Shown here one piece after another: positions 1 to 64,000 of a stretch of 64,000 nt of DNA (its first letter is position 1; every line of letters starts with the position of its first letter). The stretch comes from an uncultured Clostridia bacterium. Its GTDB lineage: Bacteria; Bacillota; Clostridia; Oscillospirales; Ruminococcaceae. The stretch lies in assembly GCA_947627465.1 (NCBI GenBank), contig CANQWD010000003.1, positions 1 to 64,000 of the forward strand. The letters are read 5' to 3'. The notes beneath the pieces were generated by a model. The model was not told where the DNA came from and did not search any database. It saw only the letters and a list, made by a program, of their open reading frames with translations. Both the position numbers and the translations under genes were made by a program.

Positions 1-1076
1 GTGAAAAGCGAATCAAACTTCACACGCTCGACCAACGATAATGTCTCTTGAAAATCCTCGTAGGTCTCGCCAGGAAAGCCCACAATAATATCAGACGTTA
101 TTGCCGCGTCGGGTACTTTTTCACGGATATAGTCGATTATTTTGAAATAATCTTCCCGTCCGTAATGCCGGTTCATTTCCTTTAATATACGGTCGCTGCC
201 GCTTTGAACGGGCAAGTGAAAATGCCGCGTAACCTTTTCGCAATCGGCTATCGTGTCGATAAGCTCATTTGAAAAATCCTTAGGGTGGCTCGACATATAG
301 CATATTTTGAACTCGCCGTCGAGAGCGTTTATCTGCCGCAGCAGCTCGGAAAACGAAGTACCAAGCTCCTTGCCGTAGGAGTTTACGTTCTGCCCCAAAA
401 GCAATATCTCTTTGGCGCCGTTTTCAAGAGCCGTTTTCACCTCCGCGACAATGTCGGACAGTTTCCTTGAACGCTCTCTGCCGCGGACATAAGGCACTAT
501 ACAGTAGCTGCAAAAGTTGTTGCAGCCGTACATTATCGGCACGCTTACCTTTAAAGAGCTTTCGCGCCGCACGGGAACGCCCTCGGCGATAACGCCGTCA
601 CCCTCGGGAATGAAGAATTTACGCTTATGCACCGTCAACTGCCCGTAAAGAAGCTGCGGCAGAGTGTGAAGCGCGTTTGTTCCGAAAACCAGATCGACGT
701 GCGGAAAACTCCGCTTTATTTTCTCCGTAATGTGCGCTTGCTGCACCATACAGCCGCAAACTCCGATTATCATTTTGGGATTTCGCGCTTTCTCGTGCTT
801 TAACGCGCCCAAATTTCCGAAAACCCTGTCCTCGGCATTTTCACGAACAGCACAGGTGTTGAAGATCACCAAATCAGCGCCGTCGGGCGTTTCGGAAAAA
901 CCGTAGCCCATTTCGGCAAGCATACCCTTGATCTTCTCGCCGTCAGATACATTCTGCTGACAGCCGAACGTGTGAACGTGAGCCACGGGCGGCGCTCCAT
1001 TTGAATTTATTTCCGCGACTTTTTTCATAAAATCGCGCTGCAATGCCATTTCTTCGGCACTTATCTTAGTTGTCAT
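1..1076 (-). CDS. miaB: tRNA-2-methylthio-N6-dimethylallyladenosine synthase MiaB (3' end outside window)
   Basis: Radical-SAM methylthiotransferase that converts i6A37 to ms2i6A37 in tRNAs reading UNN codons. Translating from the ATG at 1076 gives about 358 residues that stay open to the window edge. Cys39, Cys75 and Cys109 fit the N-terminal auxiliary-cluster ligands. The motif CNNFCSYC (Cys185, 189, 192) is the radical-SAM CxxxCxxC, and VRGRERSR follows it, as is typical of MiaB. The C-terminal TRAM domain lies beyond the edge. The ribosome binding site GAGGAAAAG precedes the ATG. The gene follows comF by 43 bp but has its own promoter, which overlaps the end of comF. Confidence 0.97.
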   Translation of the reverse strand, partial: MTTKISAEEMALQRDFMKKVAEINSNGAPPVAHVHTFGCQQNVSDGEKIKGMLAEMGYGFSETPDGADLVIFNTCAVRENAEDRVFGNLGALKHEKARNPKMIIGVCGCMVQQAHITEKIKRSFPHVDLVFGTNALHTLPQLLYGQLTVHKRKFFIPEGDGVIAEGVPVRRESSLKVSVPIMYGCNNFCSYCIVPYVRGRERSRKLSDIVAEVKTALENGAKEILLLGQNVNSYGKELGTSFSELLRQINALDGEFKICYMSSHPKDFSNELIDTIADCEKVTRHFHLPVQSGSDRILKEMNRHYGREDYFKIIDYIREKVPDAAITSDIIVGFPGETYEDFQETLSLVERVKFDSLF

Positions 1077-1113
1077 AACTTTTCCTCTGCATTTGTTTTG
1101 CCCTAACTTTATA

Positions 1114-1142
1114 ATTATATCACATTTTTCGCAAAAATTCAA
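1114..1142 (-). promoter_or_regulatory. SigA-type promoter of miaB
   Basis: On the minus strand TTGAAT (1137-1142), a 17-bp spacer and TATAAT (1114-1119). The -10 sits against the comF stop codon and the -35 lies inside the comF 3' end, so miaB can be transcribed independently of the genes upstream. Confidence 0.75.
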
Positions 1143-1860
1143 GGCATTTTTTTCGTTCTGTTTTTCTGTAAAGTTTGGGTGCCGAGGACTTCTTAAACTC
1201 GCCCGGCACCTTGGCGAACACCGCCGCCGAGACCTCCGACGCTCCCGCGTTAAGAAGCATCTCCGCAAGCGCGGAAAGCGTACTGCCCGTAGTCGTTACA
1301 TCATCTATCAAAATCAGCTTTTTACCCGCGACATCGGCGTACTTTGAGATATGAAAACACCGCCTCGCGTTTATCGCACGGCTTTTGCGCGTGAGAGTTT
1401 TCTGCTCTATCTTATCGAAGTCGGCGTCGATCGCGTTTTCAACGGGAATATTCATGCGAATGGATATTCTTTCCGCGATCACGGCGGCGGGCGCAAAACC
1501 TCTGATATCAATACTTTTAACGCTGCTCGGTACCGGCACCAACGCGTCGGCGCACGCGTTTTCGGCAGTCAGCATTTCGCTCATCAGCAGTCCGAACGCG
1601 TCCGCGGGATAGATATAGCATTTTCCGAATTTAAGCATGTGCACCGCGTCGCGGGCAATCCCGGTATACCAGCAGTAAGCGTAAAGCCGCCGGAGATTTT
1701 CGGGCGGGAACGGCTGTTCGCGAATTTTCGGAAGAAGCTTAAAACATTCCTCGCAGTAATATTCCTCCGGCGCTATCACTCTGCCGCAAAACGGACAAAA
1801 ATTCGGCGCAATAACAGAAGCGGCACGGCGAAGAAATTCATAAATCGCAAGTCTATTCAA
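1120..1860 (-). CDS. comF: ComF family phosphoribosyltransferase-like protein
   Basis: ComF-family protein of 246 residues, linked to uptake and processing of transforming DNA in naturally competent bacteria; its chemistry is unsettled. Visible: a zinc-ribbon with CPFC at residues 22-25 and CEEC at 36-39, then a type I phosphoribosyltransferase fold with the PRPP loop ILIDDVTTTGST near residue 190. I chose the TTG at 1860 because GGAGG lies 9 nt upstream and the codon overlaps the recD2 stop (GTTGAATAG), showing translational coupling. An in-frame ATG at 1887 has no ribosome binding site. The recD2-comF pairing fits a DNA-handling operon, but no other competence genes are in view. Confidence 0.88.
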   Translation of the reverse strand: MNRLAIYEFLRRAASVIAPNFCPFCGRVIAPEEYYCEECFKLLPKIREQPFPPENLRRLYAYCWYTGIARDAVHMLKFGKCYIYPADAFGLLMSEMLTAENACADALVPVPSSVKSIDIRGFAPAAVIAERISIRMNIPVENAIDADFDKIEQKTLTRKSRAINARRCFHISKYADVAGKKLILIDDVTTTGSTLSALAEMLLNAGASEVSAAVFAKVPGEFKKSSAPKLYRKTERKKCLEFLRKM

Positions 1861-4087
1861 CGAACCTGTCCTCCAGCATGGGCGCAAGACACGAATAACG
1901 CTCGGCTCTGCGGTCGTTGCGCACCATTTGCTCTATTTTCGCGGGCGTACCGATAACAATAAGCGTTTTCTTGGCGCGCGTTACGGCGGTATAAAGCAAA
2001 TTTCTGTACGACAGTCTGTACATCTGATTGGGGCTTGGCAGCAGCAAGATCACCGCGGGATATTCGCTTCCTTGACTTTTATGAACCGTCACGGCGTAGG
2101 CATGCTCGATTTTTTTCAGCATATCGGTGTCATAATGCGCTTTTCTGCCTTCAAAATCTATCTCGCAGCGCCTGTTGGTCCTGTCCGCGTCGATTATTTT
2201 TCCGATATCGCCGTTAAATATACCGTGCGATTTTTCCGCACCTCGCCGCCACTCAACATCGTAGTCGTTCTTGGTCTGCATAATTTTATCGCCGTCGCGC
2301 AGGATAGTTTTTTCAAACAGCAGCATTTCGCGCTTGTTCATCGCAGGCGGGTTCAAAGCCGCCTGAAGTTCGCGGTTAACTATCTCCGTACCGACCGTGC
2401 CTATTCTTGAAATACAAAGCACCTGAATATCGTCCAGCGGATCGTAACCGTAAGCCTTGGGAAGCCGCTCCTTGCAAAGGCTGATGGCAAGGCGCAGAGA
2501 ATCCGCGTCGTTTTCGGAATACATGAAAAAAGCGTCGCGCGTTTTATCCTGCAAATCGGGCATCTCGCCGTGAATAATACTGTGCGCGTTCAGCACGATA
2601 AGACTTTCCGCCGCCTGTCTGAATATTTCCGTAAGCTCTATCGAGGGCACTTTGCCGCTTTGCAGCAGATCGTGCAGAACGTTTCCCGCGCCCACCGACG
2701 GCAGCTGATCGGTGTCTCCCACCATGATCAGGCGTGTGCGGCTTTTCAGCGCACGGAGAAGCGAAGCGAACAGCATTGCATCCACCATTGACATTTCGTC
2801 TATGATAACTGCGTCGCAGTCCAACGGATTTTCCTCGTTGCGCTTAAACGAATTGCCGCCCGCCGCGAAATCCACTTCCAAAAGCCTGTGTATCGTTTGC
2901 GCCTGCGCTCCCGTAAGATCGCTCATACGCTTTGCCGCTCTGCCCGTGGGCGCGGCGAGCTTTATCTTCATGTGACGCTGCTTCATCAGCGTTATCAGAG
3001 CCTTGAGTGTGGTGGTTTTTCCCGTACCCGGACCGCCCGTTAAAATAAAAACGTGTTCGTTCATACAAGCGGTTATCGCTTGCTTCTGCGCGTCGTCGTA
3101 TTCAATGCCGTTCACCTGCTCTATACCCGCGATCTCAACGGAATAATCGACGTTTTCGCTGCCGCGTTTTATCATTTCGGAAAGCTTGTCCGCTATGTAA
3201 TTCTCCGCATTGTAATACTCCGAAAGATAGATGTAACGCGTGTCGTATTTATCCGAATTTACCACAGCGCCCCGACTTTCGGCGTATTGCAGCGCGGAAT
3301 AATAAAGCTTGTCGCCGACGAACAAATTCTGCGTGACAAAATTCGCGAGATCGCTTTCGCGGACGCAGCAGTTTCCGTCGTCCGCGTAAGCGTGAAGCCC
3401 CCACATAATTCCCGCGAAAACGCGTTCCTCGCTGTCCGCGGGAAAATTCATATCCGCGGCTATTCTTTCCGCGTCCTTAAAGCTTAAGTCTATGCCGCTT
3501 TCGCATAAACAGTATGGATTGCTCTGCACGGCGCGGATAAGGTCGGCGCCGTATGATTTCCACGCCGCCGACGTTACGTAATGAGGAACGTTATATTTTG
3601 AAAAGAACGTCATCACCTTGCTAAGTCCCGCGATGTTGCGGAACTCCTGCCCGATAAGTTTCGCTTTATCGGCGGGAATGCCCTTTACGGAAGCCAGCTG
3701 GATAGGGTCGTTTTCGAGAATTTCCAAGGTCTGCTCGCCGAACGCGTCCACTATCTTTTTCGCCGCCGACGGTCCAACGCCTTTGATAACTCCCGAGCCG
3801 AGATATTTGCGGATAGCCGTAACGTCGCGCGGAATAGACCGCTCGAATATCTCCACCTTGAACTGCTTGCCATACTTTTGATTTGTCACATAGTCGCCGT
3901 ACATTGTAAGACGCTCGCCCTCGCGCACGTCGCCCATATTTCCCACCGCCGTGAAAAGACTGTCGTCAATGCTCATATCCAGAACGATGTAGCCCGTTTC
4001 CTCGTTATAATACACGACGTCCTCAACATCGGCGGTCACACATTTCATTTGGTTTTCGTTTTTATTTGCTTCAACAACTTCGTTCAA
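1853..4087 (-). CDS. recD2: RecD2-type ATP-dependent 5'-3' DNA helicase
   Basis: Superfamily 1B helicase of the RecD2 class, which works in replication-fork and repair processes without RecBC. At 744 residues it has the normal family length. It carries N-terminal helix-hairpin-helix-like repeats (VIKGVGPSAAKKI near residue 100), Walker A GGPGTGKTT near residue 350, motif II IIDEMSMVD, motif III GDTDQLPSVGAG, and the C-terminal UvrD-like motif TVHKSQGSEYPA near 665. The start is a TTG at 4087 with GAGGA just upstream; the first in-frame ATG (residue 14) has no ribosome binding site and would cut conserved sequence. It lies 6 bp after the small membrane protein gene. Confidence 0.95.
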   Translation of the reverse strand: MNEVVEANKNENQMKCVTADVEDVVYYNEETGYIVLDMSIDDSLFTAVGNMGDVREGERLTMYGDYVTNQKYGKQFKVEIFERSIPRDVTAIRKYLGSGVIKGVGPSAAKKIVDAFGEQTLEILENDPIQLASVKGIPADKAKLIGQEFRNIAGLSKVMTFFSKYNVPHYVTSAAWKSYGADLIRAVQSNPYCLCESGIDLSFKDAERIAADMNFPADSEERVFAGIMWGLHAYADDGNCCVRESDLANFVTQNLFVGDKLYYSALQYAESRGAVVNSDKYDTRYIYLSEYYNAENYIADKLSEMIKRGSENVDYSVEIAGIEQVNGIEYDDAQKQAITACMNEHVFILTGGPGTGKTTTLKALITLMKQRHMKIKLAAPTGRAAKRMSDLTGAQAQTIHRLLEVDFAAGGNSFKRNEENPLDCDAVIIDEMSMVDAMLFASLLRALKSRTRLIMVGDTDQLPSVGAGNVLHDLLQSGKVPSIELTEIFRQAAESLIVLNAHSIIHGEMPDLQDKTRDAFFMYSENDADSLRLAISLCKERLPKAYGYDPLDDIQVLCISRIGTVGTEIVNRELQAALNPPAMNKREMLLFEKTILRDGDKIMQTKNDYDVEWRRGAEKSHGIFNGDIGKIIDADRTNRRCEIDFEGRKAHYDTDMLKKIEHAYAVTVHKSQGSEYPAVILLLPSPNQMYRLSYRNLLYTAVTRAKKTLIVIGTPAKIEQMVRNDRRAERYSCLAPMLEDRFVE

Positions 4088-4093
4088 AATTCC

Positions 4094-4369
4094 TCACCGT
4101 TCTTCACTGCCGATAAAACCGACCTCGGCGTATTTTTCCGCAAGCGGGCGCAATTCCTCGCCGCTTTTTTCAGTAATCACAATAACTCTGCCGATAAACG
4201 CGGATTTACGAGCGTTATCCAAAAATTCCTCGATATTCTCTTGATCGCGCACAAAGACCTCAAACTTCCGTGAGCCGCCGTCAAACAGAGCGTTCCACAG
4301 CACCTTTAGCAGCACAACTAGCCCGAAGATAGCCAGAAACATCATTGCAAATATGTACAGAAACCGCAT
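4094..4369 (-). CDS. small single-pass membrane protein, unknown function
   Basis: A 91-residue protein that I do not recognise. Residues 3-27 form one hydrophobic segment (FLYIFAMMFLAIFGLVVLLKV). After it comes a soluble, charged tail that may be a small cytoplasmic domain (FEVFVRDQENIEEFLDNARKS). The ATG at 4369 was chosen because AAGAGGTG stands 6-7 nt upstream; a possible start 21 nt earlier has no such site. It sits between prmA (48 bp upstream) and recD2 (6 bp downstream), so it is probably cotranscribed. Confidence 0.7.
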   Translation of the reverse strand: MRFLYIFAMMFLAIFGLVVLLKVLWNALFDGGSRKFEVFVRDQENIEEFLDNARKSAFIGRVIVITEKSGEELRPLAEKYAEVGFIGSEER

Positions 4370-4417
4370 AAAAATCACCTCTTGGAGCATTATATGCGTT
4401 CTGTTTTTAAGCGTGAT

Positions 4418-5380
4418 TTATCTTTCCAGAAGAATACAATTCCAACCGTCCTCGTTTTTTCGGGAAATCTCTTTCCAGCCGTTTTCCTTAAGCGCAGACT
4501 TCACCTCGTCTGCGCGTTCGTCAATAATTCCCGAAACGATAAGCTTTCCGCCGTCCTTTAAAAATCCCTCGAACAGCGGACTCATCGCAATTATAACATC
4601 CGCTACGATATTCGCACATATAACGTCGTATCCGCCGCCGATTTTTTCGCGGAGTTTTTCATCCTCAATAATATTGCCGCAAAACGCGGTAAAGCTCTCA
4701 AAGCCGTTCTTTTTGATATTCTCGGAAGCGGTTTTTACGGCGTTCTCAAAAATATCGCAGACTGTCGCTTCTTTCGCGCCGAAAAGGAGCGCGGCTATCG
4801 TTAAAATTCCGCTGCCGCAGCCGAGATCGAGTACTCTGTCGCCGCTTTTCACGATGCCTTCCAACGTTTCCATAACCATTTTCGTGGTATAGTGCTGTCC
4901 CGTACCGAAAGTGGAAGCCGGGTCGATCTCAAGTATCTTGTCGCCGTCATTCGGCTTAACATCCTCCCAAGACGGCTTTACGATAAGGCTTTTGCCCACT
5001 CTGAACGGTTTGTAATACTGCTTCCAGTTATTCGCCCAATCTTCTTCCTTGACGTTTTTAAGTTCCATTCTGATATTTCCGAAAAAGCCGTCGGAGTTGT
5101 TTTGGGCGTAACCGTCTACAAGCTCCCGTATTGAAGCGAGCATCTCCGCCCCCTGCGCGTTATCATGAACATACACCGTAACGTGCGGCTCTACGGTTTT
5201 AAGCCCCATAAGGCTGTCATCAACGTAATCCCAATTCGCGTCCTTGTTTTCAAGGAAGTCCTCAAAATCCGCGCTGTCGTGAATTTCAAAGCCGGTAATT
5301 CCGCGCTCGCAAAGCGCGCCCGTTATTCCGTCTATCGCCGCCGACGATGTGTAAATATCAATTTGTATAAAATTATCCAT
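4418..5380 (-). CDS. prmA: ribosomal protein L11 methyltransferase PrmA
   Basis: SAM-dependent enzyme that methylates ribosomal protein L11. It is 320 residues long, normal for the family. The N-terminal part resembles the L11-recognition domain, and the C-terminal Rossmann methyltransferase domain has the SAM-binding motif LDLGCGSGILTIA near residue 185. The signature DPASTFGTGQHYTT just before it is typical of PrmA, as is ANIVADVII. GGAGG lies 5 nt before the ATG. It is the first gene of the minus-strand run prmA - small membrane protein - recD2 - comF. Confidence 0.95.
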   Translation of the reverse strand: MDNFIQIDIYTSSAAIDGITGALCERGITGFEIHDSADFEDFLENKDANWDYVDDSLMGLKTVEPHVTVYVHDNAQGAEMLASIRELVDGYAQNNSDGFFGNIRMELKNVKEEDWANNWKQYYKPFRVGKSLIVKPSWEDVKPNDGDKILEIDPASTFGTGQHYTTKMVMETLEGIVKSGDRVLDLGCGSGILTIAALLFGAKEATVCDIFENAVKTASENIKKNGFESFTAFCGNIIEDEKLREKIGGGYDVICANIVADVIIAMSPLFEGFLKDGGKLIVSGIIDERADEVKSALKENGWKEISRKNEDGWNCILLER

Positions 5381-5464
5381 CTTTCCTCCAAGCCGTTTTT
5401 TTACTACAAATGGTACGTCAATTTAAATTACAGAGTTTTCGCTGTAAGTATGCCGTATTATTTT

Positions 5465-5493
5465 ATTATACCATATCTTGTAGAAAATTTCAA
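5465..5493 (-). promoter_or_regulatory. SigA-type promoter of the prmA operon
   Basis: Minus strand: TTGAAA (5488-5493), 17-bp spacer, TATAAT (5465-5470), about 85 bp before the prmA start codon. Confidence 0.75.
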
Positions 5494-5648
5494 GATATTA
5501 GCCAAAATTTTGTAAGATCCTATCCTCAAAGCGCAATCGTTCACAAATTTCATGCCAATGAAATGACTTTTGTTAATATTGCACAAACCGCAAATATCCT
5601 AAATTCTTCCAAAAAGATAATTCACAAATAATTAGGCAAAAAGATATA

Positions 5649-5678
5649 TTGACATTTTACAAAGAAAAATGTTACAAT
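5649..5678 (+). promoter_or_regulatory. promoter of the 98-residue HTH regulator
   Basis: TTGACA (5649-5654), 18-bp spacer, TACAAT (5673-5678). Transcription should begin near 5685, at the foot of the inverted repeat 5683-5737. The rest of the gap (5494-5648) is AT-rich and shows nothing else I can support. Confidence 0.65.
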
Positions 5679-5682
5679 TTCA

Positions 5683-5737
5683 ACGAAAATAAAAAAAAAT
5701 TTGCTTAAAGGCAAGCATATTTTCTTTTATTTTTCGT
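5683..5737 (+). repeat. AT-rich inverted repeat at the predicted 5' end of the HTH transcript
   Basis: The left arm (5683-5706, from ACGAAAATAAAA to TTTGCTT) and the right arm (to TTATTTTTCGT at 5737) form an imperfect stem of about 24 bp around a short loop. Because it begins at the predicted +1 of the promoter at 5649-5678, the transcript would start with a long AU-rich hairpin, about 60 nt before the ribosome binding site. It could be an RNA-stabilising stem, an operator or a weak terminator; the sequence does not decide. Confidence 0.6.
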
Positions 5738-5799
5738 CTAAATATGTCAAAATATAAATGTTGACAAAAAGACAAATATTAAAGTTTGGAGGCTTTTAT

Positions 5800-6096
5800 A
5801 TGAGCAAAAACATGGACGAAAGAAAAATTCAAGCGGAGTTGGGAGAACTCATCAAAGCAAAACGCAAACAAAAACAGCTTACTCAAGAGGAGCTGTCCGA
5901 AATTGCGGGAATAACCGACGTTTATCTTCGCGACCTGGAGCGCGGAAGCTATACGGCAACTTGGGTAATATGCCTAAAGATCTGCACGGTTTTGGATATT
6001 GATCTAAGCGACATACGAAAAAAATACATAATTCCCGAGATCAATGAGACCCAAAAGCACATGAGAAAACGGGACAATGACACAACATTTTGCTGA
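5800..6096 (+). CDS. Xre-family helix-turn-helix transcriptional regulator, 98 residues
   Basis: Small DNA-binding protein with a Cro/CI-type HTH across residues 15-70: ELIKAKRKQKQLTQEELSEIAG (split here between helices 1 and 2), followed by the recognition helix ITDVYLRDLERGSY. After it only a short polar tail is left, so no ligand or dimerisation domain is evident. The ATG at 5800 follows GGAGG by 7 nt; a possible start 42 nt upstream lacks a site. It stands alone between a strong promoter and a terminator (6144-6174). Its targets cannot be told from the sequence. Confidence 0.85.
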   Translation: MSKNMDERKIQAELGELIKAKRKQKQLTQEELSEIAGITDVYLRDLERGSYTATWVICLKICTVLDIDLSDIRKKYIIPEINETQKHMRKRDNDTTFC

Positions 6097-6143
6097 AATT
6101 GTTCTCCGCCGGTAAGACTACACTATAATTTTTTTGAGAATCC

Positions 6144-6174
6144 AATTTCCCCGCCGCATGGCGGGGAAATTTTT
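6144..6174 (+). terminator. intrinsic terminator after the HTH gene
   Basis: Stem TTTCCCCGCC (6146-6155), loop GCAT, GGCGGGGAAA (6160-6169), then TTTTT; two more A-T pairs extend the base. Confidence 0.9.
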
Positions 6175-6186
6175 CTCTAAAAAATA

Positions 6187-6215
6187 TTGTTTTTTCATGA
6201 GGATTATGCTATAAT
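6187..6215 (+). promoter_or_regulatory. promoter of the pyridoxal kinase gene
   Basis: TTGTTT (6187-6192), 17-bp spacer, TATAAT (6210-6215). Predicted start of transcription is near 6222, exactly at the left arm of the palindrome 6221-6241. Confidence 0.7.
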
Positions 6216-6220
6216 TAAAT

Positions 6221-6241
6221 CAGCGATATTTTGCATCGCTG
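6221..6241 (+). repeat. 7-bp dyad at the 5' end of the pdxK transcript
   Basis: CAGCGAT (6221-6227), 7-nt loop, ATCGCTG (6235-6241), directly followed by AAAGGTGG, the ribosome binding site. It may be an operator at +1 or a 5' mRNA stem next to the Shine-Dalgarno sequence. Confidence 0.6.
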
Positions 6242-6257
6242 AAAGGTGGCAATCAAT

Positions 6258-7091
6258 ATGTACAAAAGGATCTTATCAATTCAAGACATCTCTTGTGTGG
6301 GACAATGCTCGCTTACCGTTGCTCTGCCTATTTTGAGCGCAGCGGGTCTGGAAACGGCAATTTTGCCGAGCGCCGTGCTTTCCAATCACACGGGCGGATT
6401 TTCGGGCTGGACTTTCACGGATCTTACCGAGGATATGCCCAAAATACGCGAACGCTGGGAACAGGAAAGCATTCTGTTTGAGGCTGTTTACACGGGATAT
6501 CTCGGCAGCGCAAAGCAGATCGGCTATGTTAAGGATATTGTGAAAAGCCGTTTGGTAAACGGAGGAAAATTCATCGCCGATCCCGCCATGGCGGACAACG
6601 GCAAGCTCTATCCCGGGTTTGACGCGGCTTTCGTGGAGGAAATGAAGAAGCTGTGCTTTTCGGCGAACATCATTCTTCCAAACGTCACGGAAGCCGCTTT
6701 GCTAACCGACACGGAGTACAAGGAAACCTACGACAAGTCTTATACCGACGAGCTTACGGACAAGCTGCTGAAAAACGGCGCGAAAACCATTATATTCACG
6801 GGGATAAGTTACAAGCCCGAAACTACTGGGGTTCTTGTTGTCGAAAACGGAAAGGCTCAATATTACGAGCACAAAAAGATTGCGGGCGGCTGTCACGGCA
6901 CGGGAGACGTTTACGCATCGGCGTTCGTGGGAGCGTTGGAAAACGACTTTTCCGCGTTTGAAGCGGCGAAAATTGCAGCGGACTACACCGTTGAATGTAT
7001 CGAAAAAACGCAGGACGACAAATCGCACTGGTACGGCGTTAAATTTGAGATGGCAATTCCGTCGCTTATAAAGGCGCTCAAACTCTCATAA
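6258..7091 (+). CDS. pdxK: pyridoxal/pyridoxamine kinase (PdxK/PdxY family)
   Basis: ATP-dependent kinase that phosphorylates vitamin B6 vitamers, a salvage step to pyridoxal 5'-phosphate in the cytoplasm. The 277-residue length is usual. The ribokinase-like fold shows the N-terminal substrate region SIQDISCVGQCSLTVALP, the middle motif ILPNVTEAALLT, and the C-terminal GCHGTGDVYASAFVGAL containing the catalytic Asp in the GTGD anion-hole motif. The ATG at 6258 follows AAAGGTGG by 8 nt. It is a single-gene unit with its own promoter and terminator. No B6 synthesis genes are in this window. Confidence 0.93.
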   Translation: MYKRILSIQDISCVGQCSLTVALPILSAAGLETAILPSAVLSNHTGGFSGWTFTDLTEDMPKIRERWEQESILFEAVYTGYLGSAKQIGYVKDIVKSRLVNGGKFIADPAMADNGKLYPGFDAAFVEEMKKLCFSANIILPNVTEAALLTDTEYKETYDKSYTDELTDKLLKNGAKTIIFTGISYKPETTGVLVVENGKAQYYEHKKIAGGCHGTGDVYASAFVGALENDFSAFEAAKIAADYTVECIEKTQDDKSHWYGVKFEMAIPSLIKALKLS

Positions 7092-7148
7092 ATTATTCGA
7101 TTATAGAAAACAAAGGAAAAAGAACTTCTTTAGAAATTGCCTATATAA

Positions 7149-7175
7149 ATTCCCGCTTTGACGGGGATTTTTTTT
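7149..7175 (+). terminator. intrinsic terminator of pdxK
   Basis: TTCCCG / CGGGGA stem around CTTTGA (one G-U pair), then eight T from 7168 to 7175. Confidence 0.8.
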
Positions 7176-7260
7176 GAAAAAATGCACAAATAAACCGAAT
7201 ATTTTTTTATATCAAAAAATCACTGCTTTTAAGATTTGTGCATTATGACGAAACATTATA

Positions 7261-7289
7261 TTGACATTCACACAAAAATATGGTATAAT
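7261..7289 (+). promoter_or_regulatory. consensus SigA promoter
   Basis: TTGACA (7261-7266), exactly 17 bp, TATAAT (7284-7289): a perfect match to the vegetative consensus, 25 bp before the start codon of the next gene. Confidence 0.9.
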
Positions 7290-7313
7290 TATTATAACTA
7301 AGGGGTGGTAATT

Positions 7314-7838
7314 ATGAACTATTTTATGGGTGTGCCCGAAGATATGATACAAAGCGGATTTGCCGAGTTTTACGAGGACGACGACGATACGCTTATCCAA
7401 GCTATTCAAAAATACAACGACTATGAAACGGACTGCCGTATCGAATACAAACTGGCGGAAAGAATTATCGCTCAATATTGCGTGATAAACCCGATTCTTG
7501 TAATCATTATTGTTATTCTGAACGCAGAGTACATCTTTAAAGGTTTATTTATAAATATCCTTGCGGTCGCACTTTTGGCGGTGTGGGCGGCTGTATATTT
7601 TGGATTTGTGCTATTTAAGCGGCGAATGCTGATAGGTACGCTTTTTACGCTGCCGCTGGTGTATTTGGATCTTACTTTTTTGACGCTCGCCGTCTTTAAC
7701 GCGTTTCTTACGTTTCTTTACGACAAATTAGACCGCCCCTTGCGCGATAATCCCACTTACCCACAATTCCGAAAAATCGACGTCAAATACCGCCGCGGAA
7801 AACGTTCCGAATATCACGACCCAAGAGCCAGACAATAA
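7314..7838 (+). CDS. membrane protein of unknown function, 174 residues
   Basis: I do not recognise this protein. The N-terminal 60 residues are soluble and acidic (FYEDDDDT). Then come two to four hydrophobic segments (PILVIIIVIL, IFKGLFINILAVALLAVWAAVYFGF split over two stretches, and LIGTLFTLPLVYLDLTFLTLAVFNAFLTF). The tail is basic (KYRRGKRSEYHDPRARQ). The ATG at 7314 is preceded by GGGGTGG at 5 nt. A perfect promoter drives it, so it should be well expressed in growing cells, and it stands alone. It converges on ilvC, with a shared hairpin between the two. Confidence 0.75.
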   Translation: MNYFMGVPEDMIQSGFAEFYEDDDDTLIQAIQKYNDYETDCRIEYKLAERIIAQYCVINPILVIIIVILNAEYIFKGLFINILAVALLAVWAAVYFGFVLFKRRMLIGTLFTLPLVYLDLTFLTLAVFNAFLTFLYDKLDRPLRDNPTYPQFRKIDVKYRRGKRSEYHDPRARQ

Positions 7839-7871
7839 AAAAACGGCTTCGAGCTTTAACGCCCGAAGCCG
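7837..7871 (-). terminator. terminator of the ilv operon, possibly bidirectional
   Basis: Stem CGGCTTCG (7844-7851) / CGAAGCCG (7864-7871). On the minus strand it is followed by seven T (7843-7837), which suits the end of ilvC. On the plus strand only TGTTTT follows, so termination of the membrane protein gene would be weaker. Confidence 0.85.
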
Positions 7872-7895
7872 CTGTTTTATGCGTTTAATTGGAAA

Positions 7896-8963
<1,068 letters not shown>

Positions 8964-8973
8964 CTATGAGCCG

Positions 8974-9471
8974 TCAGCCTTTCAGCGAAACTGCCTGTTC
9001 GCCCTTTTGAAGCGCTATGGTGCCCGTGCGTACTATCTCCTTTATGCCGTAAGGACGCAGCAGTTCCTCAAAATTATTTAGGTTCTGCGCGTTGTCGGAG
9101 ATCTCTATCGTCACGGAATTTGTCGAAATATCGGATATCTTTCCTCGCGAAAGTTCGCAAATGCTGATTATTTCGGGACGCTGCTTCGGCGTGCAGCTCA
9201 CCTTTATGAGAATAAGCTCGCGGCTTACCATACTGTCGGGCGAGAGCGTTTTTACCTTAATAACGTCAATAAGTTTATTAAGCTGCTTTTCGATCTGCTC
9301 CAATGTGTATTTGTTTCCGTCCGCGACTATCGTAATGCGCGAAACGTTTTCATCGTCGGTAACGCCCACCGCGAGACTGTCTATATTGAAGCCGCGCCGT
9401 GCGAACAGACCCGCCACGCGTGCCAAAACGCCCGCGTGGTTCTCTACTAAAACGGAGATCGTATGTTTCAT
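8974..9471 (-). CDS. ilvN: acetolactate synthase small (regulatory) subunit IlvN
   Basis: Regulatory subunit of acetohydroxyacid synthase, mediating feedback inhibition by valine. It has 165 residues: an N-terminal ACT domain opening with ISVLVENHAGVLARVAGLFARRG, whose effector-site pattern is intact, and a C-terminal ACT-like domain. It lies 18 bp after ilvB in the same operon, as is usual, and so is expected to be made in step with the catalytic subunit. Confidence 0.96.
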   Translation of the reverse strand: MKHTISVLVENHAGVLARVAGLFARRGFNIDSLAVGVTDDENVSRITIVADGNKYTLEQIEKQLNKLIDVIKVKTLSPDSMVSRELILIKVSCTPKQRPEIISICELSRGKISDISTNSVTIEISDNAQNLNNFEELLRPYGIKEIVRTGTIALQKGEQAVSLKG

Positions 9472-9489
9472 ATTTAACTTACACCTCCG

Positions 9490-11136
9490 TTAAAGTATCG
9501 TCTTTTCGTGCTCGGGAACCGCCACTTCAAGCAAGAACGGCTTGTCCGATTTGATCATCTTCTCTATACCCTCGACCGCTGTTTTCTCGCTGTCGGCGAG
9601 CATGTGAGGAATTCCGTAAGCCTCGGCTATCTTGCAAAAATCGGGGCTGCCGTCAAGCGACACCGCGATAAGGCGGCTGTCGTAGGCTTTTTCCTGAACC
9701 TCGCGCACCATTCCCAAGAAGCGGTTACGGATAACGATTATCTTAATGTTTATGCCATGCTGAATTGCGGTCGCTATCTCGTTCATTTCCATTTGGAACG
9801 ATCCGTCGCCGCACACCGCCACGACTTCAAGCGACGGATCGGCGGTTTTCGCGCCGATAGCTGCGGGCACGGAATAGCCCATTGTCCCCATTCCTCCCGA
9901 GGTGAGGAAACGCCCGTCCTTAAGGGAAATATTCGCCGCAGTCCAAATCTGGTTCTGTCCAACGTCCGCGACAACTACCGAACGCTCCGGCAAGTATTTA
10001 TCCAACGTTTGAATAAACCACTTCGGATTTACATAGCCGTCCGCTTCGGGCTTAGGCTCGGTCTCGGCGCGGTTCTTGTCCAATTCCGCACGCCATTCCG
10101 TATGTGTCAGCGGCTCGTCAAAGCCGTCTACCTGCTCCAGAAGCTGCTCCAGAACCAACGTTATATCGCCGACTATCGGAACGTTCGCTTCAATATTTTT
10201 GCCTATCTCGGCGGGGTCGATATCAATATGCACAACGGTAAAATCCTTGCGGTTCTCCATCGCCGACATCGCCCTGTCGCCCACTCTCGCACCCAACAGG
10301 AACAGCGTATCGCAAGAATTAACCGCGATATTCGCCGCCTTTTTTCCGTGCATACCTATCATTCCGTAGTAGAGCGGGCTGTCGGAGGGCATTGCACCCA
10401 ACCCCATCATAGTGCTTACAACGGGGATATCGTTCTTTTCGGCGAACTCGCGCATAAGCCGCGCACCGTTTCCTGTGAAAAGACCGCCGCCCGCGCAGAT
10501 AAGCGGCTTTTCCGCTTCTTTAAGAGCCGTTATCGCCCGCTTTATCTGATAGCCGTTGCCCTTTGTGCTCGGGCGGTAAGAGCGAATATCAACGGTTTCG
10601 GGATATTCAAAATCTATCTCGGCTTTCTGAACGTCGAACGGCACGTCGATAAGCACCGGACCTCTCCTGCCCGTACCCGCAATATAGAACGCTTTTTTGA
10701 ACACGTCCGCCGTGTCCTGCGGTCTTTTTAATAAGTAGCTGTGCTTTACGAACGGCTCCGCGGAACCCGTGATATCGGCTTCCTGAAACACGTCACGCCC
10801 TATCTGCTCGGAATCGACCTGTCCCGTGATAATGACCATCGGCACAGAGTCCATATAAGCCGTCGCTATCGCAGTGATGAGGTTCAGCGCGCCGGGACCG
10901 CTCGTTGCCACGCAAACCGCGGGTTTTCCCGTAATACGCGCGAAACCGCTTGCCGCGTGTCCCGCGTTAACCTCGTGCCGCACCAAAATATGCCGTATAT
11001 CGGATCTATATAATTCATCGTAAAACGGGCAGATCGCCGCGCCCGGATACCCGAAGATATCCATAATCCCCTCCGCCTTAAGGCACTCGGTCATAGCGCG
11101 CGCAACTGTCATATGTACGCTTGACAAATTCAACAT
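9490..11136 (-). CDS. ilvB: acetolactate synthase large (catalytic) subunit IlvB
   Basis: Thiamine-diphosphate enzyme that condenses two pyruvate, or pyruvate and 2-oxobutyrate, at the entry to branched-chain amino acid synthesis. It has 548 residues. The catalytic Glu is in VRHEVNAGHAASGFAR near residue 54; the ThDP/Mg-binding region CGDGSFQMEMNEIATA is near 445; GLGAMPSDSP belongs to the middle FAD-binding domain. AAGGGA ends only 2 nt before the ATG, so the TTG one codon later could also serve as start. It is the first gene of the operon; its 5' UTR is only about 20 nt, so no T-box or attenuator fits. Confidence 0.97.
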   Translation of the reverse strand: MLNLSSVHMTVARAMTECLKAEGIMDIFGYPGAAICPFYDELYRSDIRHILVRHEVNAGHAASGFARITGKPAVCVATSGPGALNLITAIATAYMDSVPMVIITGQVDSEQIGRDVFQEADITGSAEPFVKHSYLLKRPQDTADVFKKAFYIAGTGRRGPVLIDVPFDVQKAEIDFEYPETVDIRSYRPSTKGNGYQIKRAITALKEAEKPLICAGGGLFTGNGARLMREFAEKNDIPVVSTMMGLGAMPSDSPLYYGMIGMHGKKAANIAVNSCDTLFLLGARVGDRAMSAMENRKDFTVVHIDIDPAEIGKNIEANVPIVGDITLVLEQLLEQVDGFDEPLTHTEWRAELDKNRAETEPKPEADGYVNPKWFIQTLDKYLPERSVVVADVGQNQIWTAANISLKDGRFLTSGGMGTMGYSVPAAIGAKTADPSLEVVAVCGDGSFQMEMNEIATAIQHGINIKIIVIRNRFLGMVREVQEKAYDSRLIAVSLDGSPDFCKIAEAYGIPHMLADSEKTAVEGIEKMIKSDKPFLLEVAVPEHEKTIL

Positions 11137-11162
11137 TCCCTTCTAAATTACTCACACTCTTT

Positions 11163-11191
11163 ATTATAGCAAATTCTTTCGCGCTTGTCAA
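11163..11191 (-). promoter_or_regulatory. consensus promoter of ilvBNC
   Basis: Minus strand TTGACA (11186-11191), 17-bp spacer, TATAAT (11163-11168): a perfect vegetative promoter about 27 bp before the ilvB start codon. Confidence 0.9.
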
Positions 11192-11249
11192 CTATATTTA
11201 GTGGATTTTTCGAGAAATTACACAAAGTGTGCAAAACATCGCCGTAAAT

Positions 11250-11274
11250 CAAAAGGCGCGAAAACTCGCGCCTT
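11250..11274 (-). terminator. terminator of the M23 peptidase gene
   Basis: AAGGCGCG (11253-11260) / CGCGCCTT (11267-11274) stem with a 6-nt loop. On the minus strand TTTT and then GATTT follow, 7 bp after the stop codon. Confidence 0.8.
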
Positions 11275-11280
11275 AAAATA

Positions 11281-12675
11281 TCAATAAGAAACGTAGTTCA
11301 GCGGATTTACCGCAACACCGTACTCACGAACCTCAAAGTGAAGGTGGTTCGCCGTCGACCAGCCCGTAGAGCCGACCTCGCCGATAGCTTCGCCCTTGGA
11401 CACGGTTTGCCCCTCTGAAACATAAATCGCTTGGCAATGCGCGTAAAGCGTTGATATTCCGCCGCCGTGGTCGATAATTATGTAATTTCCGTAACCGCCG
11501 CCGCAGCTATCACGGTAGTTCTTGCCGAAATTGTGCGGGCAAGTGTTGGAGACGGAAATTACCGTGCCGGACGCAGCCGCGTAAATGCTTGCACCGCCTA
11601 TACCGCTGTCGCCGATATCTATACCGCGGTGCATTCCGTTGCGCCAAGGGTCGTATCCGAAGTATGTGGATATGTATGTGTAGTTCGTCGAAACAGGCCA
11701 CATCAAGCCGTCGCCGCTGTAATCGGGGCGCTGCGTCACATCTTCATCGCTGTTTGCCGCCGCTTCCTGAGCCTGTCTGATAAGCTCCTCAATCTTCTCG
11801 TTGATAGCGTCCGCCTCGGCCTGCGCCGCCGCTATATCACTTTCGAGAGCGCTTACCTTTTCTTTCATTGCCTCGTTATCCGCCGCAAGACCGTAAAGAT
11901 AATCTTTCTTCTCCTGAGCGGTGTTCTGGAGACTTTCCTTTTCGCTCTGCAAATTTGCCGCTTCCGTTTCATAGCTTTCTTTTTGGCTTTGAAGCGAAGC
12001 TTTTTCGGTCTCAAGGTTTTCGATCTCGGTGTTGAGATCGTCTATCAAGCCCTCCTGCTTTGTGATGGAATCCTTAAGCTCCATCATAAAATCGTAATTC
12101 TGATTACCGATATTGTTTACAACGCTGGAATAAACGAAATATTCGTACCAGTCGTCCGAACCGTTCAGCACGGGTATCTGCGACGACGCGTTGTTCATAT
12201 ACATATATCTCGCGAGCTTTCCGAAGCGCTCGAGGTTTTTCTTGTTTTCCTCTTGCAGCTTGCCTATCTCGTCTTTTTTGCCCTCGATCTCGGTCTCCTT
12301 ATCGGCGATCGTCTGCTCCACATTACAGATATCGATAAGTTTTTGGTCGATATCCTCCTGTTTTGCGGTAATAAGTTCACCGCAAATCTGTATCTCGTTA
12401 TTTACGCCATCGATCTGCTTGTTGACAAGATCCATGGCATGCTCATTACTGCTGATATCATCGTCCAGACCCTCGATCTCAGCCTGACGCTCCTCGTTTT
12501 CCTGTTGTATCTCCTTAGCCTTGTCCTCCAACTCGGAAATGCTCGAAGCTCCCGCCGCTTTAATATGAAGCGTGCAGTCGCCCGCATAGAACATAACCGC
12601 GGAAGCGCACACTAAACCCGCGCACAGTTTTCCCCAAAACGGCACGCCTTTTCTGTATGATTTTACGATCCCCAT
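11281..12675 (-). CDS. secreted coiled-coil M23 peptidase (murein hydrolase activator-like)
   Basis: Exported protein of 464 residues. The first 45 residues are a basic and hydrophobic signal region (KLCAGLVCASAVMFYAGDC). Residues 50-320 are a long Glu/Lys/Gln-rich coiled coil, as in EnvC/PcsB-type proteins. The C-terminal 125 residues are an M23 (LytM) domain with HRGIDIGD and HLHFEV, so its zinc ligands are present and it may cut peptidoglycan itself. Such proteins often work with FtsEX, which is not nearby. I chose the ATG at 12675 (AAAGGCGG 10 nt upstream) rather than the GTG at 12699. Confidence 0.88.
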   Translation of the reverse strand: MGIVKSYRKGVPFWGKLCAGLVCASAVMFYAGDCTLHIKAAGASSISELEDKAKEIQQENEERQAEIEGLDDDISSNEHAMDLVNKQIDGVNNEIQICGELITAKQEDIDQKLIDICNVEQTIADKETEIEGKKDEIGKLQEENKKNLERFGKLARYMYMNNASSQIPVLNGSDDWYEYFVYSSVVNNIGNQNYDFMMELKDSITKQEGLIDDLNTEIENLETEKASLQSQKESYETEAANLQSEKESLQNTAQEKKDYLYGLAADNEAMKEKVSALESDIAAAQAEADAINEKIEELIRQAQEAAANSDEDVTQRPDYSGDGLMWPVSTNYTYISTYFGYDPWRNGMHRGIDIGDSGIGGASIYAAASGTVISVSNTCPHNFGKNYRDSCGGGYGNYIIIDHGGGISTLYAHCQAIYVSEGQTVSKGEAIGEVGSTGWSTANHLHFEVREYGVAVNPLNYVSY

Positions 12676-12766
12676 ATTTACAAAACCGCCTTTCTCCACA
12701 TCATGCCATTTCTTCTATTAAATACGGCACTAAATTCCCCGCGCCGCACTTCCCTATATACTATAT

Positions 12767-12795
12767 ATTATAACTCTTTACTCTCGGCTTGTCAA
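12767..12795 (-). promoter_or_regulatory. consensus promoter of the M23 peptidase gene
   Basis: Minus strand TTGACA (12790-12795), 17-bp spacer, TATAAT (12767-12772). Confidence 0.88.
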
Positions 12796-12913
12796 GAGGG
12801 CAATGAATCTTTTTGCTGAAAATTGTATGAAAATGGGGCTATAATATGACGAATTGCTTTTCAAGCGCACGTCAAAAAACGGCGCGCTACGTGCTCAGTG
12901 CAGACCGTCGATA

Positions 12914-13153
12914 TCAAAACAGCTTTAAAAACTCAAATATATTATCGGTAACGCATATATTTTGAGAGTTAAAATAGTATTCCACCTCCCTGCCGCAGCC
13001 CGACCATGTATAAGTCTCGTAGCCGGCGTATTTTCCGTAACACACCGCGTGTGAGCTTGGAACGCCGAACGTCTGTAAAAAAAGCCACAAATGCTGTCCG
13101 CGCAGATCGGGCACACTATTTTTTAATTCAACGACATCAAGTTCTTTTGACAT
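12914..13153 (-). CDS. 79-residue protein of unknown function, divergent from an Xre repressor
   Basis: I do not recognise this small protein. It has no membrane segment or signal; it is rich in aromatic residues in its second half (GYETYTWSGCGREVEYYF) and has three Cys. The ATG at 13153 follows GAGGAAG by 6 nt; an upstream start 57 nt earlier would run into the promoter. The gene is transcribed from a good promoter (13197-13225) whose spacer is filled by one arm of a 17-bp palindrome, and the neighbouring gene reading the other way encodes an Xre repressor. The arrangement suggests that this is the repressor's controlled partner. Confidence 0.65.
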   Translation of the reverse strand: MSKELDVVELKNSVPDLRGQHLWLFLQTFGVPSSHAVCYGKYAGYETYTWSGCGREVEYYFNSQNICVTDNIFEFLKLF

Positions 13154-13196
13154 AATATTCTTCCTCACAATTCCAAAATTTTTATCGGTTGTTTCT

Positions 13197-13225
13197 ATTA
13201 TAATACCCAAAACGCAATTTGTAAA
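13197..13225 (-). promoter_or_regulatory. promoter of the 79-residue gene, overlapped by an operator arm
   Basis: Minus strand TTTACA (13220-13225), 17-bp spacer, TATAAT (13197-13202). The arm at 13201-13217 occupies nearly the whole spacer, so a bound repressor would block RNA polymerase. Confidence 0.75.
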
Positions 13226-13270
13226 TAATGTATATTTGCGTTTTGGGTATTAATAAAGCAATAATACCCA
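13201..13270. promoter_or_regulatory. operator region: 17-bp perfect inverted repeat plus a third half-site
   Basis: TAATACCCAAAACGCAA (13201-13217) is repeated as a perfect reverse complement at 13236-13252, 18 bp apart. A third copy of the outer half TAATACCCA stands at 13262-13270, next to a weak promoter (-10 TACAAT at 13280-13285) for the Xre gene. I infer binding by the adjacent Xre protein and control of both genes. Confidence 0.75.
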
Positions 13271-13303
13271 TTTCTCGTATACAATAAATAAGGGGTGATA
13301 AAT

Positions 13304-13621
13304 ATGGAATTTGGCAAGAAATTACGAATGATATTGGAATTTGAAGGCATACAGCAAAAGGAATTTGCCAATATAATTAATGTTCATCCGTCTACCCTAA
13401 GCGGGTATATAAATGAAGGAAAGCAGCCCGACTTTGAATTGGTCAAGACCATTGCCACCGCTCTCGGAGTTTCGACGGACTATCTTCTTGACTACACCAA
13501 TGTTTCGCAAGAACCGCCGCTGTCCACTCAAGAACTTGTGATATTGACAAAATTCCGCAAGCTGTCAAAAGAAAAACAAGACCTATTGATTTCGCTTATC
13601 GAAATGCTCTCCGAAAAGTGA
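13304..13621 (+). CDS. Xre-family repressor, 105 residues
   Basis: Cro/CI-type regulator. The N-terminal HTH (residues 5-65) has EFANIINVHPSTLSGYINEGKQPDFELVKTIA, split here as helices 2-4; GVSTDYLLDYT marks the end of the HTH domain. The C-terminal 35 residues are helical and charged (KFRKLSKEKQDLLISLIEML) and may mediate dimerisation. The ATG at 13304 follows GGGGTG by 6 nt. It is divergent from the 79-residue gene across a palindromic operator, so autoregulation is likely. A lone pair of this kind could be a remnant of a mobile element or a small genetic switch; no integrase is present. Confidence 0.88.
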   Translation: MEFGKKLRMILEFEGIQQKEFANIINVHPSTLSGYINEGKQPDFELVKTIATALGVSTDYLLDYTNVSQEPPLSTQELVILTKFRKLSKEKQDLLISLIEMLSEK

Positions 13622-13639
13622 AGCAAAAATTTTTTTTCG

Positions 13640-13742
13640 TTTCATTTGAAAAAGTCGATTTGAGCATTTTTTGTAGATATTCAACAAAATATATATAATT
13701 TTTTATAGATACTCCACAAAATTGCATATTTCACTTGAAAAA
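13640..13742 (+). repeat. nested duplicated boxes upstream of gdhA
   Basis: Two 24-bp direct repeats, at 13667-13690 and 13699-13722, share TAGATA-T/C-TC-A/C-ACAAAAT after a T run and are 32 bp apart start to start, about three helical turns. They are flanked by two copies of TTTCAYTTGAAAAA at 13640-13653 and 13729-13742. All lie upstream of the gdhA -35 box, where an activator would bind. Their function is unknown. Confidence 0.55.
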
Positions 13743-13756
13743 AATAAAAAAATTTC

Positions 13757-13785
13757 TTGCAAAAATCGCAGCAATAGTGTATAAT
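13757..13785 (+). promoter_or_regulatory. promoter of gdhA
   Basis: TTGCAA (13757-13762), 17-bp spacer, TATAAT (13780-13785); 59 bp before the start codon. Confidence 0.8.
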
Positions 13786-13829
13786 TTTAAATGTAGGTAA
13801 TTTTTTGCTTATAATTCAATTTTTTGTAG

Positions 13830-15197
<1,368 letters not shown>

Positions 15198-15198
15198 T

Positions 15199-15231
15199 CA
15201 ATTGACGATGTACAATTGAAAATTTACAATT
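15199..15231. repeat. short CAATTGAC/ACAATTG-type repeat cluster
   Basis: Directly after the gdhA stop: CAATTGAC, TACAATTG and TTTACAATT spaced about 10 bp apart, in both orientations. A similar cluster with the core CAGTTGACAGTT occurs at 26471-26554. Confidence 0.45.
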
Positions 15232-15233
15232 CG

Positions 15234-15260
15234 GCGGTGAGCGAACACTCACCGCTTTTT
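15234..15260 (+). terminator. terminator of gdhA
   Basis: GCGGTGAG (15234-15241), loop CGAACA, CTCACCGC (15248-15255), then TTTTT. Confidence 0.9.
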
Positions 15261-15398
15261 CATTTAATTTCTCTCGAAAACACTTGCTTCTCTAAAATAT
15301 TAGAGAGCCGATGAAACCGTGCTTTGAAAAACAAAATACAATTTAATCAGCTCTTCCTTAAAATGCATAATAATCTTGTTCATGGATTACGATATTAT

Positions 15399-16169
15399 TT
15401 ATATGTGATTTTTGATCTTGTTTAACGCGCCCTTTTCCAAACGCGAAACCTGCGCTTGACTTATCCCGATCTCCTTAGCGACCTCTACCTGCGTTTTACC
15501 TCGGAAAAACCGCAAATCGAGAATTCTCTTTTCGCGATTGCCAAGTCCCGCTATCGCTTCTTTCAGCGAGATCTCGTTGAGCCAATTCATATCGTCGTTA
15601 TGATCTCCGAGCTGATCCAAAACGTAAATAGTATCTCCCGATTCGGAAAACACAGGCTCGTACAGCGAAATAGGTTCGCTTATGGCTTCAAGAGCAACCA
15701 CTACATCCTGACGCGGCACGCCGAGATCTTTCGCTATCTCCTCTACCTTTGGCTCGCTGCCCTTTTCCGCCGTCAGCCGTTCACGCGACTGCATTGCGCG
15801 GTACGCCAAATCGCGCATTGAACGGCTGACGCGCACAGGGGCATTATCACGAAGATATCGGCGAAGTTCGCCCATAATCATAGGTACGGCATACGTGGAA
15901 AACCGCACATTTTGAGATATATCAAAGTTATCTATTGCCTTGATAAGCCCGATACAGCCGACCTGAAACAAATCGTCGGCGCGCTCTCCCCTACCCATAA
16001 AACGCTGTATAACGCTTAAAACGAGCCGCAAGTTTCCGCGTATAAGTTCGTCGCGCGCCTGCATATCTCCGTCCTTTACGCGCTTGAGCAGTTCGGTTTT
16101 CTCCGATTCCTTAAGGACTTTTAAATTTGCCGTGTTCACTCCCGCAATTTCAACTTTATTGTAAAACAT
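15399..16169 (-). CDS. sigG: forespore-specific RNA polymerase sigma factor SigG
   Basis: Late forespore sigma factor that drives genes for spore DNA protection, germinant receptors and cortex. It has 256 residues. The N-terminus YNKVEIAGVNTANLKVL is the SigG signature; region 2 has DDLFQVGCIGLIKAIDNFD and FSTYAVPMIMGELRRYLRD; region 4 has GKTQVEVAKEIGISQAQVSRLEK. The ATG at 16169 follows GGAGG by 8 nt; the upstream TTG at 16187 lies before that site. In relatives sigG follows sigE, but here it is alone. A candidate SigF/SigG-type promoter lies upstream. Its presence supports an endospore-forming host. Confidence 0.95.
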   Translation of the reverse strand: MFYNKVEIAGVNTANLKVLKESEKTELLKRVKDGDMQARDELIRGNLRLVLSVIQRFMGRGERADDLFQVGCIGLIKAIDNFDISQNVRFSTYAVPMIMGELRRYLRDNAPVRVSRSMRDLAYRAMQSRERLTAEKGSEPKVEEIAKDLGVPRQDVVVALEAISEPISLYEPVFSESGDTIYVLDQLGDHNDDMNWLNEISLKEAIAGLGNREKRILDLRFFRGKTQVEVAKEIGISQAQVSRLEKGALNKIKNHI

Positions 16170-16201
16170 TCTCCCGACCTCCGACAACTTTTTTCTGAAA
16201 A

Positions 16202-16231
16202 TATTATTGTCTGAAAACGAGAACGTTATTC
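16202..16231 (-). promoter_or_regulatory. candidate forespore (SigF/SigG-type) promoter of sigG
   Basis: Minus strand GAATA (16227-16231), 18-bp spacer, AATAATA (16202-16208). The known forespore consensus is about GHATR-N18-CATWHTA, so only the first base of the -10 differs. SigF transcription and SigG autoregulation of this gene are established in Bacillus. Confidence 0.5.
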
Positions 16232-16301
16232 TATAAAAAATGGGTTAGGAAATTTTTAACAAAAAACGCCGACGCTGCTTATTTTGTACGGCATTTTCAT
16301 A

Positions 16302-16333
16302 ACAAAACACTCCCCGAAGCAAATCGGGGAGTG
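16302..16333 (-). terminator. terminator of the 91-residue gene
   Basis: CACTCCCCGA (16308-16317) / TCGGGGAGTG (16324-16333) with a 6-nt loop; TTTTGTT follows on the minus strand. Confidence 0.85.
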
Positions 16334-16349
16334 AAATTTTATAAAACGA

Positions 16350-16625
16350 TCAACCGAACAGCGTTTCGGTAAGCCAAACATGCGCGGTATCAAGAGCCTC
16401 GTAAAAACCGATAAACTCGCCTTTACGAGCCTTATCAGCGTCTGTGAGATTTTTGGGCATAAGCTGCACCATGATCTTATTTGGAACGTCCGCGTCCGCG
16501 ATCTTCTTCGAGTCTTTAATCGTCAGCTTTGCCGCGAAAGCGTCGCCGCTGCTGCCGTAAAATATCGTGCTGCCGCTTCTGATGAGCGGAAAACCTCTGT
16601 AATACAACAATTTTTCGTCTGCCAT
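16350..16625 (-). CDS. small conserved-looking protein, 91 residues, unknown function
   Basis: A soluble 91-residue protein without Cys that I cannot assign. It opens MADEKLLYYRGFPLIRSG and looks like a small beta-rich domain (GSTIFYGSSGDAFAAKLTI) followed by helices. AGGAGG stands 5 nt before the ATG and a clear terminator follows the stop, so it is a real single-gene unit. It lies between sigG and the DUF4340/ABC operon, with one of the two 178-bp repeat elements about 160 bp upstream. Confidence 0.7.
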   Translation of the reverse strand: MADEKLLYYRGFPLIRSGSTIFYGSSGDAFAAKLTIKDSKKIADADVPNKIMVQLMPKNLTDADKARKGEFIGFYEALDTAHVWLTETLFG

Positions 16626-16785
16626 AATAACCTCCTGTTCTGCCCCGCGTTAAGGGAAACATTCGCAGAGCACGGGGACTTTGCAAATGTCTTTATACTC
16701 CCCACTACGGCAAAACACACAAAATTTCTGCCTGACATTCTTTGCACATTTTGCTGTAGCGGCGAGTATATAATTAAAATAATTC

Positions 16786-16963
16786 TAAGGCAACACCGCA
16801 CAATTATTGCTGTCCGATTGCACAGTCAGATTTTTCGTCAGATTGTACAATGAGGACGAAGCAAGGCTGACGCCTTGCGAGGACGAATTGTGCAATATGA
16901 CGGAAAATATGCAAGCAAGCGAGCGGCAAAGGCGTTAGCCGGTAATTGCGCGGTGTTGCCCTA
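16786..16963 (-). repeat. 178-bp long-hairpin inverted-repeat element, copy 1
   Basis: The ends TAAGGCAACACCGCACAATTA and its near-complement at 16943-16963 pair over about 20 bp. Inside, 16830-16851 pairs with 16887-16908 (22 positions, one mismatch, two G-U), and an apical hairpin GCAAGGC-TGAC-GCCTTGC lies at 16861-16878. A side hairpin GGC-GTTA-GCC is at 16931-16940. Copy 2 (54420-54597) has the same length in opposite orientation and about 74% identity. The element ends 3 bp after the stop of the DUF4340 gene (minus-strand sense). The rest of the gap 16626-16785 shows nothing I can name. MITE-like, or a structured RNA; no transposase is in the window. Confidence 0.85.
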
Positions 16964-16966
16964 AAC

Positions 16967-18478
16967 CTACCAATCGGATTTGATCTCGCCGCCGTTTATA
17001 AGCGACTTAACGTTCTCTTGCAGCCGCTCCGCGTAAACCGCGCGAACCTTGAAAACAGTCTTGCCGTTCAACGAAACGACGCATTTTCTGTCGTCGCTTT
17101 CATAATACGAAAGAGTGTCGCTGCCATCGCCGTTCTTATAATTGAACGTGACGGACACGGCAAGCTCGCCGTCGGCTTCTACGCTGTAAAACTCCTCGCC
17201 TACCGCTCCAATAAGCGTTTCGTAAAAATCGCGGAACTTGTCTCCGTCAAGCTGCTTGCCGTCATAGGAAAACGTTTTGTCGTCGCCGTCAATATCAAAT
17301 TTGAATTCGCCCTCGGGTACTTTTATCTCAACGCTTTCACATGAATAAATATACGGCGACAGCGGTCTTTCGGAAATAATATCTTCGACTTTAAACGTGA
17401 CCCACGGCGCGTTTTCCAGCGCTATCAAATAGATACCGGGCACGCCTTTAATCGCCGCGTAATAGCCTTTCAATGTCGAAAAACCTACGCTTTCTCCCGA
17501 AACGGCGCTGTCCTCGCGAACCTCGTTTCCGATAAGCAGATGATATTCTTTATTGCCATACTTAAATTCCACTTCCGTCCGCGGCTTGTCAAGACCGCAT
17601 TTTTCCATATTCGAGACGGTCTGCTGAAGAAACTCACAGCCGCTGACAGTCAAGCCGTATACGCCGTTAACTATCTCACTGCCCTTTGTCACATCGACTT
17701 CGGCGGTAACGGGAGAAACAAATCTGTGTGTATTGAACGTCGTGACCTCATCTTCGCCGCTTGTCTGAGGCTCCTCTCTTTGGATTTGCCGAATTTCAAC
17801 AGGCGTTTCAAGATCCTCGCGCGTTATCTTCAAATACTCCAAGTCGTTCGTTTCATCCGTGCCGCGCGTTTCGGTAAGCGTAAGCTGCGCAAATTGCCTA
17901 ACGTCAGACTGAGTTGCCGCGATTGCGTAGTAATTCACCAGCTGAACCGTTTTTTCATCATCGGCGCGGTAATAAACGCTCGACTCGTCGGCGGGATTTT
18001 TTATACCGAACTGCATTTTTATCTCCGAGCCGTCCTCAAATTTCAACAACGCAGTAGACGTAGGCTTATCCAAGCCGTATTTTTTCAGATCCTCCGCGTT
18101 TTCCTCAACCAAGCTTTTTTGCGGCAGACTCGTAAGATTGGAAATGAAATTTTTTACCGTGCTGTCGCTTTGCGGCACGCCTAAAAGCTCCTCGCTCGTC
18201 CAATAGTACTCCTCCGTTGAGGAACTGTCGCCGCTCGCTTCGACCGTGCGCGTTTGACGCGTAAACGTAAATGAACCCTCGGAGTTTTCCACCTTTACTG
18301 ATAGCACCGTTTCGGCTTGTTTATCAAGAACATACGCGTTTACTCCGCTTGAACTTTCTTCGCCGCTCACAACAGAAGCGTCGACGCTCGGCTTGGTGAG
18401 CAGCAAAAACGCCAGAACTCCGCCGAGCGCGAGAAAAACCGCCGCCGCGACGATCAGCATTTTAACGTATTTGCTCAT
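16967..18478 (-). CDS. DUF4340 membrane-anchored extracytoplasmic protein
   Basis: Protein of 503 residues with one N-terminal membrane anchor (MLIVAAAVFLALGGVLAFLL) and a long exported part made of repeated beta-rich DUF4340 units; LKKYGLDKPTSTALLKFEDG and MEKCGLDKPRTEVEFKYGN are two copies of the recurring motif. The family's biochemical role is not known. It begins at one of two adjacent ATGs (18481 or 18478) that overlap the stop of the GldG-like gene, 5 or 8 nt after GGAGG. With the three genes upstream it forms an ABC exporter-like operon, probably as an accessory protein outside the membrane. Confidence 0.85.
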   Translation of the reverse strand: MSKYVKMLIVAAAVFLALGGVLAFLLLTKPSVDASVVSGEESSSGVNAYVLDKQAETVLSVKVENSEGSFTFTRQTRTVEASGDSSSTEEYYWTSEELLGVPQSDSTVKNFISNLTSLPQKSLVEENAEDLKKYGLDKPTSTALLKFEDGSEIKMQFGIKNPADESSVYYRADDEKTVQLVNYYAIAATQSDVRQFAQLTLTETRGTDETNDLEYLKITREDLETPVEIRQIQREEPQTSGEDEVTTFNTHRFVSPVTAEVDVTKGSEIVNGVYGLTVSGCEFLQQTVSNMEKCGLDKPRTEVEFKYGNKEYHLLIGNEVREDSAVSGESVGFSTLKGYYAAIKGVPGIYLIALENAPWVTFKVEDIISERPLSPYIYSCESVEIKVPEGEFKFDIDGDDKTFSYDGKQLDGDKFRDFYETLIGAVGEEFYSVEADGELAVSVTFNYKNGDGSDTLSYYESDDRKCVVSLNGKTVFKVRAVYAERLQENVKSLINGGEIKSDW

Positions 18479-20100
18479 CATCTGTGCCTCCTGCGAACCC
18501 AAATCACAATTCCCAAAACGATGACCGCTATGGGAATTACAATGCAAAGCACAACAGAAAGCGTGTTCGCGGTTTTGACGTTTACTTCAAACGTCGCGGA
18601 CAGCAGATTTTTTGCCTTGATCGTAACGCCCTGTTCTCTGCCAGAGGTGCTGTCCAAGATCCCCACAAAAAACTCGGCGTTATTTGAATTGCTGTAACTC
18701 ATCGACAGCGTGGAGGCAAGCAGCTCCGAACCAAACGCGCATACGCCGCTTTTTTCTCCGTTTTCGGATGTTTTCCGAGAAATGACCGCCGCGTTAAACA
18801 CGCCGTTCTCGGCTTTCTCCAATTCAAACTTCTCTGCATCTTCCCTATCCATGGGATATAAAAACGCTTTATCATAGGATTTTAACAAAACCGTACAATC
18901 TGCGCCGCTGTCAATAATATTTACAGGTCGCAAGTATATTCCGTAGGTATAAAGTTTGCCGCCGTAAACATTTTTTGTGTATTCCGTATCGCAAAGCTGC
19001 TGAAAATGCACAAACGGCGTTTCGCTGCTGATAAGGTAACTGCTGTCCGTCTGCCCCACGACCTCAAAACCCGTCTCCAAGCCCCAATCCTTAAGGAACT
19101 CGTCAATGTTCGGAGTTTTCGGCTGCTGGGTCGACGCGAAATACAGCACGTTTTTACCGAATTTGCCGCCGTTGTCAAGGAATTTGTCAAGCTTTGCCAG
19201 TTGTTCCTTATCATAGTCCATAGTCGGCGCGAACAGCACGACATAATCTATTCCGTCGTCTATCTCGCTTGTGGTATTGAGCGGCAATTTCTCAACGTCA
19301 TATCCGTTTTTGGAAAACAGACTTTGCAGCGTAGAGCTGTCGCCCTCGCCGTAGCCCTCGGCAAACGCCACGCGGTAAACCTTGTCGCTTGTGACGTACA
19401 TCATCGCCGAAATCGCTTCTTGCTCCACATTCGAGCTTTCGGGCACATAAGCGCCGTAGTACTGCAAATACGTCTGATTATAATTAAAGTAATCTGACGG
19501 CGAAATTATCTTGTGTCTGCCCGTTTTCCCGCTCTCGAAAACAATATAGTTTTCGTTGAGCGTTTCACCCTTGAATTTCGCGGTGTAGTTCGGATTTTGG
19601 TCGATATCCAGATACTCGAGCGCAAAATGTTCGCTTGCCATACGCATTTTTTGCAGTATCTCGTTTACCTGTTTATAAGAGCTGTCCTGCGATTCAAAGG
19701 TTTTTTCGCTGTTCAGAACCGTAACGGAAACGTCGCTTTCCAACGTTTCCAGAAAATCCTCCGTGCTGTCGTCCAGCGAATACAGTCCCACCGTTGTGAG
19801 GTCCACGGAGGTATTCACGCGCTCGGAAATAATTCCGATTATAACGTTCAGCACGACGACCGCCGCGACAAACAAAACGGTAAACGCCGCCGAAATTACG
19901 CCGTGCTTGAACTTTCGCTTATTGAACGGCTTTTTCGGCTTCGCGGCTTTCATGGCTTTCGCTGATTTCGCTGATTTCTTTTTTTCCTTAACCTCTTTCG
20001 TTACTTCGGCTTCTTCGGCAGCTTCGCCCTCTATTTCTTCTTTGACTTCTTCTGTAATTTCTTCCTCAACTTTTTCTTCGGAAGTATTTTTCTCACTCAA
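18478..20100 (-). CDS. GldG-like ABC transporter auxiliary protein
   Basis: Protein of 540 residues. The first 75 residues are highly charged (long Glu-rich stretch, then Lys/Ala-rich KKSAKSAKAMKAAKPKK), followed by a membrane segment, a large exported domain of the GldG / ABC-auxiliary type, and a C-terminal membrane segment ending in RRRHR. I chose TTG at 20100 because GGGGGTG precedes it and it clears the upstream gene by 13 bp; the ATG-type start at 20172 would overlap the permease by 59 bp. GldG works with GldA and GldF in Bacteroidetes gliding; in Firmicutes the substrate is unknown. The acidic/basic N-terminal tail is unusual. Confidence 0.85.
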   Translation of the reverse strand: MSEKNTSEEKVEEEITEEVKEEIEGEAAEEAEVTKEVKEKKKSAKSAKAMKAAKPKKPFNKRKFKHGVISAAFTVLFVAAVVVLNVIIGIISERVNTSVDLTTVGLYSLDDSTEDFLETLESDVSVTVLNSEKTFESQDSSYKQVNEILQKMRMASEHFALEYLDIDQNPNYTAKFKGETLNENYIVFESGKTGRHKIISPSDYFNYNQTYLQYYGAYVPESSNVEQEAISAMMYVTSDKVYRVAFAEGYGEGDSSTLQSLFSKNGYDVEKLPLNTTSEIDDGIDYVVLFAPTMDYDKEQLAKLDKFLDNGGKFGKNVLYFASTQQPKTPNIDEFLKDWGLETGFEVVGQTDSSYLISSETPFVHFQQLCDTEYTKNVYGGKLYTYGIYLRPVNIIDSGADCTVLLKSYDKAFLYPMDREDAEKFELEKAENGVFNAAVISRKTSENGEKSGVCAFGSELLASTLSMSYSNSNNAEFFVGILDSTSGREQGVTIKAKNLLSATFEVNVKTANTLSVVLCIVIPIAVIVLGIVIWVRRRHR

Positions 20101-20113
20101 ATCCCGCACCCCC

Positions 20114-20833
20114 TTAACTCCAGCGGCGGCGCTCGGTCGTCCGCATCGTAAGGAAGTTGAAAATAACGACAATGCTCAAAAAGAACACGATGTTTGTCAG
20201 CCTGAATATACCCGACGTAAACTCGCTGTATTTATAAAACACCGACAGCTTGTTGATGACGTTCTTCGCGGTTTCGTTGGGAATGTAGCTCGAGATAACG
20301 TCAAACATACAAATCGCGATATTCGCGCCGATAGAGCCTATCGCGGCTATCATCTGGTTTTCGGTGAGGTTTGAGATGAAGATCCCGACAGAAATGAACA
20401 CCGCGCCCATCAGCAGCATTCCGAGGAAATTTCCCCAAAACACCGCCCACGCAAATTCGCCGCCCATATCTTTCACAGCATTGGAAAGGAACAACGCGTA
20501 AATCGGCATTATCAACTCTGCGATGAGAAATACGCAAAACGCCGCCAGAAACTTTCCCGCAACTATCCCGAAAAGGGAAACGGGGCTTGTAAGCGTAAGC
20601 TGATCCGTTTTCTGCCGCTTGTCGTCCGCCATTGTGCGCATTGTAAGCACGGGAATCAGTATCATCATAATAAAGAACATCATCGAAAAAACGACGTTCA
20701 TATCCGACTGCCCCGTCCTAAGACAGCCCATCCACAAAAACAATCCCGAAAACGCCCAGAATACAGCCAAAAAAACATATCCGAGCGGCGAGGTGAAGTA
20801 GGATGCTATTTCGCGTTTTGTTATCGCAATCAT
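20114..20833 (-). CDS. ABC-2 type transporter permease (GldF-like)
   Basis: Membrane protein of 239 residues with about six transmembrane segments. The opening MIAITKREIASYFTSPLGYVF is typical of GldF/NosY-like ABC-2 permeases, and the cytoplasmic stretch RTMADDKRQKTDQLTLTSPV is a conserved feature of them. It overlaps the ATPase gene by 4 bp (ATGA). It should form the channel energised by that ATPase; the transported molecule is unknown. Confidence 0.9.
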   Translation of the reverse strand: MIAITKREIASYFTSPLGYVFLAVFWAFSGLFLWMGCLRTGQSDMNVVFSMMFFIMMILIPVLTMRTMADDKRQKTDQLTLTSPVSLFGIVAGKFLAAFCVFLIAELIMPIYALFLSNAVKDMGGEFAWAVFWGNFLGMLLMGAVFISVGIFISNLTENQMIAAIGSIGANIAICMFDVISSYIPNETAKNVINKLSVFYKYSEFTSGIFRLTNIVFFLSIVVIFNFLTMRTTERRRWS

Positions 20834-21801
20834 TTATCCGCGCCCTCCTCTTTTTCGGAATTTCCGTAAAAATCGCCCGTAGTAAGCTTCAAGAATATTT
20901 CCTCAAGCGTAAGCTCGCTGCCGCGCATAAGCAGAATTGGCAAATTACGCGCCGCCATTCGCTTAAACACCTCGCGGCGAACGTCCGCGCCCTCTTTCGC
21001 GTTGATCTCGTACTCGAAAACGCGCGGCTCTACCTCGCGGCAAACGTGGACTTCTTCCATTTTGGGAATTTGCTTTAAAAGCTCCGTAACTTCCTTTTCC
21101 GCGCCCTCTATCTGAACCGTCAGCTTGTGATCCTCCGAAAGATTACGCGAAAGGTTTTCGGCGGTATCGTTTGCAATAAGCTTTCCCTTATCTATAACGA
21201 TTATCCTGTCGCAAACCGCCTGAACCTCGGGCAAAATATGCGACGATAAAATCACCGTGTGATTGCGCCCCAGCTTCTTCACAAGCGAACGTATCTCGAT
21301 GATCTGCTTCGGGTCGAGACCGACCGTCGGCTCGTCAAGGATAAGCGTATCGGGATTTCCGACAAGCGCCTGAGCCAGACCCACGCGCTGTTTATAGCCT
21401 TTTGAAAGGTTGCGGATAACGCGGCTTTGCACGTCCTCTATATGCGTTAGGCTTTTTATCTCGCCGAGGTGCGACTTTTTTGGCATTTTGCACTTTTTCA
21501 AGCCGTAAACGAAATTAAGATATTCGTCGACCGTCATATCAAGGTAAAGCGGCGGCTGTTCGGGAAGATACCCGATATTCTTTTTCGCGCCCAAAGGGTC
21601 GTCAAGCACGTCAATGCCGTTTATTTTCGCATAACCGCCCGAACTTGAAAGATACCCCGTAAGCATATTCATAGTCGTGGACTTTCCCGCGCCGTTCGGA
21701 CCGAGAAAGCCCAAAATTTCGCCCTCGTCCGCTTTAAACGAGATATTATCCACAGCCAGCTTGTTTCCATAGCGCTTGCTGAGATTGTTTACTTCTATCA
21801 T
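20830..21801 (-). CDS. ABC transporter ATP-binding protein (GldA-like)
   Basis: ATPase of the exporter operon, 323 residues. Walker A GPNGAGKSTT near residue 36, signature LSKGYKQR, Walker B LILDEPTVGLDP and the switch His in ILSSHILPEV are all present. The C-terminal 90 residues are an extra domain common in this subfamily. The ATG at 21801 follows GGAGG by 5 nt; a start 21 nt earlier has no site. First gene of the operon ATPase - permease - GldG-like - DUF4340. Confidence 0.93.
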   Translation of the reverse strand: MIEVNNLSKRYGNKLAVDNISFKADEGEILGFLGPNGAGKSTTMNMLTGYLSSSGGYAKINGIDVLDDPLGAKKNIGYLPEQPPLYLDMTVDEYLNFVYGLKKCKMPKKSHLGEIKSLTHIEDVQSRVIRNLSKGYKQRVGLAQALVGNPDTLILDEPTVGLDPKQIIEIRSLVKKLGRNHTVILSSHILPEVQAVCDRIIVIDKGKLIANDTAENLSRNLSEDHKLTVQIEGAEKEVTELLKQIPKMEEVHVCREVEPRVFEYEINAKEGADVRREVFKRMAARNLPILLMRGSELTLEEIFLKLTTGDFYGNSEKEEGADK

Positions 21802-21827
21802 ACGCTCCTCCTTTACTTGCAAGGAAA

Positions 21828-21859
21828 ATTATAGTACACAAAAGTGTAAGCTATGTGAA
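21828..21859 (-). promoter_or_regulatory. promoter of the ABC exporter operon with a dyad in a 20-bp spacer
   Basis: Minus strand TTCACA (21854-21859), 20-bp spacer, TATAAT (21828-21833). The spacer holds the dyad TACAC-TTTT-GTGTA (21835-21848). Overlong spacers with a centred dyad are known for MerR-family activators; a YtrA/GntR-type repressor site is the other reading. Confidence 0.45.
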
Positions 21860-21876
21860 CCGCGTATGAAAGTTGA

Positions 21877-23340
21877 TCAGCTGCCGATTGCAGCCGACAA
21901 AAGCTCTATTCCTTTCTTAATTCTCGCCAAAGCGTCCTCTTTTCCGAGGATTATCGACAGCTCCACGCCGCCGCCCGGAGTAAACTGCTTGCCCGAAAGA
22001 GCAACTCTCAGCGGGAACAGCACAACGCCGTTTTTAACGCCCATCTCGCCGATAAGCTTGAACAGCGCCTCGTGAACGTTTTCTTGTGTAAAATCGCTTA
22101 TGCCCTCGATAACGGGAAGTATCTTTTTCAGCGCGTCGAGAGATGTCTCGAGCGTTGTCTTCATCTTCTTGTTGACATACAGATCAAGAGAATATTCGGG
22201 AAGTTTGTCGATAAAATCTACTTGCTCGGGAATATCGGTAAACAACTCGCAGCGCGGCTGTAAAACCGAGCAAAGCAGGCTGACGTCAATGTCCTCGCGC
22301 TTGCAGGTCTGACGGATATACGGCGCTGCGATCTTCGTGAACTCGTCAAGCGGCAAAGCGCGAACGTAGTGCGCGTTTATCGCTTTCAGCTTGGCGGGGT
22401 CGAAGATCGCGGGAGATTTGGAAATTCCCGACAGATCAAACGCTTCTATCATCTCGGGCAGCGAGAAGATCTCGTTTTCGCCCTTGGGCGCCCAACCGAG
22501 CAGCAAAATATAGTTGAGTATCGCTTCCGTCATATAACCCTTATCGAGCAGATCTTGGAACGACGCGTCGCCGTCGCGCTTCGCAAGCTTGTGCTGAGCG
22601 TCTTTCATAATATGCTCAACGTGAATATACATCGGCGGCTCCCAGCCGAACGCTTTGTACAGCAAGTTGTACTTCGGCGCGGAGCTTAAATACTCGTTTC
22701 CGCGCACCACGTGGGTAATTCCCATAGTGTGGTCGTCGATAACGTTCGCGAAATTGTAAGTCGGCATACCGTCCGTTTTAAGAAGAATTTGGTCGTCAAG
22801 AATGGAGTTCTCAACGGTAATGTCTCCGTAAATCTCGTCGTGGAACGTCGTCGAACCCTCCTCCGGGATAGCCTGACGAATTACATAAGGCACACCCTCG
22901 GCGAGGTTTTTGTCAATTTCCTCTTGCGAGAGATGACGGCAGTGACGGTCGTACATCGGATTGATGTTCGACGCTTTCTGAACCGCCGCAAGCTCCTCCA
23001 AACGCTCCTTTGTGCAAAAGCAGTAGTACGCCTCTCCCTTTTTCACCAGATCCTCGGCGTAGTCTTTGTACATTCCCATACGTTCGCTTTGGATATAAGG
23101 TCCGTAATCGCCGCCCACGTCGGGACCCTCGTCCCAATTCAGTCCGCAGTCACGGAGCGTCTTGTAAATGACATCCACAGCGCCCTCAACATAGCGTTCG
23201 CGGTCGGTGTCCTCTATTCTGAGAATGAACTTGCCGCCCTGCTTTTTCGCCAAAAGATAGGTGTAAAGCGCGGTTCTCAAATTTCCTATATGCATATAGC
23301 CCGTGGGACTGGGCGCAAATCGTGTTCTGACTTCTGCCAT
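21877..23340 (-). CDS. gltX: glutamyl-tRNA synthetase GltX
   Basis: Class I aminoacyl-tRNA synthetase charging tRNA-Glu (and probably tRNA-Gln, with an amidotransferase not seen here). It has 487 residues. [19 protein letters not shown] carries the HIGH-type motif near residue 17, and [10 protein letters not shown] near 255 replaces KMSKS, as is common in bacterial GltX. It follows ribF by 3 bp, as the last gene of the long run beginning at rimP. Confidence 0.97.
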
Positions 23341-23343
23341 TTT

Positions 23344-24255
23344 TCATTTTTCCTTTCTTATATAGTATGAAGATATGTCCCGCTCGATCTGAGCCTTAAG
23401 CTCGTTAAGATCGGCGAATTTCCGCTCGGGACGAATAAATTTGCAAAGCGACACCGCGACGTTCTCGCCGTAAAGGTCGCCGTTAAATCTTAAAATATGC
23501 GTTTCGCAGATTACGCCGCGGCTGTCGTCCAAAGTCGGACGAATACCGATATTCGTTATGCCCTTGTAATTTCTTCCGTGCGCCTGAACGTAGCTTTGAT
23601 AAACGCCGAAACGCGGCATTACATTGGTTTCGGGCAAAACTTGATTTATCGTCGGAAAGCCTATCGTCCGTCCGCGCTCGTTACCATGAATTACGGGCAG
23701 CTTGAACAGCCACTCGTAACCCAAAAGCCTGTTTGCCTGTTCGATATCGCCGTTACGGATAAGCTCGCGGATATGCGTGGAACTAATTAGTTTTCCGTCA
23801 AGGCACACGTCCTCGACGATCTCCGCGTGTATCCCGTATTTCACGCCCAATTGCTTTAAACGTTCGGGAGTGCCTTGTCCGCCAAGCCCAAATCTGAAAT
23901 TCCGTCCGCAGCAGACAAAAGCGGCGTTTAGTTTATCGCGCAGGATCTTTTTCACAAAATCCTCGTCGGTAAGCGTGCAGACCCGCGCGAAATCTGGCGC
24001 GTAAAGATAATCCACACCCGCCTTATCAAGCAGCTCGCGCTTGTTCTCAAAAGAAATAATGTCCTCCGGGCTTTGAAATTTAGGAAGCGTGGTGTCACAG
24101 TTAAACGTAAACACAGCGGATCTTAATTCCCGTTGAGCCAGCGCCGCGCCGATCACTCCCATGTGCCCCAAATGAAGCCCGTCAAAATATCCCAGCGCGA
24201 CAGCCGTTTTTTCGCGGGCGGGCGCGCCGTAAGTTATGTCAATCAAATCAATCAC
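23344..24255 (-). CDS. ribF: bifunctional riboflavin kinase / FAD synthetase RibF
   Basis: Makes FMN from riboflavin and then FAD. It has 303 residues. The N-terminal nucleotidyltransferase domain shows VALGYFDGLHLGHMGVI and later ISSTHIRELI; the C-terminal riboflavin kinase domain shows GRTIGFPTIN and YKGITNIGIRPT. The start is a GTG at 24255, overlapping the end of truB by 8 bp with no clear ribosome binding site, so translation is probably coupled. truB-ribF adjacency is usual. Confidence 0.95.
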   Translation of the reverse strand: MIDLIDITYGAPAREKTAVALGYFDGLHLGHMGVIGAALAQRELRSAVFTFNCDTTLPKFQSPEDIISFENKRELLDKAGVDYLYAPDFARVCTLTDEDFVKKILRDKLNAAFVCCGRNFRFGLGGQGTPERLKQLGVKYGIHAEIVEDVCLDGKLISSTHIRELIRNGDIEQANRLLGYEWLFKLPVIHGNERGRTIGFPTINQVLPETNVMPRFGVYQSYVQAHGRNYKGITNIGIRPTLDDSRGVICETHILRFNGDLYGENVAVSLCKFIRPERKFADLNELKAQIERDISSYYIRKEK

Positions 24256-25123
24256 CGTTAAATCGTTTTACGGAAATCAATTCACTGTTCGTTATTTTCG
24301 CAACGCCAATAAATTTTTCTCCGTAAACTTTGTAAAAGCCCTCGTGAAATTCCCCGTGAAGCCGTCCTGCGTCAAGCCGAACACCGTTTAAGTAAAGCCG
24401 CTCCTGTTCGCTGTCCAAGCGCAGCTCGGGATATTCGGCAAAAATGCTATCGATCGGCTTTAAAAGCCGTATCAGCTTCTCAAACGGCATAGTTTTCAAT
24501 TCGTCAAGCGGAAAGCTCTCTGAAAGCGTAAATCCGCATGCTCTTGTCCTCACAAGGCTCGTCATCACCGCGCCCGTGCCGAGCGCCGCGCCGATATCGT
24601 CCACGAGAGAACGAATGTAAGTGCCGCTCGAGCAGTCGACTTCGATAACGCCGTCCGTACCGTCGAACTCGATAAGCTCCAGCCGCGAAATATTCACGGG
24701 ACGCGGCTTTCTCTCCACCTCAATTCCCTTTCGGGCGAGGTCGCACAGCTTTTGTCCGTCCACTTTCAGCGCGGAATACATCGGCGGCACTTGTAAAATG
24801 TCGCCCTTGAATTTCTCAAGCGTTTCAAGCAGCGTTTCCCGGGAAATATTCACCGTTTTTTGTTCGGAGCATTTCCCCCAAACGTCAAGGGTATCGGATG
24901 TAAACCCGAGCCGAAATCCCGCTCGGTAACTCTTCCCGCTCTCTGGCAGAATAGATACCGCCTTTGTCGCGTTCCCGATAAAAACAGGCAAAACGCCCGT
25001 TGCCATCGGGTCTAGCGTTCCGCTGTGCCCGACTTTTTTCGTCTTGAAACAGCCGCGCATTATCGCCACAACGTCAAACGACGTAAAATTCTGCGGCTTG
25101 TTCACAATAATTATACCGTTCAT
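24248..25123 (-). CDS. truB: tRNA pseudouridine-55 synthase TruB
   Basis: Forms pseudouridine 55 in the T-loop of tRNAs. It has 291 residues from the ATG at 25123, which overlaps the nrnA stop (ATGA); an open extension of 42 codons upstream is arginine-rich non-coding frame. Motifs: GIIIVNKPQNFTSFDVV at the N-terminus and GHSGTLDPMATGVL with the catalytic Asp near residue 41, plus the RTRACGF segment. Confidence 0.96.
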   Translation of the reverse strand: MNGIIIVNKPQNFTSFDVVAIMRGCFKTKKVGHSGTLDPMATGVLPVFIGNATKAVSILPESGKSYRAGFRLGFTSDTLDVWGKCSEQKTVNISRETLLETLEKFKGDILQVPPMYSALKVDGQKLCDLARKGIEVERKPRPVNISRLELIEFDGTDGVIEVDCSSGTYIRSLVDDIGAALGTGAVMTSLVRTRACGFTLSESFPLDELKTMPFEKLIRLLKPIDSIFAEYPELRLDSEQERLYLNGVRLDAGRLHGEFHEGFYKVYGEKFIGVAKITNSELISVKRFNGD

Positions 25124-26079
25124 TTGTTCAAAGCCCTTTGAACAGCTTCGCACGAAGCCTTGACGATCTCGTTCTCGGCGTTTTGCAGGCCGCCCCAGAA
25201 CGAGCAGCCGCCCGCTCTCGCGTGACCTCCTCCGCCGAACTTCGCGCAAACTTCCGCCGCGTTTACAAGCGCGCTCGTCCGCAGCGAAGCCTTAAACTCG
25301 CCTGTTTTCTTTTCCTTAATGCAAATGCCTACGTCCACGCCCTCGATCTGCCGTGGAATATTAGCCAACGCGCCAACGTCGTCGCTGTCCACGTCCACGC
25401 TGTTGATAAGCGCCTGAGTGACGGTAATGATCGCAACTCTGCCGCCCTCGAAATAGCGAATGGTTTTCAGCGCCTCTTGCTCGAGCTTTATGCGCCCTTG
25501 CGTTTTGAGGTCGAAGTTGATGTAATTTATCATCGCGTAGTCCGCGCCAAATTTCATCATCTCCGCCGCAATAAGGTGGGTCTGCGGCGTGGTGTTCGAG
25601 AATTTAAAGCACCCCGTATCGGTAGCCGTGCCCGTGTAAACGCAGTTGGCTAGTTCCTTGTCAAACGGCACTCCGAGCGCGTTTATCACCTCGTACATCA
25701 ACTCGCACGCCGCCGCGTATTCCGCGCGGACGAGAGTGCGTTTCGCGTATTCGGTGTTGGTCTCGTGGTGATCTATACACAGCTCCGCCGTATCGCCGAC
25801 TTCTTTCATATCGCCAAGCAGCTTCGTATCGGCAACATCCACGCAGACCACGGTTTTCGGCTTGAAATCCTGCTCTTTTGCCGCCTTAAACAAATAGTCG
25901 AATTTATGCGGAATTTCCTCCGGGCAAACCGCTTTTGCGTGTTTCCCGAGCCGCTGCAAAGCTCCACACAATGCGTAGCCGCATCCCAGCGTGTCTCCGT
26001 CGGGAGAAGCGTGCATCAGTATCAGAAAATCGTCGTTTGCCTTAAGGAACTCCGCAGCCTGCCTTACGTCAATCTTCAT
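25120..26079 (-). CDS. nrnA: DHH-family oligoribonuclease / pAp phosphatase NrnA
   Basis: Degrades short RNAs (nanoRNA) and 3'-phosphoadenosine 5'-phosphate. It has 319 residues. The DHH motifs are visible: HASPDGDTLGCGYAL, then VVCVDVADTKLLGD, the name-giving DHHETN, and the C-terminal DHHA1 GGGGHARAGG. It overlaps rbfA by 11 bp and truB by 4 bp. rbfA-nrnA-truB is a standard Firmicutes order. Confidence 0.95.
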   Translation of the reverse strand: MKIDVRQAAEFLKANDDFLILMHASPDGDTLGCGYALCGALQRLGKHAKAVCPEEIPHKFDYLFKAAKEQDFKPKTVVCVDVADTKLLGDMKEVGDTAELCIDHHETNTEYAKRTLVRAEYAAACELMYEVINALGVPFDKELANCVYTGTATDTGCFKFSNTTPQTHLIAAEMMKFGADYAMINYINFDLKTQGRIKLEQEALKTIRYFEGGRVAIITVTQALINSVDVDSDDVGALANIPRQIEGVDVGICIKEKKTGEFKASLRTSALVNAAEVCAKFGGGGHARAGGCSFWGGLQNAENEIVKASCEAVQRALNK

Positions 26080-26455
26080 CGCCGTCCTCCTTGTCGGAAT
26101 TATCCTCCGCGGGTTTAGGCAAATGCGCGATTATATCTTCAATGTGTTCGCTGTATTCAAGCGAGTTGTCGGGCTGAAAAATAAGTTCGGGAATTTTCCG
26201 CATACGCACAGTGGAAGCTATCTGCTTTTTAAAGTAGCCGCTCGCCGCTGTCATTCCCTCGACCGCCTTGTCCGTGACCTCCGAACCGCCCAAACAAGCC
26301 ACCCAAACCTTGCAGTAGCTCATATCGTTTGTAAGCTCACAGCGCGTCACCGTCACGAAATTCTTGGAAACGCGCGGGTCTTTAACGCCGCTGACCGCCG
26401 CCGAGATCTCGCGCCTAATGCCCTCGCTCAATCTTTTGATATTAAAGTTAGCCAT
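26069..26455 (-). CDS. rbfA: ribosome-binding factor RbfA
   Basis: Binds the 30S subunit late in assembly and aids 16S rRNA 5'-end maturation. It has 128 residues, a single KH-like domain opening NIKRLSEGIRREISAAV, with the conserved VTVTRCELTNDMSYCKVWV. The C-terminus is an acidic tail (EDNSDKEDGDED), as is often seen. It follows infB after a 97-bp gap filled by a repeat cluster. Confidence 0.95.
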   Translation of the reverse strand: MANFNIKRLSEGIRREISAAVSGVKDPRVSKNFVTVTRCELTNDMSYCKVWVACLGGSEVTDKAVEGMTAASGYFKKQIASTVRMRKIPELIFQPDNSLEYSEHIEDIIAHLPKPAEDNSDKEDGDED

Positions 26456-26470
26456 ATGCCCCCCAATTTC

Positions 26471-26554
26471 AGTTGACAGTTCACAGTTGAAAGTTGACAG
26501 TTGTTGTCACGACCCGAAGTGATGATACATCGCCGAAACTGTCAACTGTAAACT
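26471..26554. repeat. AGTTGACAGTT repeat cluster between infB and rbfA
   Basis: The left part (26471-26503) has three tandem copies of a core like CAGTTGA(C/A)AGTT; the right part (26535-26554) carries the same core inverted (AAACTGTCAACTGT). The two can pair, so within the operon mRNA this would be a hairpin between two coding regions. Confidence 0.6.
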
Positions 26555-29270
26555 ATTCTCTGTATTCTTCCATAACGTATGCCTCAAAGATGTCGCCCTC
26601 TTTGATGTCGGTGAACTTTTCAAGACTTATACCGCACTCGAAGCCCGCCGCAACTTCCTTGACCGCGTCTTTGAAACGCTGCAAGCCCGCAATTTTGTCG
26701 TCGCCGACCACAATACCGTCGCGGACGATACGAACCTGACCGTTTCTCGCGACCTTGCCGTCGAGAACGTAAGAGCCTGCAACAATGCCGATATTCGACA
26801 GCTTCATAACCTTGCGGACTTCCACGCGTCCAAGCTGAACCTCGCGGAACTTCGGAGCAAGCATACCCTTCATAGCCGCCGTAACGTCCTCGATAGCGTC
26901 GTAAATAACGCGGTAAAGGCGAATTTCAACGCCCTCGCGCTTAGCCGATTCCTCGGCGGACGGGTGCGGGCGAACGTTAAATCCTACGATAATAGCGCCC
27001 GAAGCCATAGCCAGCATTACATCGCTCTCGCTTACCGCGCCAACGCCGCCGTGAATTACTTTAACGCGAACCTCGTCGTTCTGTATCTTCATAAGCGATT
27101 GAGTAACCGCTTCAACCGAGCCTTGAACGTCCGCCTTAACGATTATCGGCAATTCCTTGACTTCGCCTTGCTCTATAGAACTGAACAGATTGTCGAGCGT
27201 AACTTTCTGATAGCTCTTGAACTGTTCTTCCTTAGCCTCGCGTTTACGCTTCTCAACGAGTTCGCGCGCAAGCTTTTCGTCCTCGACCGCGTTGAACGTG
27301 TCTCCCGCGCTCGGAACTTCCGAAAGACCCATTATCTCTACGGGAACCGACGGTCCCGCTTCTGTAACTGTTCTGCCCTTATCGTCGCGCATTACGCGGA
27401 TACGTCCAACGGAAGCGCCCGCGATAAGGATATCGCCCGTGTGCAGCGTTCCATTCTGAACGAGCAAAGTCGCGATAGGACCTCTCGACTTATCAAGACG
27501 CGCTTCGATAACCGCGCCCATAGCAAGTCTATTCGGGTTAGCCTTAAGTTCCATAACGTCGGCGGTAAGACCAACCATTTCAAGCAGCTTATCCATGCCC
27601 TCGCCCGTTTTCGCGGAAACGGGAACGCAGATGATATCACCGCCCCAGTCCTCGCAGACAAGGTCGTATTTGGTAAGCTCTTCCTTAACTTTTTCGGGAT
27701 TAGCGCCCTCTTTATCCATCTTGTTCATAGCGACGATTATCTGAACACCCGCCGCTTTCGCGTGATTTATCGCTTCGACCGTCTGCGGCATAATGCCGTC
27801 GTCGGCGGCTACTACAAGAATAGCGATATCGGTGATCATAGCGCCGCGCGCTCTCATTGAAGTAAACGCCTCGTGACCCGGAGTATCGAGGAACGTAATG
27901 TCGCGGTCGTCAAGATGAACGCGATACGCGCCGATGTGCTGCGTAATGCCGCCCGCTTCGGTAGTCTGAACGCTCGCGTGGCGGATATAGTCCAAAATGG
28001 ACGTCTTGCCGTGGTCTACGTGACCCATTACAACAACGACAGGCGAACGCGGCTGCAAATCCTCGGGAGCGTCGGGAGTATCTTCAAACAAGCGCTCCTC
28101 AATTGTAACGATAACCTCTTTTTCGACCTTAGCGCCCAATTCCTCGGCAACCAAAGACGCGGTATCGAAATCTATAGTCTCGTTGATGTTCGCCATAACG
28201 CCAAGCCCGAACAGCTTTTTGATTACCTCGGAAGCTGTGACTTTAAGACGCGTCGCCAGTTCTCCAACGACTATCTCGTCGGGGATCTGCACCTTAAGCT
28301 GCTGCTTGCGGGCGCGTTCAAGCTCCAAACGCTTCAGCTTCTGCGCTTCGGTCTCGCGCTGCTTGCCGTACTGCTTTCCCTTTTGCTGCGACTTCTGATT
28401 TATCTTCTGCTTGTTGCGGAAGTTATCGTTGTTCATACGTCCCGCGGGCGCAATAGTCTCGTAGCGCTCGTTATACTTGTCAAGCTCGACGTAGCTTCCG
28501 CGCGTATCAACGCGCTTTGTTATCTGCTCGCCGTGCTGAACTGCTCCGCCCTTTTGCTTCTGCTTGGGAGGATCGTTCACCTTCAGCTTACTGGAATCGA
28601 TAGCGGGCTTGGCGGGATTTTTCACCGCCGCAGGAGCTTTTGGCTGCGGCTTCGGCTGAGGATTTCTCTGCTCCGGCTTCTTGTTTTCGGGCTTGCTTAT
28701 GCGGTTATCGCGCGGCTTGTTGTCCTTGATCTCGGGCTTCTGCACGGCCTTGGGAGCTTCGGGCTTGGGCGCGGGCTTTTCTTCCGCTTTAGGCTCGGGC
28801 TTCGGCTTTTCCTCAGCCTTGACCTTCTGTTCTTCCGCCTTAGGCGGTTTAGCTTGCTTAGCGGGCTTTTCCGACTTTTCCGTTTTATCCGATTTCACGG
28901 TCTTTTCCGTTTTCTCGGACTTCTCCTTTACAGGCTTCTTTTCCGACTTTGCGGGCTTTTCTTCCGCCTGAACCGCTTCCTCGTCCTTTTTAACCGCTTT
29001 CTTTCTTGCGGGCTTTTCCTTAACTACGGCGGATTTCTCCGTCTTTATGTCCTTGGTAGTCTTAAACGTCTCCATAACGTTCTCGACCTCATATTTTTCC
29101 GTGTACTTTTGCAGAACATACCCAACCTCGTCCGCAGTCAAAGAGCTTTGTCCTTTTCTTGCGGTATCGCTCGGAAACGCCTTATTGAGAAGCTCTATAA
29201 GCTCCGATTTATCGACGTTCAGATCACGGGCAACGTCCTGCAATTTATATTTTATCTGTTTACTTGGCAA
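26553..29270 (-). CDS. infB: translation initiation factor IF-2
   Basis: GTPase that brings initiator fMet-tRNA to the 30S subunit. It has 905 residues. It starts at a TTG (29270) 9 nt after GGAGG. An N-terminal IF2-N domain is followed by a long low-complexity Lys/Glu/Pro/Ala linker (about residues 60-250, with runs of [15 protein letters not shown] type), a second IF2-N domain, the G domain with [17 protein letters not shown] and NKMDK, and the C-terminal beta-barrels. Internal starts for shorter forms are possible but not evident. Confidence 0.97.
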
Positions 29271-29290
29271 TGTAGATTTCCTCCAAAATA

Positions 29291-29590
29291 TTAGTTTATG
29301 TTCTTCTTTATCGAGCCGTAAAGTCCCTCGTCCGTGACGAAAAAGACCCCCGCTCTTTTGCCTAGAGCGTCCTTCACGTCGTCCATGGTGAAGTCCGCCT
29401 TTTGAACCTCAATATCAAATTCCCGCGCGTGAAAAAGCGCCTCTTTTTCGGTTTTCTGCGAAACGTCGCTTGCTAAAAGCACGCCGCCCGCCGTTTTTCT
29501 TCTCATCTCATCGCAAACGGCGTCAAAGCCGATAATCAGCTTTCCCGCGCGTCTGCAAAGGCACAGCGTAGATAATGATTTACTGTTTAT
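29291..29590 (-). CDS. ylxQ: YlxQ/L7Ae-family RNA-binding protein, apparent AUA start
   Basis: Small kink-turn-binding-type protein of the ribosomal L7Ae/L30e family, encoded between ylxR and infB as in most Firmicutes. The first ATG (29506) would give only 71 residues and cut off the conserved N-terminal helix; the frame upstream reads [19 protein letters not shown], which matches the family start (short lead, then LGLARRAGK). In that upstream part there is no ATG, GTG or TTG; the ATA at 29590 gives 99 residues, the family length, and lies 10 nt after AAGGAG. So initiation at AUA is the best reading. It overlaps ylxR by 11 bp. Confidence 0.8.
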
Positions 29591-29864
29591 TTGCGGTCAG
29601 CTCCTTTTCAAGATCGTCGTAAATTTCCGCCGGCACTTGGCACTTGAACGAGCGCTCGAGCTTTCTGCCCTTTCGCGCCAGTTCCAGACACTTCATATCA
29701 TTGCAAATATACGCGCCGCGCCCCGGCTTCTTTCCCGTGGGATCCACGGAAAAATTCCCGTCCTTGTCGCGGACGATCCTGACAGCGCCCTTTTTCCCGA
29801 TCATCTCGCCACAGCCGACGCATTTTCTTTGCGGCACGCGCTTGACCGCGGTATTTTTCTGCAT
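29580..29864 (-). CDS. ylxR: YlxR family RNA-binding protein (DUF448)
   Basis: Small protein of the nusA-infB operon, 94 residues. It shows the family signature VPQRKCVGCGEM and GRGAYIC, followed by CLELARKGRKLERSFK. YlxR has been reported as a nucleic-acid-binding regulator and as an RNase P-associated protein in different species; I cannot tell which applies. It follows nusA by 9 bp. Confidence 0.93.
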   Translation of the reverse strand: MQKNTAVKRVPQRKCVGCGEMIGKKGAVRIVRDKDGNFSVDPTGKKPGRGAYICNDMKCLELARKGRKLERSFKCQVPAEIYDDLEKELTANKQ

Positions 29865-29873
29865 AACCGCTCC

Positions 29874-31121
29874 TTACTCCGCGCCTGCGGTCTGTTCGGA
29901 AGATTTTCCTTCGGTGCTTTCAGTCTGAACGTCTGCCTGCGCGTCGGTCTCTTCTTCCTCGGTCTCGGGATGCAAATACTTTTCCTCAAGCGGCACCACT
30001 TCAAAATCCTCGGGAGTTACGTTGCTCTCGGACTTGATGTCGATCTTGTAGCCCGTAAGCTTAGCCGCGAGCCATGCGTTCTGACCCTTGTTTCCGATAG
30101 CGAGCGAGAGCTGATTATCGGGAACGACCGCTTTGCATTCGCGCTTGTCAGGATTGGGGTTCGTGATAACTACCTTTGAAACCTCTGCGGGCTTCAAAGC
30201 CTGCTTTATAAACTCCTCCGGCTCCTCGCTGTAAAGCACCACGTCCACCTTTTCACCCTTGATCTCCTTGGTGACCGCGTTTATACGGCTCTTTTGAGGA
30301 CCGATACACGCGCCGAGCGCGTCAACGTTGGGGTCGTTGCTCCAAACGGCTATTTTGCTGCGGCTTCCGGGAGCGCGGCTTACCGCCTTTATCTCGACGG
30401 TTCCGTCGTAAATTTCGGGGCACTCCAACTCAAACAAACGCTTGATAAGCCACTTATCGTTGCGCGATATTTTTAGCGTTTGATTTTTCTCGCCCTCCTT
30501 GAACTCCTTGGAAACGCCGGAAATATAGACCTTGATAACTTGACCGACCTCCAACGTTTCTCCGGGAATTTGCTCCGTTCTCGGCAGCATTACCTCGTTG
30601 TGGTTGATCTCCAAAGTAGCAAATCCGGTTTTCGGCTCGATTTTCGTGACGGTCGCGGACACCGCTTCGTCCTGATACTGTCCCCATATCTCGCTCAAGC
30701 GCTGACGTTCCGCGGTAGAGAAGCCTTGACGAATAAGATCCTTTGCATTCTTCGCGGCAATACGCTTAAATGTTTTCGTGTCGATAGGACAGCGAACGTG
30801 GTCGCCTACTTCAAGTTTCGGGTCAATCTTGCGCGCTTCCTCAAGTACGATCTCCTTTTCCGGCTCATAAAGCGTATCCACTACCTCAATAACCTCTTTG
30901 AGAATAGCCACGTCAAACCTGCGGTTCTTCACGTCGACTTTAACGTCCACATAGTCCTCGTCGTCGTCGAAATGCAGATTGGTTTTAAGGCTTCTCTCGA
31001 TAGCGGACTTTATTTTCTCGCCCAAGATCTCGATATCGATCCCCTTTTCCTCGGCAAGCGCCGCGAGGTTTTCAAAAATATCGCCGTAATCTTCCCCTTT
31101 TGTTGTTTTTCTTTTAGCCAT
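29874..31121 (-). CDS. nusA: transcription termination/antitermination factor NusA
   Basis: RNA polymerase-binding factor for pausing, termination and rRNA antitermination. It has 415 residues: an N-terminal RNAP-binding domain, an S1 domain (SATVTKIEPKTGFATLEI), and KH1/KH2 with DALGACIGPQKSRI and SLAIGNKGQNAWLAAKLTG. The C-terminus is an acidic extension (TEEEETDAQADVQTE) without the AR repeats of enterobacteria. An extra MAKRKTTKGEDYGD leads the N-terminal domain. Confidence 0.97.
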   Translation of the reverse strand: MAKRKTTKGEDYGDIFENLAALAEEKGIDIEILGEKIKSAIERSLKTNLHFDDDEDYVDVKVDVKNRRFDVAILKEVIEVVDTLYEPEKEIVLEEARKIDPKLEVGDHVRCPIDTKTFKRIAAKNAKDLIRQGFSTAERQRLSEIWGQYQDEAVSATVTKIEPKTGFATLEINHNEVMLPRTEQIPGETLEVGQVIKVYISGVSKEFKEGEKNQTLKISRNDKWLIKRLFELECPEIYDGTVEIKAVSRAPGSRSKIAVWSNDPNVDALGACIGPQKSRINAVTKEIKGEKVDVVLYSEEPEEFIKQALKPAEVSKVVITNPNPDKRECKAVVPDNQLSLAIGNKGQNAWLAAKLTGYKIDIKSESNVTPEDFEVVPLEEKYLHPETEEEETDAQADVQTESTEGKSSEQTAGAE

Positions 31122-31169
31122 TTTCCCTTAGTCCTCCAAATCTTCAGTATTATTAACCAAAATTCTGAC

Positions 31170-31670
31170 TTAGCCCATCAGCTCGTCAAAATCGTCAAAG
31201 TCGTCGTAGTTTACGGCAGAGACATCCGAAACGCCGATATTTACAGTTCCGAAATCTCCCGTGACAGTAAGCCTTTCCCCGTCAAAAGCGTCCAAAACGC
31301 ATTTAACGCTCTTTTGCGGCAAGCCCTCGACAAGTTTGTAAGTTTTAAGCATTATCTTTTTTCCAACCGATAGCGGCAACTGTTCAATTCGCCGAACAGC
31401 ACGCTCCAGCCCCGCCGAGCCTATCTCCAGATAATCTATCTTGCCGACAAAATCCTGCTTATCTATCTCCGCGTTGATTATGCCGTCAATGGACGTGCAG
31501 TCGTCTATCGAAACGCCGTTTGGTTTGTCGATCAATATACGCAGATACCAAGCCGCGCCCTCTTTGATGAAAACCACGTCCCACAGCGAGTAGCCATGCT
31601 CCTCGACTATCGGGCGGACGATTTTTTCAGCCGCCGCCTCAACCGCGCCGAAACCTTTTGCAAGCGCCAT
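31170..31670 (-). CDS. rimP: ribosome maturation factor RimP
   Basis: 30S assembly factor. It has 166 residues: an N-terminal alpha/beta domain (GYSLWDVVFIKEGAAWYLRI, with LRI continuing DKPNGVSIDDC) and the conserved LEIGSAGLERAV (usually EVSSPGLDRPL), then a C-terminal Sm-like domain. AAGGAG precedes the ATG. First gene of the operon rimP-nusA-ylxR-ylxQ-infB-rbfA-nrnA-truB-ribF-gltX; its mRNA leader carries a terminator-like hairpin. Confidence 0.94.
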   Translation of the reverse strand: MALAKGFGAVEAAAEKIVRPIVEEHGYSLWDVVFIKEGAAWYLRILIDKPNGVSIDDCTSIDGIINAEIDKQDFVGKIDYLEIGSAGLERAVRRIEQLPLSVGKKIMLKTYKLVEGLPQKSVKCVLDAFDGERLTVTGDFGTVNIGVSDVSAVNYDDFDDFDELMG

Positions 31671-31693
31671 TTGATCACTCCTTTATAAAACTC

Positions 31694-31721
31694 AAAGACC
31701 GAGGTAAGTTCCTCGGTCTTT
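31694..31721 (-). promoter_or_regulatory. terminator-like hairpin in the rimP-nusA operon leader
   Basis: Perfect 11-bp stem AAAGACCGAGG / CCTCGGTCTTT with a 6-nt loop, starting about 10 nt after the predicted transcription start; on the RNA it is followed by GAGUUUUAU and, 13 nt on, by the ribosome binding site of rimP. It may be an attenuator, perhaps autoregulated by NusA, or a 5' protective stem. Confidence 0.65.
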
Positions 31722-31737
31722 GCTTTGCTATGATAAT

Positions 31738-31766
31738 ATTATACCACAATATTTCGCAAAAATCAA
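31738..31766 (-). promoter_or_regulatory. promoter of the rimP-nusA-infB operon
   Basis: Minus strand TTGATT (31761-31766), 17-bp spacer, TATAAT (31738-31743). Confidence 0.8.
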
Positions 31767-31783
31767 GGGGTTTTTTATATTTT

Positions 31784-32530
31784 TTAAAATTCATTGACGG
31801 CATAAAGCAGCGCGAGTTTGATTTGCACAAAAAGCTCGTTTGAAAGCCGCGTGTATTCGTCCGAAAGTCCTTTTTCCTCCGCATAAAACGGCGGCGAATC
31901 GTTCCACGAGCCCATACCGCCGAAAACGTCCGCTTTATCCGCCGCGTAAAACAACCGCCTGTTTTTTTCGGGTAATTCGGAAATTTTATCGTCATTATCG
32001 CAAAATCCGTTTTCGAGAATATCCAAAGCCTTGTTAAAATATCCCGCCCAAAACGACTGATCTATTTTTTCGGCAAACTCGGCAATTTCGCAAAGAACTT
32101 TTTTGAACTCGTCCGTGTTGTCCTCGAACATCGGCTTTTCCTTTGGCGCGTTATCCCACTCGCTCTCGAAATATTCAATGTTCCAAAGACGTATGCTTTT
32201 GTCAACTTCCCACCTCGGAGCAAAATATGTGACCTCGCCCGAATTATAGAAACACGCAACGCACCCGCCCGAGGAATTGCTGAACCCGTGAATTTCCCGA
32301 TCACATGCGCTTACAGGGAGCAGCATAAAAATATCGTCAAGCCCCGTTGACTTCAAACGCTCGAACCACTTTTCCGCGGAATTTTCGATAATTTCACCGT
32401 TTCGGTTAATAAACACAAATTTCTCGGCGTTTACATACTGAGGACATTTGTAATTCAAAGCCGTTCCGTTTTTCAAAGCTCTCCTCGCAGCCGCCGTCAG
32501 CAAGCAAAGCTCGCTCGTTTCGCCGTTCAT
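31784..32530 (-). CDS. protein of unknown function, 248 residues, coupled to a CPCC-domain gene
   Basis: I cannot assign a family. It is soluble, acidic, rich in Trp, Phe and Tyr (FAPRWEVDKSIRLWNIEYFESEW split as two parts), without signal or membrane segment. The N-terminal part (TALNYKCPQYVNAEKFVFINRNGEII) may be a small beta domain. The ATG at 32530 follows AGAGGAAA and overlaps the stop of the CPCC gene (ATGAAATGA), so the two are translationally coupled. Acidic Trp-rich proteins next to small zinc-type proteins are common among immunity proteins of contact-dependent toxins, but no toxin is present; this is a guess. Confidence 0.65.
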   Translation of the reverse strand: MNGETSELCLLTAAARRALKNGTALNYKCPQYVNAEKFVFINRNGEIIENSAEKWFERLKSTGLDDIFMLLPVSACDREIHGFSNSSGGCVACFYNSGEVTYFAPRWEVDKSIRLWNIEYFESEWDNAPKEKPMFEDNTDEFKKVLCEIAEFAEKIDQSFWAGYFNKALDILENGFCDNDDKISELPEKNRRLFYAADKADVFGGMGSWNDSPPFYAEEKGLSDEYTRLSNELFVQIKLALLYAVNEF

Positions 32531-32823
32531 TTCATTTCCTCTTTCTTCGGCTTGCGAACGTACCGAAGCATTTCTTTTTCGCACGCACCGAATTTTCGGT
32601 AATTCTCCCTTCCCTGCCGCAAAGTCAAACCGTGATTTGCTCCCGACGGCTCGTCAAGCAATTCTTCATCGCAAACTTCTCCGTCAACGCGAACGCCCTT
32701 TATCTCATTATCGTTGATGATGAGATACGCATCGTCCTCCCAAAAGCACACGGGACAAATATCGTAAGCGCCGCGCTCGTCCAAAGTAAGGCACCCGCAG
32801 CAAAGGCATGGCAATTTTCCCAT
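32527..32823 (-). CDS. CPCC-type cysteine-rich small protein
   Basis: A 98-residue protein opening MGKLPCLCCGCLTLDERGAY and then DICPVCFWEDD: the CPCC-family pattern (CxxC ... CPVCFWEDD) that probably binds a metal. The rest (GANHGLTLRQGRENYRKFGA) is also typical of this family. GGAGG lies 6 nt before the ATG at 32823. It is coupled to the unknown 248-residue gene and lies just downstream of the rplA terminator. Confidence 0.85.
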   Translation of the reverse strand: MGKLPCLCCGCLTLDERGAYDICPVCFWEDDAYLIINDNEIKGVRVDGEVCDEELLDEPSGANHGLTLRQGRENYRKFGACEKEMLRYVRKPKKEEMK

Positions 32824-32846
32824 AAACACCTCCGAAAATGTGATAC

Positions 32847-32874
32847 GAAAACCGCTCGGAGCTTTCCGAGCGGT
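32847..32874 (-). terminator. terminator of the rpmG-secE-nusG-rplK-rplA operon
   Basis: ACCGCTCGGA (32851-32860) / TCCGAGCGGT (32865-32874) with the tetraloop GCTT; TTTTCGT follows on the minus strand. Confidence 0.85.
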
Positions 32875-32898
32875 GATAGTTATCCTATTGTGGACGGT

Positions 32899-33591
32899 TT
32901 ACACGCCAAATCTCAGCGTGTTCACCTTAACGCCCGGTCCCATAGTGGAAGAAACGGTGCAGCTCTTGATATACTGACCCTTTGCAGCCGCGGGCTTAGC
33001 CTTAACTACCGCTTCCATCAGCGTGTTAAAGTTCTCCTCGAGCTTCTCAATGCCAAAGGACGCTTTACCGATAGGGCAGTGGATGATATTCGTCTTGTCC
33101 AAACGATACTCGATCTTACCTGCCTTAGCCTCCTGAACAGCCTTGCCGACATCGGGGGTTACTGTACCCGCCTTGGGGTTAGGCATAAGACCTCTCGGAC
33201 CGAGAATCTTACCGAGACGACCAACCTGACCCATCATATCGGGGGAAGCGATTACAACTTCAAAATCCAGCCAACCGCCCTGAATTTTAGAGATGGTTTC
33301 ATTATCTGCGATATAATCCGCACCCGCAGCCTTAGCATCCGCTTCTTTTTCGGGCTTGCAGAATACAAGCGTTCTTACGGTTCTGCCTGTTCCGTTGGGC
33401 AAAATAACCGCGCCGCGAACCTGCTGATCCGCGTGGGTGGAATCTACGCCCAAACGAACGTGCAGTTCAACGGTCTCGTCAAACTTTGCCTTAGCGGTCT
33501 TGCAAACAAGATCAAGAGCCTCTCCGGACTCGTAAACCTTTGCGGAATCAATGAGCTTCGCGCTCTCATTATACTTTTTTCCGTGTTTCAT
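32899..33591 (-). CDS. rplA: 50S ribosomal protein L1
   Basis: L1 stalk protein of the large subunit, also a translational repressor of its own operon in many bacteria. It has 230 residues; [20 protein letters not shown] is the family signature. The start ATG at 33591 follows AAGGAGG. It is followed by a strong terminator; rplJ and rplL, the usual next genes, are not here. Confidence 0.97.
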
Positions 33592-33640
33592 GTGATATCC
33601 TCCTTGTGGTCAATCGGACTTTTGTCCTCCCACTTCAATA

Positions 33641-34066
33641 TTAGTCAACAACCTCTACGCCCATAGAACGGCAAGTACCCGCGATCATCGAGATAGCGGT
33701 ATCAACGGTAGCCGCGTTAAGGTCGGGCATCTTCATTTCAGCGATCTCCTTAAGCTGCGCGTGAGTGATCTTCGCAACCTTGGTCTTGTTGGGAACACCC
33801 GAGCCGCTTTCGATCTTGCAAGCCTTCTTGATAAGAACGCTTGCGGGCGGCGTTTTGGTGATAAACGTAAAGCTTCTGTCCGCGTAAACCGTAATAACAA
33901 CAGGGATTATAAGACCTGCCTTATCCTTGGTGCGCTCGTTGAATTCTTTAGTAAACGACATAATATTAACGCCGTGCTGACCCAAAGCGGGACCAACAGG
34001 CGGAGCCGGCGTAGCTTTGCCGGCAGGAATTTGCAATTTTATAAATCCTACAACTTTCTGTGCCAT
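33641..34066 (-). CDS. rplK: 50S ribosomal protein L11
   Basis: Component of the GTPase-associated centre and the substrate of PrmA (also in this window). It has 141 residues. The N-terminal motif [20 protein letters not shown] and the C-terminal [10 protein letters not shown] are diagnostic. Third methylation targets such as Lys3 cannot be judged from sequence. Confidence 0.98.
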
Positions 34067-34099
34067 GACAACTGTTCCTCCATAAAATCATTAAACGAT

Positions 34100-34627
34100 T
34101 CAGATTTTTTTGATAGCGGCAAGCTCCAACGCGGTCGGGGTAACTTCTCCGAACATATTCTCCACATTGACTACCGCCGTCTGCTTTTCGGCATCGATCT
34201 CCGCGATATCACCCTCAAAGCCCTCAAGCACGCCTTGCTTGATAGCGACTCTGTCGCCGACTTCAAACGCGACCTCGGTTTCGGTTCTGCCCTGTTCAAG
34301 CTCTCTGACTTCTTCCTCGCTGAGCGGCGTAGGCTTTCCCTCGGGACCCACAAAACCCGTAACTCCTCTGGCATTTCTGCAAATATACCAGCTTTCGTTG
34401 GTTTCTACCATCTTTACAAAAACATAACCGGGATACACCTTATCCTCGACCTCGGCAACATCGCCGTTGTCTTTTTCGACGGTTCTTTTAACTGTCGGGA
34501 TAACAACCTCTTCAATCAGGTTCTGAAGATTTCTGTTTTCAACCAGCTTGGTAATATCCGCAGCGACCTTATTCTCATATCCCGAATAAGTGTGCAATAT
34601 ATACCATTTTGCTTCCGAGTAAGCCAT
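34100..34627 (-). CDS. nusG: transcription elongation/termination factor NusG
   Basis: RNA polymerase clamp-binding factor. It has 175 residues: an NGN domain opening AKWYILHTYSGYENKVA, and a C-terminal KOW domain with VGDRVAIKQGVLEGFEGDI. The order secE-nusG-rplK-rplA is conserved across bacteria. Confidence 0.97.
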   Translation of the reverse strand: MAYSEAKWYILHTYSGYENKVAADITKLVENRNLQNLIEEVVIPTVKRTVEKDNGDVAEVEDKVYPGYVFVKMVETNESWYICRNARGVTGFVGPEGKPTPLSEEEVRELEQGRTETEVAFEVGDRVAIKQGVLEGFEGDIAEIDAEKQTAVVNVENMFGEVTPTALELAAIKKI

Positions 34628-34643
34628 ATCAACCCTCCATAAA

Positions 34644-34937
34644 TCAATGGAACGCCAGCTTGTTCAGCAAGCCAAACAGCGAATCCAAGCCGAAAATAAC
34701 GACCGCCGCAACCAAACACATTATCAATACGACAACTGTGTTTCTTGTGGTTTCTTTCGGCGTAGGCCAAACGACCTTTTTAAATTCGGCTTTTGCGTCC
34801 TTGAAATACTTTACAATGCCTTTTTTCTTCTTTGCGGGCTTCGCTTTTTCCTTAGACTTATCGTCTTTAGAACTTTTCTCAGCCTTGGTTTTCTCATCAT
34901 CGGGAGAGTTCTTTACGGTTTTCAAATCTTTAGCCAT
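34644..34937 (-). CDS. secE: preprotein translocase subunit SecE
   Basis: Essential SecYEG subunit. It has 97 residues: a charged Lys/Glu-rich leader (residues 5-35, longer than in the minimal 60-residue form), the conserved amphipathic helix FKDAKAEFKKVVWPTPKETTRNT, and one membrane segment VVVLIMCLVAAVVIFGLDSLF (read as two adjoining parts). It lies 16 bp before nusG. Confidence 0.96.
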   Translation of the reverse strand: MAKDLKTVKNSPDDEKTKAEKSSKDDKSKEKAKPAKKKKGIVKYFKDAKAEFKKVVWPTPKETTRNTVVVLIMCLVAAVVIFGLDSLFGLLNKLAFH

Positions 34938-34952
34938 TCCGAGTCCTCCCTA

Positions 34953-35102
34953 TTACTTGGTTTCCTTGTGAAGAGTGTGTTTTTTGCAAAATCTGCAGTA
35001 CTTGTTCATTTCAAGTCTGTCGGGATCGTTTTTCTTGTTCTTCATGGTGTTGTAGTTGCGCTGCTTGCACTCCGAACACGCCAACGTAATTTTAACTCTC
35101 AC
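34953..35102 (-). CDS. rpmG: 50S ribosomal protein L33
   Basis: Zinc-binding L33 of 49 residues: starts [17 protein letters not shown], has CSEC and CRFC (both CxxC pairs present, so the zinc-containing form) and ends [10 protein letters not shown]. The start is GTG at 35102, 6 nt after GGAGG. It heads the operon with secE and nusG, a common clostridial arrangement. Confidence 0.97.
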
Positions 35103-35231
35103 TTTCGGCACCTCCTATTTTCTTGCACATTGATGTGCATTATTGCCTCCCTCGACGCCCTATTGCGATTTAACGGGGAATTTTGCTTTCAAAAAAAGCA
35201 CAAAAAAATATACCCCATTCGAGGTAATATC

Positions 35232-35260
35232 ATTTTACCACATATAAATCCGTTTGTCAA
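35232..35260 (-). promoter_or_regulatory. promoter of the rpmG-secE-nusG-rplKA operon
   Basis: Minus strand TTGACA (35255-35260), 17-bp spacer, TAAAAT (35232-35237). The leader to rpmG is about 120 nt and I see no clear L1 target or other structure in it. Confidence 0.8.
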
Positions 35261-35348
35261 GTACTTTTTTCAAATTTTATACAAAATGTAGAAAAAAACA
35301 GCTGCGGTTCTTCAATCGCGGCGTAAGAATACGAACGGCTTATTCCGC

Positions 35349-35942
35349 CTATTCTTCATTCTCCCCGCCGTCCTCCTCAAACAACACATCATATAGATGT
35401 TCCTCGCTCTCAACGAAGCAGCAGCCGTCCTGCGCGTAGAGCACCACGACCGTTGTTCCCTTTTTCAGAGTACGTCCGTTCGCGGTGACGGCTCTGAAAA
35501 GATAACCGCGTTTCCCGCGCTTTACGGAAATGACCCCGTAACCGTACTTTGTAACGGTCTCGCGAACCAGCGCTGTCATTCCCTCCAAGTCTTTTTCGGT
35601 CGGTTCGCCGCTTTTATGAAGTTTGTAATATATCGGCGAAAAAGCAGCGCTGATCAGGAAATTCACGAAAATACCGCCTACTGCCGCAATCGGCAGCGAT
35701 ATCCACACCTCGCTTATAGCCAAATCGACAAGCAGCCCGATAACCCCCGCCGCAAACACGGTAATGATAAGCCGCAGCATATTCTTCGGAAAAACCGTCT
35801 GCCAAAGATTTTTGTCGGTTTTATCCTCGAACAGCGTTCCCGAATCGGGAAAAAATGATTTTCCGTAAAATATCCACGCAATGGTCTGCGCGATAAGATA
35901 CGCGCCCGAAAGCGCGATCAGTAAAATACAGAAGGTTTTCAT
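35349..35942 (-). CDS. NfeD-like membrane protein
   Basis: 197 residues: an N-terminal membrane segment, a middle pair of segments (LRLIITVFAAGVIGLLVDLA and WISLPIAAVGGIFVNFLI), and a C-terminal small beta-barrel of OB-fold type (MTALVRETVTKYGYGVISV ... GTTVVVLYAQDGCCFVE). This layout matches NfeD-family proteins, which associate with membrane proteases or flotillins; neither partner is here. It overlaps the CNNM-like gene by 4 bp. Confidence 0.75.
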   Translation of the reverse strand: MKTFCILLIALSGAYLIAQTIAWIFYGKSFFPDSGTLFEDKTDKNLWQTVFPKNMLRLIITVFAAGVIGLLVDLAISEVWISLPIAAVGGIFVNFLISAAFSPIYYKLHKSGEPTEKDLEGMTALVRETVTKYGYGVISVKRGKRGYLFRAVTANGRTLKKGTTVVVLYAQDGCCFVESEEHLYDVLFEEDGGENEE

Positions 35943-37201
35943 TTATCGTCCTCTGGGAGCTTTTCTTTTAATTCAAGCCGCACCTTGTTCACGCGAAGCT
36001 CCGACACATCGAGAACAGTCACGGAAAAATCGTCCGCTTCAAACACGGCGCCATTTTTTGGAATAGAACCAAACAGCTCCAAGACCCACCCCGCAACCGT
36101 GTGGGATTCGCTGTCGATCTCAAACTCCGCGTCGCGGTTCTCAAGAAAACGCCGCAGCGAGTTCAGCGAGACCTCGCCTAGCACTTCAAAAACGCGTTCG
36201 GACTTCGCCGTGATCGGACTTCTCACCTCGTCGCTCTCGTCCCAGATCTCCCCGACAAGTTCCTCAAGAAGGTCCTCCATCGTAACGATACCGAGCGTTC
36301 CTCCGTGCTGATCGAGCACCACGCTCATGTGGCACTTTTTCTTCTGCATATTACGCAAAACCTCGGAGATTTTCTGCATAGACGGCACATAAATCGTATC
36401 CTGAATAAGCTCGCGCACGGAAAGCTCCTCGCCTTTTTCCTCGTAAGCCTTGATGAAGTCTTTCTCGTTTATGATACCCAATATATTGTCAAGATTTTTT
36501 TCAAATACGGGCATACGCGAATACTGTTCATTAAGAAACTTTTCACGAACTTCCGCTGCCGAATCGTTCACCTCGACAGCCACCACCCGAACGCGCGGCG
36601 TGATTATCTCGTCGGCTGTTATCTCGTCGAATTGAAGCGCGCTGCGAACAAGATCGCTTTCCTGTTCCTCCAAAACGCCCTCGTCCTCGATCTCGTCAAT
36701 GATAGCCATAAGCTCTTCCTCAGTAACGCTCACGCTCTCTTTCTTGCGGAAGATCTTCGCCATGCCCTTTTTCAGCAGAATAAACAGCGAAGAAAACGGA
36801 GTGAAGATCAACATTAAAAAAGTGATGACCGCCGAAACGCCTATGCAAGTCGTCTCCGCGTAGTCTTTCGCAATACTTTTAGGCATAATTTCCCCGAAGA
36901 TCAGCACGATAAACGTTACCGCCACGGTAGACACCAACGAGCCGTACTTCTCGCCGACAAGCTGTATACACAAAATCGTGGAGATAGAGGAGGTGGCAAT
37001 GTTCACGATATTGTTTCCGATAAGTATGGTCGTAAGAGCCTTGTCATATTTTTGCAAAATATTCAGCGCCCGCGCCGCGCCCCTCGAGCCGTTTTCCGCC
37101 ATACCTTTAAGGCGTATTCTGTTTACGCTCGAGATAGCCGTTTCCGAAGCGGAAAAGAAAGCCGACAGCGCAATAAGAATAACGATAAGCACAATTCTCA
37201 T
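35939..37201 (-). CDS. hemolysin C / CNNM-CorC family membrane protein
   Basis: 420 residues: an N-terminal DUF21/CNNM membrane domain (ALSAFFSASETAISSVNRIR; LIFGEIMPKSIAKDYAE), a tandem CBS pair from about residue 200 (DEIITPRVRVVAVEV ... IINEKDFIKAY), and a C-terminal CorC/HlyC domain. CNNM homologues are implicated in Mg2+ export. It overlaps the genes on both sides by 4 bp, giving the operon HAD - CNNM - NfeD-like. A corA-type Mg channel lies at the other end of the window. Confidence 0.93.
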   Translation of the reverse strand: MRIVLIVILIALSAFFSASETAISSVNRIRLKGMAENGSRGAARALNILQKYDKALTTILIGNNIVNIATSSISTILCIQLVGEKYGSLVSTVAVTFIVLIFGEIMPKSIAKDYAETTCIGVSAVITFLMLIFTPFSSLFILLKKGMAKIFRKKESVSVTEEELMAIIDEIEDEGVLEEQESDLVRSALQFDEITADEIITPRVRVVAVEVNDSAAEVREKFLNEQYSRMPVFEKNLDNILGIINEKDFIKAYEEKGEELSVRELIQDTIYVPSMQKISEVLRNMQKKKCHMSVVLDQHGGTLGIVTMEDLLEELVGEIWDESDEVRSPITAKSERVFEVLGEVSLNSLRRFLENRDAEFEIDSESHTVAGWVLELFGSIPKNGAVFEADDFSVTVLDVSELRVNKVRLELKEKLPEDDK

Positions 37202-38004
37202 ACAGTCGTCTCCTCCGACAGCGCGTATTGCCTTATAGCCTTAGTCACGCCGCCGCTGTCGCAGTCCGCGCAAATATATCTGCACTGCTTTTTTATTTCG
37301 GGATGTCCGTTGTCGGGGCAAAAGCTCCAGTCCGCCGCTTTCAGCATATCCAAATCGTTGAAATAATCGCCGAACGCCATAGTCTCCGCGGAGGACACGC
37401 ACAACTGCTTTTGCAGAGCCTTTAAAGCGTTGCCCTTGCTGACGTTCGCCGCCATAACGTCCATCCATACCTCGCCCGACACCTGAACGTTCAGCCTGTC
37501 TCCGAAGATCTTGTCCAGCTCGGGCTTTCCATGAGAGTATGTTCCGCGCTCGTCACAGATCGCCAGTTTGAATATCGTTTCGTCAATGTTGCGGAAGTCG
37601 TCGATTTCGCGATGATGCCTGTAAAATCTTCCCACCTCGTCGGAAAACTCATCGGAGGACTTCAAATGATAAACTCCGCTTGCCGCACAAACCACGAGCC
37701 GAAACCCGCCGATCTTTTCGCACGCGTCCAACAGTTCCAAAAAAGTTTCTCTATCCAGCGGAGAAACATGCGTAAGTTTTCCGTTTAAGTAAGCCGCCGC
37801 TCCGTTGTCGCAAATAAACGATATCTTATCGCGGTATTCCTCGGGAAAAAGATGATCGACGGCGGAATAGGTCCTTCCGCTCGCCACCGCAAAAACTATC
37901 CCGCGCTTTTTCAGTTCGTCAAAAGTCTCAAAAAAATCCGCGGGCAGATTTTTATTGCTGTCAAGAAGCGTACCGTCAAGGTCGCTGGCTATCAGTTTTA
38001 TCAT
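37198..38004 (-). CDS. HAD-superfamily hydrolase, Cof type
   Basis: Phosphatase of the Cof/IIB class, 268 residues. Motif I DLDGTLLDS, motif II VASGRTYSA, motif III Lys in VSKGNALKAL, and motif IV GDYFNDLDML are intact. Members act on sugar phosphates or flavin and other nucleotide phosphates; the substrate cannot be read from sequence. The ATG at 38004 has GGGGAG 11 nt upstream; a TTG 9 nt earlier is too close to that site. Confidence 0.93.
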   Translation of the reverse strand: MIKLIASDLDGTLLDSNKNLPADFFETFDELKKRGIVFAVASGRTYSAVDHLFPEEYRDKISFICDNGAAAYLNGKLTHVSPLDRETFLELLDACEKIGGFRLVVCAASGVYHLKSSDEFSDEVGRFYRHHREIDDFRNIDETIFKLAICDERGTYSHGKPELDKIFGDRLNVQVSGEVWMDVMAANVSKGNALKALQKQLCVSSAETMAFGDYFNDLDMLKAADWSFCPDNGHPEIKKQCRYICADCDSGGVTKAIRQYALSEETTV

Positions 38005-38089
38005 ATATATCAATGCTCCCCAAAATGCGAAATCTCAAAAATATGCTTTAACTTCAAAATTAGCATAAGTACATCATAATCGTCAATTA

Positions 38090-39055
38090 TCAATTGATAA
38101 GTCCTTTGTGCTTTCCATGAAGAATATCCCCGTTGAACACCCCACCGTCATATTGCTTTATCGCGTCGTTTATGTTCTCGAAAACGTCCGCGGGAATGTT
38201 CTCGTCGGCAGCCATTTTTTCAAGTGCAGACACAAAATTTCGGTTAAGATATTCCGTATCTTTGAGGCTGACGCGCATATTCACACGTTGACCCGTATCG
38301 GCGTTGGTAAGGCAGCGAATATCGTGATCCAGCGTGTTAAGCAGCTTCGGCAAAGCCTGTTCGCCCGTCTGAAAGATCCGCGAACGGTAAACCGAAAGCC
38401 TCCCAAGACTTTGAATACTGCACTCGGACGGCAGACTGTCAAACATCGTCAGCATCGCGAGAAGATACTCCTCAAGCGAGCAGTACCTCAAAGGCAGCCC
38501 CGACGTCAGCGTCAGGCTGTCAACATTTACCGCTGTTAGCTTCAAAGCGGTGTCCAAAGCGGTTTTACAAGTATTCAGCGGACAAACGTCAATAGGCATT
38601 GGCGCCAATTCTACGCGCAGATCGTTATATAACCGCGCCATCTCAAAGGGCGTCATAAACTCAAACTCCGAACGGACGCGAAACGCCGCGATCTCTCCGT
38701 TCACACGGCCGCGTACAAGCCTTAAAGCCTTTCCCATATGCTTCTCTATATAAGGAGCTTCAAAAAGAATCGGGATATCCGTTTTTATTCGCTTGGAAAT
38801 ATCCGTGTACGTAAGCAAAACGTACTTGAAATCAAAATACTCCGTGAGCCGCAAAAACATGGGATCCACCATTCGGAAAATGTAAAAAACTCCCTCGGGC
38901 AATCTGTGCAGCTTCACCAGTGTGCGGAAATCAAGCTCAATATATTTTACGCCCGCGTCTCTCAGCGCGATAATATAATTAAAGATCAAATCGGGATCTG
39001 CGTTGTCCGTAAGCGGATAGGCGCAAAGACTGTTATCAACCAAAACAGTTTTCAT
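38090..39055 (-). CDS. degenerate DRE-TIM metallolyase-like protein (probable pseudo-enzyme)
   Basis: 321 residues. The general layout resembles homocitrate/isopropylmalate synthases and HMG-CoA lyases: N-terminal strand VLVDNSLCAYPL where active members have VxxxDTTLRDGEQ, then ALRDAGVKYIELDF, and late in the barrel CPLNTCKTALDTALKLTAVNVDSLTLT followed by RYCSLEEYLLAM (shown as separate parts), the place of the HxHND and GNASLEEVVMAL motifs. The Asp-Arg-Glu and metal His residues are missing, so I doubt catalysis by the known route. The assignment rests on my reading of motif order. Confidence 0.55.
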   Translation of the reverse strand: MKTVLVDNSLCAYPLTDNADPDLIFNYIIALRDAGVKYIELDFRTLVKLHRLPEGVFYIFRMVDPMFLRLTEYFDFKYVLLTYTDISKRIKTDIPILFEAPYIEKHMGKALRLVRGRVNGEIAAFRVRSEFEFMTPFEMARLYNDLRVELAPMPIDVCPLNTCKTALDTALKLTAVNVDSLTLTSGLPLRYCSLEEYLLAMLTMFDSLPSECSIQSLGRLSVYRSRIFQTGEQALPKLLNTLDHDIRCLTNADTGQRVNMRVSLKDTEYLNRNFVSALEKMAADENIPADVFENINDAIKQYDGGVFNGDILHGKHKGLIN

Positions 39056-39078
39056 AATTTAAATTCGTCCTCACAAAA

Positions 39079-39723
39079 TCATGACAAGCTGATTCCAAAC
39101 GCGAAACCTGACGCATAATAATCGCTTGTGATATCGACTTCTCTCACTGCCGCTCCCACCGAAAGCGCGGCGATCATCTTGCCGTTTCCGATGTAAATTC
39201 CGCCGAACTGCGCCTCGCCGTTCTCGCCGAAGAACACAAGATCGCCTTGATTTAAAGAATCCCGTCCGACGCGCGTTCCCATCTGCGCCTGAGATTGAGT
39301 GGTGCGCGGACAGGTAATGTAGCCGTTTTCACGCAAAACGTAGTAAATAAAACCCGAATTATCGAAGCCGGACGGCGATTCGCCGTTTTCCGCGAAAGGC
39401 GTTCCGATAAGCGCACTTGCAGCCAAAGAAATTCGGCTTCCGATATCGTCTGTCTCGGGTTCGGAGGAATCCGTGACGCTCTCGGAAGAATCGCTCGTCT
39501 CGCTTTCGGAAACTGACGTCTCAAAATCGGATGTATTTTGCGGCTTGGAAGGCTCCAAATCGCTCTCGTCGGGCACACTCACAGAGATCTCCTCGGGCAC
39601 GGATGAAGCGTTTTCTCCCAAGCCCTTCCCGCCGACAAATCCCGTAAGAAGAACTATGCCGATAACGGTAAGCGCGAACAAAGTCACAATTGCAATTATT
39701 AAAATGTTGTTTTTATTTTTCAT
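39079..39723 (-). CDS. NlpC/P60-domain protein lacking the catalytic triad
   Basis: 214 residues: one membrane segment (ILIIAIVTLFALTVIGIVLL), a Ser/Glu/Asp/Thr-rich linker to residue 93, and an NlpC/P60 fold. The framework is well kept (RISLAASALIGTPF, QGDLVFF, GGIYIGNGKMI), but the catalytic Cys of DCSG is Asn122 (DNSG), the His of HVGIYIG is Phe173, and the third residue (H in MIHA) is Ala185. So it probably binds peptidoglycan without cutting it. GGGGAG precedes the ATG. It lies 23 bp before the degenerate DRE-TIM gene. Confidence 0.85.
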   Translation of the reverse strand: MKNKNNILIIAIVTLFALTVIGIVLLTGFVGGKGLGENASSVPEEISVSVPDESDLEPSKPQNTSDFETSVSESETSDSSESVTDSSEPETDDIGSRISLAASALIGTPFAENGESPSGFDNSGFIYYVLRENGYITCPRTTQSQAQMGTRVGRDSLNQGDLVFFGENGEAQFGGIYIGNGKMIAALSVGAAVREVDITSDYYASGFAFGISLS

Positions 39724-39869
39724 TTATACTCCCCATAAAGCGGCGGTTGATAATTATAGGTCACCTTTAAAAATTATACAACCAAAAGCTGTAAAATGCA
39801 AACAAAATATTATGACGTAAAATAAGTAATTTCAAAATATTATGAGATTTTCTCGCTCTTTGCGGCACT

Positions 39870-41267
39870 TTACTTCGGAATTGCGGAGATCTTGTTATCA
39901 AAAACCGTAATGCAGGATTTTGTCAAAAGATCTGTAACCTCCAGCGTAAGGAAGTTTATAATAAATTTGGAACCGGGAAAAACTCTGTTGTTTATGTTCG
40001 CTCGAAGCGCGTCCTTATGCTGAATATCCTCGTCAAGCTTCTCAATAAGCGCCTGAAGCTCTTTCATACGCATCGAGTGGAACAGCTTGTTTTGCGTTTC
40101 GCTGCGGAACTGCCGCTGCTGCGGTTCTGTGAGTGCGCCGCCCTGCGCTTGCTTGCGCTGTTTCAAAAACGCGAGGTTTTTCACGGCTCCCTCAAAAATG
40201 CGGGTTGATTCTTTCAGATCGGCTTCAGCCTCGCGCTTTCTGGAAAACAAAACCGAACCGTCGCCGATGTATATCTCGGTTGGCGTATATTTCTGCGAAC
40301 CGACAATGCCAGCGTTCACATCGTGCATGGAAGTTACCTTACCGCCCGCGATAACGCCCGTAGAACCCTTAGCCGTAACGCCCCCGTAGCAAAAAACGTT
40401 GCAGAACGCAAACTGCTTTGAGGTAACATCGCCCTTTGTAAAGATCTCGGAATTTTCGCAAAATCCGATATCGGCGTTTCCGTCGCAGGACAGCTTGGAA
40501 TTTATGCAGCCGCCAACGATTGTAACGTCGCCGCCCGCGGTGACTTCGCCGCCGAAAACGCTGCCGTCGATTTTGACGTTCTTGCCCGCGTTTACAAAAA
40601 ATCCCTCCATAATGTTGCCCCTTATGTGAACGTCTCCGAAAAAGCTGATGTTTCCGACGGAAATATCCAGATCGGTGTTTATGGTGACAGCCTCCTCGAC
40701 CTGAAACGTTCCGTTGCCGAAAACTATGTGACCGTCGCACGCCGCAACGACCTGAGTTCCGTCAAGAGTTACAAGCGTGTTTTTGCCGAGCTGCGCTTTT
40801 GCGGGAGTTCCGGGCTTTGCGGGTATCTCTTTGCCGAAAATATCCATACCGGGAGTTCCCTCTCCGGGAGGTATGATATCCGCGATCACCTCGTTCTTAC
40901 GAATGGGGACAATGGCATTCAGTTCACGGAAATCCGTCACGCCAAACTCATTCTGGTGCGGCTTAAGCTTATGCTCCTTATCAAAACGGAACGTTACATA
41001 GCCGTTTTCACCGTCTCTCGGGTCTGTCGCCCGCGCGACAACGATCGTGTGATTGTATTCCTTGTCTTTCAGCACCCGCTTTAATTCATAATCGTTTAAT
41101 CCATGAACGATCCCGACGCTCTTGACCTCTGCCTCCGCCATAGCTTCGGTAACCGCCGCGCCGCCGCCCTGCGGCGCGTAAACGGTCATAACGGCAGTTT
41201 TTCCGTTATCATTGGACTGAATAACAACTCTGCCGTCAATCTTTACGCTTTTATGTTCGTCTGCCAT
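39870..41267 (-). CDS. DUF342 (FapA-like) protein
   Basis: 465 residues. Mid-protein there is a long run of short beta repeats rich in Gly and Asp (VNAGKNVKIDGSVFGGEV, TAGGDVTIVGGCINSK), i.e. a right-handed beta-helix of the FapA type, followed by a C-terminal coiled coil (residues 360-430). The region before it has NEVIADIIPPGEGTPGMDIFG, the family hallmark. FapA-type proteins are cytoplasmic and of poorly known, possibly polymer- or surface-associated, function. It lies 6 bp after the HAD gene upstream. Confidence 0.88.
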   Translation of the reverse strand: MADEHKSVKIDGRVVIQSNDNGKTAVMTVYAPQGGGAAVTEAMAEAEVKSVGIVHGLNDYELKRVLKDKEYNHTIVVARATDPRDGENGYVTFRFDKEHKLKPHQNEFGVTDFRELNAIVPIRKNEVIADIIPPGEGTPGMDIFGKEIPAKPGTPAKAQLGKNTLVTLDGTQVVAACDGHIVFGNGTFQVEEAVTINTDLDISVGNISFFGDVHIRGNIMEGFFVNAGKNVKIDGSVFGGEVTAGGDVTIVGGCINSKLSCDGNADIGFCENSEIFTKGDVTSKQFAFCNVFCYGGVTAKGSTGVIAGGKVTSMHDVNAGIVGSQKYTPTEIYIGDGSVLFSRKREAEADLKESTRIFEGAVKNLAFLKQRKQAQGGALTEPQQRQFRSETQNKLFHSMRMKELQALIEKLDEDIQHKDALRANINNRVFPGSKFIINFLTLEVTDLLTKSCITVFDNKISAIPK

Positions 41268-41273
41268 ATATTT

Positions 41274-41936
41274 TCACCCCTCAATCGTTTCAATAACATT
41301 TATTACCTCGCGCAAGGAATCGGATTTTGCGTAAATAAGTTTCAAAAGCTCGCCGTCGGGCTGAGATAGATCGGGCACCATAATTGTTTTGCAGCCTGCA
41401 GCAGAAGCGGATTTAACGCCGTTCGGCGAATCCTCGAGGGCAACGCACTCGCCGGGAGACAACCCCAGCTGCCCCGCCGCGTATATGTAAATATCGGGCT
41501 TGGGTTTACCCTGTTCAACCATGGTCGCGCAAACTATCTTGTCAAATTTTTCAAACAACCCCACGCGCTTCAGATAATTCTCAGTACGCTCATAGTCGGT
41601 AGCGGTGGCTACCGCTGCGGGAATGCTCTTTTCATTAAGGTATTCCAAAAGTTCGCGCGCACCGTCTTTAAGCTCCAACGGGTGATTTGAAAGATATTCG
41701 TTCATAAGTTCCATTCGCCGAGAACGTATTTTCACATAATCGAAATCCTCCCCGAACAGACCCTGAAGATACGGGATAGCAAACATTCTGTGAAGAGAAC
41801 GTATTGACAGCGCGTTTTCATGAGTCATGGGAAATCCCGCTTCGTTTGCCGCCTGTACCCAAAAACGAACAAGCAGTTTCTCGGTATCGAGCAGCAGCCC
41901 ATCCATATCAAAAATTACAGCCTTAACAATACCCAT
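41274..41936 (-). CDS. HAD hydrolase, beta-phosphoglucomutase-like (subfamily IA)
   Basis: 220 residues. Motif I VIFDMDGLLLDTE with both Asp, a helical cap, ATATDYERTENYL (motif II), the Lys in GKPKPDIYIYAA and motif IV ALEDSPNGVKSA. The substrate is unknown; relatives act on sugar phosphates or as mutases. The ATG at 41936 follows GGAG by 9 nt; an open frame 34 codons longer runs through the promoter and is rejected. First gene before the DUF342 gene. Confidence 0.92.
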   Translation of the reverse strand: MGIVKAVIFDMDGLLLDTEKLLVRFWVQAANEAGFPMTHENALSIRSLHRMFAIPYLQGLFGEDFDYVKIRSRRMELMNEYLSNHPLELKDGARELLEYLNEKSIPAAVATATDYERTENYLKRVGLFEKFDKIVCATMVEQGKPKPDIYIYAAGQLGLSPGECVALEDSPNGVKSASAAGCKTIMVPDLSQPDGELLKLIYAKSDSLREVINVIETIEG

Positions 41937-41987
41937 TCGCAAAATCTCCAATTTTTCCCAAAAATATGGCATTTTATATTCTATATT

Positions 41988-42016
41988 ATTATAACACATT
42001 TTCACGAAAAAGTCAA
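41988..42016 (-). promoter_or_regulatory. promoter of the HAD-DUF342 unit
   Basis: Minus strand TTGACT (42011-42016), 17-bp spacer, TATAAT (41988-41993). Confidence 0.85.
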
Positions 42017-42096
42017 CAATTATAGAACGATTTTTCAAAAGCCGCGGATTTTCGGCAAAAAATTCGGATAATATTGTATTTTTTTCAAAAAACCTC

Positions 42097-42125
42097 TTGA
42101 AATTTGCATTTGAATATGATATAAT
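42097..42125 (+). promoter_or_regulatory. promoter of secG-rnr
   Basis: TTGAAA (42097-42102), 17-bp spacer, TATAAT (42120-42125). Confidence 0.85.
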
Positions 42126-42176
42126 TAAAAGGTATGGTATTGTAAGCTATTATTATCTATTGGAGGATGTATACAA

Positions 42177-42635
42177 ATGGGTATTTTTGAGATCATAAGC
42201 GCGATCATTTTGATTATCGCATGCGTATTTATAGTAGTTGTGGTATTGCTAAAGGACACAAAAACACAGATGTCGCAGACCATCTCGGGCACCTCGTCCG
42301 ACAGCTTCTACCAGAAAAACGCGGGACGTACCAAGGAAGCAATGCTGAACAAGGCTACGATCGTTGCTGCGGTCATCTTCTTCGTACTTGCGGTTGCGGT
42401 AAACCTCATAAACGTTTACGGTAAAAAGGCAAGCGCCGACGACACGTCAAGCACCGCCTCGGTTGTTGAATCGACGGCGGACGACGAAAGCGCGGCGGAC
42501 GATGAGAGCACGACGGAAAGCGCGGCGGACGATGAGAGCACAGCGGAAAGCACGGCGGACAATGAGAGCGCAGCGGACAACGAAAGTGCGGCAAGCGAAA
42601 CAAGCGAAGCGGAAAGCAACACATCAGCGGAATAA
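42177..42635 (+). CDS. secG: preprotein translocase subunit SecG with a repetitive acidic C-terminal tail
   Basis: The first 82 residues are a normal SecG: two membrane helices (IISAIILIIACVFIVVVVLL and ATIVAAVIFFVLAVAVNLI) flanking TQMSQTISGTSSDSFYQKN. After them comes an unusual 70-residue tail made only of Ala, Asp, Glu, Ser, Thr and a little Asn, in 10-residue units such as SAADDESTAE. SecG is usually 70-80 residues. The tail ends close to the stop and would lie on the outer face or the cytoplasm depending on topology. GGAGG lies 10 nt before the ATG. secG-rnr is the standard Firmicutes order. Confidence 0.93.
   Translation: MGIFEIISAIILIIACVFIVVVVLLKDTKTQMSQTISGTSSDSFYQKNAGRTKEAMLNKATIVAAVIFFVLAVAVNLINVYGKKASADDTSSTASVVESTADDESAADDESTTESAADDESTAESTADNESAADNESAASETSEAESNTSAE
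42491..42580 (+). repeat. three 30-bp tandem repeats coding the SecG tail
   Basis: Units at 42491-42520, 42521-42550 and 42551-42580; units 1 and 2 differ at two bases, unit 3 at several. Each codes ten residues (SAADDESTTE, SAADDESTAE, STADNESAAD), so the reading frame is kept when units are gained or lost. Confidence 0.85.
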
Positions 42636-42641
42636 AAAGTC

Positions 42642-42674
42642 AAGACAGGCTGATAAAGCCTGTCTTTTGTTTTT
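42642..42674 (+). terminator. hairpin with T tract between secG and rnr
   Basis: AAGACAGGC (42642-42650) / GCCTGTCTT (42658-42666), 7-nt loop, then TTGTTTTT. It resembles an intrinsic terminator and is followed within 10 bp by the ribosome binding site of rnr, so it may let only part of the transcripts through. Confidence 0.75.
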
Positions 42675-42689
42675 AAGAAAGGACAGTCA

Positions 42690-44807
42690 ATGAACAAACA
42701 GAAAACCAACATTCTTCTCGCGCTGTACAAGGCAGGCGAGAACGGACTTACCGAAAAAGATATCGTGAAAACCTTGGAGCTTCCGAAAAAAGCGGAAAAA
42801 AAGCTTGAGGACGACCTTGAGGGTATGAAGAAGTTCGGCGATATCACGAATAAGAAAGGCGTTTGGCGGCTCAAGAACGCGGAAAAGTACTTTCAAGCGA
42901 CGATAACACGCGTAACGCCGCGTTCGGGTTTTATGACCGATGAAAGCGGCGAGCTGCCCGTGGAATATTTTGTGCGCGGAAGAGATATGAAAGGCTCGAT
43001 TCCGGGTGACATCGTTTTGGCGAAGAAAACCGCCGAAGCCGATGAAAGCCACAGAAACCCCGAAGCCGTCGTTTTCGCTGTTTTACAGGAAAGCGAAAAT
43101 CTCCTTACGGGCGTGATAGTCGCCGAGGGAAACCGCTTTATGGTAATGCCCGACAGACTTTGCGACGAGCCGCTTTACATAGCGAAAGCAGGCTCCAAGC
43201 CGCTCCACGTCGGGGATAAAGTCGCGTTCACTATAAAGAAGCGCGGCGAACGTCACTTTGACCACACAGTTGCGATCGCGGACGCGTTCGGCTCTGCGGA
43301 AAACGCGAAATCAAGCGCGGAAGCGTATATGCTCGTAAACGGCTTGCACACGGAATTCCCGGACGAAGTGCTTGCCGAAGCCGCGAAGCTTGATATGGAT
43401 GAGCCGGACGCCGAGGAGATCGATCGCCGCATAGACTTGCGCGGCGAACCTATCTTCACAATAGACAGCGCGGACACCAAGGATATCGACGACGCTGTCT
43501 CGATAACCAAGGTGAACGGCGGTTACAAACTTGGAGTACACATCGCGGACGTTTCTCATTACGTCAAAAAAGGCTCGAAAATCGACGAGGAAGCGTTTTA
43601 TCGCGGAACGTCCATATACTATGCCGACCGCGTAGTTCCGATGCTGCCAAAACAGCTTTCCAACGGCATTTGTTCGCTTAATCCCAATGTGGACAGGCTC
43701 GCGTTCTCTTGTCTTATGGAAATTTCGGCTGACGGACTGCTCAAAAGCTACCGCTTTGAAAAAACCGTAATACGAAGCCGCGTAAAGGGCATTTACTCCG
43801 AGGTGAACAAGATTTTGGACGGCACTGCCGACGACACAATCAAGGAAAAATATTCACGCGTTATCGAGCGTATCCCCGTTATGAAAGAGCTTGCCGAGAT
43901 TCTCGAAAAAAATCGCTTTAACCGCGGCGCACCCGACATTGACACTCAGGAAAGCAAAATAATTACCAATGAGGACGGCATTTGCGTTGACGTTAAGGTT
44001 CGCGAACGCGGAATATCCGAGCGCATAATCGAAGAGTTTATGCTAATTGCGAACAACGCGGCGGCTGCAATTGCAATGAAGCACAAATTCCCGTTCGTTT
44101 ACAGAGTTCACGAAGCTCCCACCGCCGAAAAGCTTACACTTCTTAACGAGACGCTAACAGCTCTCGGGGTAAACCCGGAGGGGATTACAGAAAACTCCAA
44201 GGCGGGCGACCTTGCGAAAATTCTTCGCGACAACAAGGATTCCGACAAATACATCGTCATAAACCGCATTGTACTGCGTACCATGATGAAAGCGCGTTAC
44301 TGCGAGGAACCTCTCGGACACTTCGGACTTGTAATGCCCGAGTACGCGCACTTCACCTCGCCTATTCGCCGTTACGCCGATCTGTCCATTCACAGAATCC
44401 TCACTGACTTTGTTTATGCGCTTTCAAATGAGAAACTCAACAAAAAATACACAAAATTTGCCGCCGAAGCGTCGCTCCGAGCAAGCAACACTGAGCTTTC
44501 GGCAGTTCGCTGCGAACGTGAGTGCGAAAACTTCTATATGGCCGAATATATGAAAAATCATGTCGGCGAGGAGTTTGAGGGCTTTATTTCCGGAGTTTCG
44601 CCCAGCGGAGTTTTCGTGGCGCTGGACAACACCGTTGAGGGTATGGTTTCCGTCAAGAGCCTCCCGCTCGGCGATTACGACGTTCAGCACGGAGTTATTC
44701 TCACAGGCGCGGCAAACGGAAAAACCTATACGGTTGGAGAAAAAGTTAAGGTAAAATGTGTTTCCGTGAATGTAAACGGCGGGTTTATCGACTTTGAGTT
44801 TATTTGA
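42690..44807 (+). CDS. rnr: ribonuclease R
   Basis: Processive 3'-5' exoribonuclease that degrades structured RNA and acts with tmRNA. It has 705 residues: an N-terminal winged-helix region (LYKAGENGLTEKDIVKTL), two cold-shock domains, the RNB catalytic domain with DSADTKDIDDAVS near residue 260 (the metal-binding Asp residues are present), and a C-terminal S1 domain (GFISGVSPSGVFVAL). AGAAAGGAC precedes the ATG. In relatives smpB and ssrA follow; here a terminator follows instead. Confidence 0.97.
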   Translation: MNKQKTNILLALYKAGENGLTEKDIVKTLELPKKAEKKLEDDLEGMKKFGDITNKKGVWRLKNAEKYFQATITRVTPRSGFMTDESGELPVEYFVRGRDMKGSIPGDIVLAKKTAEADESHRNPEAVVFAVLQESENLLTGVIVAEGNRFMVMPDRLCDEPLYIAKAGSKPLHVGDKVAFTIKKRGERHFDHTVAIADAFGSAENAKSSAEAYMLVNGLHTEFPDEVLAEAAKLDMDEPDAEEIDRRIDLRGEPIFTIDSADTKDIDDAVSITKVNGGYKLGVHIADVSHYVKKGSKIDEEAFYRGTSIYYADRVVPMLPKQLSNGICSLNPNVDRLAFSCLMEISADGLLKSYRFEKTVIRSRVKGIYSEVNKILDGTADDTIKEKYSRVIERIPVMKELAEILEKNRFNRGAPDIDTQESKIITNEDGICVDVKVRERGISERIIEEFMLIANNAAAAIAMKHKFPFVYRVHEAPTAEKLTLLNETLTALGVNPEGITENSKAGDLAKILRDNKDSDKYIVINRIVLRTMMKARYCEEPLGHFGLVMPEYAHFTSPIRRYADLSIHRILTDFVYALSNEKLNKKYTKFAAEASLRASNTELSAVRCERECENFYMAEYMKNHVGEEFEGFISGVSPSGVFVALDNTVEGMVSVKSLPLGDYDVQHGVILTGAANGKTYTVGEKVKVKCVSVNVNGGFIDFEFI

Positions 44808-44828
44808 TCGTCGAACGCTAACAATATA

Positions 44829-44856
44829 ATCCCCCGATTAGTTCGGGGGATTTTTT
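44829..44856 (+). terminator. terminator of rnr
   Basis: ATCCCCCGA (44829-44837), loop TTAGT, TCGGGGGAT (44843-44851), then T tract to 44856. Confidence 0.92.
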
Positions 44857-44869
44857 ACAAGCGCGAATA

Positions 44870-44901
44870 CAAAAAACGGCGCGAACCAAAGTCCGCGCCG
44901 T
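44870..44901 (-). terminator. terminator of the surface protein gene
   Basis: ACGGCGCG (44876-44883) / CGCGCCGT (44894-44901); six T follow on the minus strand (44876-44871). Confidence 0.88.
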
Positions 44902-44943
44902 CCATTATGTTCTAATTTTCATCGAAAGAAGTTCGATTAAGAA

Positions 44944-45549
44944 TTAGCCTCTTTTCTTCTTGCTCATTACAGCAGCAACGGTAACGAATGCAACTGCAAG
45001 ACCAGCAGGAGCGATTGCGAGTGCAATACCGGTGTTCTTGTTGTCAGGTGTAATTGTGCCGCCAGCCTTGAAAGTGATCTCAGCCTCAACAGTGAACTCG
45101 GTCTTCTCATCCTCGTTGGTGAGCTTTACATAAGCGCCGCCATCCTTAGAGGTATCGAACAAAGAGATGTACTTGTCATCGAGAGTCCAAGAGGTCTTGA
45201 ACTTGTCAGCAGCATCATCGGCTCTAGCGATAATCTTATCCTCGTCTACGCCCATTGTGAACCAAGTGGTATCCTTAGTAGTTTCAGCGGTAGTAGAGAA
45301 CTGTACGCTGAATGCTTCAGTAGAAGTGAAAGTAACCTTCTCAACGTCAGCCCAAGTCTTGCCGGTCTCACCAAACATAGCCTTGTTAAGATCAGGACCC
45401 TCGATCTTGCCGGGAACCTTGATAGTTACCTTTGTAGCATCGCTGGAACCACCGGGAGTCTCGGTGTCGCCGGGCTCAGCAGCGAAAGCTGTTGTAAGGG
45501 ACATTGTTGCTGCAACTGCAAGTGCAGCGGAAAGAATTTTCTTTTTCAT
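44944..45549 (-). CDS. secreted, probably wall- or membrane-anchored surface protein
   Basis: 201 residues. Signal peptide MKKKILSAALAVAATMSLTTAFA with likely cleavage at AFA-AE. A Thr/Glu/Asp-rich beta-type domain follows. The C-terminus has PDNKNTG, a hydrophobic stretch (IALAIAPAGLAVAFVTVAAVM) and KKKRG, i.e. the order of a sortase signal with an unusual motif (xNxTG in place of LPxTG); if no sortase reads it, the tail is simply a membrane anchor. The ATG at 45549 follows GGAGG by 8 nt. Codon use is biased, suggesting strong expression. Unknown function; neighbours make polysaccharide. Confidence 0.8.
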   Translation of the reverse strand: MKKKILSAALAVAATMSLTTAFAAEPGDTETPGGSSDATKVTIKVPGKIEGPDLNKAMFGETGKTWADVEKVTFTSTEAFSVQFSTTAETTKDTTWFTMGVDEDKIIARADDAADKFKTSWTLDDKYISLFDTSKDGGAYVKLTNEDEKTEFTVEAEITFKAGGTITPDNKNTGIALAIAPAGLAVAFVTVAAVMSKKKRG

Positions 45550-45608
45550 AAATATTTCCTCCATAAGTTTCTTTTAAAGATATATAAATAATGGCGAAAA
45601 GCCAATAT

Positions 45609-46865
45609 TTAACTCTTAAACCACCCGTCAATGTTCGGGATATCCAAACCATAATGCGTTTGATAAGGAAGAACTCCATGCGCTCCTTTTTTCGGAACAA
45701 TAAGTCCAACCATATTATAAGCAAACATCAAAGCTAAAACAAGACCGTCAACCGCAATAATTATTTTATTGACCTTTTGACGAACTCGCGTTTCCGCATT
45801 CACCGAAGCATTCTTTCTGCGCATCTTCGGATTTTTTACGGTCATCTTTTCTTTGACCTTTGCCTCACTCTTTTCCAAAAGCTTTCCCCTGAGCATTGAA
45901 ATCGCTTCGGGAACCGCAATCAGCAAAAACGGCATTGTGTAATATGAAAACCGCTCAAATAAAGCGTGTTTTGTCATAACGATCTGCCAAAATCCCATCA
46001 TAAGCGTTAAATGCAAAAGAAGATTTTGGTATTTCGACAACTTAAACTTCATTGAGAACGCCAACGCAATCATTGCAACGCAAATCACAAGCATAAAAAT
46101 CGCATAAATATAAGATATACCGTACTTTATAAATCTCGAATTCAAATATTCCTTGTGAAAATGCGAAAGCAAGACTTTAAGCACCGCATCGGAAGCCGCA
46201 AAATAAACGACAAGTCCAACAGCGTATATCGGAAGCGTTTTCAAATTCAGCTTAATTAGCGAAATGAAAAGCACAGGTATCAAATAAAGAACCGGCAGAT
46301 GGAACGTAGCCGCAACTGCAACAAGCAGAATAAACAACCACATATCCTTGTTCTTCCACAGGTTTTTGTGTTCACCCTCAATAAACCGCTTCATGAACCC
46401 AAACGCAAAGCACATAATCGACATTGCGATTCCTTGCCTGATGTAGTTCAGCGTGAGGTAAAACAAATATGTGTTTAAGAAAATAAACACCGACATAAAC
46501 GGATTTTTTGAATACCGCCATATCATATACATCGGACCTGTTAACGAAATCACCGAAACCACCGTAAACAGCACGCTTGGTTTATTCGTAAACAGTCCCA
46601 AGAACTTGTTAAGTAATATATAGCCGATCTCCCAATCCTCATATTTCAGATTTGAAAATCCGCTTTCCGCCATATTAGCAAAGCCTTTGGCGTACATGTA
46701 ATAGTCGGTTCCGATATTCGCTCGTATCGAGGAAACGACCACACATTGGATAAAACAAAGAATCATAAAAAAAGTCCTGTCCATTTTGTTTTCAGACTTT
46801 TTTTTCGTGCAAAACAGCAACGCATACACGCAAACGGCAAAAATATTCAATAAATAAACAAACAT
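45609..46865 (-). CDS. EpsG-like polysaccharide polymerase
   Basis: Integral membrane protein of 418 residues with about ten or more hydrophobic segments. The start MFVYLLNIFAVCVYALLF, the early SSIRANIGTDYYMYAKGF (GTDY/R motif) and the following FTNKPSVLFTVVSVISL match EpsG/Wzy-like polymerases that join repeat units of exopolysaccharide. Near residue 350 a basic cytoplasmic stretch (EKMTVKNPKMRRKNAS) stands before a last membrane helix. It has its own promoter. Confidence 0.85.
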   Translation of the reverse strand: MFVYLLNIFAVCVYALLFCTKKKSENKMDRTFFMILCFIQCVVVSSIRANIGTDYYMYAKGFANMAESGFSNLKYEDWEIGYILLNKFLGLFTNKPSVLFTVVSVISLTGPMYMIWRYSKNPFMSVFIFLNTYLFYLTLNYIRQGIAMSIMCFAFGFMKRFIEGEHKNLWKNKDMWLFILLVAVAATFHLPVLYLIPVLFISLIKLNLKTLPIYAVGLVVYFAASDAVLKVLLSHFHKEYLNSRFIKYGISYIYAIFMLVICVAMIALAFSMKFKLSKYQNLLLHLTLMMGFWQIVMTKHALFERFSYYTMPFLLIAVPEAISMLRGKLLEKSEAKVKEKMTVKNPKMRRKNASVNAETRVRQKVNKIIIAVDGLVLALMFAYNMVGLIVPKKGAHGVLPYQTHYGLDIPNIDGWFKS

Positions 46866-46948
46866 TTTCTCCGTCTCCTCACAAAATGCTGATTTTCAAA
46901 TGTGAGAAACGACGCTGTTCGACCGACTTTTCTCTTTCCAACAACTAC

Positions 46949-46977
46949 ATTATAGCACATAGAAAAAAATAAGTCAA
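46949..46977 (-). promoter_or_regulatory. promoter of the EpsG-like gene
   Basis: Minus strand TTGACT (46972-46977), 17-bp spacer, TATAAT (46949-46954), about 80 bp before the start codon. Confidence 0.85.
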
Positions 46978-47145
46978 GCGTTTTTTCTCAAAATTATGTC
47001 CAATACAGCAATTTTGTTTATTTTATATTACATTTTCACAATTACAGTCCGCTCATTTTGTGCACTTTAACCCAAAACACTGCGTATTTTAGATTTTTTT
47101 ACCAATTAAACCGCATTTTTTTCTTAAAAAATGCCAAAGTCGAAT

Positions 47146-48219
47146 TTATATTCGATCGTATCTCAACAGTCTAATATTTTCCTCAAACGCGTTTTCCAGC
47201 CAATATTTTTCGGGAAGTGCGTTTTGACGGTTGGTCGGAGCCGCGTTTTCCATAAGTTCAGCCAGCCGCTCAATATCATTATACGCATAAACGCCGCCCG
47301 TATTCTCCGCCAGGTCGCTGTTTCCCTTAACTTGACTTACGATAATATCCTCGCCGCAGTAAAGCGCCTCCAGCACATTAAACGGCAGCCCCTCGAAACG
47401 GCTTGCCGAGATAAGACAGTCGCATGTCCTGTAAAGTAAATTTACTTTTTTCGACTGCCCCAAGAAGATCAGCTTGTCCTCCAATCCCAAATCGCGCGCC
47501 TGCTGTTTGCATTCTTCCAGACGGTCGCCCTGTCCCGCGAAAACCATTTTGTAATCCGTGCGCTTCAGCTTAGAGCATGCTTCTATGATAGCCGCTTGAT
47601 TTTTCCGCGCGGAAAACTCCCCGACGCACAAAAACAGCTTTTCTCCGTTCTCCGCGCCCAGCTCCGCGCGCTGTTTTGCGATATCGCTTTGGGAGACCTC
47701 GGGAAACTTTTTGGTATTCAGCCCCATTCCGTTCAAAAAAACAATCTCGCGCCCGAGCTTGTACCTTTGAGCGATCTCAAGATCTTCCTTATTCATCACC
47801 GCGAGCAGCGCTGTGCGTTTTCTGACAAGCTTTTCACAGGCAAGATAGACTTTGCTGCGTTTCGAGCCGTCGTCGTTGAACAGATAACCGTGACAAATAT
47901 TTCGGCACTCCGCGCTTTTTACTCCCGAGAGCTTCGCCGCCATTCTACCAGCCACTCCCGCTAAAGTGGCGTTTGTATAGACTGCGTCAAAGCGTTCCTT
48001 TCGTATCAAGGACGCCAGCTTGAAGATCACCTTTATATTCGCGGGCGAGGTTATCTTTTTACGGAAACCGAGCGTAGTATGAACGACCCCGTCATGAACA
48101 AACTCGCCGTTTGCCGCCGTGTAAACCGTAACGCCGTTTTCAAGAAGATATTCTATATAAGGTATATGAAAATTCCGAAAATGCGAGCTTTCGGACGCGA
48201 TCATCAAGACTTTTTTCAT
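47146..48219 (-). CDS. family 4-type glycosyltransferase
   Basis: GT-B fold glycosyltransferase of 357 residues. The acceptor half opens MKKVLMIASESSHFRNFHIPY, and the donor half has FLCVGEFSARKNQAAIIEA, VFAGQGDRLE and the nucleotide-sugar motif SASRFEGLPFNVLEAL with the E-x7-E pattern. It likely adds a sugar to the lipid-linked repeat unit started by the next gene upstream. TTGGAGG precedes the ATG. No membrane segment. Confidence 0.9.
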   Translation of the reverse strand: MKKVLMIASESSHFRNFHIPYIEYLLENGVTVYTAANGEFVHDGVVHTTLGFRKKITSPANIKVIFKLASLIRKERFDAVYTNATLAGVAGRMAAKLSGVKSAECRNICHGYLFNDDGSKRSKVYLACEKLVRKRTALLAVMNKEDLEIAQRYKLGREIVFLNGMGLNTKKFPEVSQSDIAKQRAELGAENGEKLFLCVGEFSARKNQAAIIEACSKLKRTDYKMVFAGQGDRLEECKQQARDLGLEDKLIFLGQSKKVNLLYRTCDCLISASRFEGLPFNVLEALYCGEDIIVSQVKGNSDLAENTGGVYAYNDIERLAELMENAAPTNRQNALPEKYWLENAFEENIRLLRYDRI

Positions 48220-48243
48220 AGATCCTCCAACATATTAAAGAAT

Positions 48244-48271
48244 AAGGACGCGGGTAAATCCACACGTCCTT
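48244..48271 (-). terminator. hairpin between the sugar transferase and glycosyltransferase genes
   Basis: AAGGACG (48244-48250) / CGTCCTT (48265-48271), loop 14 nt; TTATTCTTT follows on the minus strand. Terminator-like but with a weak T tract, so some read-through into the glycosyltransferase gene is likely. Confidence 0.5.
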
Positions 48272-48299
48272 ACCTTATTATAATAGCAAAAATTATCAA

Positions 48300-49085
48300 T
48301 TACTGACCGCGCTTAACTTTTTTCAGCAATGCGCCGAACGTAGCGAATATAAGCTTGATATCCCACCACAAATTGCATCCTCTAACATAATCCAGTTCCA
48401 TCTTCTGACGTTTTCCGCCGGAATATGTAATGCCGTCGCAGCAGTAGACCTGCCAATAGCCCGTAAGTCCCGGACGAATTGACAGCAGCAGATCCTTGTC
48501 GCTGCCGTAGAACGCAAGCTCTTTTTCCTGAATGGGACGCGGTCCCACAATGCTGAGTTCGCCTCTGAAGATGTTCAGTATCTGCGGAAGCTCGTCCAGA
48601 CCGGTTCTGCGCAAGAACTTGCCGATCTTGGTAACGCGTGGATCGTTATCTACCTTATACTCGCGGTAGTACTGTTTAAGCTGCTTCTTATTGAGCCATT
48701 TTTCAACCTGATCGGCGTCGTCAACCATTGAGCGGAATTTAAATATGTATATCTCCTTGCCGCCCTTGCCTATTCGCCTTTGCTTGTAGAACACGTGCTT
48801 TCCCGAGCGCTCCGCTTTTATCAAAATAGATATCACAAGGAACACCGGTATCAACACTATCATGCCCAGTCCCGAACCGATTATGTCAAAAACGCGCTTT
48901 ATCGCTTCATAAGCCCGCTTGCTTTTTTGTTTCGGAACCTCGCGTTCTTTAACGACTTGCCCCGCGCCGCCCGCATATCTCAAATCATAATCTACGATAT
49001 CGGGGCGCTCTGCGATAACTGCGGCACTGCCGCCTAAATACTCCTGATTAACAGACTGCAATTTAATACTCCTTACATTTTCCAT
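48300..49085 (-). CDS. undecaprenyl-phosphate sugar-1-phosphate transferase (initiating enzyme)
   Basis: Bacterial sugar transferase of 261 residues that places the first sugar phosphate on the lipid carrier. One membrane/re-entrant helix (IIGSGLGMIVLIPVFLVISILI, as two parts) is followed by the catalytic core: FKFRSMVDDAD, RRTGLDELPQILNIFRGE with the DE pair, SIVGPRPI, and RPGLTGYWQV. The N-terminal 70 residues are a soluble extension. The ATG at 49085 has GGGGG 5 nt upstream. With the glycosyltransferase and EpsG-like genes it makes up a small surface-polysaccharide cluster, but no flippase is here. Confidence 0.92.
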   Translation of the reverse strand: MENVRSIKLQSVNQEYLGGSAAVIAERPDIVDYDLRYAGGAGQVVKEREVPKQKSKRAYEAIKRVFDIIGSGLGMIVLIPVFLVISILIKAERSGKHVFYKQRRIGKGGKEIYIFKFRSMVDDADQVEKWLNKKQLKQYYREYKVDNDPRVTKIGKFLRRTGLDELPQILNIFRGELSIVGPRPIQEKELAFYGSDKDLLLSIRPGLTGYWQVYCCDGITYSGGKRQKMELDYVRGCNLWWDIKLIFATFGALLKKVKRGQ

Positions 49086-49154
49086 ATTTTCCCCCATTTC
49101 GTACAAGGACCCTATTTATATGTACGGGTCACAGTCCCAAAACCTCTTGTATAT

Positions 49155-49183
49155 ATTATAATACAAAAAATCCGTTTTGTAAA
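49155..49183 (-). promoter_or_regulatory. promoter of the sugar transferase gene
   Basis: Minus strand TTTACA (49178-49183), 17-bp spacer, TATAAT (49155-49160). Between this and the plus-strand promoter at 49321 the DNA is AT-rich with no gene. Confidence 0.8.
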
Positions 49184-49320
49184 GGGCAAAATGTCAAAAT
49201 TTAGGCTACTTTTCAATAAAATTATTAGTTTTTTTGCCCTATTGTAAAAAATTACCAAATATTTTTACTAAAATTTTCCAAAACATGCTGTAAAGCCCCG
49301 CATAAAATTACGGTTTCCTC

Positions 49321-49349
49321 TTGACAAATCAAGGAAATCGGAGTATAAT
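49321..49349 (+). promoter_or_regulatory. consensus promoter of the leader RNA / TM1266 / ABC operon
   Basis: TTGACA (49321-49326), 17-bp spacer, TATAAT (49344-49349): perfect. Predicted start of transcription near 49356. Confidence 0.9.
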
Positions 49350-49355
49350 ATAAAG

Positions 49356-49627
49356 CGCGGGGAAAACCGAACCTAAGGTCATTCCGAGGGAACGCCCCCG
49401 CAGTCCGTTTTTTGGCAATTTCTGACGGCAAAATTTTATTGAGCCGAAAGACATCAAACAAGTATGAACATGCGGAAACACCGCATAATATATTTGTGCG
49501 TCTTTCGGGGCGCACATTTTTAGTTTAACGCCGAAATTTGTGCGCCTAAAAGGCGTTCCTTCGTTAAGGCAGAATTTACAAACGCTCTGCGGTCGGGAAC
49601 GCCACGAACAAAAAGAGGACAACGCTT
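49356..49627 (+). ncRNA. structured 5' leader, candidate riboswitch or attenuator
   Basis: About 270 nt of non-coding RNA between a perfect promoter and the TM1266-family start codon. Stems: GCGGGG 49357-49362 / CCCCGC 49396-49401; CCGAAAGAC 49444-49452 / GTCTTTCGG 49500-49508; ATGCGG 49470-49475 / CCGCAT 49481-49486; terminator-like TGTGCG 49495-49500 / CGCACA 49511-49516 followed by TTTTT; competing GGCGCACA 49509-49516 / TGTGCGCC 49539-49546; AACGCC 49527-49532 / GGCGTT 49552-49557; and GGCGTTCC 49552-49559 / GGAACGCC 49596-49603. GGGAACGCC occurs twice (49388 and 49595), so GGCGTTCC has two possible partners. I recognise no known riboswitch motif in it. Confidence 0.7.
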
Positions 49628-49900
49628 ATGGAAAACGAAAACAGAATAGCGATAATCTCGATGATAATCGCAAACGAGGCTTCCGTGCCCGAGGTGAACG
49701 GGCTGCTGCACGAATACAACAGATTTATTCTGAGCCGAATGGGGCTGCCGCTTCGCGAACGGGGTTTGAACATAATAAGCGTTGTCGCCGACGCGCCCGC
49801 CGACAAGATCTCGGCTCTTTCGGGAAAGCTGGGCAGACTTGCGGGCGTGACTTCAAAGGCGGTCTACTCCAAGACCGAAACGAAAAAGAAAGAAGGATGA
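49628..49900 (+). CDS. TM1266-family protein (putative [FeFe]-hydrogenase system regulator)
   Basis: 90 residues of ACT-like/ferredoxin-like fold. RIAIISMIIANEASVPEVN, LLHEYNRFILSRMGLPLRERGLNIISVV (as adjoining parts) and ISALSGKLGRLAGV match the TM1266 family, which is often encoded beside hydrogenase maturation genes and proposed as a regulator. No hyd genes are here; instead it opens an ABC importer operon behind a long structured leader. The tail KTETKKKEG is charged. AGAGGAC precedes the ATG by 7 nt. Confidence 0.8.
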   Translation: MENENRIAIISMIIANEASVPEVNGLLHEYNRFILSRMGLPLRERGLNIISVVADAPADKISALSGKLGRLAGVTSKAVYSKTETKKKEG

Positions 49901-49907
49901 ACAAATT

Positions 49908-51047
49908 ATGAAACTCAAAAAAATCATTTCAAGCGTATTGGCAGCGGCATTTTGTGCGCTGTCACTGACAGGCTGCGGAAACGGCGGTTCTTCGACACCC
50001 GAAAGCTCCGCAAGCTCCCCTGCCGGCTCGGTGAATTCGAGTGAAAGCTCGGTAAATTCGGGTGAAAGCGCGACTTCAAGCGCCGCGGGTTCGGACGTCT
50101 CCGCTCCCGAAAGCGCCGCGTCAACTTCCGAAAGCGGCACGGCTTCAACTCCCGTGGAAAACGGCTCGGTTAAAGTAGTCGCTCTCAAAGGTCCGACTGC
50201 AATGGGCTTGGCGAAACTTATGGAAGATAACGAAAAGAATAATTTAGGTTATAACTTTGAAATAAAAGCCGCTCCCGACGAGATCTCGCCTATGGCGGCG
50301 CAGGGCACCGCGGATATTTTCTGCGTTCCCGCTAATTTGGCAAGCGTCCTCTGCAATAAAACCGAAGGCAAGGTTCAGGCGATAGCGGTAAACACGCTCG
50401 GTGTGCTTTACATCTGCGAAAAAGGCGAGACCGTAAAATCCGTCGCAGACCTCAAGGGCAAGACGATCTATTCTGCGGGCAAAGGCTCTACTCCCGAATA
50501 CGCGCTGAACTTTATCCTGAAAAACAATAACCTCGACCCCGAAAAGGACGTTACCATTGAATGGAAAAGCGAACACGCCGAGTGTCTCGAGGCAATGCTT
50601 AAAGGTGAAAACTGCGTTGCCATGCTGCCGCAGCCGTTTGTAACCACGGCGCAGATCAAAAACGACGCGGTAAAAGTCGTTCTGGATCTTAACAAAGAGT
50701 GGGACGCTCTCGGCAAGGACAGCTCGCTTATCACAGGCGCGGCTATCGTTCGCAAGGAATTTGCGGAAAACAATCCCGAAGCGCTCAAAACGTTTTTGAA
50801 GCAATACAAGGACTCGGTTGATTACGTAAACAACAACGTGGACGACGCGGCGGCTCTTATTGAAAAAGCGGATATCGTTCCCGCCGCCGTTGCGAAAAAA
50901 GCGATACCGAACTGCAACATCGTTTGCATTACAGGCGAAGAAATGAAAACAAAGCTTTCCGCGTATTTGCAGGTGCTGTTTGACAGCGACCCGAAATCCG
51001 TAGGCGGCAAACTCCCCGAGGACGCGTTCTATTATATCGCCGAGTAA
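49908..51047 (+). CDS. ABC transporter substrate-binding lipoprotein (NMT1/SsuA-like)
   Basis: 379 residues. Lipoprotein signal with lipobox LTGC (Cys23), then a 55-residue Ser/Glu/Gly linker, then a type II periplasmic-binding fold: VKVVALKGPTAMGLAKLME, GTADIFCVPANLASVL, SVADLKGKTIYSAGKGSTPE and LKGENCVAMLPQPFVT. This is the layout of NMT1/THI5 and alkanesulfonate/taurine-type binding proteins. The ligand is unknown; a thiamine precursor, a sulfonate or another small anion are possible. It follows the TM1266-type gene by 7 bp. Confidence 0.88.
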   Translation: MKLKKIISSVLAAAFCALSLTGCGNGGSSTPESSASSPAGSVNSSESSVNSGESATSSAAGSDVSAPESAASTSESGTASTPVENGSVKVVALKGPTAMGLAKLMEDNEKNNLGYNFEIKAAPDEISPMAAQGTADIFCVPANLASVLCNKTEGKVQAIAVNTLGVLYICEKGETVKSVADLKGKTIYSAGKGSTPEYALNFILKNNNLDPEKDVTIEWKSEHAECLEAMLKGENCVAMLPQPFVTTAQIKNDAVKVVLDLNKEWDALGKDSSLITGAAIVRKEFAENNPEALKTFLKQYKDSVDYVNNNVDDAAALIEKADIVPAAVAKKAIPNCNIVCITGEEMKTKLSAYLQVLFDSDPKSVGGKLPEDAFYYIAE

Positions 51048-51050
51048 TCG

Positions 51051-51806
51051 ATGCACAAGCTCAAAAAGTTCGGCGTTACCGCCGCCGCGGTTTTATTTTG
51101 GCTGGCGATATGGCAAATTGCCGCGCTCAAACTTGACAGCGAGATAATCCTTGTTTCTCCGATAAAAGCGGCAAAGCGCCTTTTCGAGCTTGTGCCGCTC
51201 AGCGGATTTTGGCAAAGCGTGCTGTTTTCGGCGGCGCGGGTGCTTGCGGGGTTCGCGCTGGGATTGGCGGCGGGAACGCTTTTAGCTGTGGCTTCAAAGA
51301 AATTCCGTATCGTAAGAGCGCTTTTTTCGCCGCTTATCTCCGCGATGAAATCCATTCCCGTTGCGTCGTTCACCATTCTCGCGCTTATTTGGATCGGCTC
51401 AAAGAACCTTTCCGTGCTTGTATCCTTTTTGATATGCGTGCCGATAGTCTGCGGAAATATGCTGGAGGGTTTAGATAATTTAAACCCAAAACTTACGGAA
51501 ATGTCCCATGTTTTCCAAATATCGCCATGGAGAAGATTTGTCGGTGTTTATTTATCTCAGCTTCTCCCCTACTTCCGCTCCGCGGCTCGGCTCGGTATAG
51601 GACTTTGTTGGAAATCGGGGGTTGCCGCGGAAGTGATCGGCATACCGAACGGCTCGATCGGAGAAAAGCTTTATCAATCAAAGGTTTATCTGGAGACCGC
51701 CGATCTTTTCGCGTGGACAGCCACGGTGATCTTATTGAGCTTTTTGTGCGAAAAACTGTTTACGGCGCTTCTGAATTTACTGCAAAAACGCGTTGAAAGA
51801 ATGTGA
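51051..51806 (+). CDS. ABC transporter permease (SsuC/TauC-like)
   Basis: Membrane protein of 251 residues with about six segments; the cytoplasmic loop FRSAARLGIGLCWKSGVAAEVIG is the EAA-type motif of nitrate/sulfonate/thiamine-precursor permeases. It begins 3 bp after the binding protein stop with no clear Shine-Dalgarno, so translation is probably coupled. The ATPase gene starts 7 bp after its stop. Confidence 0.9.
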   Translation: MHKLKKFGVTAAAVLFWLAIWQIAALKLDSEIILVSPIKAAKRLFELVPLSGFWQSVLFSAARVLAGFALGLAAGTLLAVASKKFRIVRALFSPLISAMKSIPVASFTILALIWIGSKNLSVLVSFLICVPIVCGNMLEGLDNLNPKLTEMSHVFQISPWRRFVGVYLSQLLPYFRSAARLGIGLCWKSGVAAEVIGIPNGSIGEKLYQSKVYLETADLFAWTATVILLSFLCEKLFTALLNLLQKRVERM

Positions 51807-51813
51807 GGACGTT

Positions 51814-52377
51814 ATGCTGAAAGCCGTACAAATCCGCAAGAGCTTCGGAGAACTTTGCGTTCTCGAAAACTTCACGCACGAATTTGCCGAGGGAAAGAGC
51901 ACTGCGGTTTTGGGAAAATCGGGCTGTGGAAAGACCACGCTTCTGAATATTCTTATGGGATTGCAAACGCCCGACAGCGGCGAGGTCGTTCGCGACGGCA
52001 AGATAAGCGCGGTATTTCAGGAAAACAGACTGTGCGAAAACCTCACCGCCTCCGCGAATATCCGCTTAGTCACGGGAAAACGGCTCTCCAAAGCGCAAAT
52101 TGCCGAGGAACTTGCCGCCGTGGGGCTTTCGGGCTGCGAAAACAAGCCCGTGCGGGAGCTTTCAGGAGGAATGAAGCGCAGAACTTCGCTCCTGCGCGCC
52201 CTGCTCGCCGAATACGATATTCTTTTCGCCGACGAGCCGTTCAAAGGCTTGGACGCTGACACAAAGCGCGAGGTTATGCGGTATTTCAAGGAAAAGACCT
52301 CGGGCAAGACCGTGGTTTTGGTAACTCACGACAATGACGAGTGCGAGGCTCTCGCCGACGATATTATAAGACTTTAA
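51814..52377 (+). CDS. ABC transporter ATP-binding protein, short form
   Basis: 187 residues. Walker A GKSGCGKTT near residue 37, Q-loop AVFQENRLCENL, signature LSGGMKRR, Walker B ILFADEPFKGLD and switch His in VLVTHDNDE are all present, so it should be active. It ends right after the core, about 50-60 residues shorter than SsuB/TauB-type ATPases. The ATG at 51814 follows GAGG by 5 nt; an in-frame start at 51793 would overlap the permease. It completes a binding protein - permease - ATPase importer. Confidence 0.9.
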   Translation: MLKAVQIRKSFGELCVLENFTHEFAEGKSTAVLGKSGCGKTTLLNILMGLQTPDSGEVVRDGKISAVFQENRLCENLTASANIRLVTGKRLSKAQIAEELAAVGLSGCENKPVRELSGGMKRRTSLLRALLAEYDILFADEPFKGLDADTKREVMRYFKEKTSGKTVVLVTHDNDECEALADDIIRL

Positions 52378-52387
52378 AGGTGACGGA

Positions 52388-52831
52388 ATGGAATTTGTCA
52401 TAGGGTATGTAATGATTGCCGTACTTATGCTGTTTATGGGCTTCAGCATTGCGCATATCGGCATAATGACGCTGATTTTGCTCGGCGTTTTCGTCGCGCT
52501 TGTCGGGCTGTTTTTTACGGTCTGCCTTGTATTTTTGGCGGCGTCAAAGCGGGTAACGGCTGTGTTCGGCTTTATAAACGAAGAACCTCGCTTTCCCGTG
52601 GCTGTTTACAAAGTCGGCGGCGAGGAAATTCCGAACCTTTTCCCGTGCGAGATGATAATGCGGAAAAAGCTGTACGTGCCCGACAAAGAGATCAAAATTC
52701 TTCGCTGTAAGCTGCGAAAAGTCGTCATTGACGCGAACGCGCTCATAACGATCATCTCGGGCAGCGTGATTTTCATTCCGTCGGCGGTGTTCTGCGTTAT
52801 TAAGATAATCGAATTTTTCGCGGAATTATAA
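52388..52831 (+). CDS. membrane protein of unknown function, 147 residues
   Basis: I do not recognise this protein. Two N-terminal membrane segments (VIGYVMIAVLMLFMGFSIAHI and LILLGVFVALVGLFFTVCLVF, each shown in part), a soluble stretch of about 60 residues (EEPRFPVAVYKVGGEEIPNL) and a C-terminal segment (TIISGSVIFIPSAVFCVIKII). It begins 10 bp after the ATPase gene and may be cotranscribed with the importer, which would make it an accessory or a passenger. Confidence 0.65.
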   Translation: MEFVIGYVMIAVLMLFMGFSIAHIGIMTLILLGVFVALVGLFFTVCLVFLAASKRVTAVFGFINEEPRFPVAVYKVGGEEIPNLFPCEMIMRKKLYVPDKEIKILRCKLRKVVIDANALITIISGSVIFIPSAVFCVIKIIEFFAEL

Positions 52832-52858
52832 GCGGAATTATAATTAAGAGGTGGCAAA

Positions 52859-53647
52859 ATGATAATAGACGCGCACGCGCATATCTTTCCGGATAAAATT
52901 GCCGAGAAAGCGTCCGACGGCATAAGCGCTTTCTATGACGGAATGAAAATGGACAGCCGCGGCACTTTGGGAGAACTGCTAAAAAAGGGCAGCGAAGCGG
53001 GCGTTGACCGCTTTATAGTTCAGTCCGTGGCGACCGTGCCGGCACAGGTGCCCTCGATAAACGATTTTATAGCGAAAAGCGTAAAAGAACACCCCGACAA
53101 GCTGACGGGTTTTGGAGCGCTGCACCCCGATTTTGAAGATATATACGGCGAAACCGAACGGATAATTTCGCTCGGGCTTCGCGGAATAAAACTCCACAGC
53201 GATTTTCAAGGCTTCGATATCGACGATGAAAAGGCGTTTCCGATCTACGAAGCCGCCGAGGGCAGACTGCCTGTTTTATTTCATGTCGGTGACAACCGCT
53301 CAGACCGTTCCTCGCCCGAACGCTTGCTGAACATTGTAAAGCGTTTCCCGAAGCTCACCGTTATCGGAGCGCACTTCGCGGGGTGGTCGATGTGGGACAG
53401 GGGCGCGGAGCTTTTTGACCACAACGGCATCTACACGGACTGCTCCAGTTCGCTTTACGCAATGGCTCCCGAGCATGCCGCCGAGCTTATCCGAAAGATC
53501 GGCGTTCACCGAGTGATGTGGGGCACGGATTACCCTATGTGGAACGCTAAAGAGGAGTTGGAACGCTTCTCTAAGCTCCCCCTTTCCGACCGCGAACGCG
53601 AACTTATCCTAAGCGAAAACGCTCGGCGGATTCTCGGAGAGATTTAA
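52859..53647 (+). CDS. amidohydrolase-family metal-dependent hydrolase
   Basis: 262 residues, TIM-barrel amidohydrolase (amidohydrolase_2 type). HAHIFP (HxH metal site), GIKLHSDFQGFD (with the His after the Lys), FHVGDN, GAHFAGWS and the final metal Asp in WGTDYPMWN are all visible. Members include decarboxylases and hydrolases; the substrate is not known. AGAGGTGG precedes the ATG. Last plus-strand gene before a hairpin at 53673. Confidence 0.88.
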   Translation: MIIDAHAHIFPDKIAEKASDGISAFYDGMKMDSRGTLGELLKKGSEAGVDRFIVQSVATVPAQVPSINDFIAKSVKEHPDKLTGFGALHPDFEDIYGETERIISLGLRGIKLHSDFQGFDIDDEKAFPIYEAAEGRLPVLFHVGDNRSDRSSPERLLNIVKRFPKLTVIGAHFAGWSMWDRGAELFDHNGIYTDCSSSLYAMAPEHAAELIRKIGVHRVMWGTDYPMWNAKEELERFSKLPLSDRERELILSENARRILGEI

Positions 53648-53672
53648 CGCAAAAAGTCAGAGTATATATTTT

Positions 53673-53707
53673 CAATTTCTCCCCCCGCTAAGCGAGGGGA
53701 GAAATTG
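53673..53707. terminator. hairpin between convergent genes, probable terminator
   Basis: CAATTTCTCCCC (53673-53684) / GGGGAGAAATTG (53696-53707) is a perfect 12-bp stem; the T tract after it is poor (TTATT), so rho-independent strength is uncertain. It separates the amidohydrolase (plus) from the HD gene (minus). Confidence 0.65.
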
Positions 53708-53762
53708 TTATTAAGGCGCGTTTTTATTTGAAATAAATCTTATCCGAAAAAAAGACTTTTTC

Positions 53763-54248
53763 TTATATTCTAAACATTTGGCGGCATAAAAGTCTTCCGC
53801 TTTCCGTCTTGAATATTCCGTTATAAGCGTTAAGAATACCGTCTCTCGAGACGTTGTCCTCGTAAAGATTGACAAGGAAATCCGCTTCTATAAGAATTTG
53901 CAGATCAACGCCGTCAATATTTTCATAAGTATGATGATGTCCGACAAGATAGCATACCCGCTCGATAACGTCAAGCGGAAAACCGCATTCCGCAAGCATA
54001 CGCTTCGCCATCGGAGGTCCCATTTGCTCTTGCTGCTTGCCCGTGCAGGTTCCGTAAAGCTTCTCGGATATTTTTATCCCCACATCGTGAACCACCGCGG
54101 CGGCTTCAACAGTCAGCCGCGTTTTTTCATCAAGGTTCTCGTTCGCCGCAATCAGCGCGGCAAGCTCGTGAACCTTTAAAAAATGTTGTATTCGCTTCGG
54201 GTCGCCCGTGAAGTAGTCTATCATCTCGTTTTTCAATTTATTGAGCAT
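53763..54248 (-). CDS. HD-domain hydrolase
   Basis: 161 residues. The metal-binding HD pattern is visible: H in IQHFLKVHELAALIA, VVHDVGIKISEKLYG with the HD pair, and GHHHTYENIDG, then ILIEADFLVN with the last Asp. Such proteins are nucleotide phosphohydrolases or regulators; the substrate is not clear. GGAAGTG lies 6 nt before the ATG. Single gene, divergent from the gerA operon. Confidence 0.88.
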   Translation of the reverse strand: MLNKLKNEMIDYFTGDPKRIQHFLKVHELAALIAANENLDEKTRLTVEAAAVVHDVGIKISEKLYGTCTGKQQEQMGPPMAKRMLAECGFPLDVIERVCYLVGHHHTYENIDGVDLQILIEADFLVNLYEDNVSRDGILNAYNGIFKTESGRLLCRQMFRI

Positions 54249-54419
54249 TTTTTACACTTCCAACTCTTTTTTATGCCTTACATGTTTACAGTATATCACA
54301 TTCCCGCGAATATTTCAACCGCTTTTGGAAAAAATACTCTAAAGCTGAAAAACATTTGCCCTATGCAGTAAGACTAAATCTATAATAATTAGCCTTGAAA
54401 CAACGTAAAAAACTATACT

Positions 54420-54597
54420 TAAGGCAACACCGCACAATTACCGCCCTTCGGGCTTTGTCGGCGTTTGCTTGCAAATTTTCCGACATCTTGCACAAAGTCT
54501 CCTTGACGGGCGAAAGCCCGTCTGCGTCGACTTTATACAATCTGCCGAAAAATTTGACGGCGCAACCGCTCGACAATAATTGTGCGGTGTAGCCTTA
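54420..54597 (+). repeat. 178-bp long-hairpin inverted-repeat element, copy 2
   Basis: Same family as 16786-16963, inverted. Ends TAAGGCAACACCGCACAATTA and TAATTGTGCGGTGTAGCCTTA pair with one mismatch. The apical hairpin is GACGGGC-GAAA-GCCCGTC (54505-54522); against copy 1 three of its seven pairs are changed on both arms at once. The side hairpin GCCC-TTC-GGGC (54443-54453) also replaces a different but paired sequence. The right end touches AAAAAGGAG, the ribosome binding site of gerAA, so the element fills the 5' leader of the germinant receptor operon. The rest of the gap (54249-54419) is AT-rich with no convincing promoter. Confidence 0.85.
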
Positions 54598-54614
54598 AAA
54601 AGGAGTAATCGAAT

Positions 54615-56102
54615 ATGGAAGAAAATGTTCACGAGCGGCTCTCGCCCAACTTGCCGTTAAGCGCGCTGTTGGACGAGAATATAAGAAATATCAAGATTTT
54701 CACGGACAATTCGTCCGACATTAACATAAAGCCCGCCGCTGTGGGGCAAAACCGCATAACCGTGCTCACCTGCGAGGGAATGACGGACACGGACACTTTG
54801 GCGGAGCTTATCTACAACAAGCTGAACTCAATAAGCAACGACGATCCTCTAAAACCCGCCGAGCTTATGTCTAAGCTTTTCAACGAGTATCTTACCGCCG
54901 CCGAACAAATTGAAATTAAAACCTTGGGCGACTTGGTTTTGAAATTGCAGTCGGGTTTCGCGATAATAATTATAAACGGCTGCACCTCGGCTATCGGAAT
55001 AGGTATTCAGGGTTACAACACCCGCGGCGTCGACGAACCGTCAAGCGAACTTAACGTCCGCGGCTCACGCGAGGGATTTGTCGAAGCTGTTAGAACCAAT
55101 ATGTCAATGATAAGACGGCGCATCAAATCACCGACCTTGGTATTTGAAATGCAGCAGCTCGGCTCGCGCTCCAACACAGATATCTGCGTATGCTATATCT
55201 CCGACAAAGCCGACCCGAAGCTTTTGCAAAACGTCAAGGAACGCATAAAATCGGTTGACCTCAACACCATCCTGGAAAGCGGCTACATTCAACCGTACCT
55301 TGAGGGCGAGGGCGGGTGGTTCTTTTCGGAGTGCGGCACCTGCGAACGTCCCGACACGTTCGCGGCAAAGCTATACGAGGGCAGAGTTGGTATACTTGTG
55401 GACGGCACGCCGTTCGCGCTTATCGTTCCGCACTTGTTTATCGAGAGCTTTCAAACTTTGGACGATTACACGCAAAAGCCGTTTTACGCCGCATTCATTA
55501 GAACTTTACGTGTGATAGCGTATCTTATCACGCTGTTTTTGCCGGGCGCGTATGTCGCGATAGCAAGCTATAACCCCGAAATGCTGCCAAGCTCGCTTAT
55601 TCTGAACCTTGCCGCCGCCGAACAGACCGCGCCGTTTTCGCTTATGGTGGAATGCCTTTTTATACATTTTATGTATGAAATTCTACGTGAAGCGGGAATA
55701 CGGCTGCCGCGTCCTATCGGGCACGCTATCGGAGTTGTCGGCGGACTTGTCATCGGCGACATCACGGTGAGCGCGGGACTTGTGGGTGCTCCAATGGTTT
55801 TGGTGGTGGCGCTTTCGGGACTATGCAGCTTTGTTGTTCCGCAAAATTACGAAAAGATCGTGGTGCTGCGGTTTCTGTATATTTTCGCGGGCGGCATTTT
55901 CGGATTGTACGGACTGCTTTTGACAGCGGGAGCGGTCATAGTAAAAATGTGCTCGCTTGACACCTACGGCGTGCCGTATATGGCGCCGATCTCGCCGTTT
56001 TCGCCGAAAGCTATGCGCGATATGCTTATCCGCGCCAACTGGAAACGAATGGCGAAAGGCGACGTTACCGTTCAGAGCTTGAACGGCAGCTCATATAAAT
56101 AA
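54615..56102 (+). CDS. gerAA: spore germinant receptor subunit A (GerAA/GerBA/GerKA family)
   Basis: A subunit of a germinant receptor in the inner spore membrane. It has 495 residues: a soluble N-terminal domain of about 270 residues, including INGCTSAIGIGIQGYNTRGVDEP-type sequence (shown in part as GYNTRGVDEPSSELNVRGSR) and GFVEAVRTNMSMIRRRI, and a C-terminal membrane domain with about five to six helices, SYNPEMLPSSLI and RPIGHAIGVVGGLVIGD. GGAG lies 9 nt before the ATG. First gene of gerAA-AB-AC, separated from any promoter by the repeat element. Confidence 0.93.
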   Translation: MEENVHERLSPNLPLSALLDENIRNIKIFTDNSSDINIKPAAVGQNRITVLTCEGMTDTDTLAELIYNKLNSISNDDPLKPAELMSKLFNEYLTAAEQIEIKTLGDLVLKLQSGFAIIIINGCTSAIGIGIQGYNTRGVDEPSSELNVRGSREGFVEAVRTNMSMIRRRIKSPTLVFEMQQLGSRSNTDICVCYISDKADPKLLQNVKERIKSVDLNTILESGYIQPYLEGEGGWFFSECGTCERPDTFAAKLYEGRVGILVDGTPFALIVPHLFIESFQTLDDYTQKPFYAAFIRTLRVIAYLITLFLPGAYVAIASYNPEMLPSSLILNLAAAEQTAPFSLMVECLFIHFMYEILREAGIRLPRPIGHAIGVVGGLVIGDITVSAGLVGAPMVLVVALSGLCSFVVPQNYEKIVVLRFLYIFAGGIFGLYGLLLTAGAVIVKMCSLDTYGVPYMAPISPFSPKAMRDMLIRANWKRMAKGDVTVQSLNGSSYK

Positions 56103-56127
56103 CCGCCGCTCACGAAAGGAAATCACT

Positions 56128-57060
56128 ATGCAAAAAAAATTTCCGAAAATCAGCACCTCGCAGCTGTTCTGCATTTTAATGCTTTCAAGGATAAGCTCCG
56201 AGACAGTCTATCCGAGAACAGCCTCCGCGACTGCTCTGCAAGCCGTGCTTGCCGTGATTATATCCGAAGTAATACGGTTTCTGTTGGCGCTGCCGCTTAT
56301 CGTGTACTCGTTTAAAGGCAGCAACATTCACCGCTCCGTTTACAACAAAAACAAGGCTCTCGGGTGGACGGGAGCGGTTTTCGCGGCTTTGCTTCTGATA
56401 GCTGCCGCTTTGCGGACTATGTTTAATCTCTCGCAATTTGCCGTAAAAAATCTACTGATAGGCGGAGTGCTTTGGGTGATATTCGCGCTGGCGGCAATTT
56501 TCGCGGTTTACATCGCTTTGGCGGGCACGGAGGCTTTGGCTCGCGCGGGGGCGATCTTTCTTATTGCGGCGGCAATCGTGACGATAACGGTAATGCTTGG
56601 CGATATTCCGTATATTACCCGCCGCTCCTTTGAGAGCTTTACGCGTTTCGGCGATAATTCTTCCTTAATAAAAGACGTTATCGAGCGTGTGATGCGCGGC
56701 GGCGACTATCTGATTTTCGCCGCGCTTCTCCCCTACGTCTCGCGAAACCGTAAAAGTGCGCTAGGAAAAACGGGGATATTGTTCGCTGTTTTCTCAACGC
56801 TTGCCGCGCTGATAATTTGTTCGTTCAACGGTCTTGTTTTGCGTGAAATGTACGGTGAATGCGAGTTTCCGTTTTTAGCGGCGGCTTCGCTTTCGGACAT
56901 CTCGCTGTTCAAAAGACTGGACGGCTTTGCGGCGGCGGTGTGGTCGCTGTGCGGCGCGTTCAGAAGCGGCGTTATGCTGCTCTGCGCGGAAAACGCCATT
57001 ATGGAGGTTTTCCGCGCGGGTCATTCGCCCGTTCCAACTGATAAGGAGGCTGTCGAATGA
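56128..57060 (+). CDS. gerAB: spore germinant receptor subunit B (GerAB-like permease)
   Basis: Amino-acid-permease-like subunit that senses the germinant. It has 310 residues with about nine to ten membrane segments, opening KISTSQLFCILMLSRISSETV; most GerAB proteins are about 365 residues, so this one is short, with reduced loops. AAAGGAAAT precedes the ATG. It overlaps gerAC by 4 bp. Confidence 0.85.
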   Translation: MQKKFPKISTSQLFCILMLSRISSETVYPRTASATALQAVLAVIISEVIRFLLALPLIVYSFKGSNIHRSVYNKNKALGWTGAVFAALLLIAAALRTMFNLSQFAVKNLLIGGVLWVIFALAAIFAVYIALAGTEALARAGAIFLIAAAIVTITVMLGDIPYITRRSFESFTRFGDNSSLIKDVIERVMRGGDYLIFAALLPYVSRNRKSALGKTGILFAVFSTLAALIICSFNGLVLREMYGECEFPFLAAASLSDISLFKRLDGFAAAVWSLCGAFRSGVMLLCAENAIMEVFRAGHSPVPTDKEAVE

Positions 57061-57986
57061 AAAAAATCTGCCTTGTATTAGCTCTTGCCGCGCTTCTCGC
57101 TTTAACTGGCTGTTCCGACAGCACGGAACTTGGAAACCGAGCTATCATTCAAGCGGCTGCCGTGGATTACGACGGACGTTATCACGTCTGCGCGATGCTT
57201 TTCAGCAGCAGCGGCAGCGGCGGTGGTACAATCGACGCTTCCGGGGAGAACGTTATCCGCGTGAACGGTCAGGGAGAAACGCTTTCGGAAGCTATCGACG
57301 ACATCTCGCTCGTTGACGGCAAGCGAATATATATGTGCGAAACAAAGCTGCTTATCTTAGGCGGCGGCTTTGAAAACGCAAACGCTCTCGACGCGCTGAA
57401 AACGCTTTACTTCGACCTGCGGTGCAGTCTTAACATGCCCGTTTGCTGCGTCGAAAAAAACACGAGCGCGGAGGAACTCGTCAGTTTGCAGTTTACCGAG
57501 GGCATAACATCCGCCGACAAACCCCTCTCGCTTATCGAAAACGCCAATAATATGGGCGTTTCTCCCAAGACCACGCTTCTTGATCTTCTTGCCGACAACG
57601 CGGACGGCAAAGGCTCGCTTTTGCCAATGCTGACGATCGCCGAAAACGGCAGCGGAATGACAAACTCAAACGACAATAAAACCGCTGTGTTAAGCGGCTC
57701 GAAAGGTTTTTCGGAAGGATATCTGCGCTCGGCGTACAACAAGGAGAAAACCGCCGCGATCATGCTTATCTCGGGCAGATCCGACAAGATCACACTGAAC
57801 TACTTCCTCGGCGAAAACGAACGAACTTGTGAAGCTTACTGCGTAAAAGTTACGGATGAAGAATATCACGGCGGAAGCATTCGCCGCGTCTCGGCGAAAT
57901 TCCGCACACGAAGCGGGGGGCATCTATCCGCGGACGAGCGAAAAGCGGCGCTCTCCGCGCTTGCGGAACTGGTGGAAACGGTATAA
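57057..57986 (+). CDS. gerAC: spore germinant receptor subunit C (Ger(x)C lipoprotein)
   Basis: Lipoprotein subunit of the germinant receptor: signal MKKICLVLALAALLALTGC with lipobox LTGC (Cys19), then SDSTELGNRAIIQAAAVDY, the usual Ger(x)C opening. It has 309 residues, against about 370 in Bacillus; the third domain seems cut short at the C-terminus (ends ALAELVETV). AAGGAGG precedes the ATG. Confidence 0.87.
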   Translation: MKKICLVLALAALLALTGCSDSTELGNRAIIQAAAVDYDGRYHVCAMLFSSSGSGGGTIDASGENVIRVNGQGETLSEAIDDISLVDGKRIYMCETKLLILGGGFENANALDALKTLYFDLRCSLNMPVCCVEKNTSAEELVSLQFTEGITSADKPLSLIENANNMGVSPKTTLLDLLADNADGKGSLLPMLTIAENGSGMTNSNDNKTAVLSGSKGFSEGYLRSAYNKEKTAAIMLISGRSDKITLNYFLGENERTCEAYCVKVTDEEYHGGSIRRVSAKFRTRSGGHLSADERKAALSALAELVETV

Positions 57987-58017
57987 AAAACTATATCGAA
58001 AAATTGTTTCGCTCCCC

Positions 58018-58046
58018 TTGACATTCTCAGCGAAATGGTGTATAAT
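58018..58046 (+). promoter_or_regulatory. promoter of the thi operon
   Basis: TTGACA (58018-58023), 17-bp spacer, TATAAT (58041-58046): perfect. Transcription should start at about 58053, where the riboswitch begins. Confidence 0.9.
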
Positions 58047-58052
58047 AAAGAA

Positions 58053-58132
58053 ACGGGAGCTTGTTGACAGGCTGAAAGGAAGGTGCAACCTTCGACCGAG
58101 AACCTGATTTGGATAATGCCAACGTAGGGATG
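58053..58132 (+). promoter_or_regulatory. TPP (Thi-box) riboswitch
   Basis: Aptamer with the two conserved parts: CAGGCTGAAAGG (58069-58080) and AACCTGATTTGGATAATGCC (58101-58120) followed by AACGTAGGGA, the hallmark of the thiamine pyrophosphate riboswitch. Ahead of thiS-G-H-E-D-C it should shut the operon when TPP is plentiful. Confidence 0.95.
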
Positions 58133-58244
58133 CCGAACGACGTTTCGGAATAACATATTTGCTTATTCGGCGGTTTTATGCGCCGAATGGGTTTATATTC
58201 TGCGTTGAAGTTTAAGTTACCCTGTCGGGTAGCTTATTTTTTTT
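58132..58244 (+). terminator. expression platform of the TPP riboswitch with terminal terminator
   Basis: The terminator is AAGTTACCC (58214-58222), TGTC, GGGTAGCTT (58227-58235), then eight T (58237-58244). Between it and the aptamer are competing helices: GCCGAA (58132-58137) can pair with TTCGGC (58166-58171), which otherwise forms ATTCGGCG (58165-58172) / CGCCGAAT (58181-58188). Termination occurs only 13 nt before the thiS start codon. Confidence 0.8.
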
Positions 58245-58257
58245 GTGAGGTGCTTTA

Positions 58258-58452
58258 ATGGTAAAAATAAACGGAAAACCACTTGAAACTGCCGGAAAGA
58301 CGGTTGAGGAATACCTAGCTTCTGCCGGATACGACAAAGCGCGTATCGTGGTGGAGCTTAACGAGGTAATTATTCCCAAGGAAAGCTACGCCGACACCGT
58401 TCTGAAAGACGGAGACGCGGTTGAGATCGTCGCTTTTATGGGCGGCGGCTGA
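58258..58452 (+). CDS. thiS: sulfur carrier protein ThiS
   Basis: Ubiquitin-like carrier of the sulfur for the thiazole ring. It has 64 residues and ends FMGGG; the C-terminal Gly-Gly is thiocarboxylated after adenylation, normally by ThiF. GAGGTG precedes the ATG. thiF is not in this operon, so another E1-like enzyme must supply that step. Confidence 0.93.
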   Translation: MVKINGKPLETAGKTVEEYLASAGYDKARIVVELNEVIIPKESYADTVLKDGDAVEIVAFMGGG

Positions 58453-58490
58453 AAAGTTTGCAAACTTCTCTTTAAGAAAGGAATTTTGAA

Positions 58491-59261
58491 ATGGAAAACG
58501 ATAAATTGGTTATTGCGGGGCACGAGTTTAACTCACGATTTATTCTAGGTTCGGGAAAATATTCGATGAAGCTTATCGAAGCCGCCGTTAAGGACGCGGG
58601 CGCGGAAATGATAACGCTTTCGGTAAGACGCGCGAACACAAAGGAGCATGAAAACATTCTGGACTACATACCGAAAAACGTAACGCTTCTCCCTAACACA
58701 AGCGGCGCGAGAAACGCCGATGAAGCTGTGAGAATTGCACGTCTGGCACGGGAACTTGGGTGCGGAAATTTCGTTAAGATCGAGATCATGCGCGACACTA
58801 AATATCTTCTGCCCGACAACTCCGAAACGATAAAAGCTACTGAAACGCTTGCAAAAGAGGGCTTTGCGGTGCTTCCGTATATGTACCCCGATCTTAACGC
58901 CGCCCGCGACCTCGTAAGCGCGGGTGCGGCGGCTGTTATGCCATTGGCTTCGCCGATAGGCTCCAATAAAGGGCTGGCGACAAAGGATTTTATTCAAATT
59001 CTTATTGATGAAATTGATTTGCCGATAATCGTTGACGCGGGCATTGGCAGACCGTCTCAGGCGTGCGAAGCAATGGAAATGGGCTGCGCGGCTGTTATGG
59101 CGAATACCGCGCTTGCCACCGCGGGAGATCTTCCGTTGATGGCGGCGGCTTTCAAGCAGGCTATCGAAGCGGGACGAAAAGCCTATCTCGCAAGACCGGG
59201 CAGAGTTTTGACGCGCGGCGGCTCCTCTTCCGACCCGCTGACAGGATTTTTGCGCGATTGA
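58491..59261 (+). CDS. thiG: thiazole synthase ThiG
   Basis: Builds the thiazole phosphate ring from deoxyxylulose phosphate, ThiS thiocarboxylate and dehydroglycine. It has 256 residues, TIM barrel: [20 protein letters not shown], then [17 protein letters not shown] with the Schiff-base Lys near residue 97, and [27 protein letters not shown] precedes the ATG; 38 bp after thiS. Confidence 0.96.
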
Positions 59262-59273
59262 GAGGTATTATAT

Positions 59274-60524
59274 ATGGAAAATCAATTTTTTGTGGATTCA
59301 GAGACGCTCTCCGAAAAGGCTCTCGAAAAGAAGCACAGACTTGAAAACGACCCGTCCGTTCGCGCGGATTTTACTAAATATATGGAGGGTATGGAAGTGA
59401 TCGAGTCGGACGTTTGCGATAACGTCATGTCTCACATGGAAAGCTACGACTACTCCAAATACACCGCCTTAGACGTTGAAGCGGCTTTGCGGCACGAAAA
59501 CTGTACAATCGAGGACTTCAAAGCGCTGCTGTCGCCCGCCGCCGAGCCGTTTCTGGAACAAATGGCGCAAAAAGCGCGGCTTGAAACGGCTAAGCATTTC
59601 GGCAACACCGTTTATCTTTTCACGCCGCTTTACATTGCCAATTATTGTGAGAACTACTGCGTTTACTGCGGCTTTAACTGCTACAATCAAATCAAGCGTA
59701 TGAAGCTCTCGATAGAACAGATAGAGCACGAGATGAAAGTCATCGCGGACAGCGGAATGGAAGAAATTCTCATTCTGACGGGCGAAAGCCGCGCTCAAAG
59801 CGACGTTCACTACATCGGCGAAGCTTGCAAACTGGCGCGGAAATATTTCAGAATGGTGGGACTGGAAGTTTATCCGGTAAACACCGAGGAATACAAGTAT
59901 CTTCACAAATGCGGCGCGGACTATGTTACCGTGTTTCAAGAGACATACGACAAAACGAAATATGAAACGCTTCATCTTTTGGGTCACAAACGCGTTTGGC
60001 GTTACAGATTTGACACTCAGGAAAGAGCTTTGCGCGGCGGTATGCGCGGCGTAGCGTTTTCAGCGCTGTTGGGGCTTTCCGATTTTCGCAAGGACGCTCT
60101 CGCTTCCGCTTTGCACGTTTATTTTCTGCAAAGAAAATTCCCGCAAGCCGAGATGTCGCTGTCCTGTCCGCGGCTCCGTCCGATCATAAACAACGACAAG
60201 ATAAGTCCGCTTGACGTTCATGAAAAGCAGCTTTGCCAGATACTTTGCGCTTACAGAATTTTCCTGCCGTATGTCGGGATAACGGTTTCCACACGCGAGA
60301 GCGCGGAATTCAGAAACGGCATTGTGAAAATAGCGGCGACAAAGGTTTCCGCGGGAGTTTCAACGGGCATCGGCGACCACGAAAGCAAATACACGGGCAA
60401 ACAAGAGGGCGAGTGCGGCGATGAACAGTTTGAAATTAACGACACGCGCAGTCTTGAGAAAATGTACGGCGACATTACCGGTGAGGGATTGCAGCCCGTG
60501 CTTAACGATTATCTTTATGTGTAA
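59274..60524 (+). CDS. thiH: 2-iminoacetate synthase ThiH (radical SAM)
   Basis: Splits tyrosine to dehydroglycine for the thiazole, the oxygen-independent route used by anaerobes in place of ThiO. It has 416 residues. CENYCVYCGF near residue 127-136 is the CxxxCxxC cluster motif; LSCPRLRPI and the C-terminal GEGLQPVLNDYL belong to the family. GAGAGG precedes the ATG, 12 bp after thiG. Confidence 0.97.
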   Translation: MENQFFVDSETLSEKALEKKHRLENDPSVRADFTKYMEGMEVIESDVCDNVMSHMESYDYSKYTALDVEAALRHENCTIEDFKALLSPAAEPFLEQMAQKARLETAKHFGNTVYLFTPLYIANYCENYCVYCGFNCYNQIKRMKLSIEQIEHEMKVIADSGMEEILILTGESRAQSDVHYIGEACKLARKYFRMVGLEVYPVNTEEYKYLHKCGADYVTVFQETYDKTKYETLHLLGHKRVWRYRFDTQERALRGGMRGVAFSALLGLSDFRKDALASALHVYFLQRKFPQAEMSLSCPRLRPIINNDKISPLDVHEKQLCQILCAYRIFLPYVGITVSTRESAEFRNGIVKIAATKVSAGVSTGIGDHESKYTGKQEGECGDEQFEINDTRSLEKMYGDITGEGLQPVLNDYLYV

Positions 60525-60535
60525 CGGAGGACGCT

Positions 60536-61183
60536 GTGAAAACGTTTGATACTTCATTGTATTTTATCACCGACAGCACGCTTTTCGACGAGGACGAGTT
60601 CTTTCGGCGCGTCGAAGCGGGTCTGCAAGGCGGCGCTGCGCTTCTCCAATTGCGAGAAAAAGACCGCACCACCCGCGAATACATAAGACTTGCCGAAAAA
60701 GCGCACACGCTTGCGAAAAAATACAACGTTCCGCTTATCATCGACGACAGAATTGACGTTGCAATGGCAATCGGCGCGGAGGGCGTTCATCTCGGACAAA
60801 GCGATATGCCGATAAAAACGGCGCGGAAAATTCTCGGAGAAGATTTCATAATCGGCGCGACCGCGAAAACCGTTCCACAGGCTCTTGAAGCATACGAGCA
60901 GGGCGCGGATTATCTCGGGTGCGGAGCGGTTTATCCGACGACCACTCACGTCAAGACTGTAATTACTCCCGTTGAGACTATCGCGGAAATTTGCCGCGCC
61001 GTACCTATTCCCGTAAACGCGATAGGAGGCTTGAACGCGGGAAATCTGAGAGTTTTGAAAGATGTGCCGATTGCGGGAATTTGCGTAGTCTCGGCGATTA
61101 TGAAAGCGGACGACCCGAAAACCGCCGCGAAAGAGCTTCTTCAGCTCTCGCGTGAGCTTATATTAAAGGAGCGCGGAGTATGA
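60536..61183 (+). CDS. thiE: thiamine-phosphate synthase ThiE
   Basis: Joins HMP pyrophosphate and thiazole phosphate to thiamine phosphate. It has 215 residues, TIM barrel: LQGGAALLQLREKDRTTREY, VPLIIDDRIDVAMAIGAEGVHLGQSD (in two parts), and ADYLGCGAVYPTTTHVKT. The start is GTG at 60536, 5 nt after GGAGG; no ATG is near. It overlaps thiD by 4 bp. Confidence 0.96.
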   Translation: MKTFDTSLYFITDSTLFDEDEFFRRVEAGLQGGAALLQLREKDRTTREYIRLAEKAHTLAKKYNVPLIIDDRIDVAMAIGAEGVHLGQSDMPIKTARKILGEDFIIGATAKTVPQALEAYEQGADYLGCGAVYPTTTHVKTVITPVETIAEICRAVPIPVNAIGGLNAGNLRVLKDVPIAGICVVSAIMKADDPKTAAKELLQLSRELILKERGV

Positions 61184-61980
61184 AGAAAACGGTTCTTACA
61201 ATCGCGGGTTCGGACAGCTCGGGCGGCGCGGGCATTCAAGCCGACATCAAAACAATAACGATGAACGGCGCATACGCGATGAGCGCCGTCACCGCTCTTA
61301 CCGCACAGAACACCACGGGCGTGCGCGGAATTATAGAAAGTTCGCCCGAATTTCTGGCTCAGCAGCTTGACGCGGTTTTTGAGGATATCTTCCCCGACGC
61401 CGTGAAGATCGGTATGGTATCTAACGCGGAGCTTATAGAAGTTATCGCGGAAAAGCTGTCGGAATACAAGGCGCAAAACGTCGTACTCGACCCCGTAATG
61501 GTCGCGACAAGCGGTGCGCGGCTGATAAGCGAGAACGCGGTAAACGTGCTTGTAAAGCGGCTTATACCGCTGGCACGCGTGGTTACGCCGAACATTCCCG
61601 AGGGAGAAATCCTGTCGGGAATAAAAATCGAGACCGCCGACGATACGGAAAAAGCTTGTCGGGAAATGTCCGGAAAATTCGACACGGCGGTGCTCCTTAA
61701 GGGCGGTCACGGCGTTGCCGACGCGAACGACCTTCTCGTTGAAAACGGCGAACTCTGTTGGTTTCTCGACGAGCGCGTAACTAACCCGAACACTCACGGC
61801 ACGGGCTGCACGCTCTCCTCGGCTATTGCCGCAAATCTCGCCAAAGGTTACGATTTGAAAAGCGCCGTTGAAAAAGCAAAACGCTACCTCATAAGCGCTT
61901 TGAAAGCAAATCTCGATTTAGGAAAGGGCAGCGGTCCGCTTGACCACGGATTTAATTTAACGGGAGAATTCTCGAAATAA
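61180..61980 (+). CDS. thiD: hydroxymethylpyrimidine (phosphate) kinase ThiD
   Basis: Phosphorylates HMP and HMP-P to the pyrophosphate, ribokinase fold. It has 266 residues. [17 protein letters not shown] at the N-terminus, [14 protein letters not shown] in the middle, and [15 protein letters not shown] with the anion hole (the GTGC form usual for ThiD). GGAG overlaps the end of thiE, ATG at 61180. Confidence 0.96.
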
Positions 61981-61994
61981 GAAAGGATATGAAT

Positions 61995-63305
61995 ATGGAA
62001 AAATACGCAACACAAATGGACGCGGCAAAGCGCGGCATAATCACCGAGCAAATGAGAGCCGTTGCGGAAGCGGAATACCGCACGCCCGAGGAAATTCGCG
62101 ATCTTGTAGCCAAAGGGCAGGCAGCGATCTGCGCGAACAAGCTCCACAAGTGCTTGAAACCGAACGGCGTAGGTTCGATGTTGAAAACGAAAATCAACGT
62201 TAATCTCGGCGTTTCGCGCGACTGCAAGGACTACGACGTTGAAATGAAGAAAGTTATGGCGGCGGTAGATATGGGCGCGGAGGCTATTATGGACTTGTCC
62301 AGCCACGGCGATACACAGCCGTTCCGCAGAAAACTCACCGCGGAATGCCCCGCTATGATCGGCACGGTGCCCGTTTACGACAGCGTTATCCACTATCAGC
62401 GCGACCTCGGAACGCTCACCGCAAAGGACTTTATAGACGTGGTGCGGCTCCACGCGGAGGACGGCGTTGATTTCGTAACGCTCCATTGCGGAATTACGCG
62501 CAAAACAATCGAGCAGATAAAAACGCATAAGCGGAAAATGAACATCGTATCGCGCGGCGGTTCGCTAGTGTTCGCGTGGATGAGCATGACGGGCGAGGAA
62601 AATCCGTTTTACGAATTTTTTGACGAAATTCTGGATATCTGCCGCGAATACGACGTGACGATCTCCCTCGGCGACGCTTGCCGACCCGGTTGCTTGGCGG
62701 ACGCGGGCGATGTTTGCCAAATTGAGGAGCTTGTGCGTTTGGGCGAGCTTACGAAACGCGCTTGGGCGAAAGACGTTCAAGTAATGATCGAGGGACCGGG
62801 ACACATGCCGCTCGACCAAATTGAGGCGAATATGAAGCTTCAGCAGACAATTTGTATGGGTGCGCCGTTCTATGTGCTCGGTCCGCTCGTTACGGATATC
62901 GCTCCGGGCTACGACCATATCACGTCTGCTATCGGCGGCGCGGTGGCGGCTTCTGCGGGCGCGGCGTTCCTGTGCTATGTAACCCCCGCGGAGCATTTGG
63001 CTCTGCCGAACGTCGAGGACGTTAAACAAGGGATAATCGCTTCAAAAATCGCCGCGCACGCCGCGGATATCGCAAAACACATTCCGCACGCGCGGGATAT
63101 CGACGATAAAATGGCGGACGCTCGGAGAAATCTCGATTGGGACGCGCAATTTGAATGCGCCATCGACCCAGAGACCGCCAAAGCCATTCGCGACAGCCGC
63201 AAGCCCGAAGACGACCACAGCGACACTTGTTCTATGTGCGGAAAGTTCTGCGCCGTCAGAAGCATGAACAAGGCGCTCGGCGGAGAATATATCGATATTC
63301 TTTAA
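61995..63305 (+). CDS. thiC: phosphomethylpyrimidine synthase ThiC (radical SAM)
   Basis: Turns aminoimidazole ribotide into HMP-P. It has 436 residues, the shorter bacterial/anaerobe form without the N-terminal domain. [17 protein letters not shown] and [19 protein letters not shown] are diagnostic, and the C-terminal [13 protein letters not shown] is the CxxCxxxxC cluster motif. I chose the ATG at 61995 (8 nt after GAAAGG) above the ATG 6 nt earlier. Last gene of the thi operon. Confidence 0.96.
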
Positions 63306-63325
63306 TCTAACATACATACAAAACC

Positions 63326-63351
63326 AAATCCCCCTTAATAGGGGGATTTTT
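63326..63351. terminator. bidirectional terminator between thiC and corA
   Basis: AAATCCCCC (63326-63334), TTAATA, GGGGGATTT (63341-63349) followed by TT on plus; on minus TTTGGTTTTG follows. Confidence 0.88.
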
Positions 63352-63352
63352 G

Positions 63353-64000
63353 CTATTTAAACCGCTCGATTATATTCATCCAGATCCCGATAATAACCAT
63401 AAGCACCACGCTTAAAACTATCGGAAACCATACGTTCGCTATCGGCAAACCGGCGGCGTTTTCGTGCAGGTTCATTCCGTAAAAGCTGAAAACTATCGTC
63501 GGCATTGTAAGAATTATCGTTATCGTAGTCATCCGCTTCATTATAATGTTAAGGTTGTTGGAGATTATGGAAGCGAACGTATCCATTGTGCCGCTTAAAA
63601 TGTTGGAATAAATGCTCGTCATCTCGATTGCCTGCTTAACTTCGATCATAACGTCGTCAAGCAGATCCTGATCTTCCTCATAAAGCTTCAAAAATCTGCC
63701 GCGCATAAGTTTTTCCAGCACAGTCTCATTGGATTTAAGCGAGGTGGAAAAATAAACCAGCGATTTCTCCAATCCTTGCAGCTGAATGAGACCCTTGTTT
63801 TTCATCGAGAGATACATCTTTCCCTCAACAAAATTAGCCAGCTTGTCGATCTGCTTTAAGTACTGCAAGTATCTTGCCGCTACCCGCAGCAGCACAGTAA
63901 ACACGAACCTCGTTCTGAGGTCGGGGCGAACGCCTTTTACAACGCCCTTTGCGATCTCATCCAAAACCACGTTTTCCTTTGCCGACACCGTGATAACATG
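63353..64000 (-). CDS. corA: CorA-family magnesium transporter (5' end outside window)
   Basis: The last 215 residues of a CorA-type channel; the frame is open across the window edge (reads HVITVSAKENVVLDEI at the start), so the true start lies outside. A long helical cytoplasmic part (EDQDLLDDVMIEVKQAIEMT) leads to the two C-terminal membrane helices, with the YGMN signature that ends the first one, then the short acidic loop (HENAAG) and the second helix. The stop is 2 bp from the shared terminator. Confidence 0.93.
   Translation of the reverse strand, partial: HVITVSAKENVVLDEIAKGVVKGVRPDLRTRFVFTVLLRVAARYLQYLKQIDKLANFVEGKMYLSMKNKGLIQLQGLEKSLVYFSTSLKSNETVLEKLMRGRFLKLYEEDQDLLDDVMIEVKQAIEMTSIYSNILSGTMDTFASIISNNLNIIMKRMTTITIILTMPTIVFSFYGMNLHENAAGLPIANVWFPIVLSVVLMVIIGIWMNIIERFK

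Follow-up and report, generated by a model that had tools for sequence, protein, structure and literature searches.

This locus raises the question of what a gene-free leader of about 270 nt does between a promoter and an operon for a TM1266-family protein (90 aa), an SsuA/NMT1-like binding protein, a permease and an ATPase, and what such a leader would respond to. The window, that is, the whole 64,000-nt stretch of DNA analysed, belongs to a 2.52-Mb draft genome (52 contigs) of an uncultured Clostridia bacterium. The results left little doubt that the leader is a conserved regulatory RNA acting by attenuation, and it is probably off when bound. Our main reading, held at a rough probability of 0.47, is a cis-acting attenuator of the [FeFe]-hydrogenase H-cluster-maturation regulon, with the TM1266 protein as effector.

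As shown in Table 1, the promoter, which the preliminary description had called perfect, is followed by the predicted leader and by an operon whose genes were named by domain matches. The 272-nt leader had a folding energy of -95.6 kcal/mol against a mean of -71.1 for dinucleotide shuffles (z -5.28), and beat 200 of 200 of them. Two terminator-like sites were found in 49100-49700, compared with a mean of 0.8 in shuffled sequences, and the U-tract terminator proposed earlier, with its T-rich tail, was among them. A promoter-proximal leader with an intrinsic terminator upstream of the first gene is the layout of a transcription attenuator. The fold of the window alone agreed with the RNAalifold consensus on HP1, and the outer stem P1 varied among relatives when their leaders were compared. 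HP2 of the window matched the covariance model R2 with an E-value of 2.9e-6, the model including close relatives that share its core. On the 3' side of the importer genes, on the same strand, lie genes for a 147-aa protein with no Pfam or NCBIfam match (52388-52831) and an Amidohydro_2 protein (52859-53647).

Table 1 Features of the leader and its operon in the window.
Feature	Positions	Strand	Basis or remark
Sigma-70-type promoter, TTGACA-17-TATAAT	49321..49349	+	12/12 consensus positions
P1 outer stem (49357-49362 with 49396-49401), HP1 on top	49357..49401	+	Fold of the window segment
HP1, first symmetric hairpin, CG-[AA/AA]-CCU-[AA/GA]-GG-loop-CC	49368..49394	+	RNAalifold on 19 leaders; compensatory changes
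HP2, second symmetric hairpin, CTGA-CGGC-AAAA-loop-TTGA-GCCG-AAAG	49422..49450	+	Class-wide element; proposed anti-antiterminator
Antiterminator 5' strand, CCGAAAGAC	49444..49452	+	Pairs with 49500-49508; overlaps HP2 3' strand
Intrinsic terminator, hairpin 49495-49516 and T tract 49517-49521	49495..49521	+	-13.0 kcal/mol for 49495-49525
TM1266-family gene, proposed effector	49628..49900	+	TIGR03959, 99.8 bits (cut-off 60.8); PF21699, 96.9 (cut-off 27)
SsuA/NMT1-like substrate-binding lipoprotein gene	49908..51047	+	PF12974 and PF09084 above cut-off; TIGR01728 below its cut-off
ABC importer permease gene	51051..51806	+	PF00528
ABC importer ATPase gene	51793..52377	+	PF00005

The leader had been described as dense with segments whose pairings exclude each other, and these were found where they had been placed: TGTGCG at 49495, CGCACA at 49511, TGTGCGCC at 49539, GGCGTTCC at 49552 and GGGAACGCC at 49388 and 49595. 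The 9-nt complement was confirmed as CCGAAAGAC against GTCTTTCGG, which spans the terminator loop and part of its 5' arm, so that antiterminator and terminator exclude each other in the window. The free energies of the two states were nearly equal (HP2 with terminator, -49.8 kcal/mol; antiterminator, -51.0; free optimum, -51.3). The exclusive pairings are real, and the conservation of HP1, HP2, the antiterminator strand and the terminator in relatives is decisive beyond chance. The downstream pairing of CGCACA with TGTGCGCC held in the window (9 nt, 0.005 by shuffles) but was weak in most relatives, where at least 7 contiguous pairs occurred in 9/18 and a value of <=0.03 was reached in 3/18, the window locus and one other not being counted; as it is not widely conserved, we dropped this third pairing as a general feature. 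For the pairing of GGCGTTCC with GGGAACGCC, no counterpart was seen by eye in the leader sequences of relatives.

A nucleotide search of 100 relatives, 43 of them of the window's genus, found the leader core in 21 genomes including the window's own, all of that genus. The extracted leaders keep a fixed order: a promoter, a hairpin on a variable stem, the segment CUGACGGYRAAAUUUU..UUGAGCCGAAAG, which hardly varies, and a terminator with GCGUCUUUCGG, complementary to CCGAAAGAC, on its 5' side. In three loci (L004, L006, L009) the region between promoter and HP2 was longer or unlike HP1, as if HP1 had been replaced or interrupted, and these were excluded from the alignments. RNAalifold on 19 leaders (alignment A2) returned two hairpins of one plan unguided. 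HP1 carried compensatory changes, for example one pair that was A-U in 9/19 and G-C in 7/19, and the covariation score of A2 was 0.244, compared with 0.120 for shuffled and at most 0.065 for slid alignments. HP2 was almost unvarying within the genus and so gave no covariation at this level. A covariance model built from A2 (R1) detected the leader in 33/43 genus genomes at E<=0.05, and some of those without it had a version with a single 3-bp hairpin before TM1266 (L303, L307, L311).

At the order level, R1 gave matches in 10/394 genomes. The genus accounted for three of these, and a further four were set aside or left open: L169, L171 and L172 were judged to be chance, and L168 was left open. 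The three distant copies precede TM1266, with HydE next in L166 and L167 and a FecCD/BtuC-type permease next in L170. In them, HP2 had changed from CGGC/GCCG to CACC/GGUG in a compensatory manner, and the survey was therefore restarted from the TM1266 gene. Other genus members likewise had CGCU/AGCG for CGGC/GCCG, with the inner AA/UU changed to GA/UC. The exact core was restricted to the clade (40 stretches, of which 22 were genuine by eye and 18 chance-like), yet the structure extends beyond it, and a genus-only motif was rejected.

TM1266 (TIGR03959) was matched in 140/295 genomes of the order and 179/291 of the class, and a subset of 229 genes was surveyed (130 order-level, 30 from the genus, 69 class-level). 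The 420 nt upstream of each were scored for hairpins carrying a pair of 2x2 internal loops. A score of >=26 was reached by 114/229 upstream regions, the genus that supplied the motif being counted among them, compared with 1/229 reverse complements and 0/77 Markov shuffles; the other 115/229 scored below 26. By set, the figures were 69/130, 22/30 and 23/69, respectively, and 92/199 outside the genus. Several of the 114 were doubtful by eye, such as L181, L198, L206, L238, L255, L261, L270 and L338, and by a hand tally the clear hairpins come from about 29 groups at family level. The consensus sequence forms an inverted repeat with quasi-two-fold symmetry, namely CYGA, 3-5 bp, (R)ARG, loop, CYGA, the complementary strand and AARG, and HP1 of the genus follows a nearly identical rule. 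Most other lineages have one hairpin, not two. Leaders of genus g16 (L201, L208, L247, L260, L275, L286) carry an extra conserved hairpin, GGUGCGAG..UUUCACC or similar, 5' of the symmetric one.

Pairing in this hairpin was also evident from a pattern blind to the stem, which matched 72 times in 70/229 loci and never on the opposite strand. In 37/72 matches, where about 2% is expected by chance, the 4-nt stems were complementary throughout, and these stems were of 25 kinds. Controls with other stem lengths were mixed, as 3-nt stems were complementary in 8/18 and 5-nt stems in 0/27. In an alignment of 41 sequences with 4-bp stems (A4), which were chosen from scored hits and hence biased towards pairing, 97.6% of cells paired with 94 double changes. 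The covariation score of A4 was 0.796, compared with 0.236 shuffled and <=0.177 slid, and RNAalifold on it returned the fold unchanged with one extra pair. Matches of R2 in or beside unrelated coding sequence (L436-L439, L441-L443) were set aside as chance.

The genes below the hairpin form a coherent set. It was found upstream of TM1266, HydE, HydG and HydF and, in a distant genome, upstream of a detached orthologue of the importer. In this closed genome from outside the order (G785), hairpins precede a TM1266-HydE-HydG-HydF operon, HydG again, and a far-off operon for a binding protein and ATPase, the binding protein being 44% identical to that of the window. Another genome (G329) has the leader directly before HydE, followed by HydG and HydF (named by eye), and its TM1266 gene lies elsewhere without a hairpin. 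Among the neighbours of TM1266 in the 130 order-level loci, a BLAST-linked cluster of HydE/HydG type occurred in 98, importer proteins in 12 and FecCD-type permeases in 4. HydG was confirmed in L482, L483, L507-L510 and L513, and HydF in L514; for the importer-like protein 3' of TM1266 in L518, NCBIfam gave no match. Judged from this gene context, the importer of the window would be a member of the H-cluster-maturation regulon. Small molecules suggested earlier as ligands (thiamine precursors, molybdate or tungstate, sulfonates, nucleobases) had been based on the transporter alone; no gene was found in support of a thiamine, molybdate or sulfonate system, and TM1266, HydE, HydG and HydF together with the importer point instead to assembly of the [FeFe]-hydrogenase cofactor.

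Importer orthologues were present in 79/194 genomes of the family, and in 60 of the 65 that could be placed TM1266 was not just upstream. In 22/60 of the importer loci without TM1266 (within L077-L135), GTTGCnnnnGCAAC was found upstream, compared with 0/60 for the reversed pattern, and the gene just upstream of the importer was Crp-like in both loci examined (L087, L093). At these loci a repressor or activator of Crp/Fnr type, in place of the RNA, seems to control the importer. In two further loci, L445 (G144) and L434 (G098), TM1266 heads a nitrogenase-like cluster under the same hairpin. Besides a permease of FecCD/BtuC type, their operons encode one protein resembling NifE/NifD and another resembling NifH, the latter scoring below the nifH cut-off; a second R2 match in L434 was doubtful.

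The placement of the hairpin suggests how it works. A strict terminator lay between hairpin and TM1266 in 91/114 loci, compared with 1/114, 5/114 and 5/114 when the sequences were shuffled three times; a terminator before TM1266 was also present in 33/81 low-scoring loci. Some loci have good antiterminators of their own, for instance AAAGGUGCA/UGCACCUU in L183, AAAGAUGC/GCAUCUUU in L258 and AAAGGGAG/CUCCCUUU in L272 and L285. In a permutation test, at least 7 pairs were found in 51/107 loci, compared with 34% when permuted, and this excess is modest because the flank and terminator consensus are themselves common across loci. Elsewhere, AAAG of the hairpin adjoins a Shine-Dalgarno sequence such as AAAGGA (at HydG in L433, L435, L483, L507 and L509, the gene of L435 being named by eye, and at HydF in L514). 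In the proposed mechanism, the effector would stabilise HP2 and so free the terminator arm, transcription would stop near 49521, and TM1266 and the importer would be off. Without effector, the antiterminator (CCGAAAGAC with GTCTTTCGG) could form and the operon would be read. At the HydG and HydF copies beside a Shine-Dalgarno sequence, an occupied hairpin would block ribosomes. In the manner of PyrR, the TM1266 protein may bind the symmetric hairpin, in cis as well as in trans, and this binding may depend on a ligand or metal.

Such a mechanism was compared with known systems. Among all families of Rfam 15, the catalogued riboswitch classes included, none matched the window at gathering score, and none matched sets of 15, 10, 20 and 14 relative loci; matches in the window at E<=10 were irrelevant and attributable to chance. 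Known riboswitch classes were rejected on these scans of window and relatives. Since no family reached gathering score and homologous operons in relatives do share the conserved leader, the earlier proposal of a new attenuator has gained support.

The leader may work most like PyrR attenuation, by analogy. PyrR-controlled systems commonly have the regulator gene at the head of the operon. The 3' strand of HP2 (49444-49450) lies inside the antiterminator strand, and a stabilised hairpin would sequester it, much as in the pyr attenuators of Bacillus, where, according to an excerpt of PMC4347634, the regulator stabilises an anti-antiterminator and the terminator forms. The leader differs from them in its symmetric hairpin with CUGA/AAAG loops, in its pathway and in its binder, the proposed TM1266, which has no PyrR domain by Pfam or NCBIfam, the first gene being TIGR03959. 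The symmetric two-loop hairpin also recalls the RAT of LicT, SacY and BglG, where a small homodimeric domain binds next to a terminator, at a hairpin that contains unusual pairs (PMC3369936, in excerpt). RAT binding prevents termination, whereas here the hairpin excludes the antiterminator, and no CAT or PRD domain was among the Pfam and NCBIfam matches of eight window proteins, TM1266 included. By the tests run, the leader belongs to neither the PyrR nor the LicT/RAT systems. Two successive hairpins before a terminator, as in the window's genus, are also a feature of ANTAR leaders; ANTAR recognises the hairpin loops, as the same excerpt of PMC3369936 has it, whereas here the internal loops are conserved and most other lineages have a single hairpin, and the Pfam matches of the eight window proteins included no ANTAR domain.

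TM1266 carries the annotation of a putative iron-only hydrogenase system regulator, and the protein of the window is a single domain. The structural match to the NikR regulatory-domain fold covers the whole domain, but unlike NikR it has no ribbon-helix-helix DNA-binding part, and its proposed target is RNA. Residues R6, R37, K67 and K77 are near-invariant. The structural search also matched ACT domains and ribosomal proteins and was uninformative on RNA binding. TM1266 is the usual first gene after the hairpin, and a stand-alone copy was present in 7/8 genus genomes with the leader directly before the importer (2/8 inferred from separate contigs).

The association of hairpin and TM1266 was then examined. 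Judged by hand, the hairpin was present in 11/27 genomes with TM1266 and 2/27 HydG genomes without it (p 0.009), an association confounded by lineage; at E<0.01 only, the counts were 8 and 2 (p 0.08). The genomes without TM1266 gave 25 matches, of which 11 were inspected (2 genuine, 9 chance in coding sequence) and the other 14 all had E >= 0.12. Those with TM1266 also gave 25, of which 17 were inspected: 12 looked genuine, in 11 genomes, 4 were chance, and L516 (G656) was doubtful, as was L528 (G622), which was read separately. Both doubtful loci are outside the 11, and counting them gives 13/27 (p 0.002). G609, G610 and G639, which were used for R2, and G638, G644 and G647 were excluded from the genomes with TM1266. 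Genuine-looking hairpins stood before HydG in G620 and G794, where no TM1266 gene was detected, and in G036 the leader was present but TM1266 was not matched; these three genomes are drafts with a completeness of 90-97%.

On this evidence, the TM1266 protein is favoured, tentatively, over a small molecule as effector. Somewhat less likely is a new riboswitch class, in which the mirrored CUGA/AAAG internal loops would hold a small molecule or metal connected with H-cluster assembly in one pocket or in two, the ligand would stabilise HP2 and turn the operon off, and HP1 and HP2 would be tandem aptamers in the genus. Conserved covarying structure 5' of functionally related genes is what a riboswitch would show, and the loop letters conserved on covarying stems, the terminator/antiterminator logic, the pathway-specific genes with their importer, the tandem hairpins of the genus and the hairpins in the three drafts all fit it. 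Tandem riboswitches of the guanidine-II type consist of two small hairpins separated by a linker whose length varies, as in the window's genus; here, however, no Rfam match was found, the conserved residues are in internal rather than terminal loops, and one hairpin suffices elsewhere. A symmetric hairpin of 28-30 nt is small for a metabolite aptamer, the Shine-Dalgarno copies had no obvious alternative pairing by eye, and the hairpin goes with the presence of TM1266. The symmetry, the usual first gene and the Shine-Dalgarno-adjacent copies suit a protein effector at least as well as the ligand-controlled leader of the preliminary description, from which the conserved CUGA..AAAG hairpins were absent.

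Another RNA-binding protein or an sRNA, with TM1266 merely co-regulated, is unlikely. Where the leader stands directly before the importer, the stand-alone TM1266 is mostly without a hairpin (6/7 score 15-19), and its role as a regulator is biochemically putative, but no other gene adjoins the element as regularly as TM1266 in a class-wide survey of TM1266 upstream regions. An mRNA-processing or stability element with no regulatory effector, beside an ordinary constitutive attenuator, would be in line with the modest antiterminator covariation but is very improbable given the strongly conserved internal-loop letters, the copies adjoining Shine-Dalgarno sequences and the confinement to one pathway.

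We read the RNA, with TM1266 as its favoured effector, as a new cis-regulatory class that marks the H-cluster-maturation regulon and acts by attenuation or, elsewhere, next to the Shine-Dalgarno sequence. In its fullest form, which we put forward with slightly more reserve than the role of TM1266 as effector, TM1266 might found a new RNA-binding regulator family. As a NikR-like sensor without DNA-binding domain, it would read the assembly state of the hydrogenase cofactor, bind the mirror-symmetric hairpin, and switch, by attenuation and translation block, the maturases of the H-cluster and a dedicated importer throughout Clostridia. Searches of the open-licence literature on TM1266, hydrogenase maturation, leaders of HydE, HydG and HydF, structured RNAs and orphan riboswitches yielded no report of the hairpin RNA and no mechanism for TM1266, and hydrogenase terms had 0 occurrences in the main texts of PMC2864571, PMC7266159, PMC6429828 and PMC11477304.

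An RNA switch with a mirror-symmetric hairpin, recurrent in many Clostridia before genes for H-cluster assembly, is apparently undescribed, and it probably shuts these genes off on binding of its regulator. A defined RNA partner makes the mechanism of TM1266 directly testable. If a small molecule is the effector instead, the element would represent a new class of riboswitch, whose pathway-specific ligand could then be sought, and under either effector the hairpin serves as a simple marker for annotating Clostridia. The element delimits the H-cluster-assembly regulon in anaerobes and adds an ABC importer to it, which is a lead to a possible source of precursor or metal.
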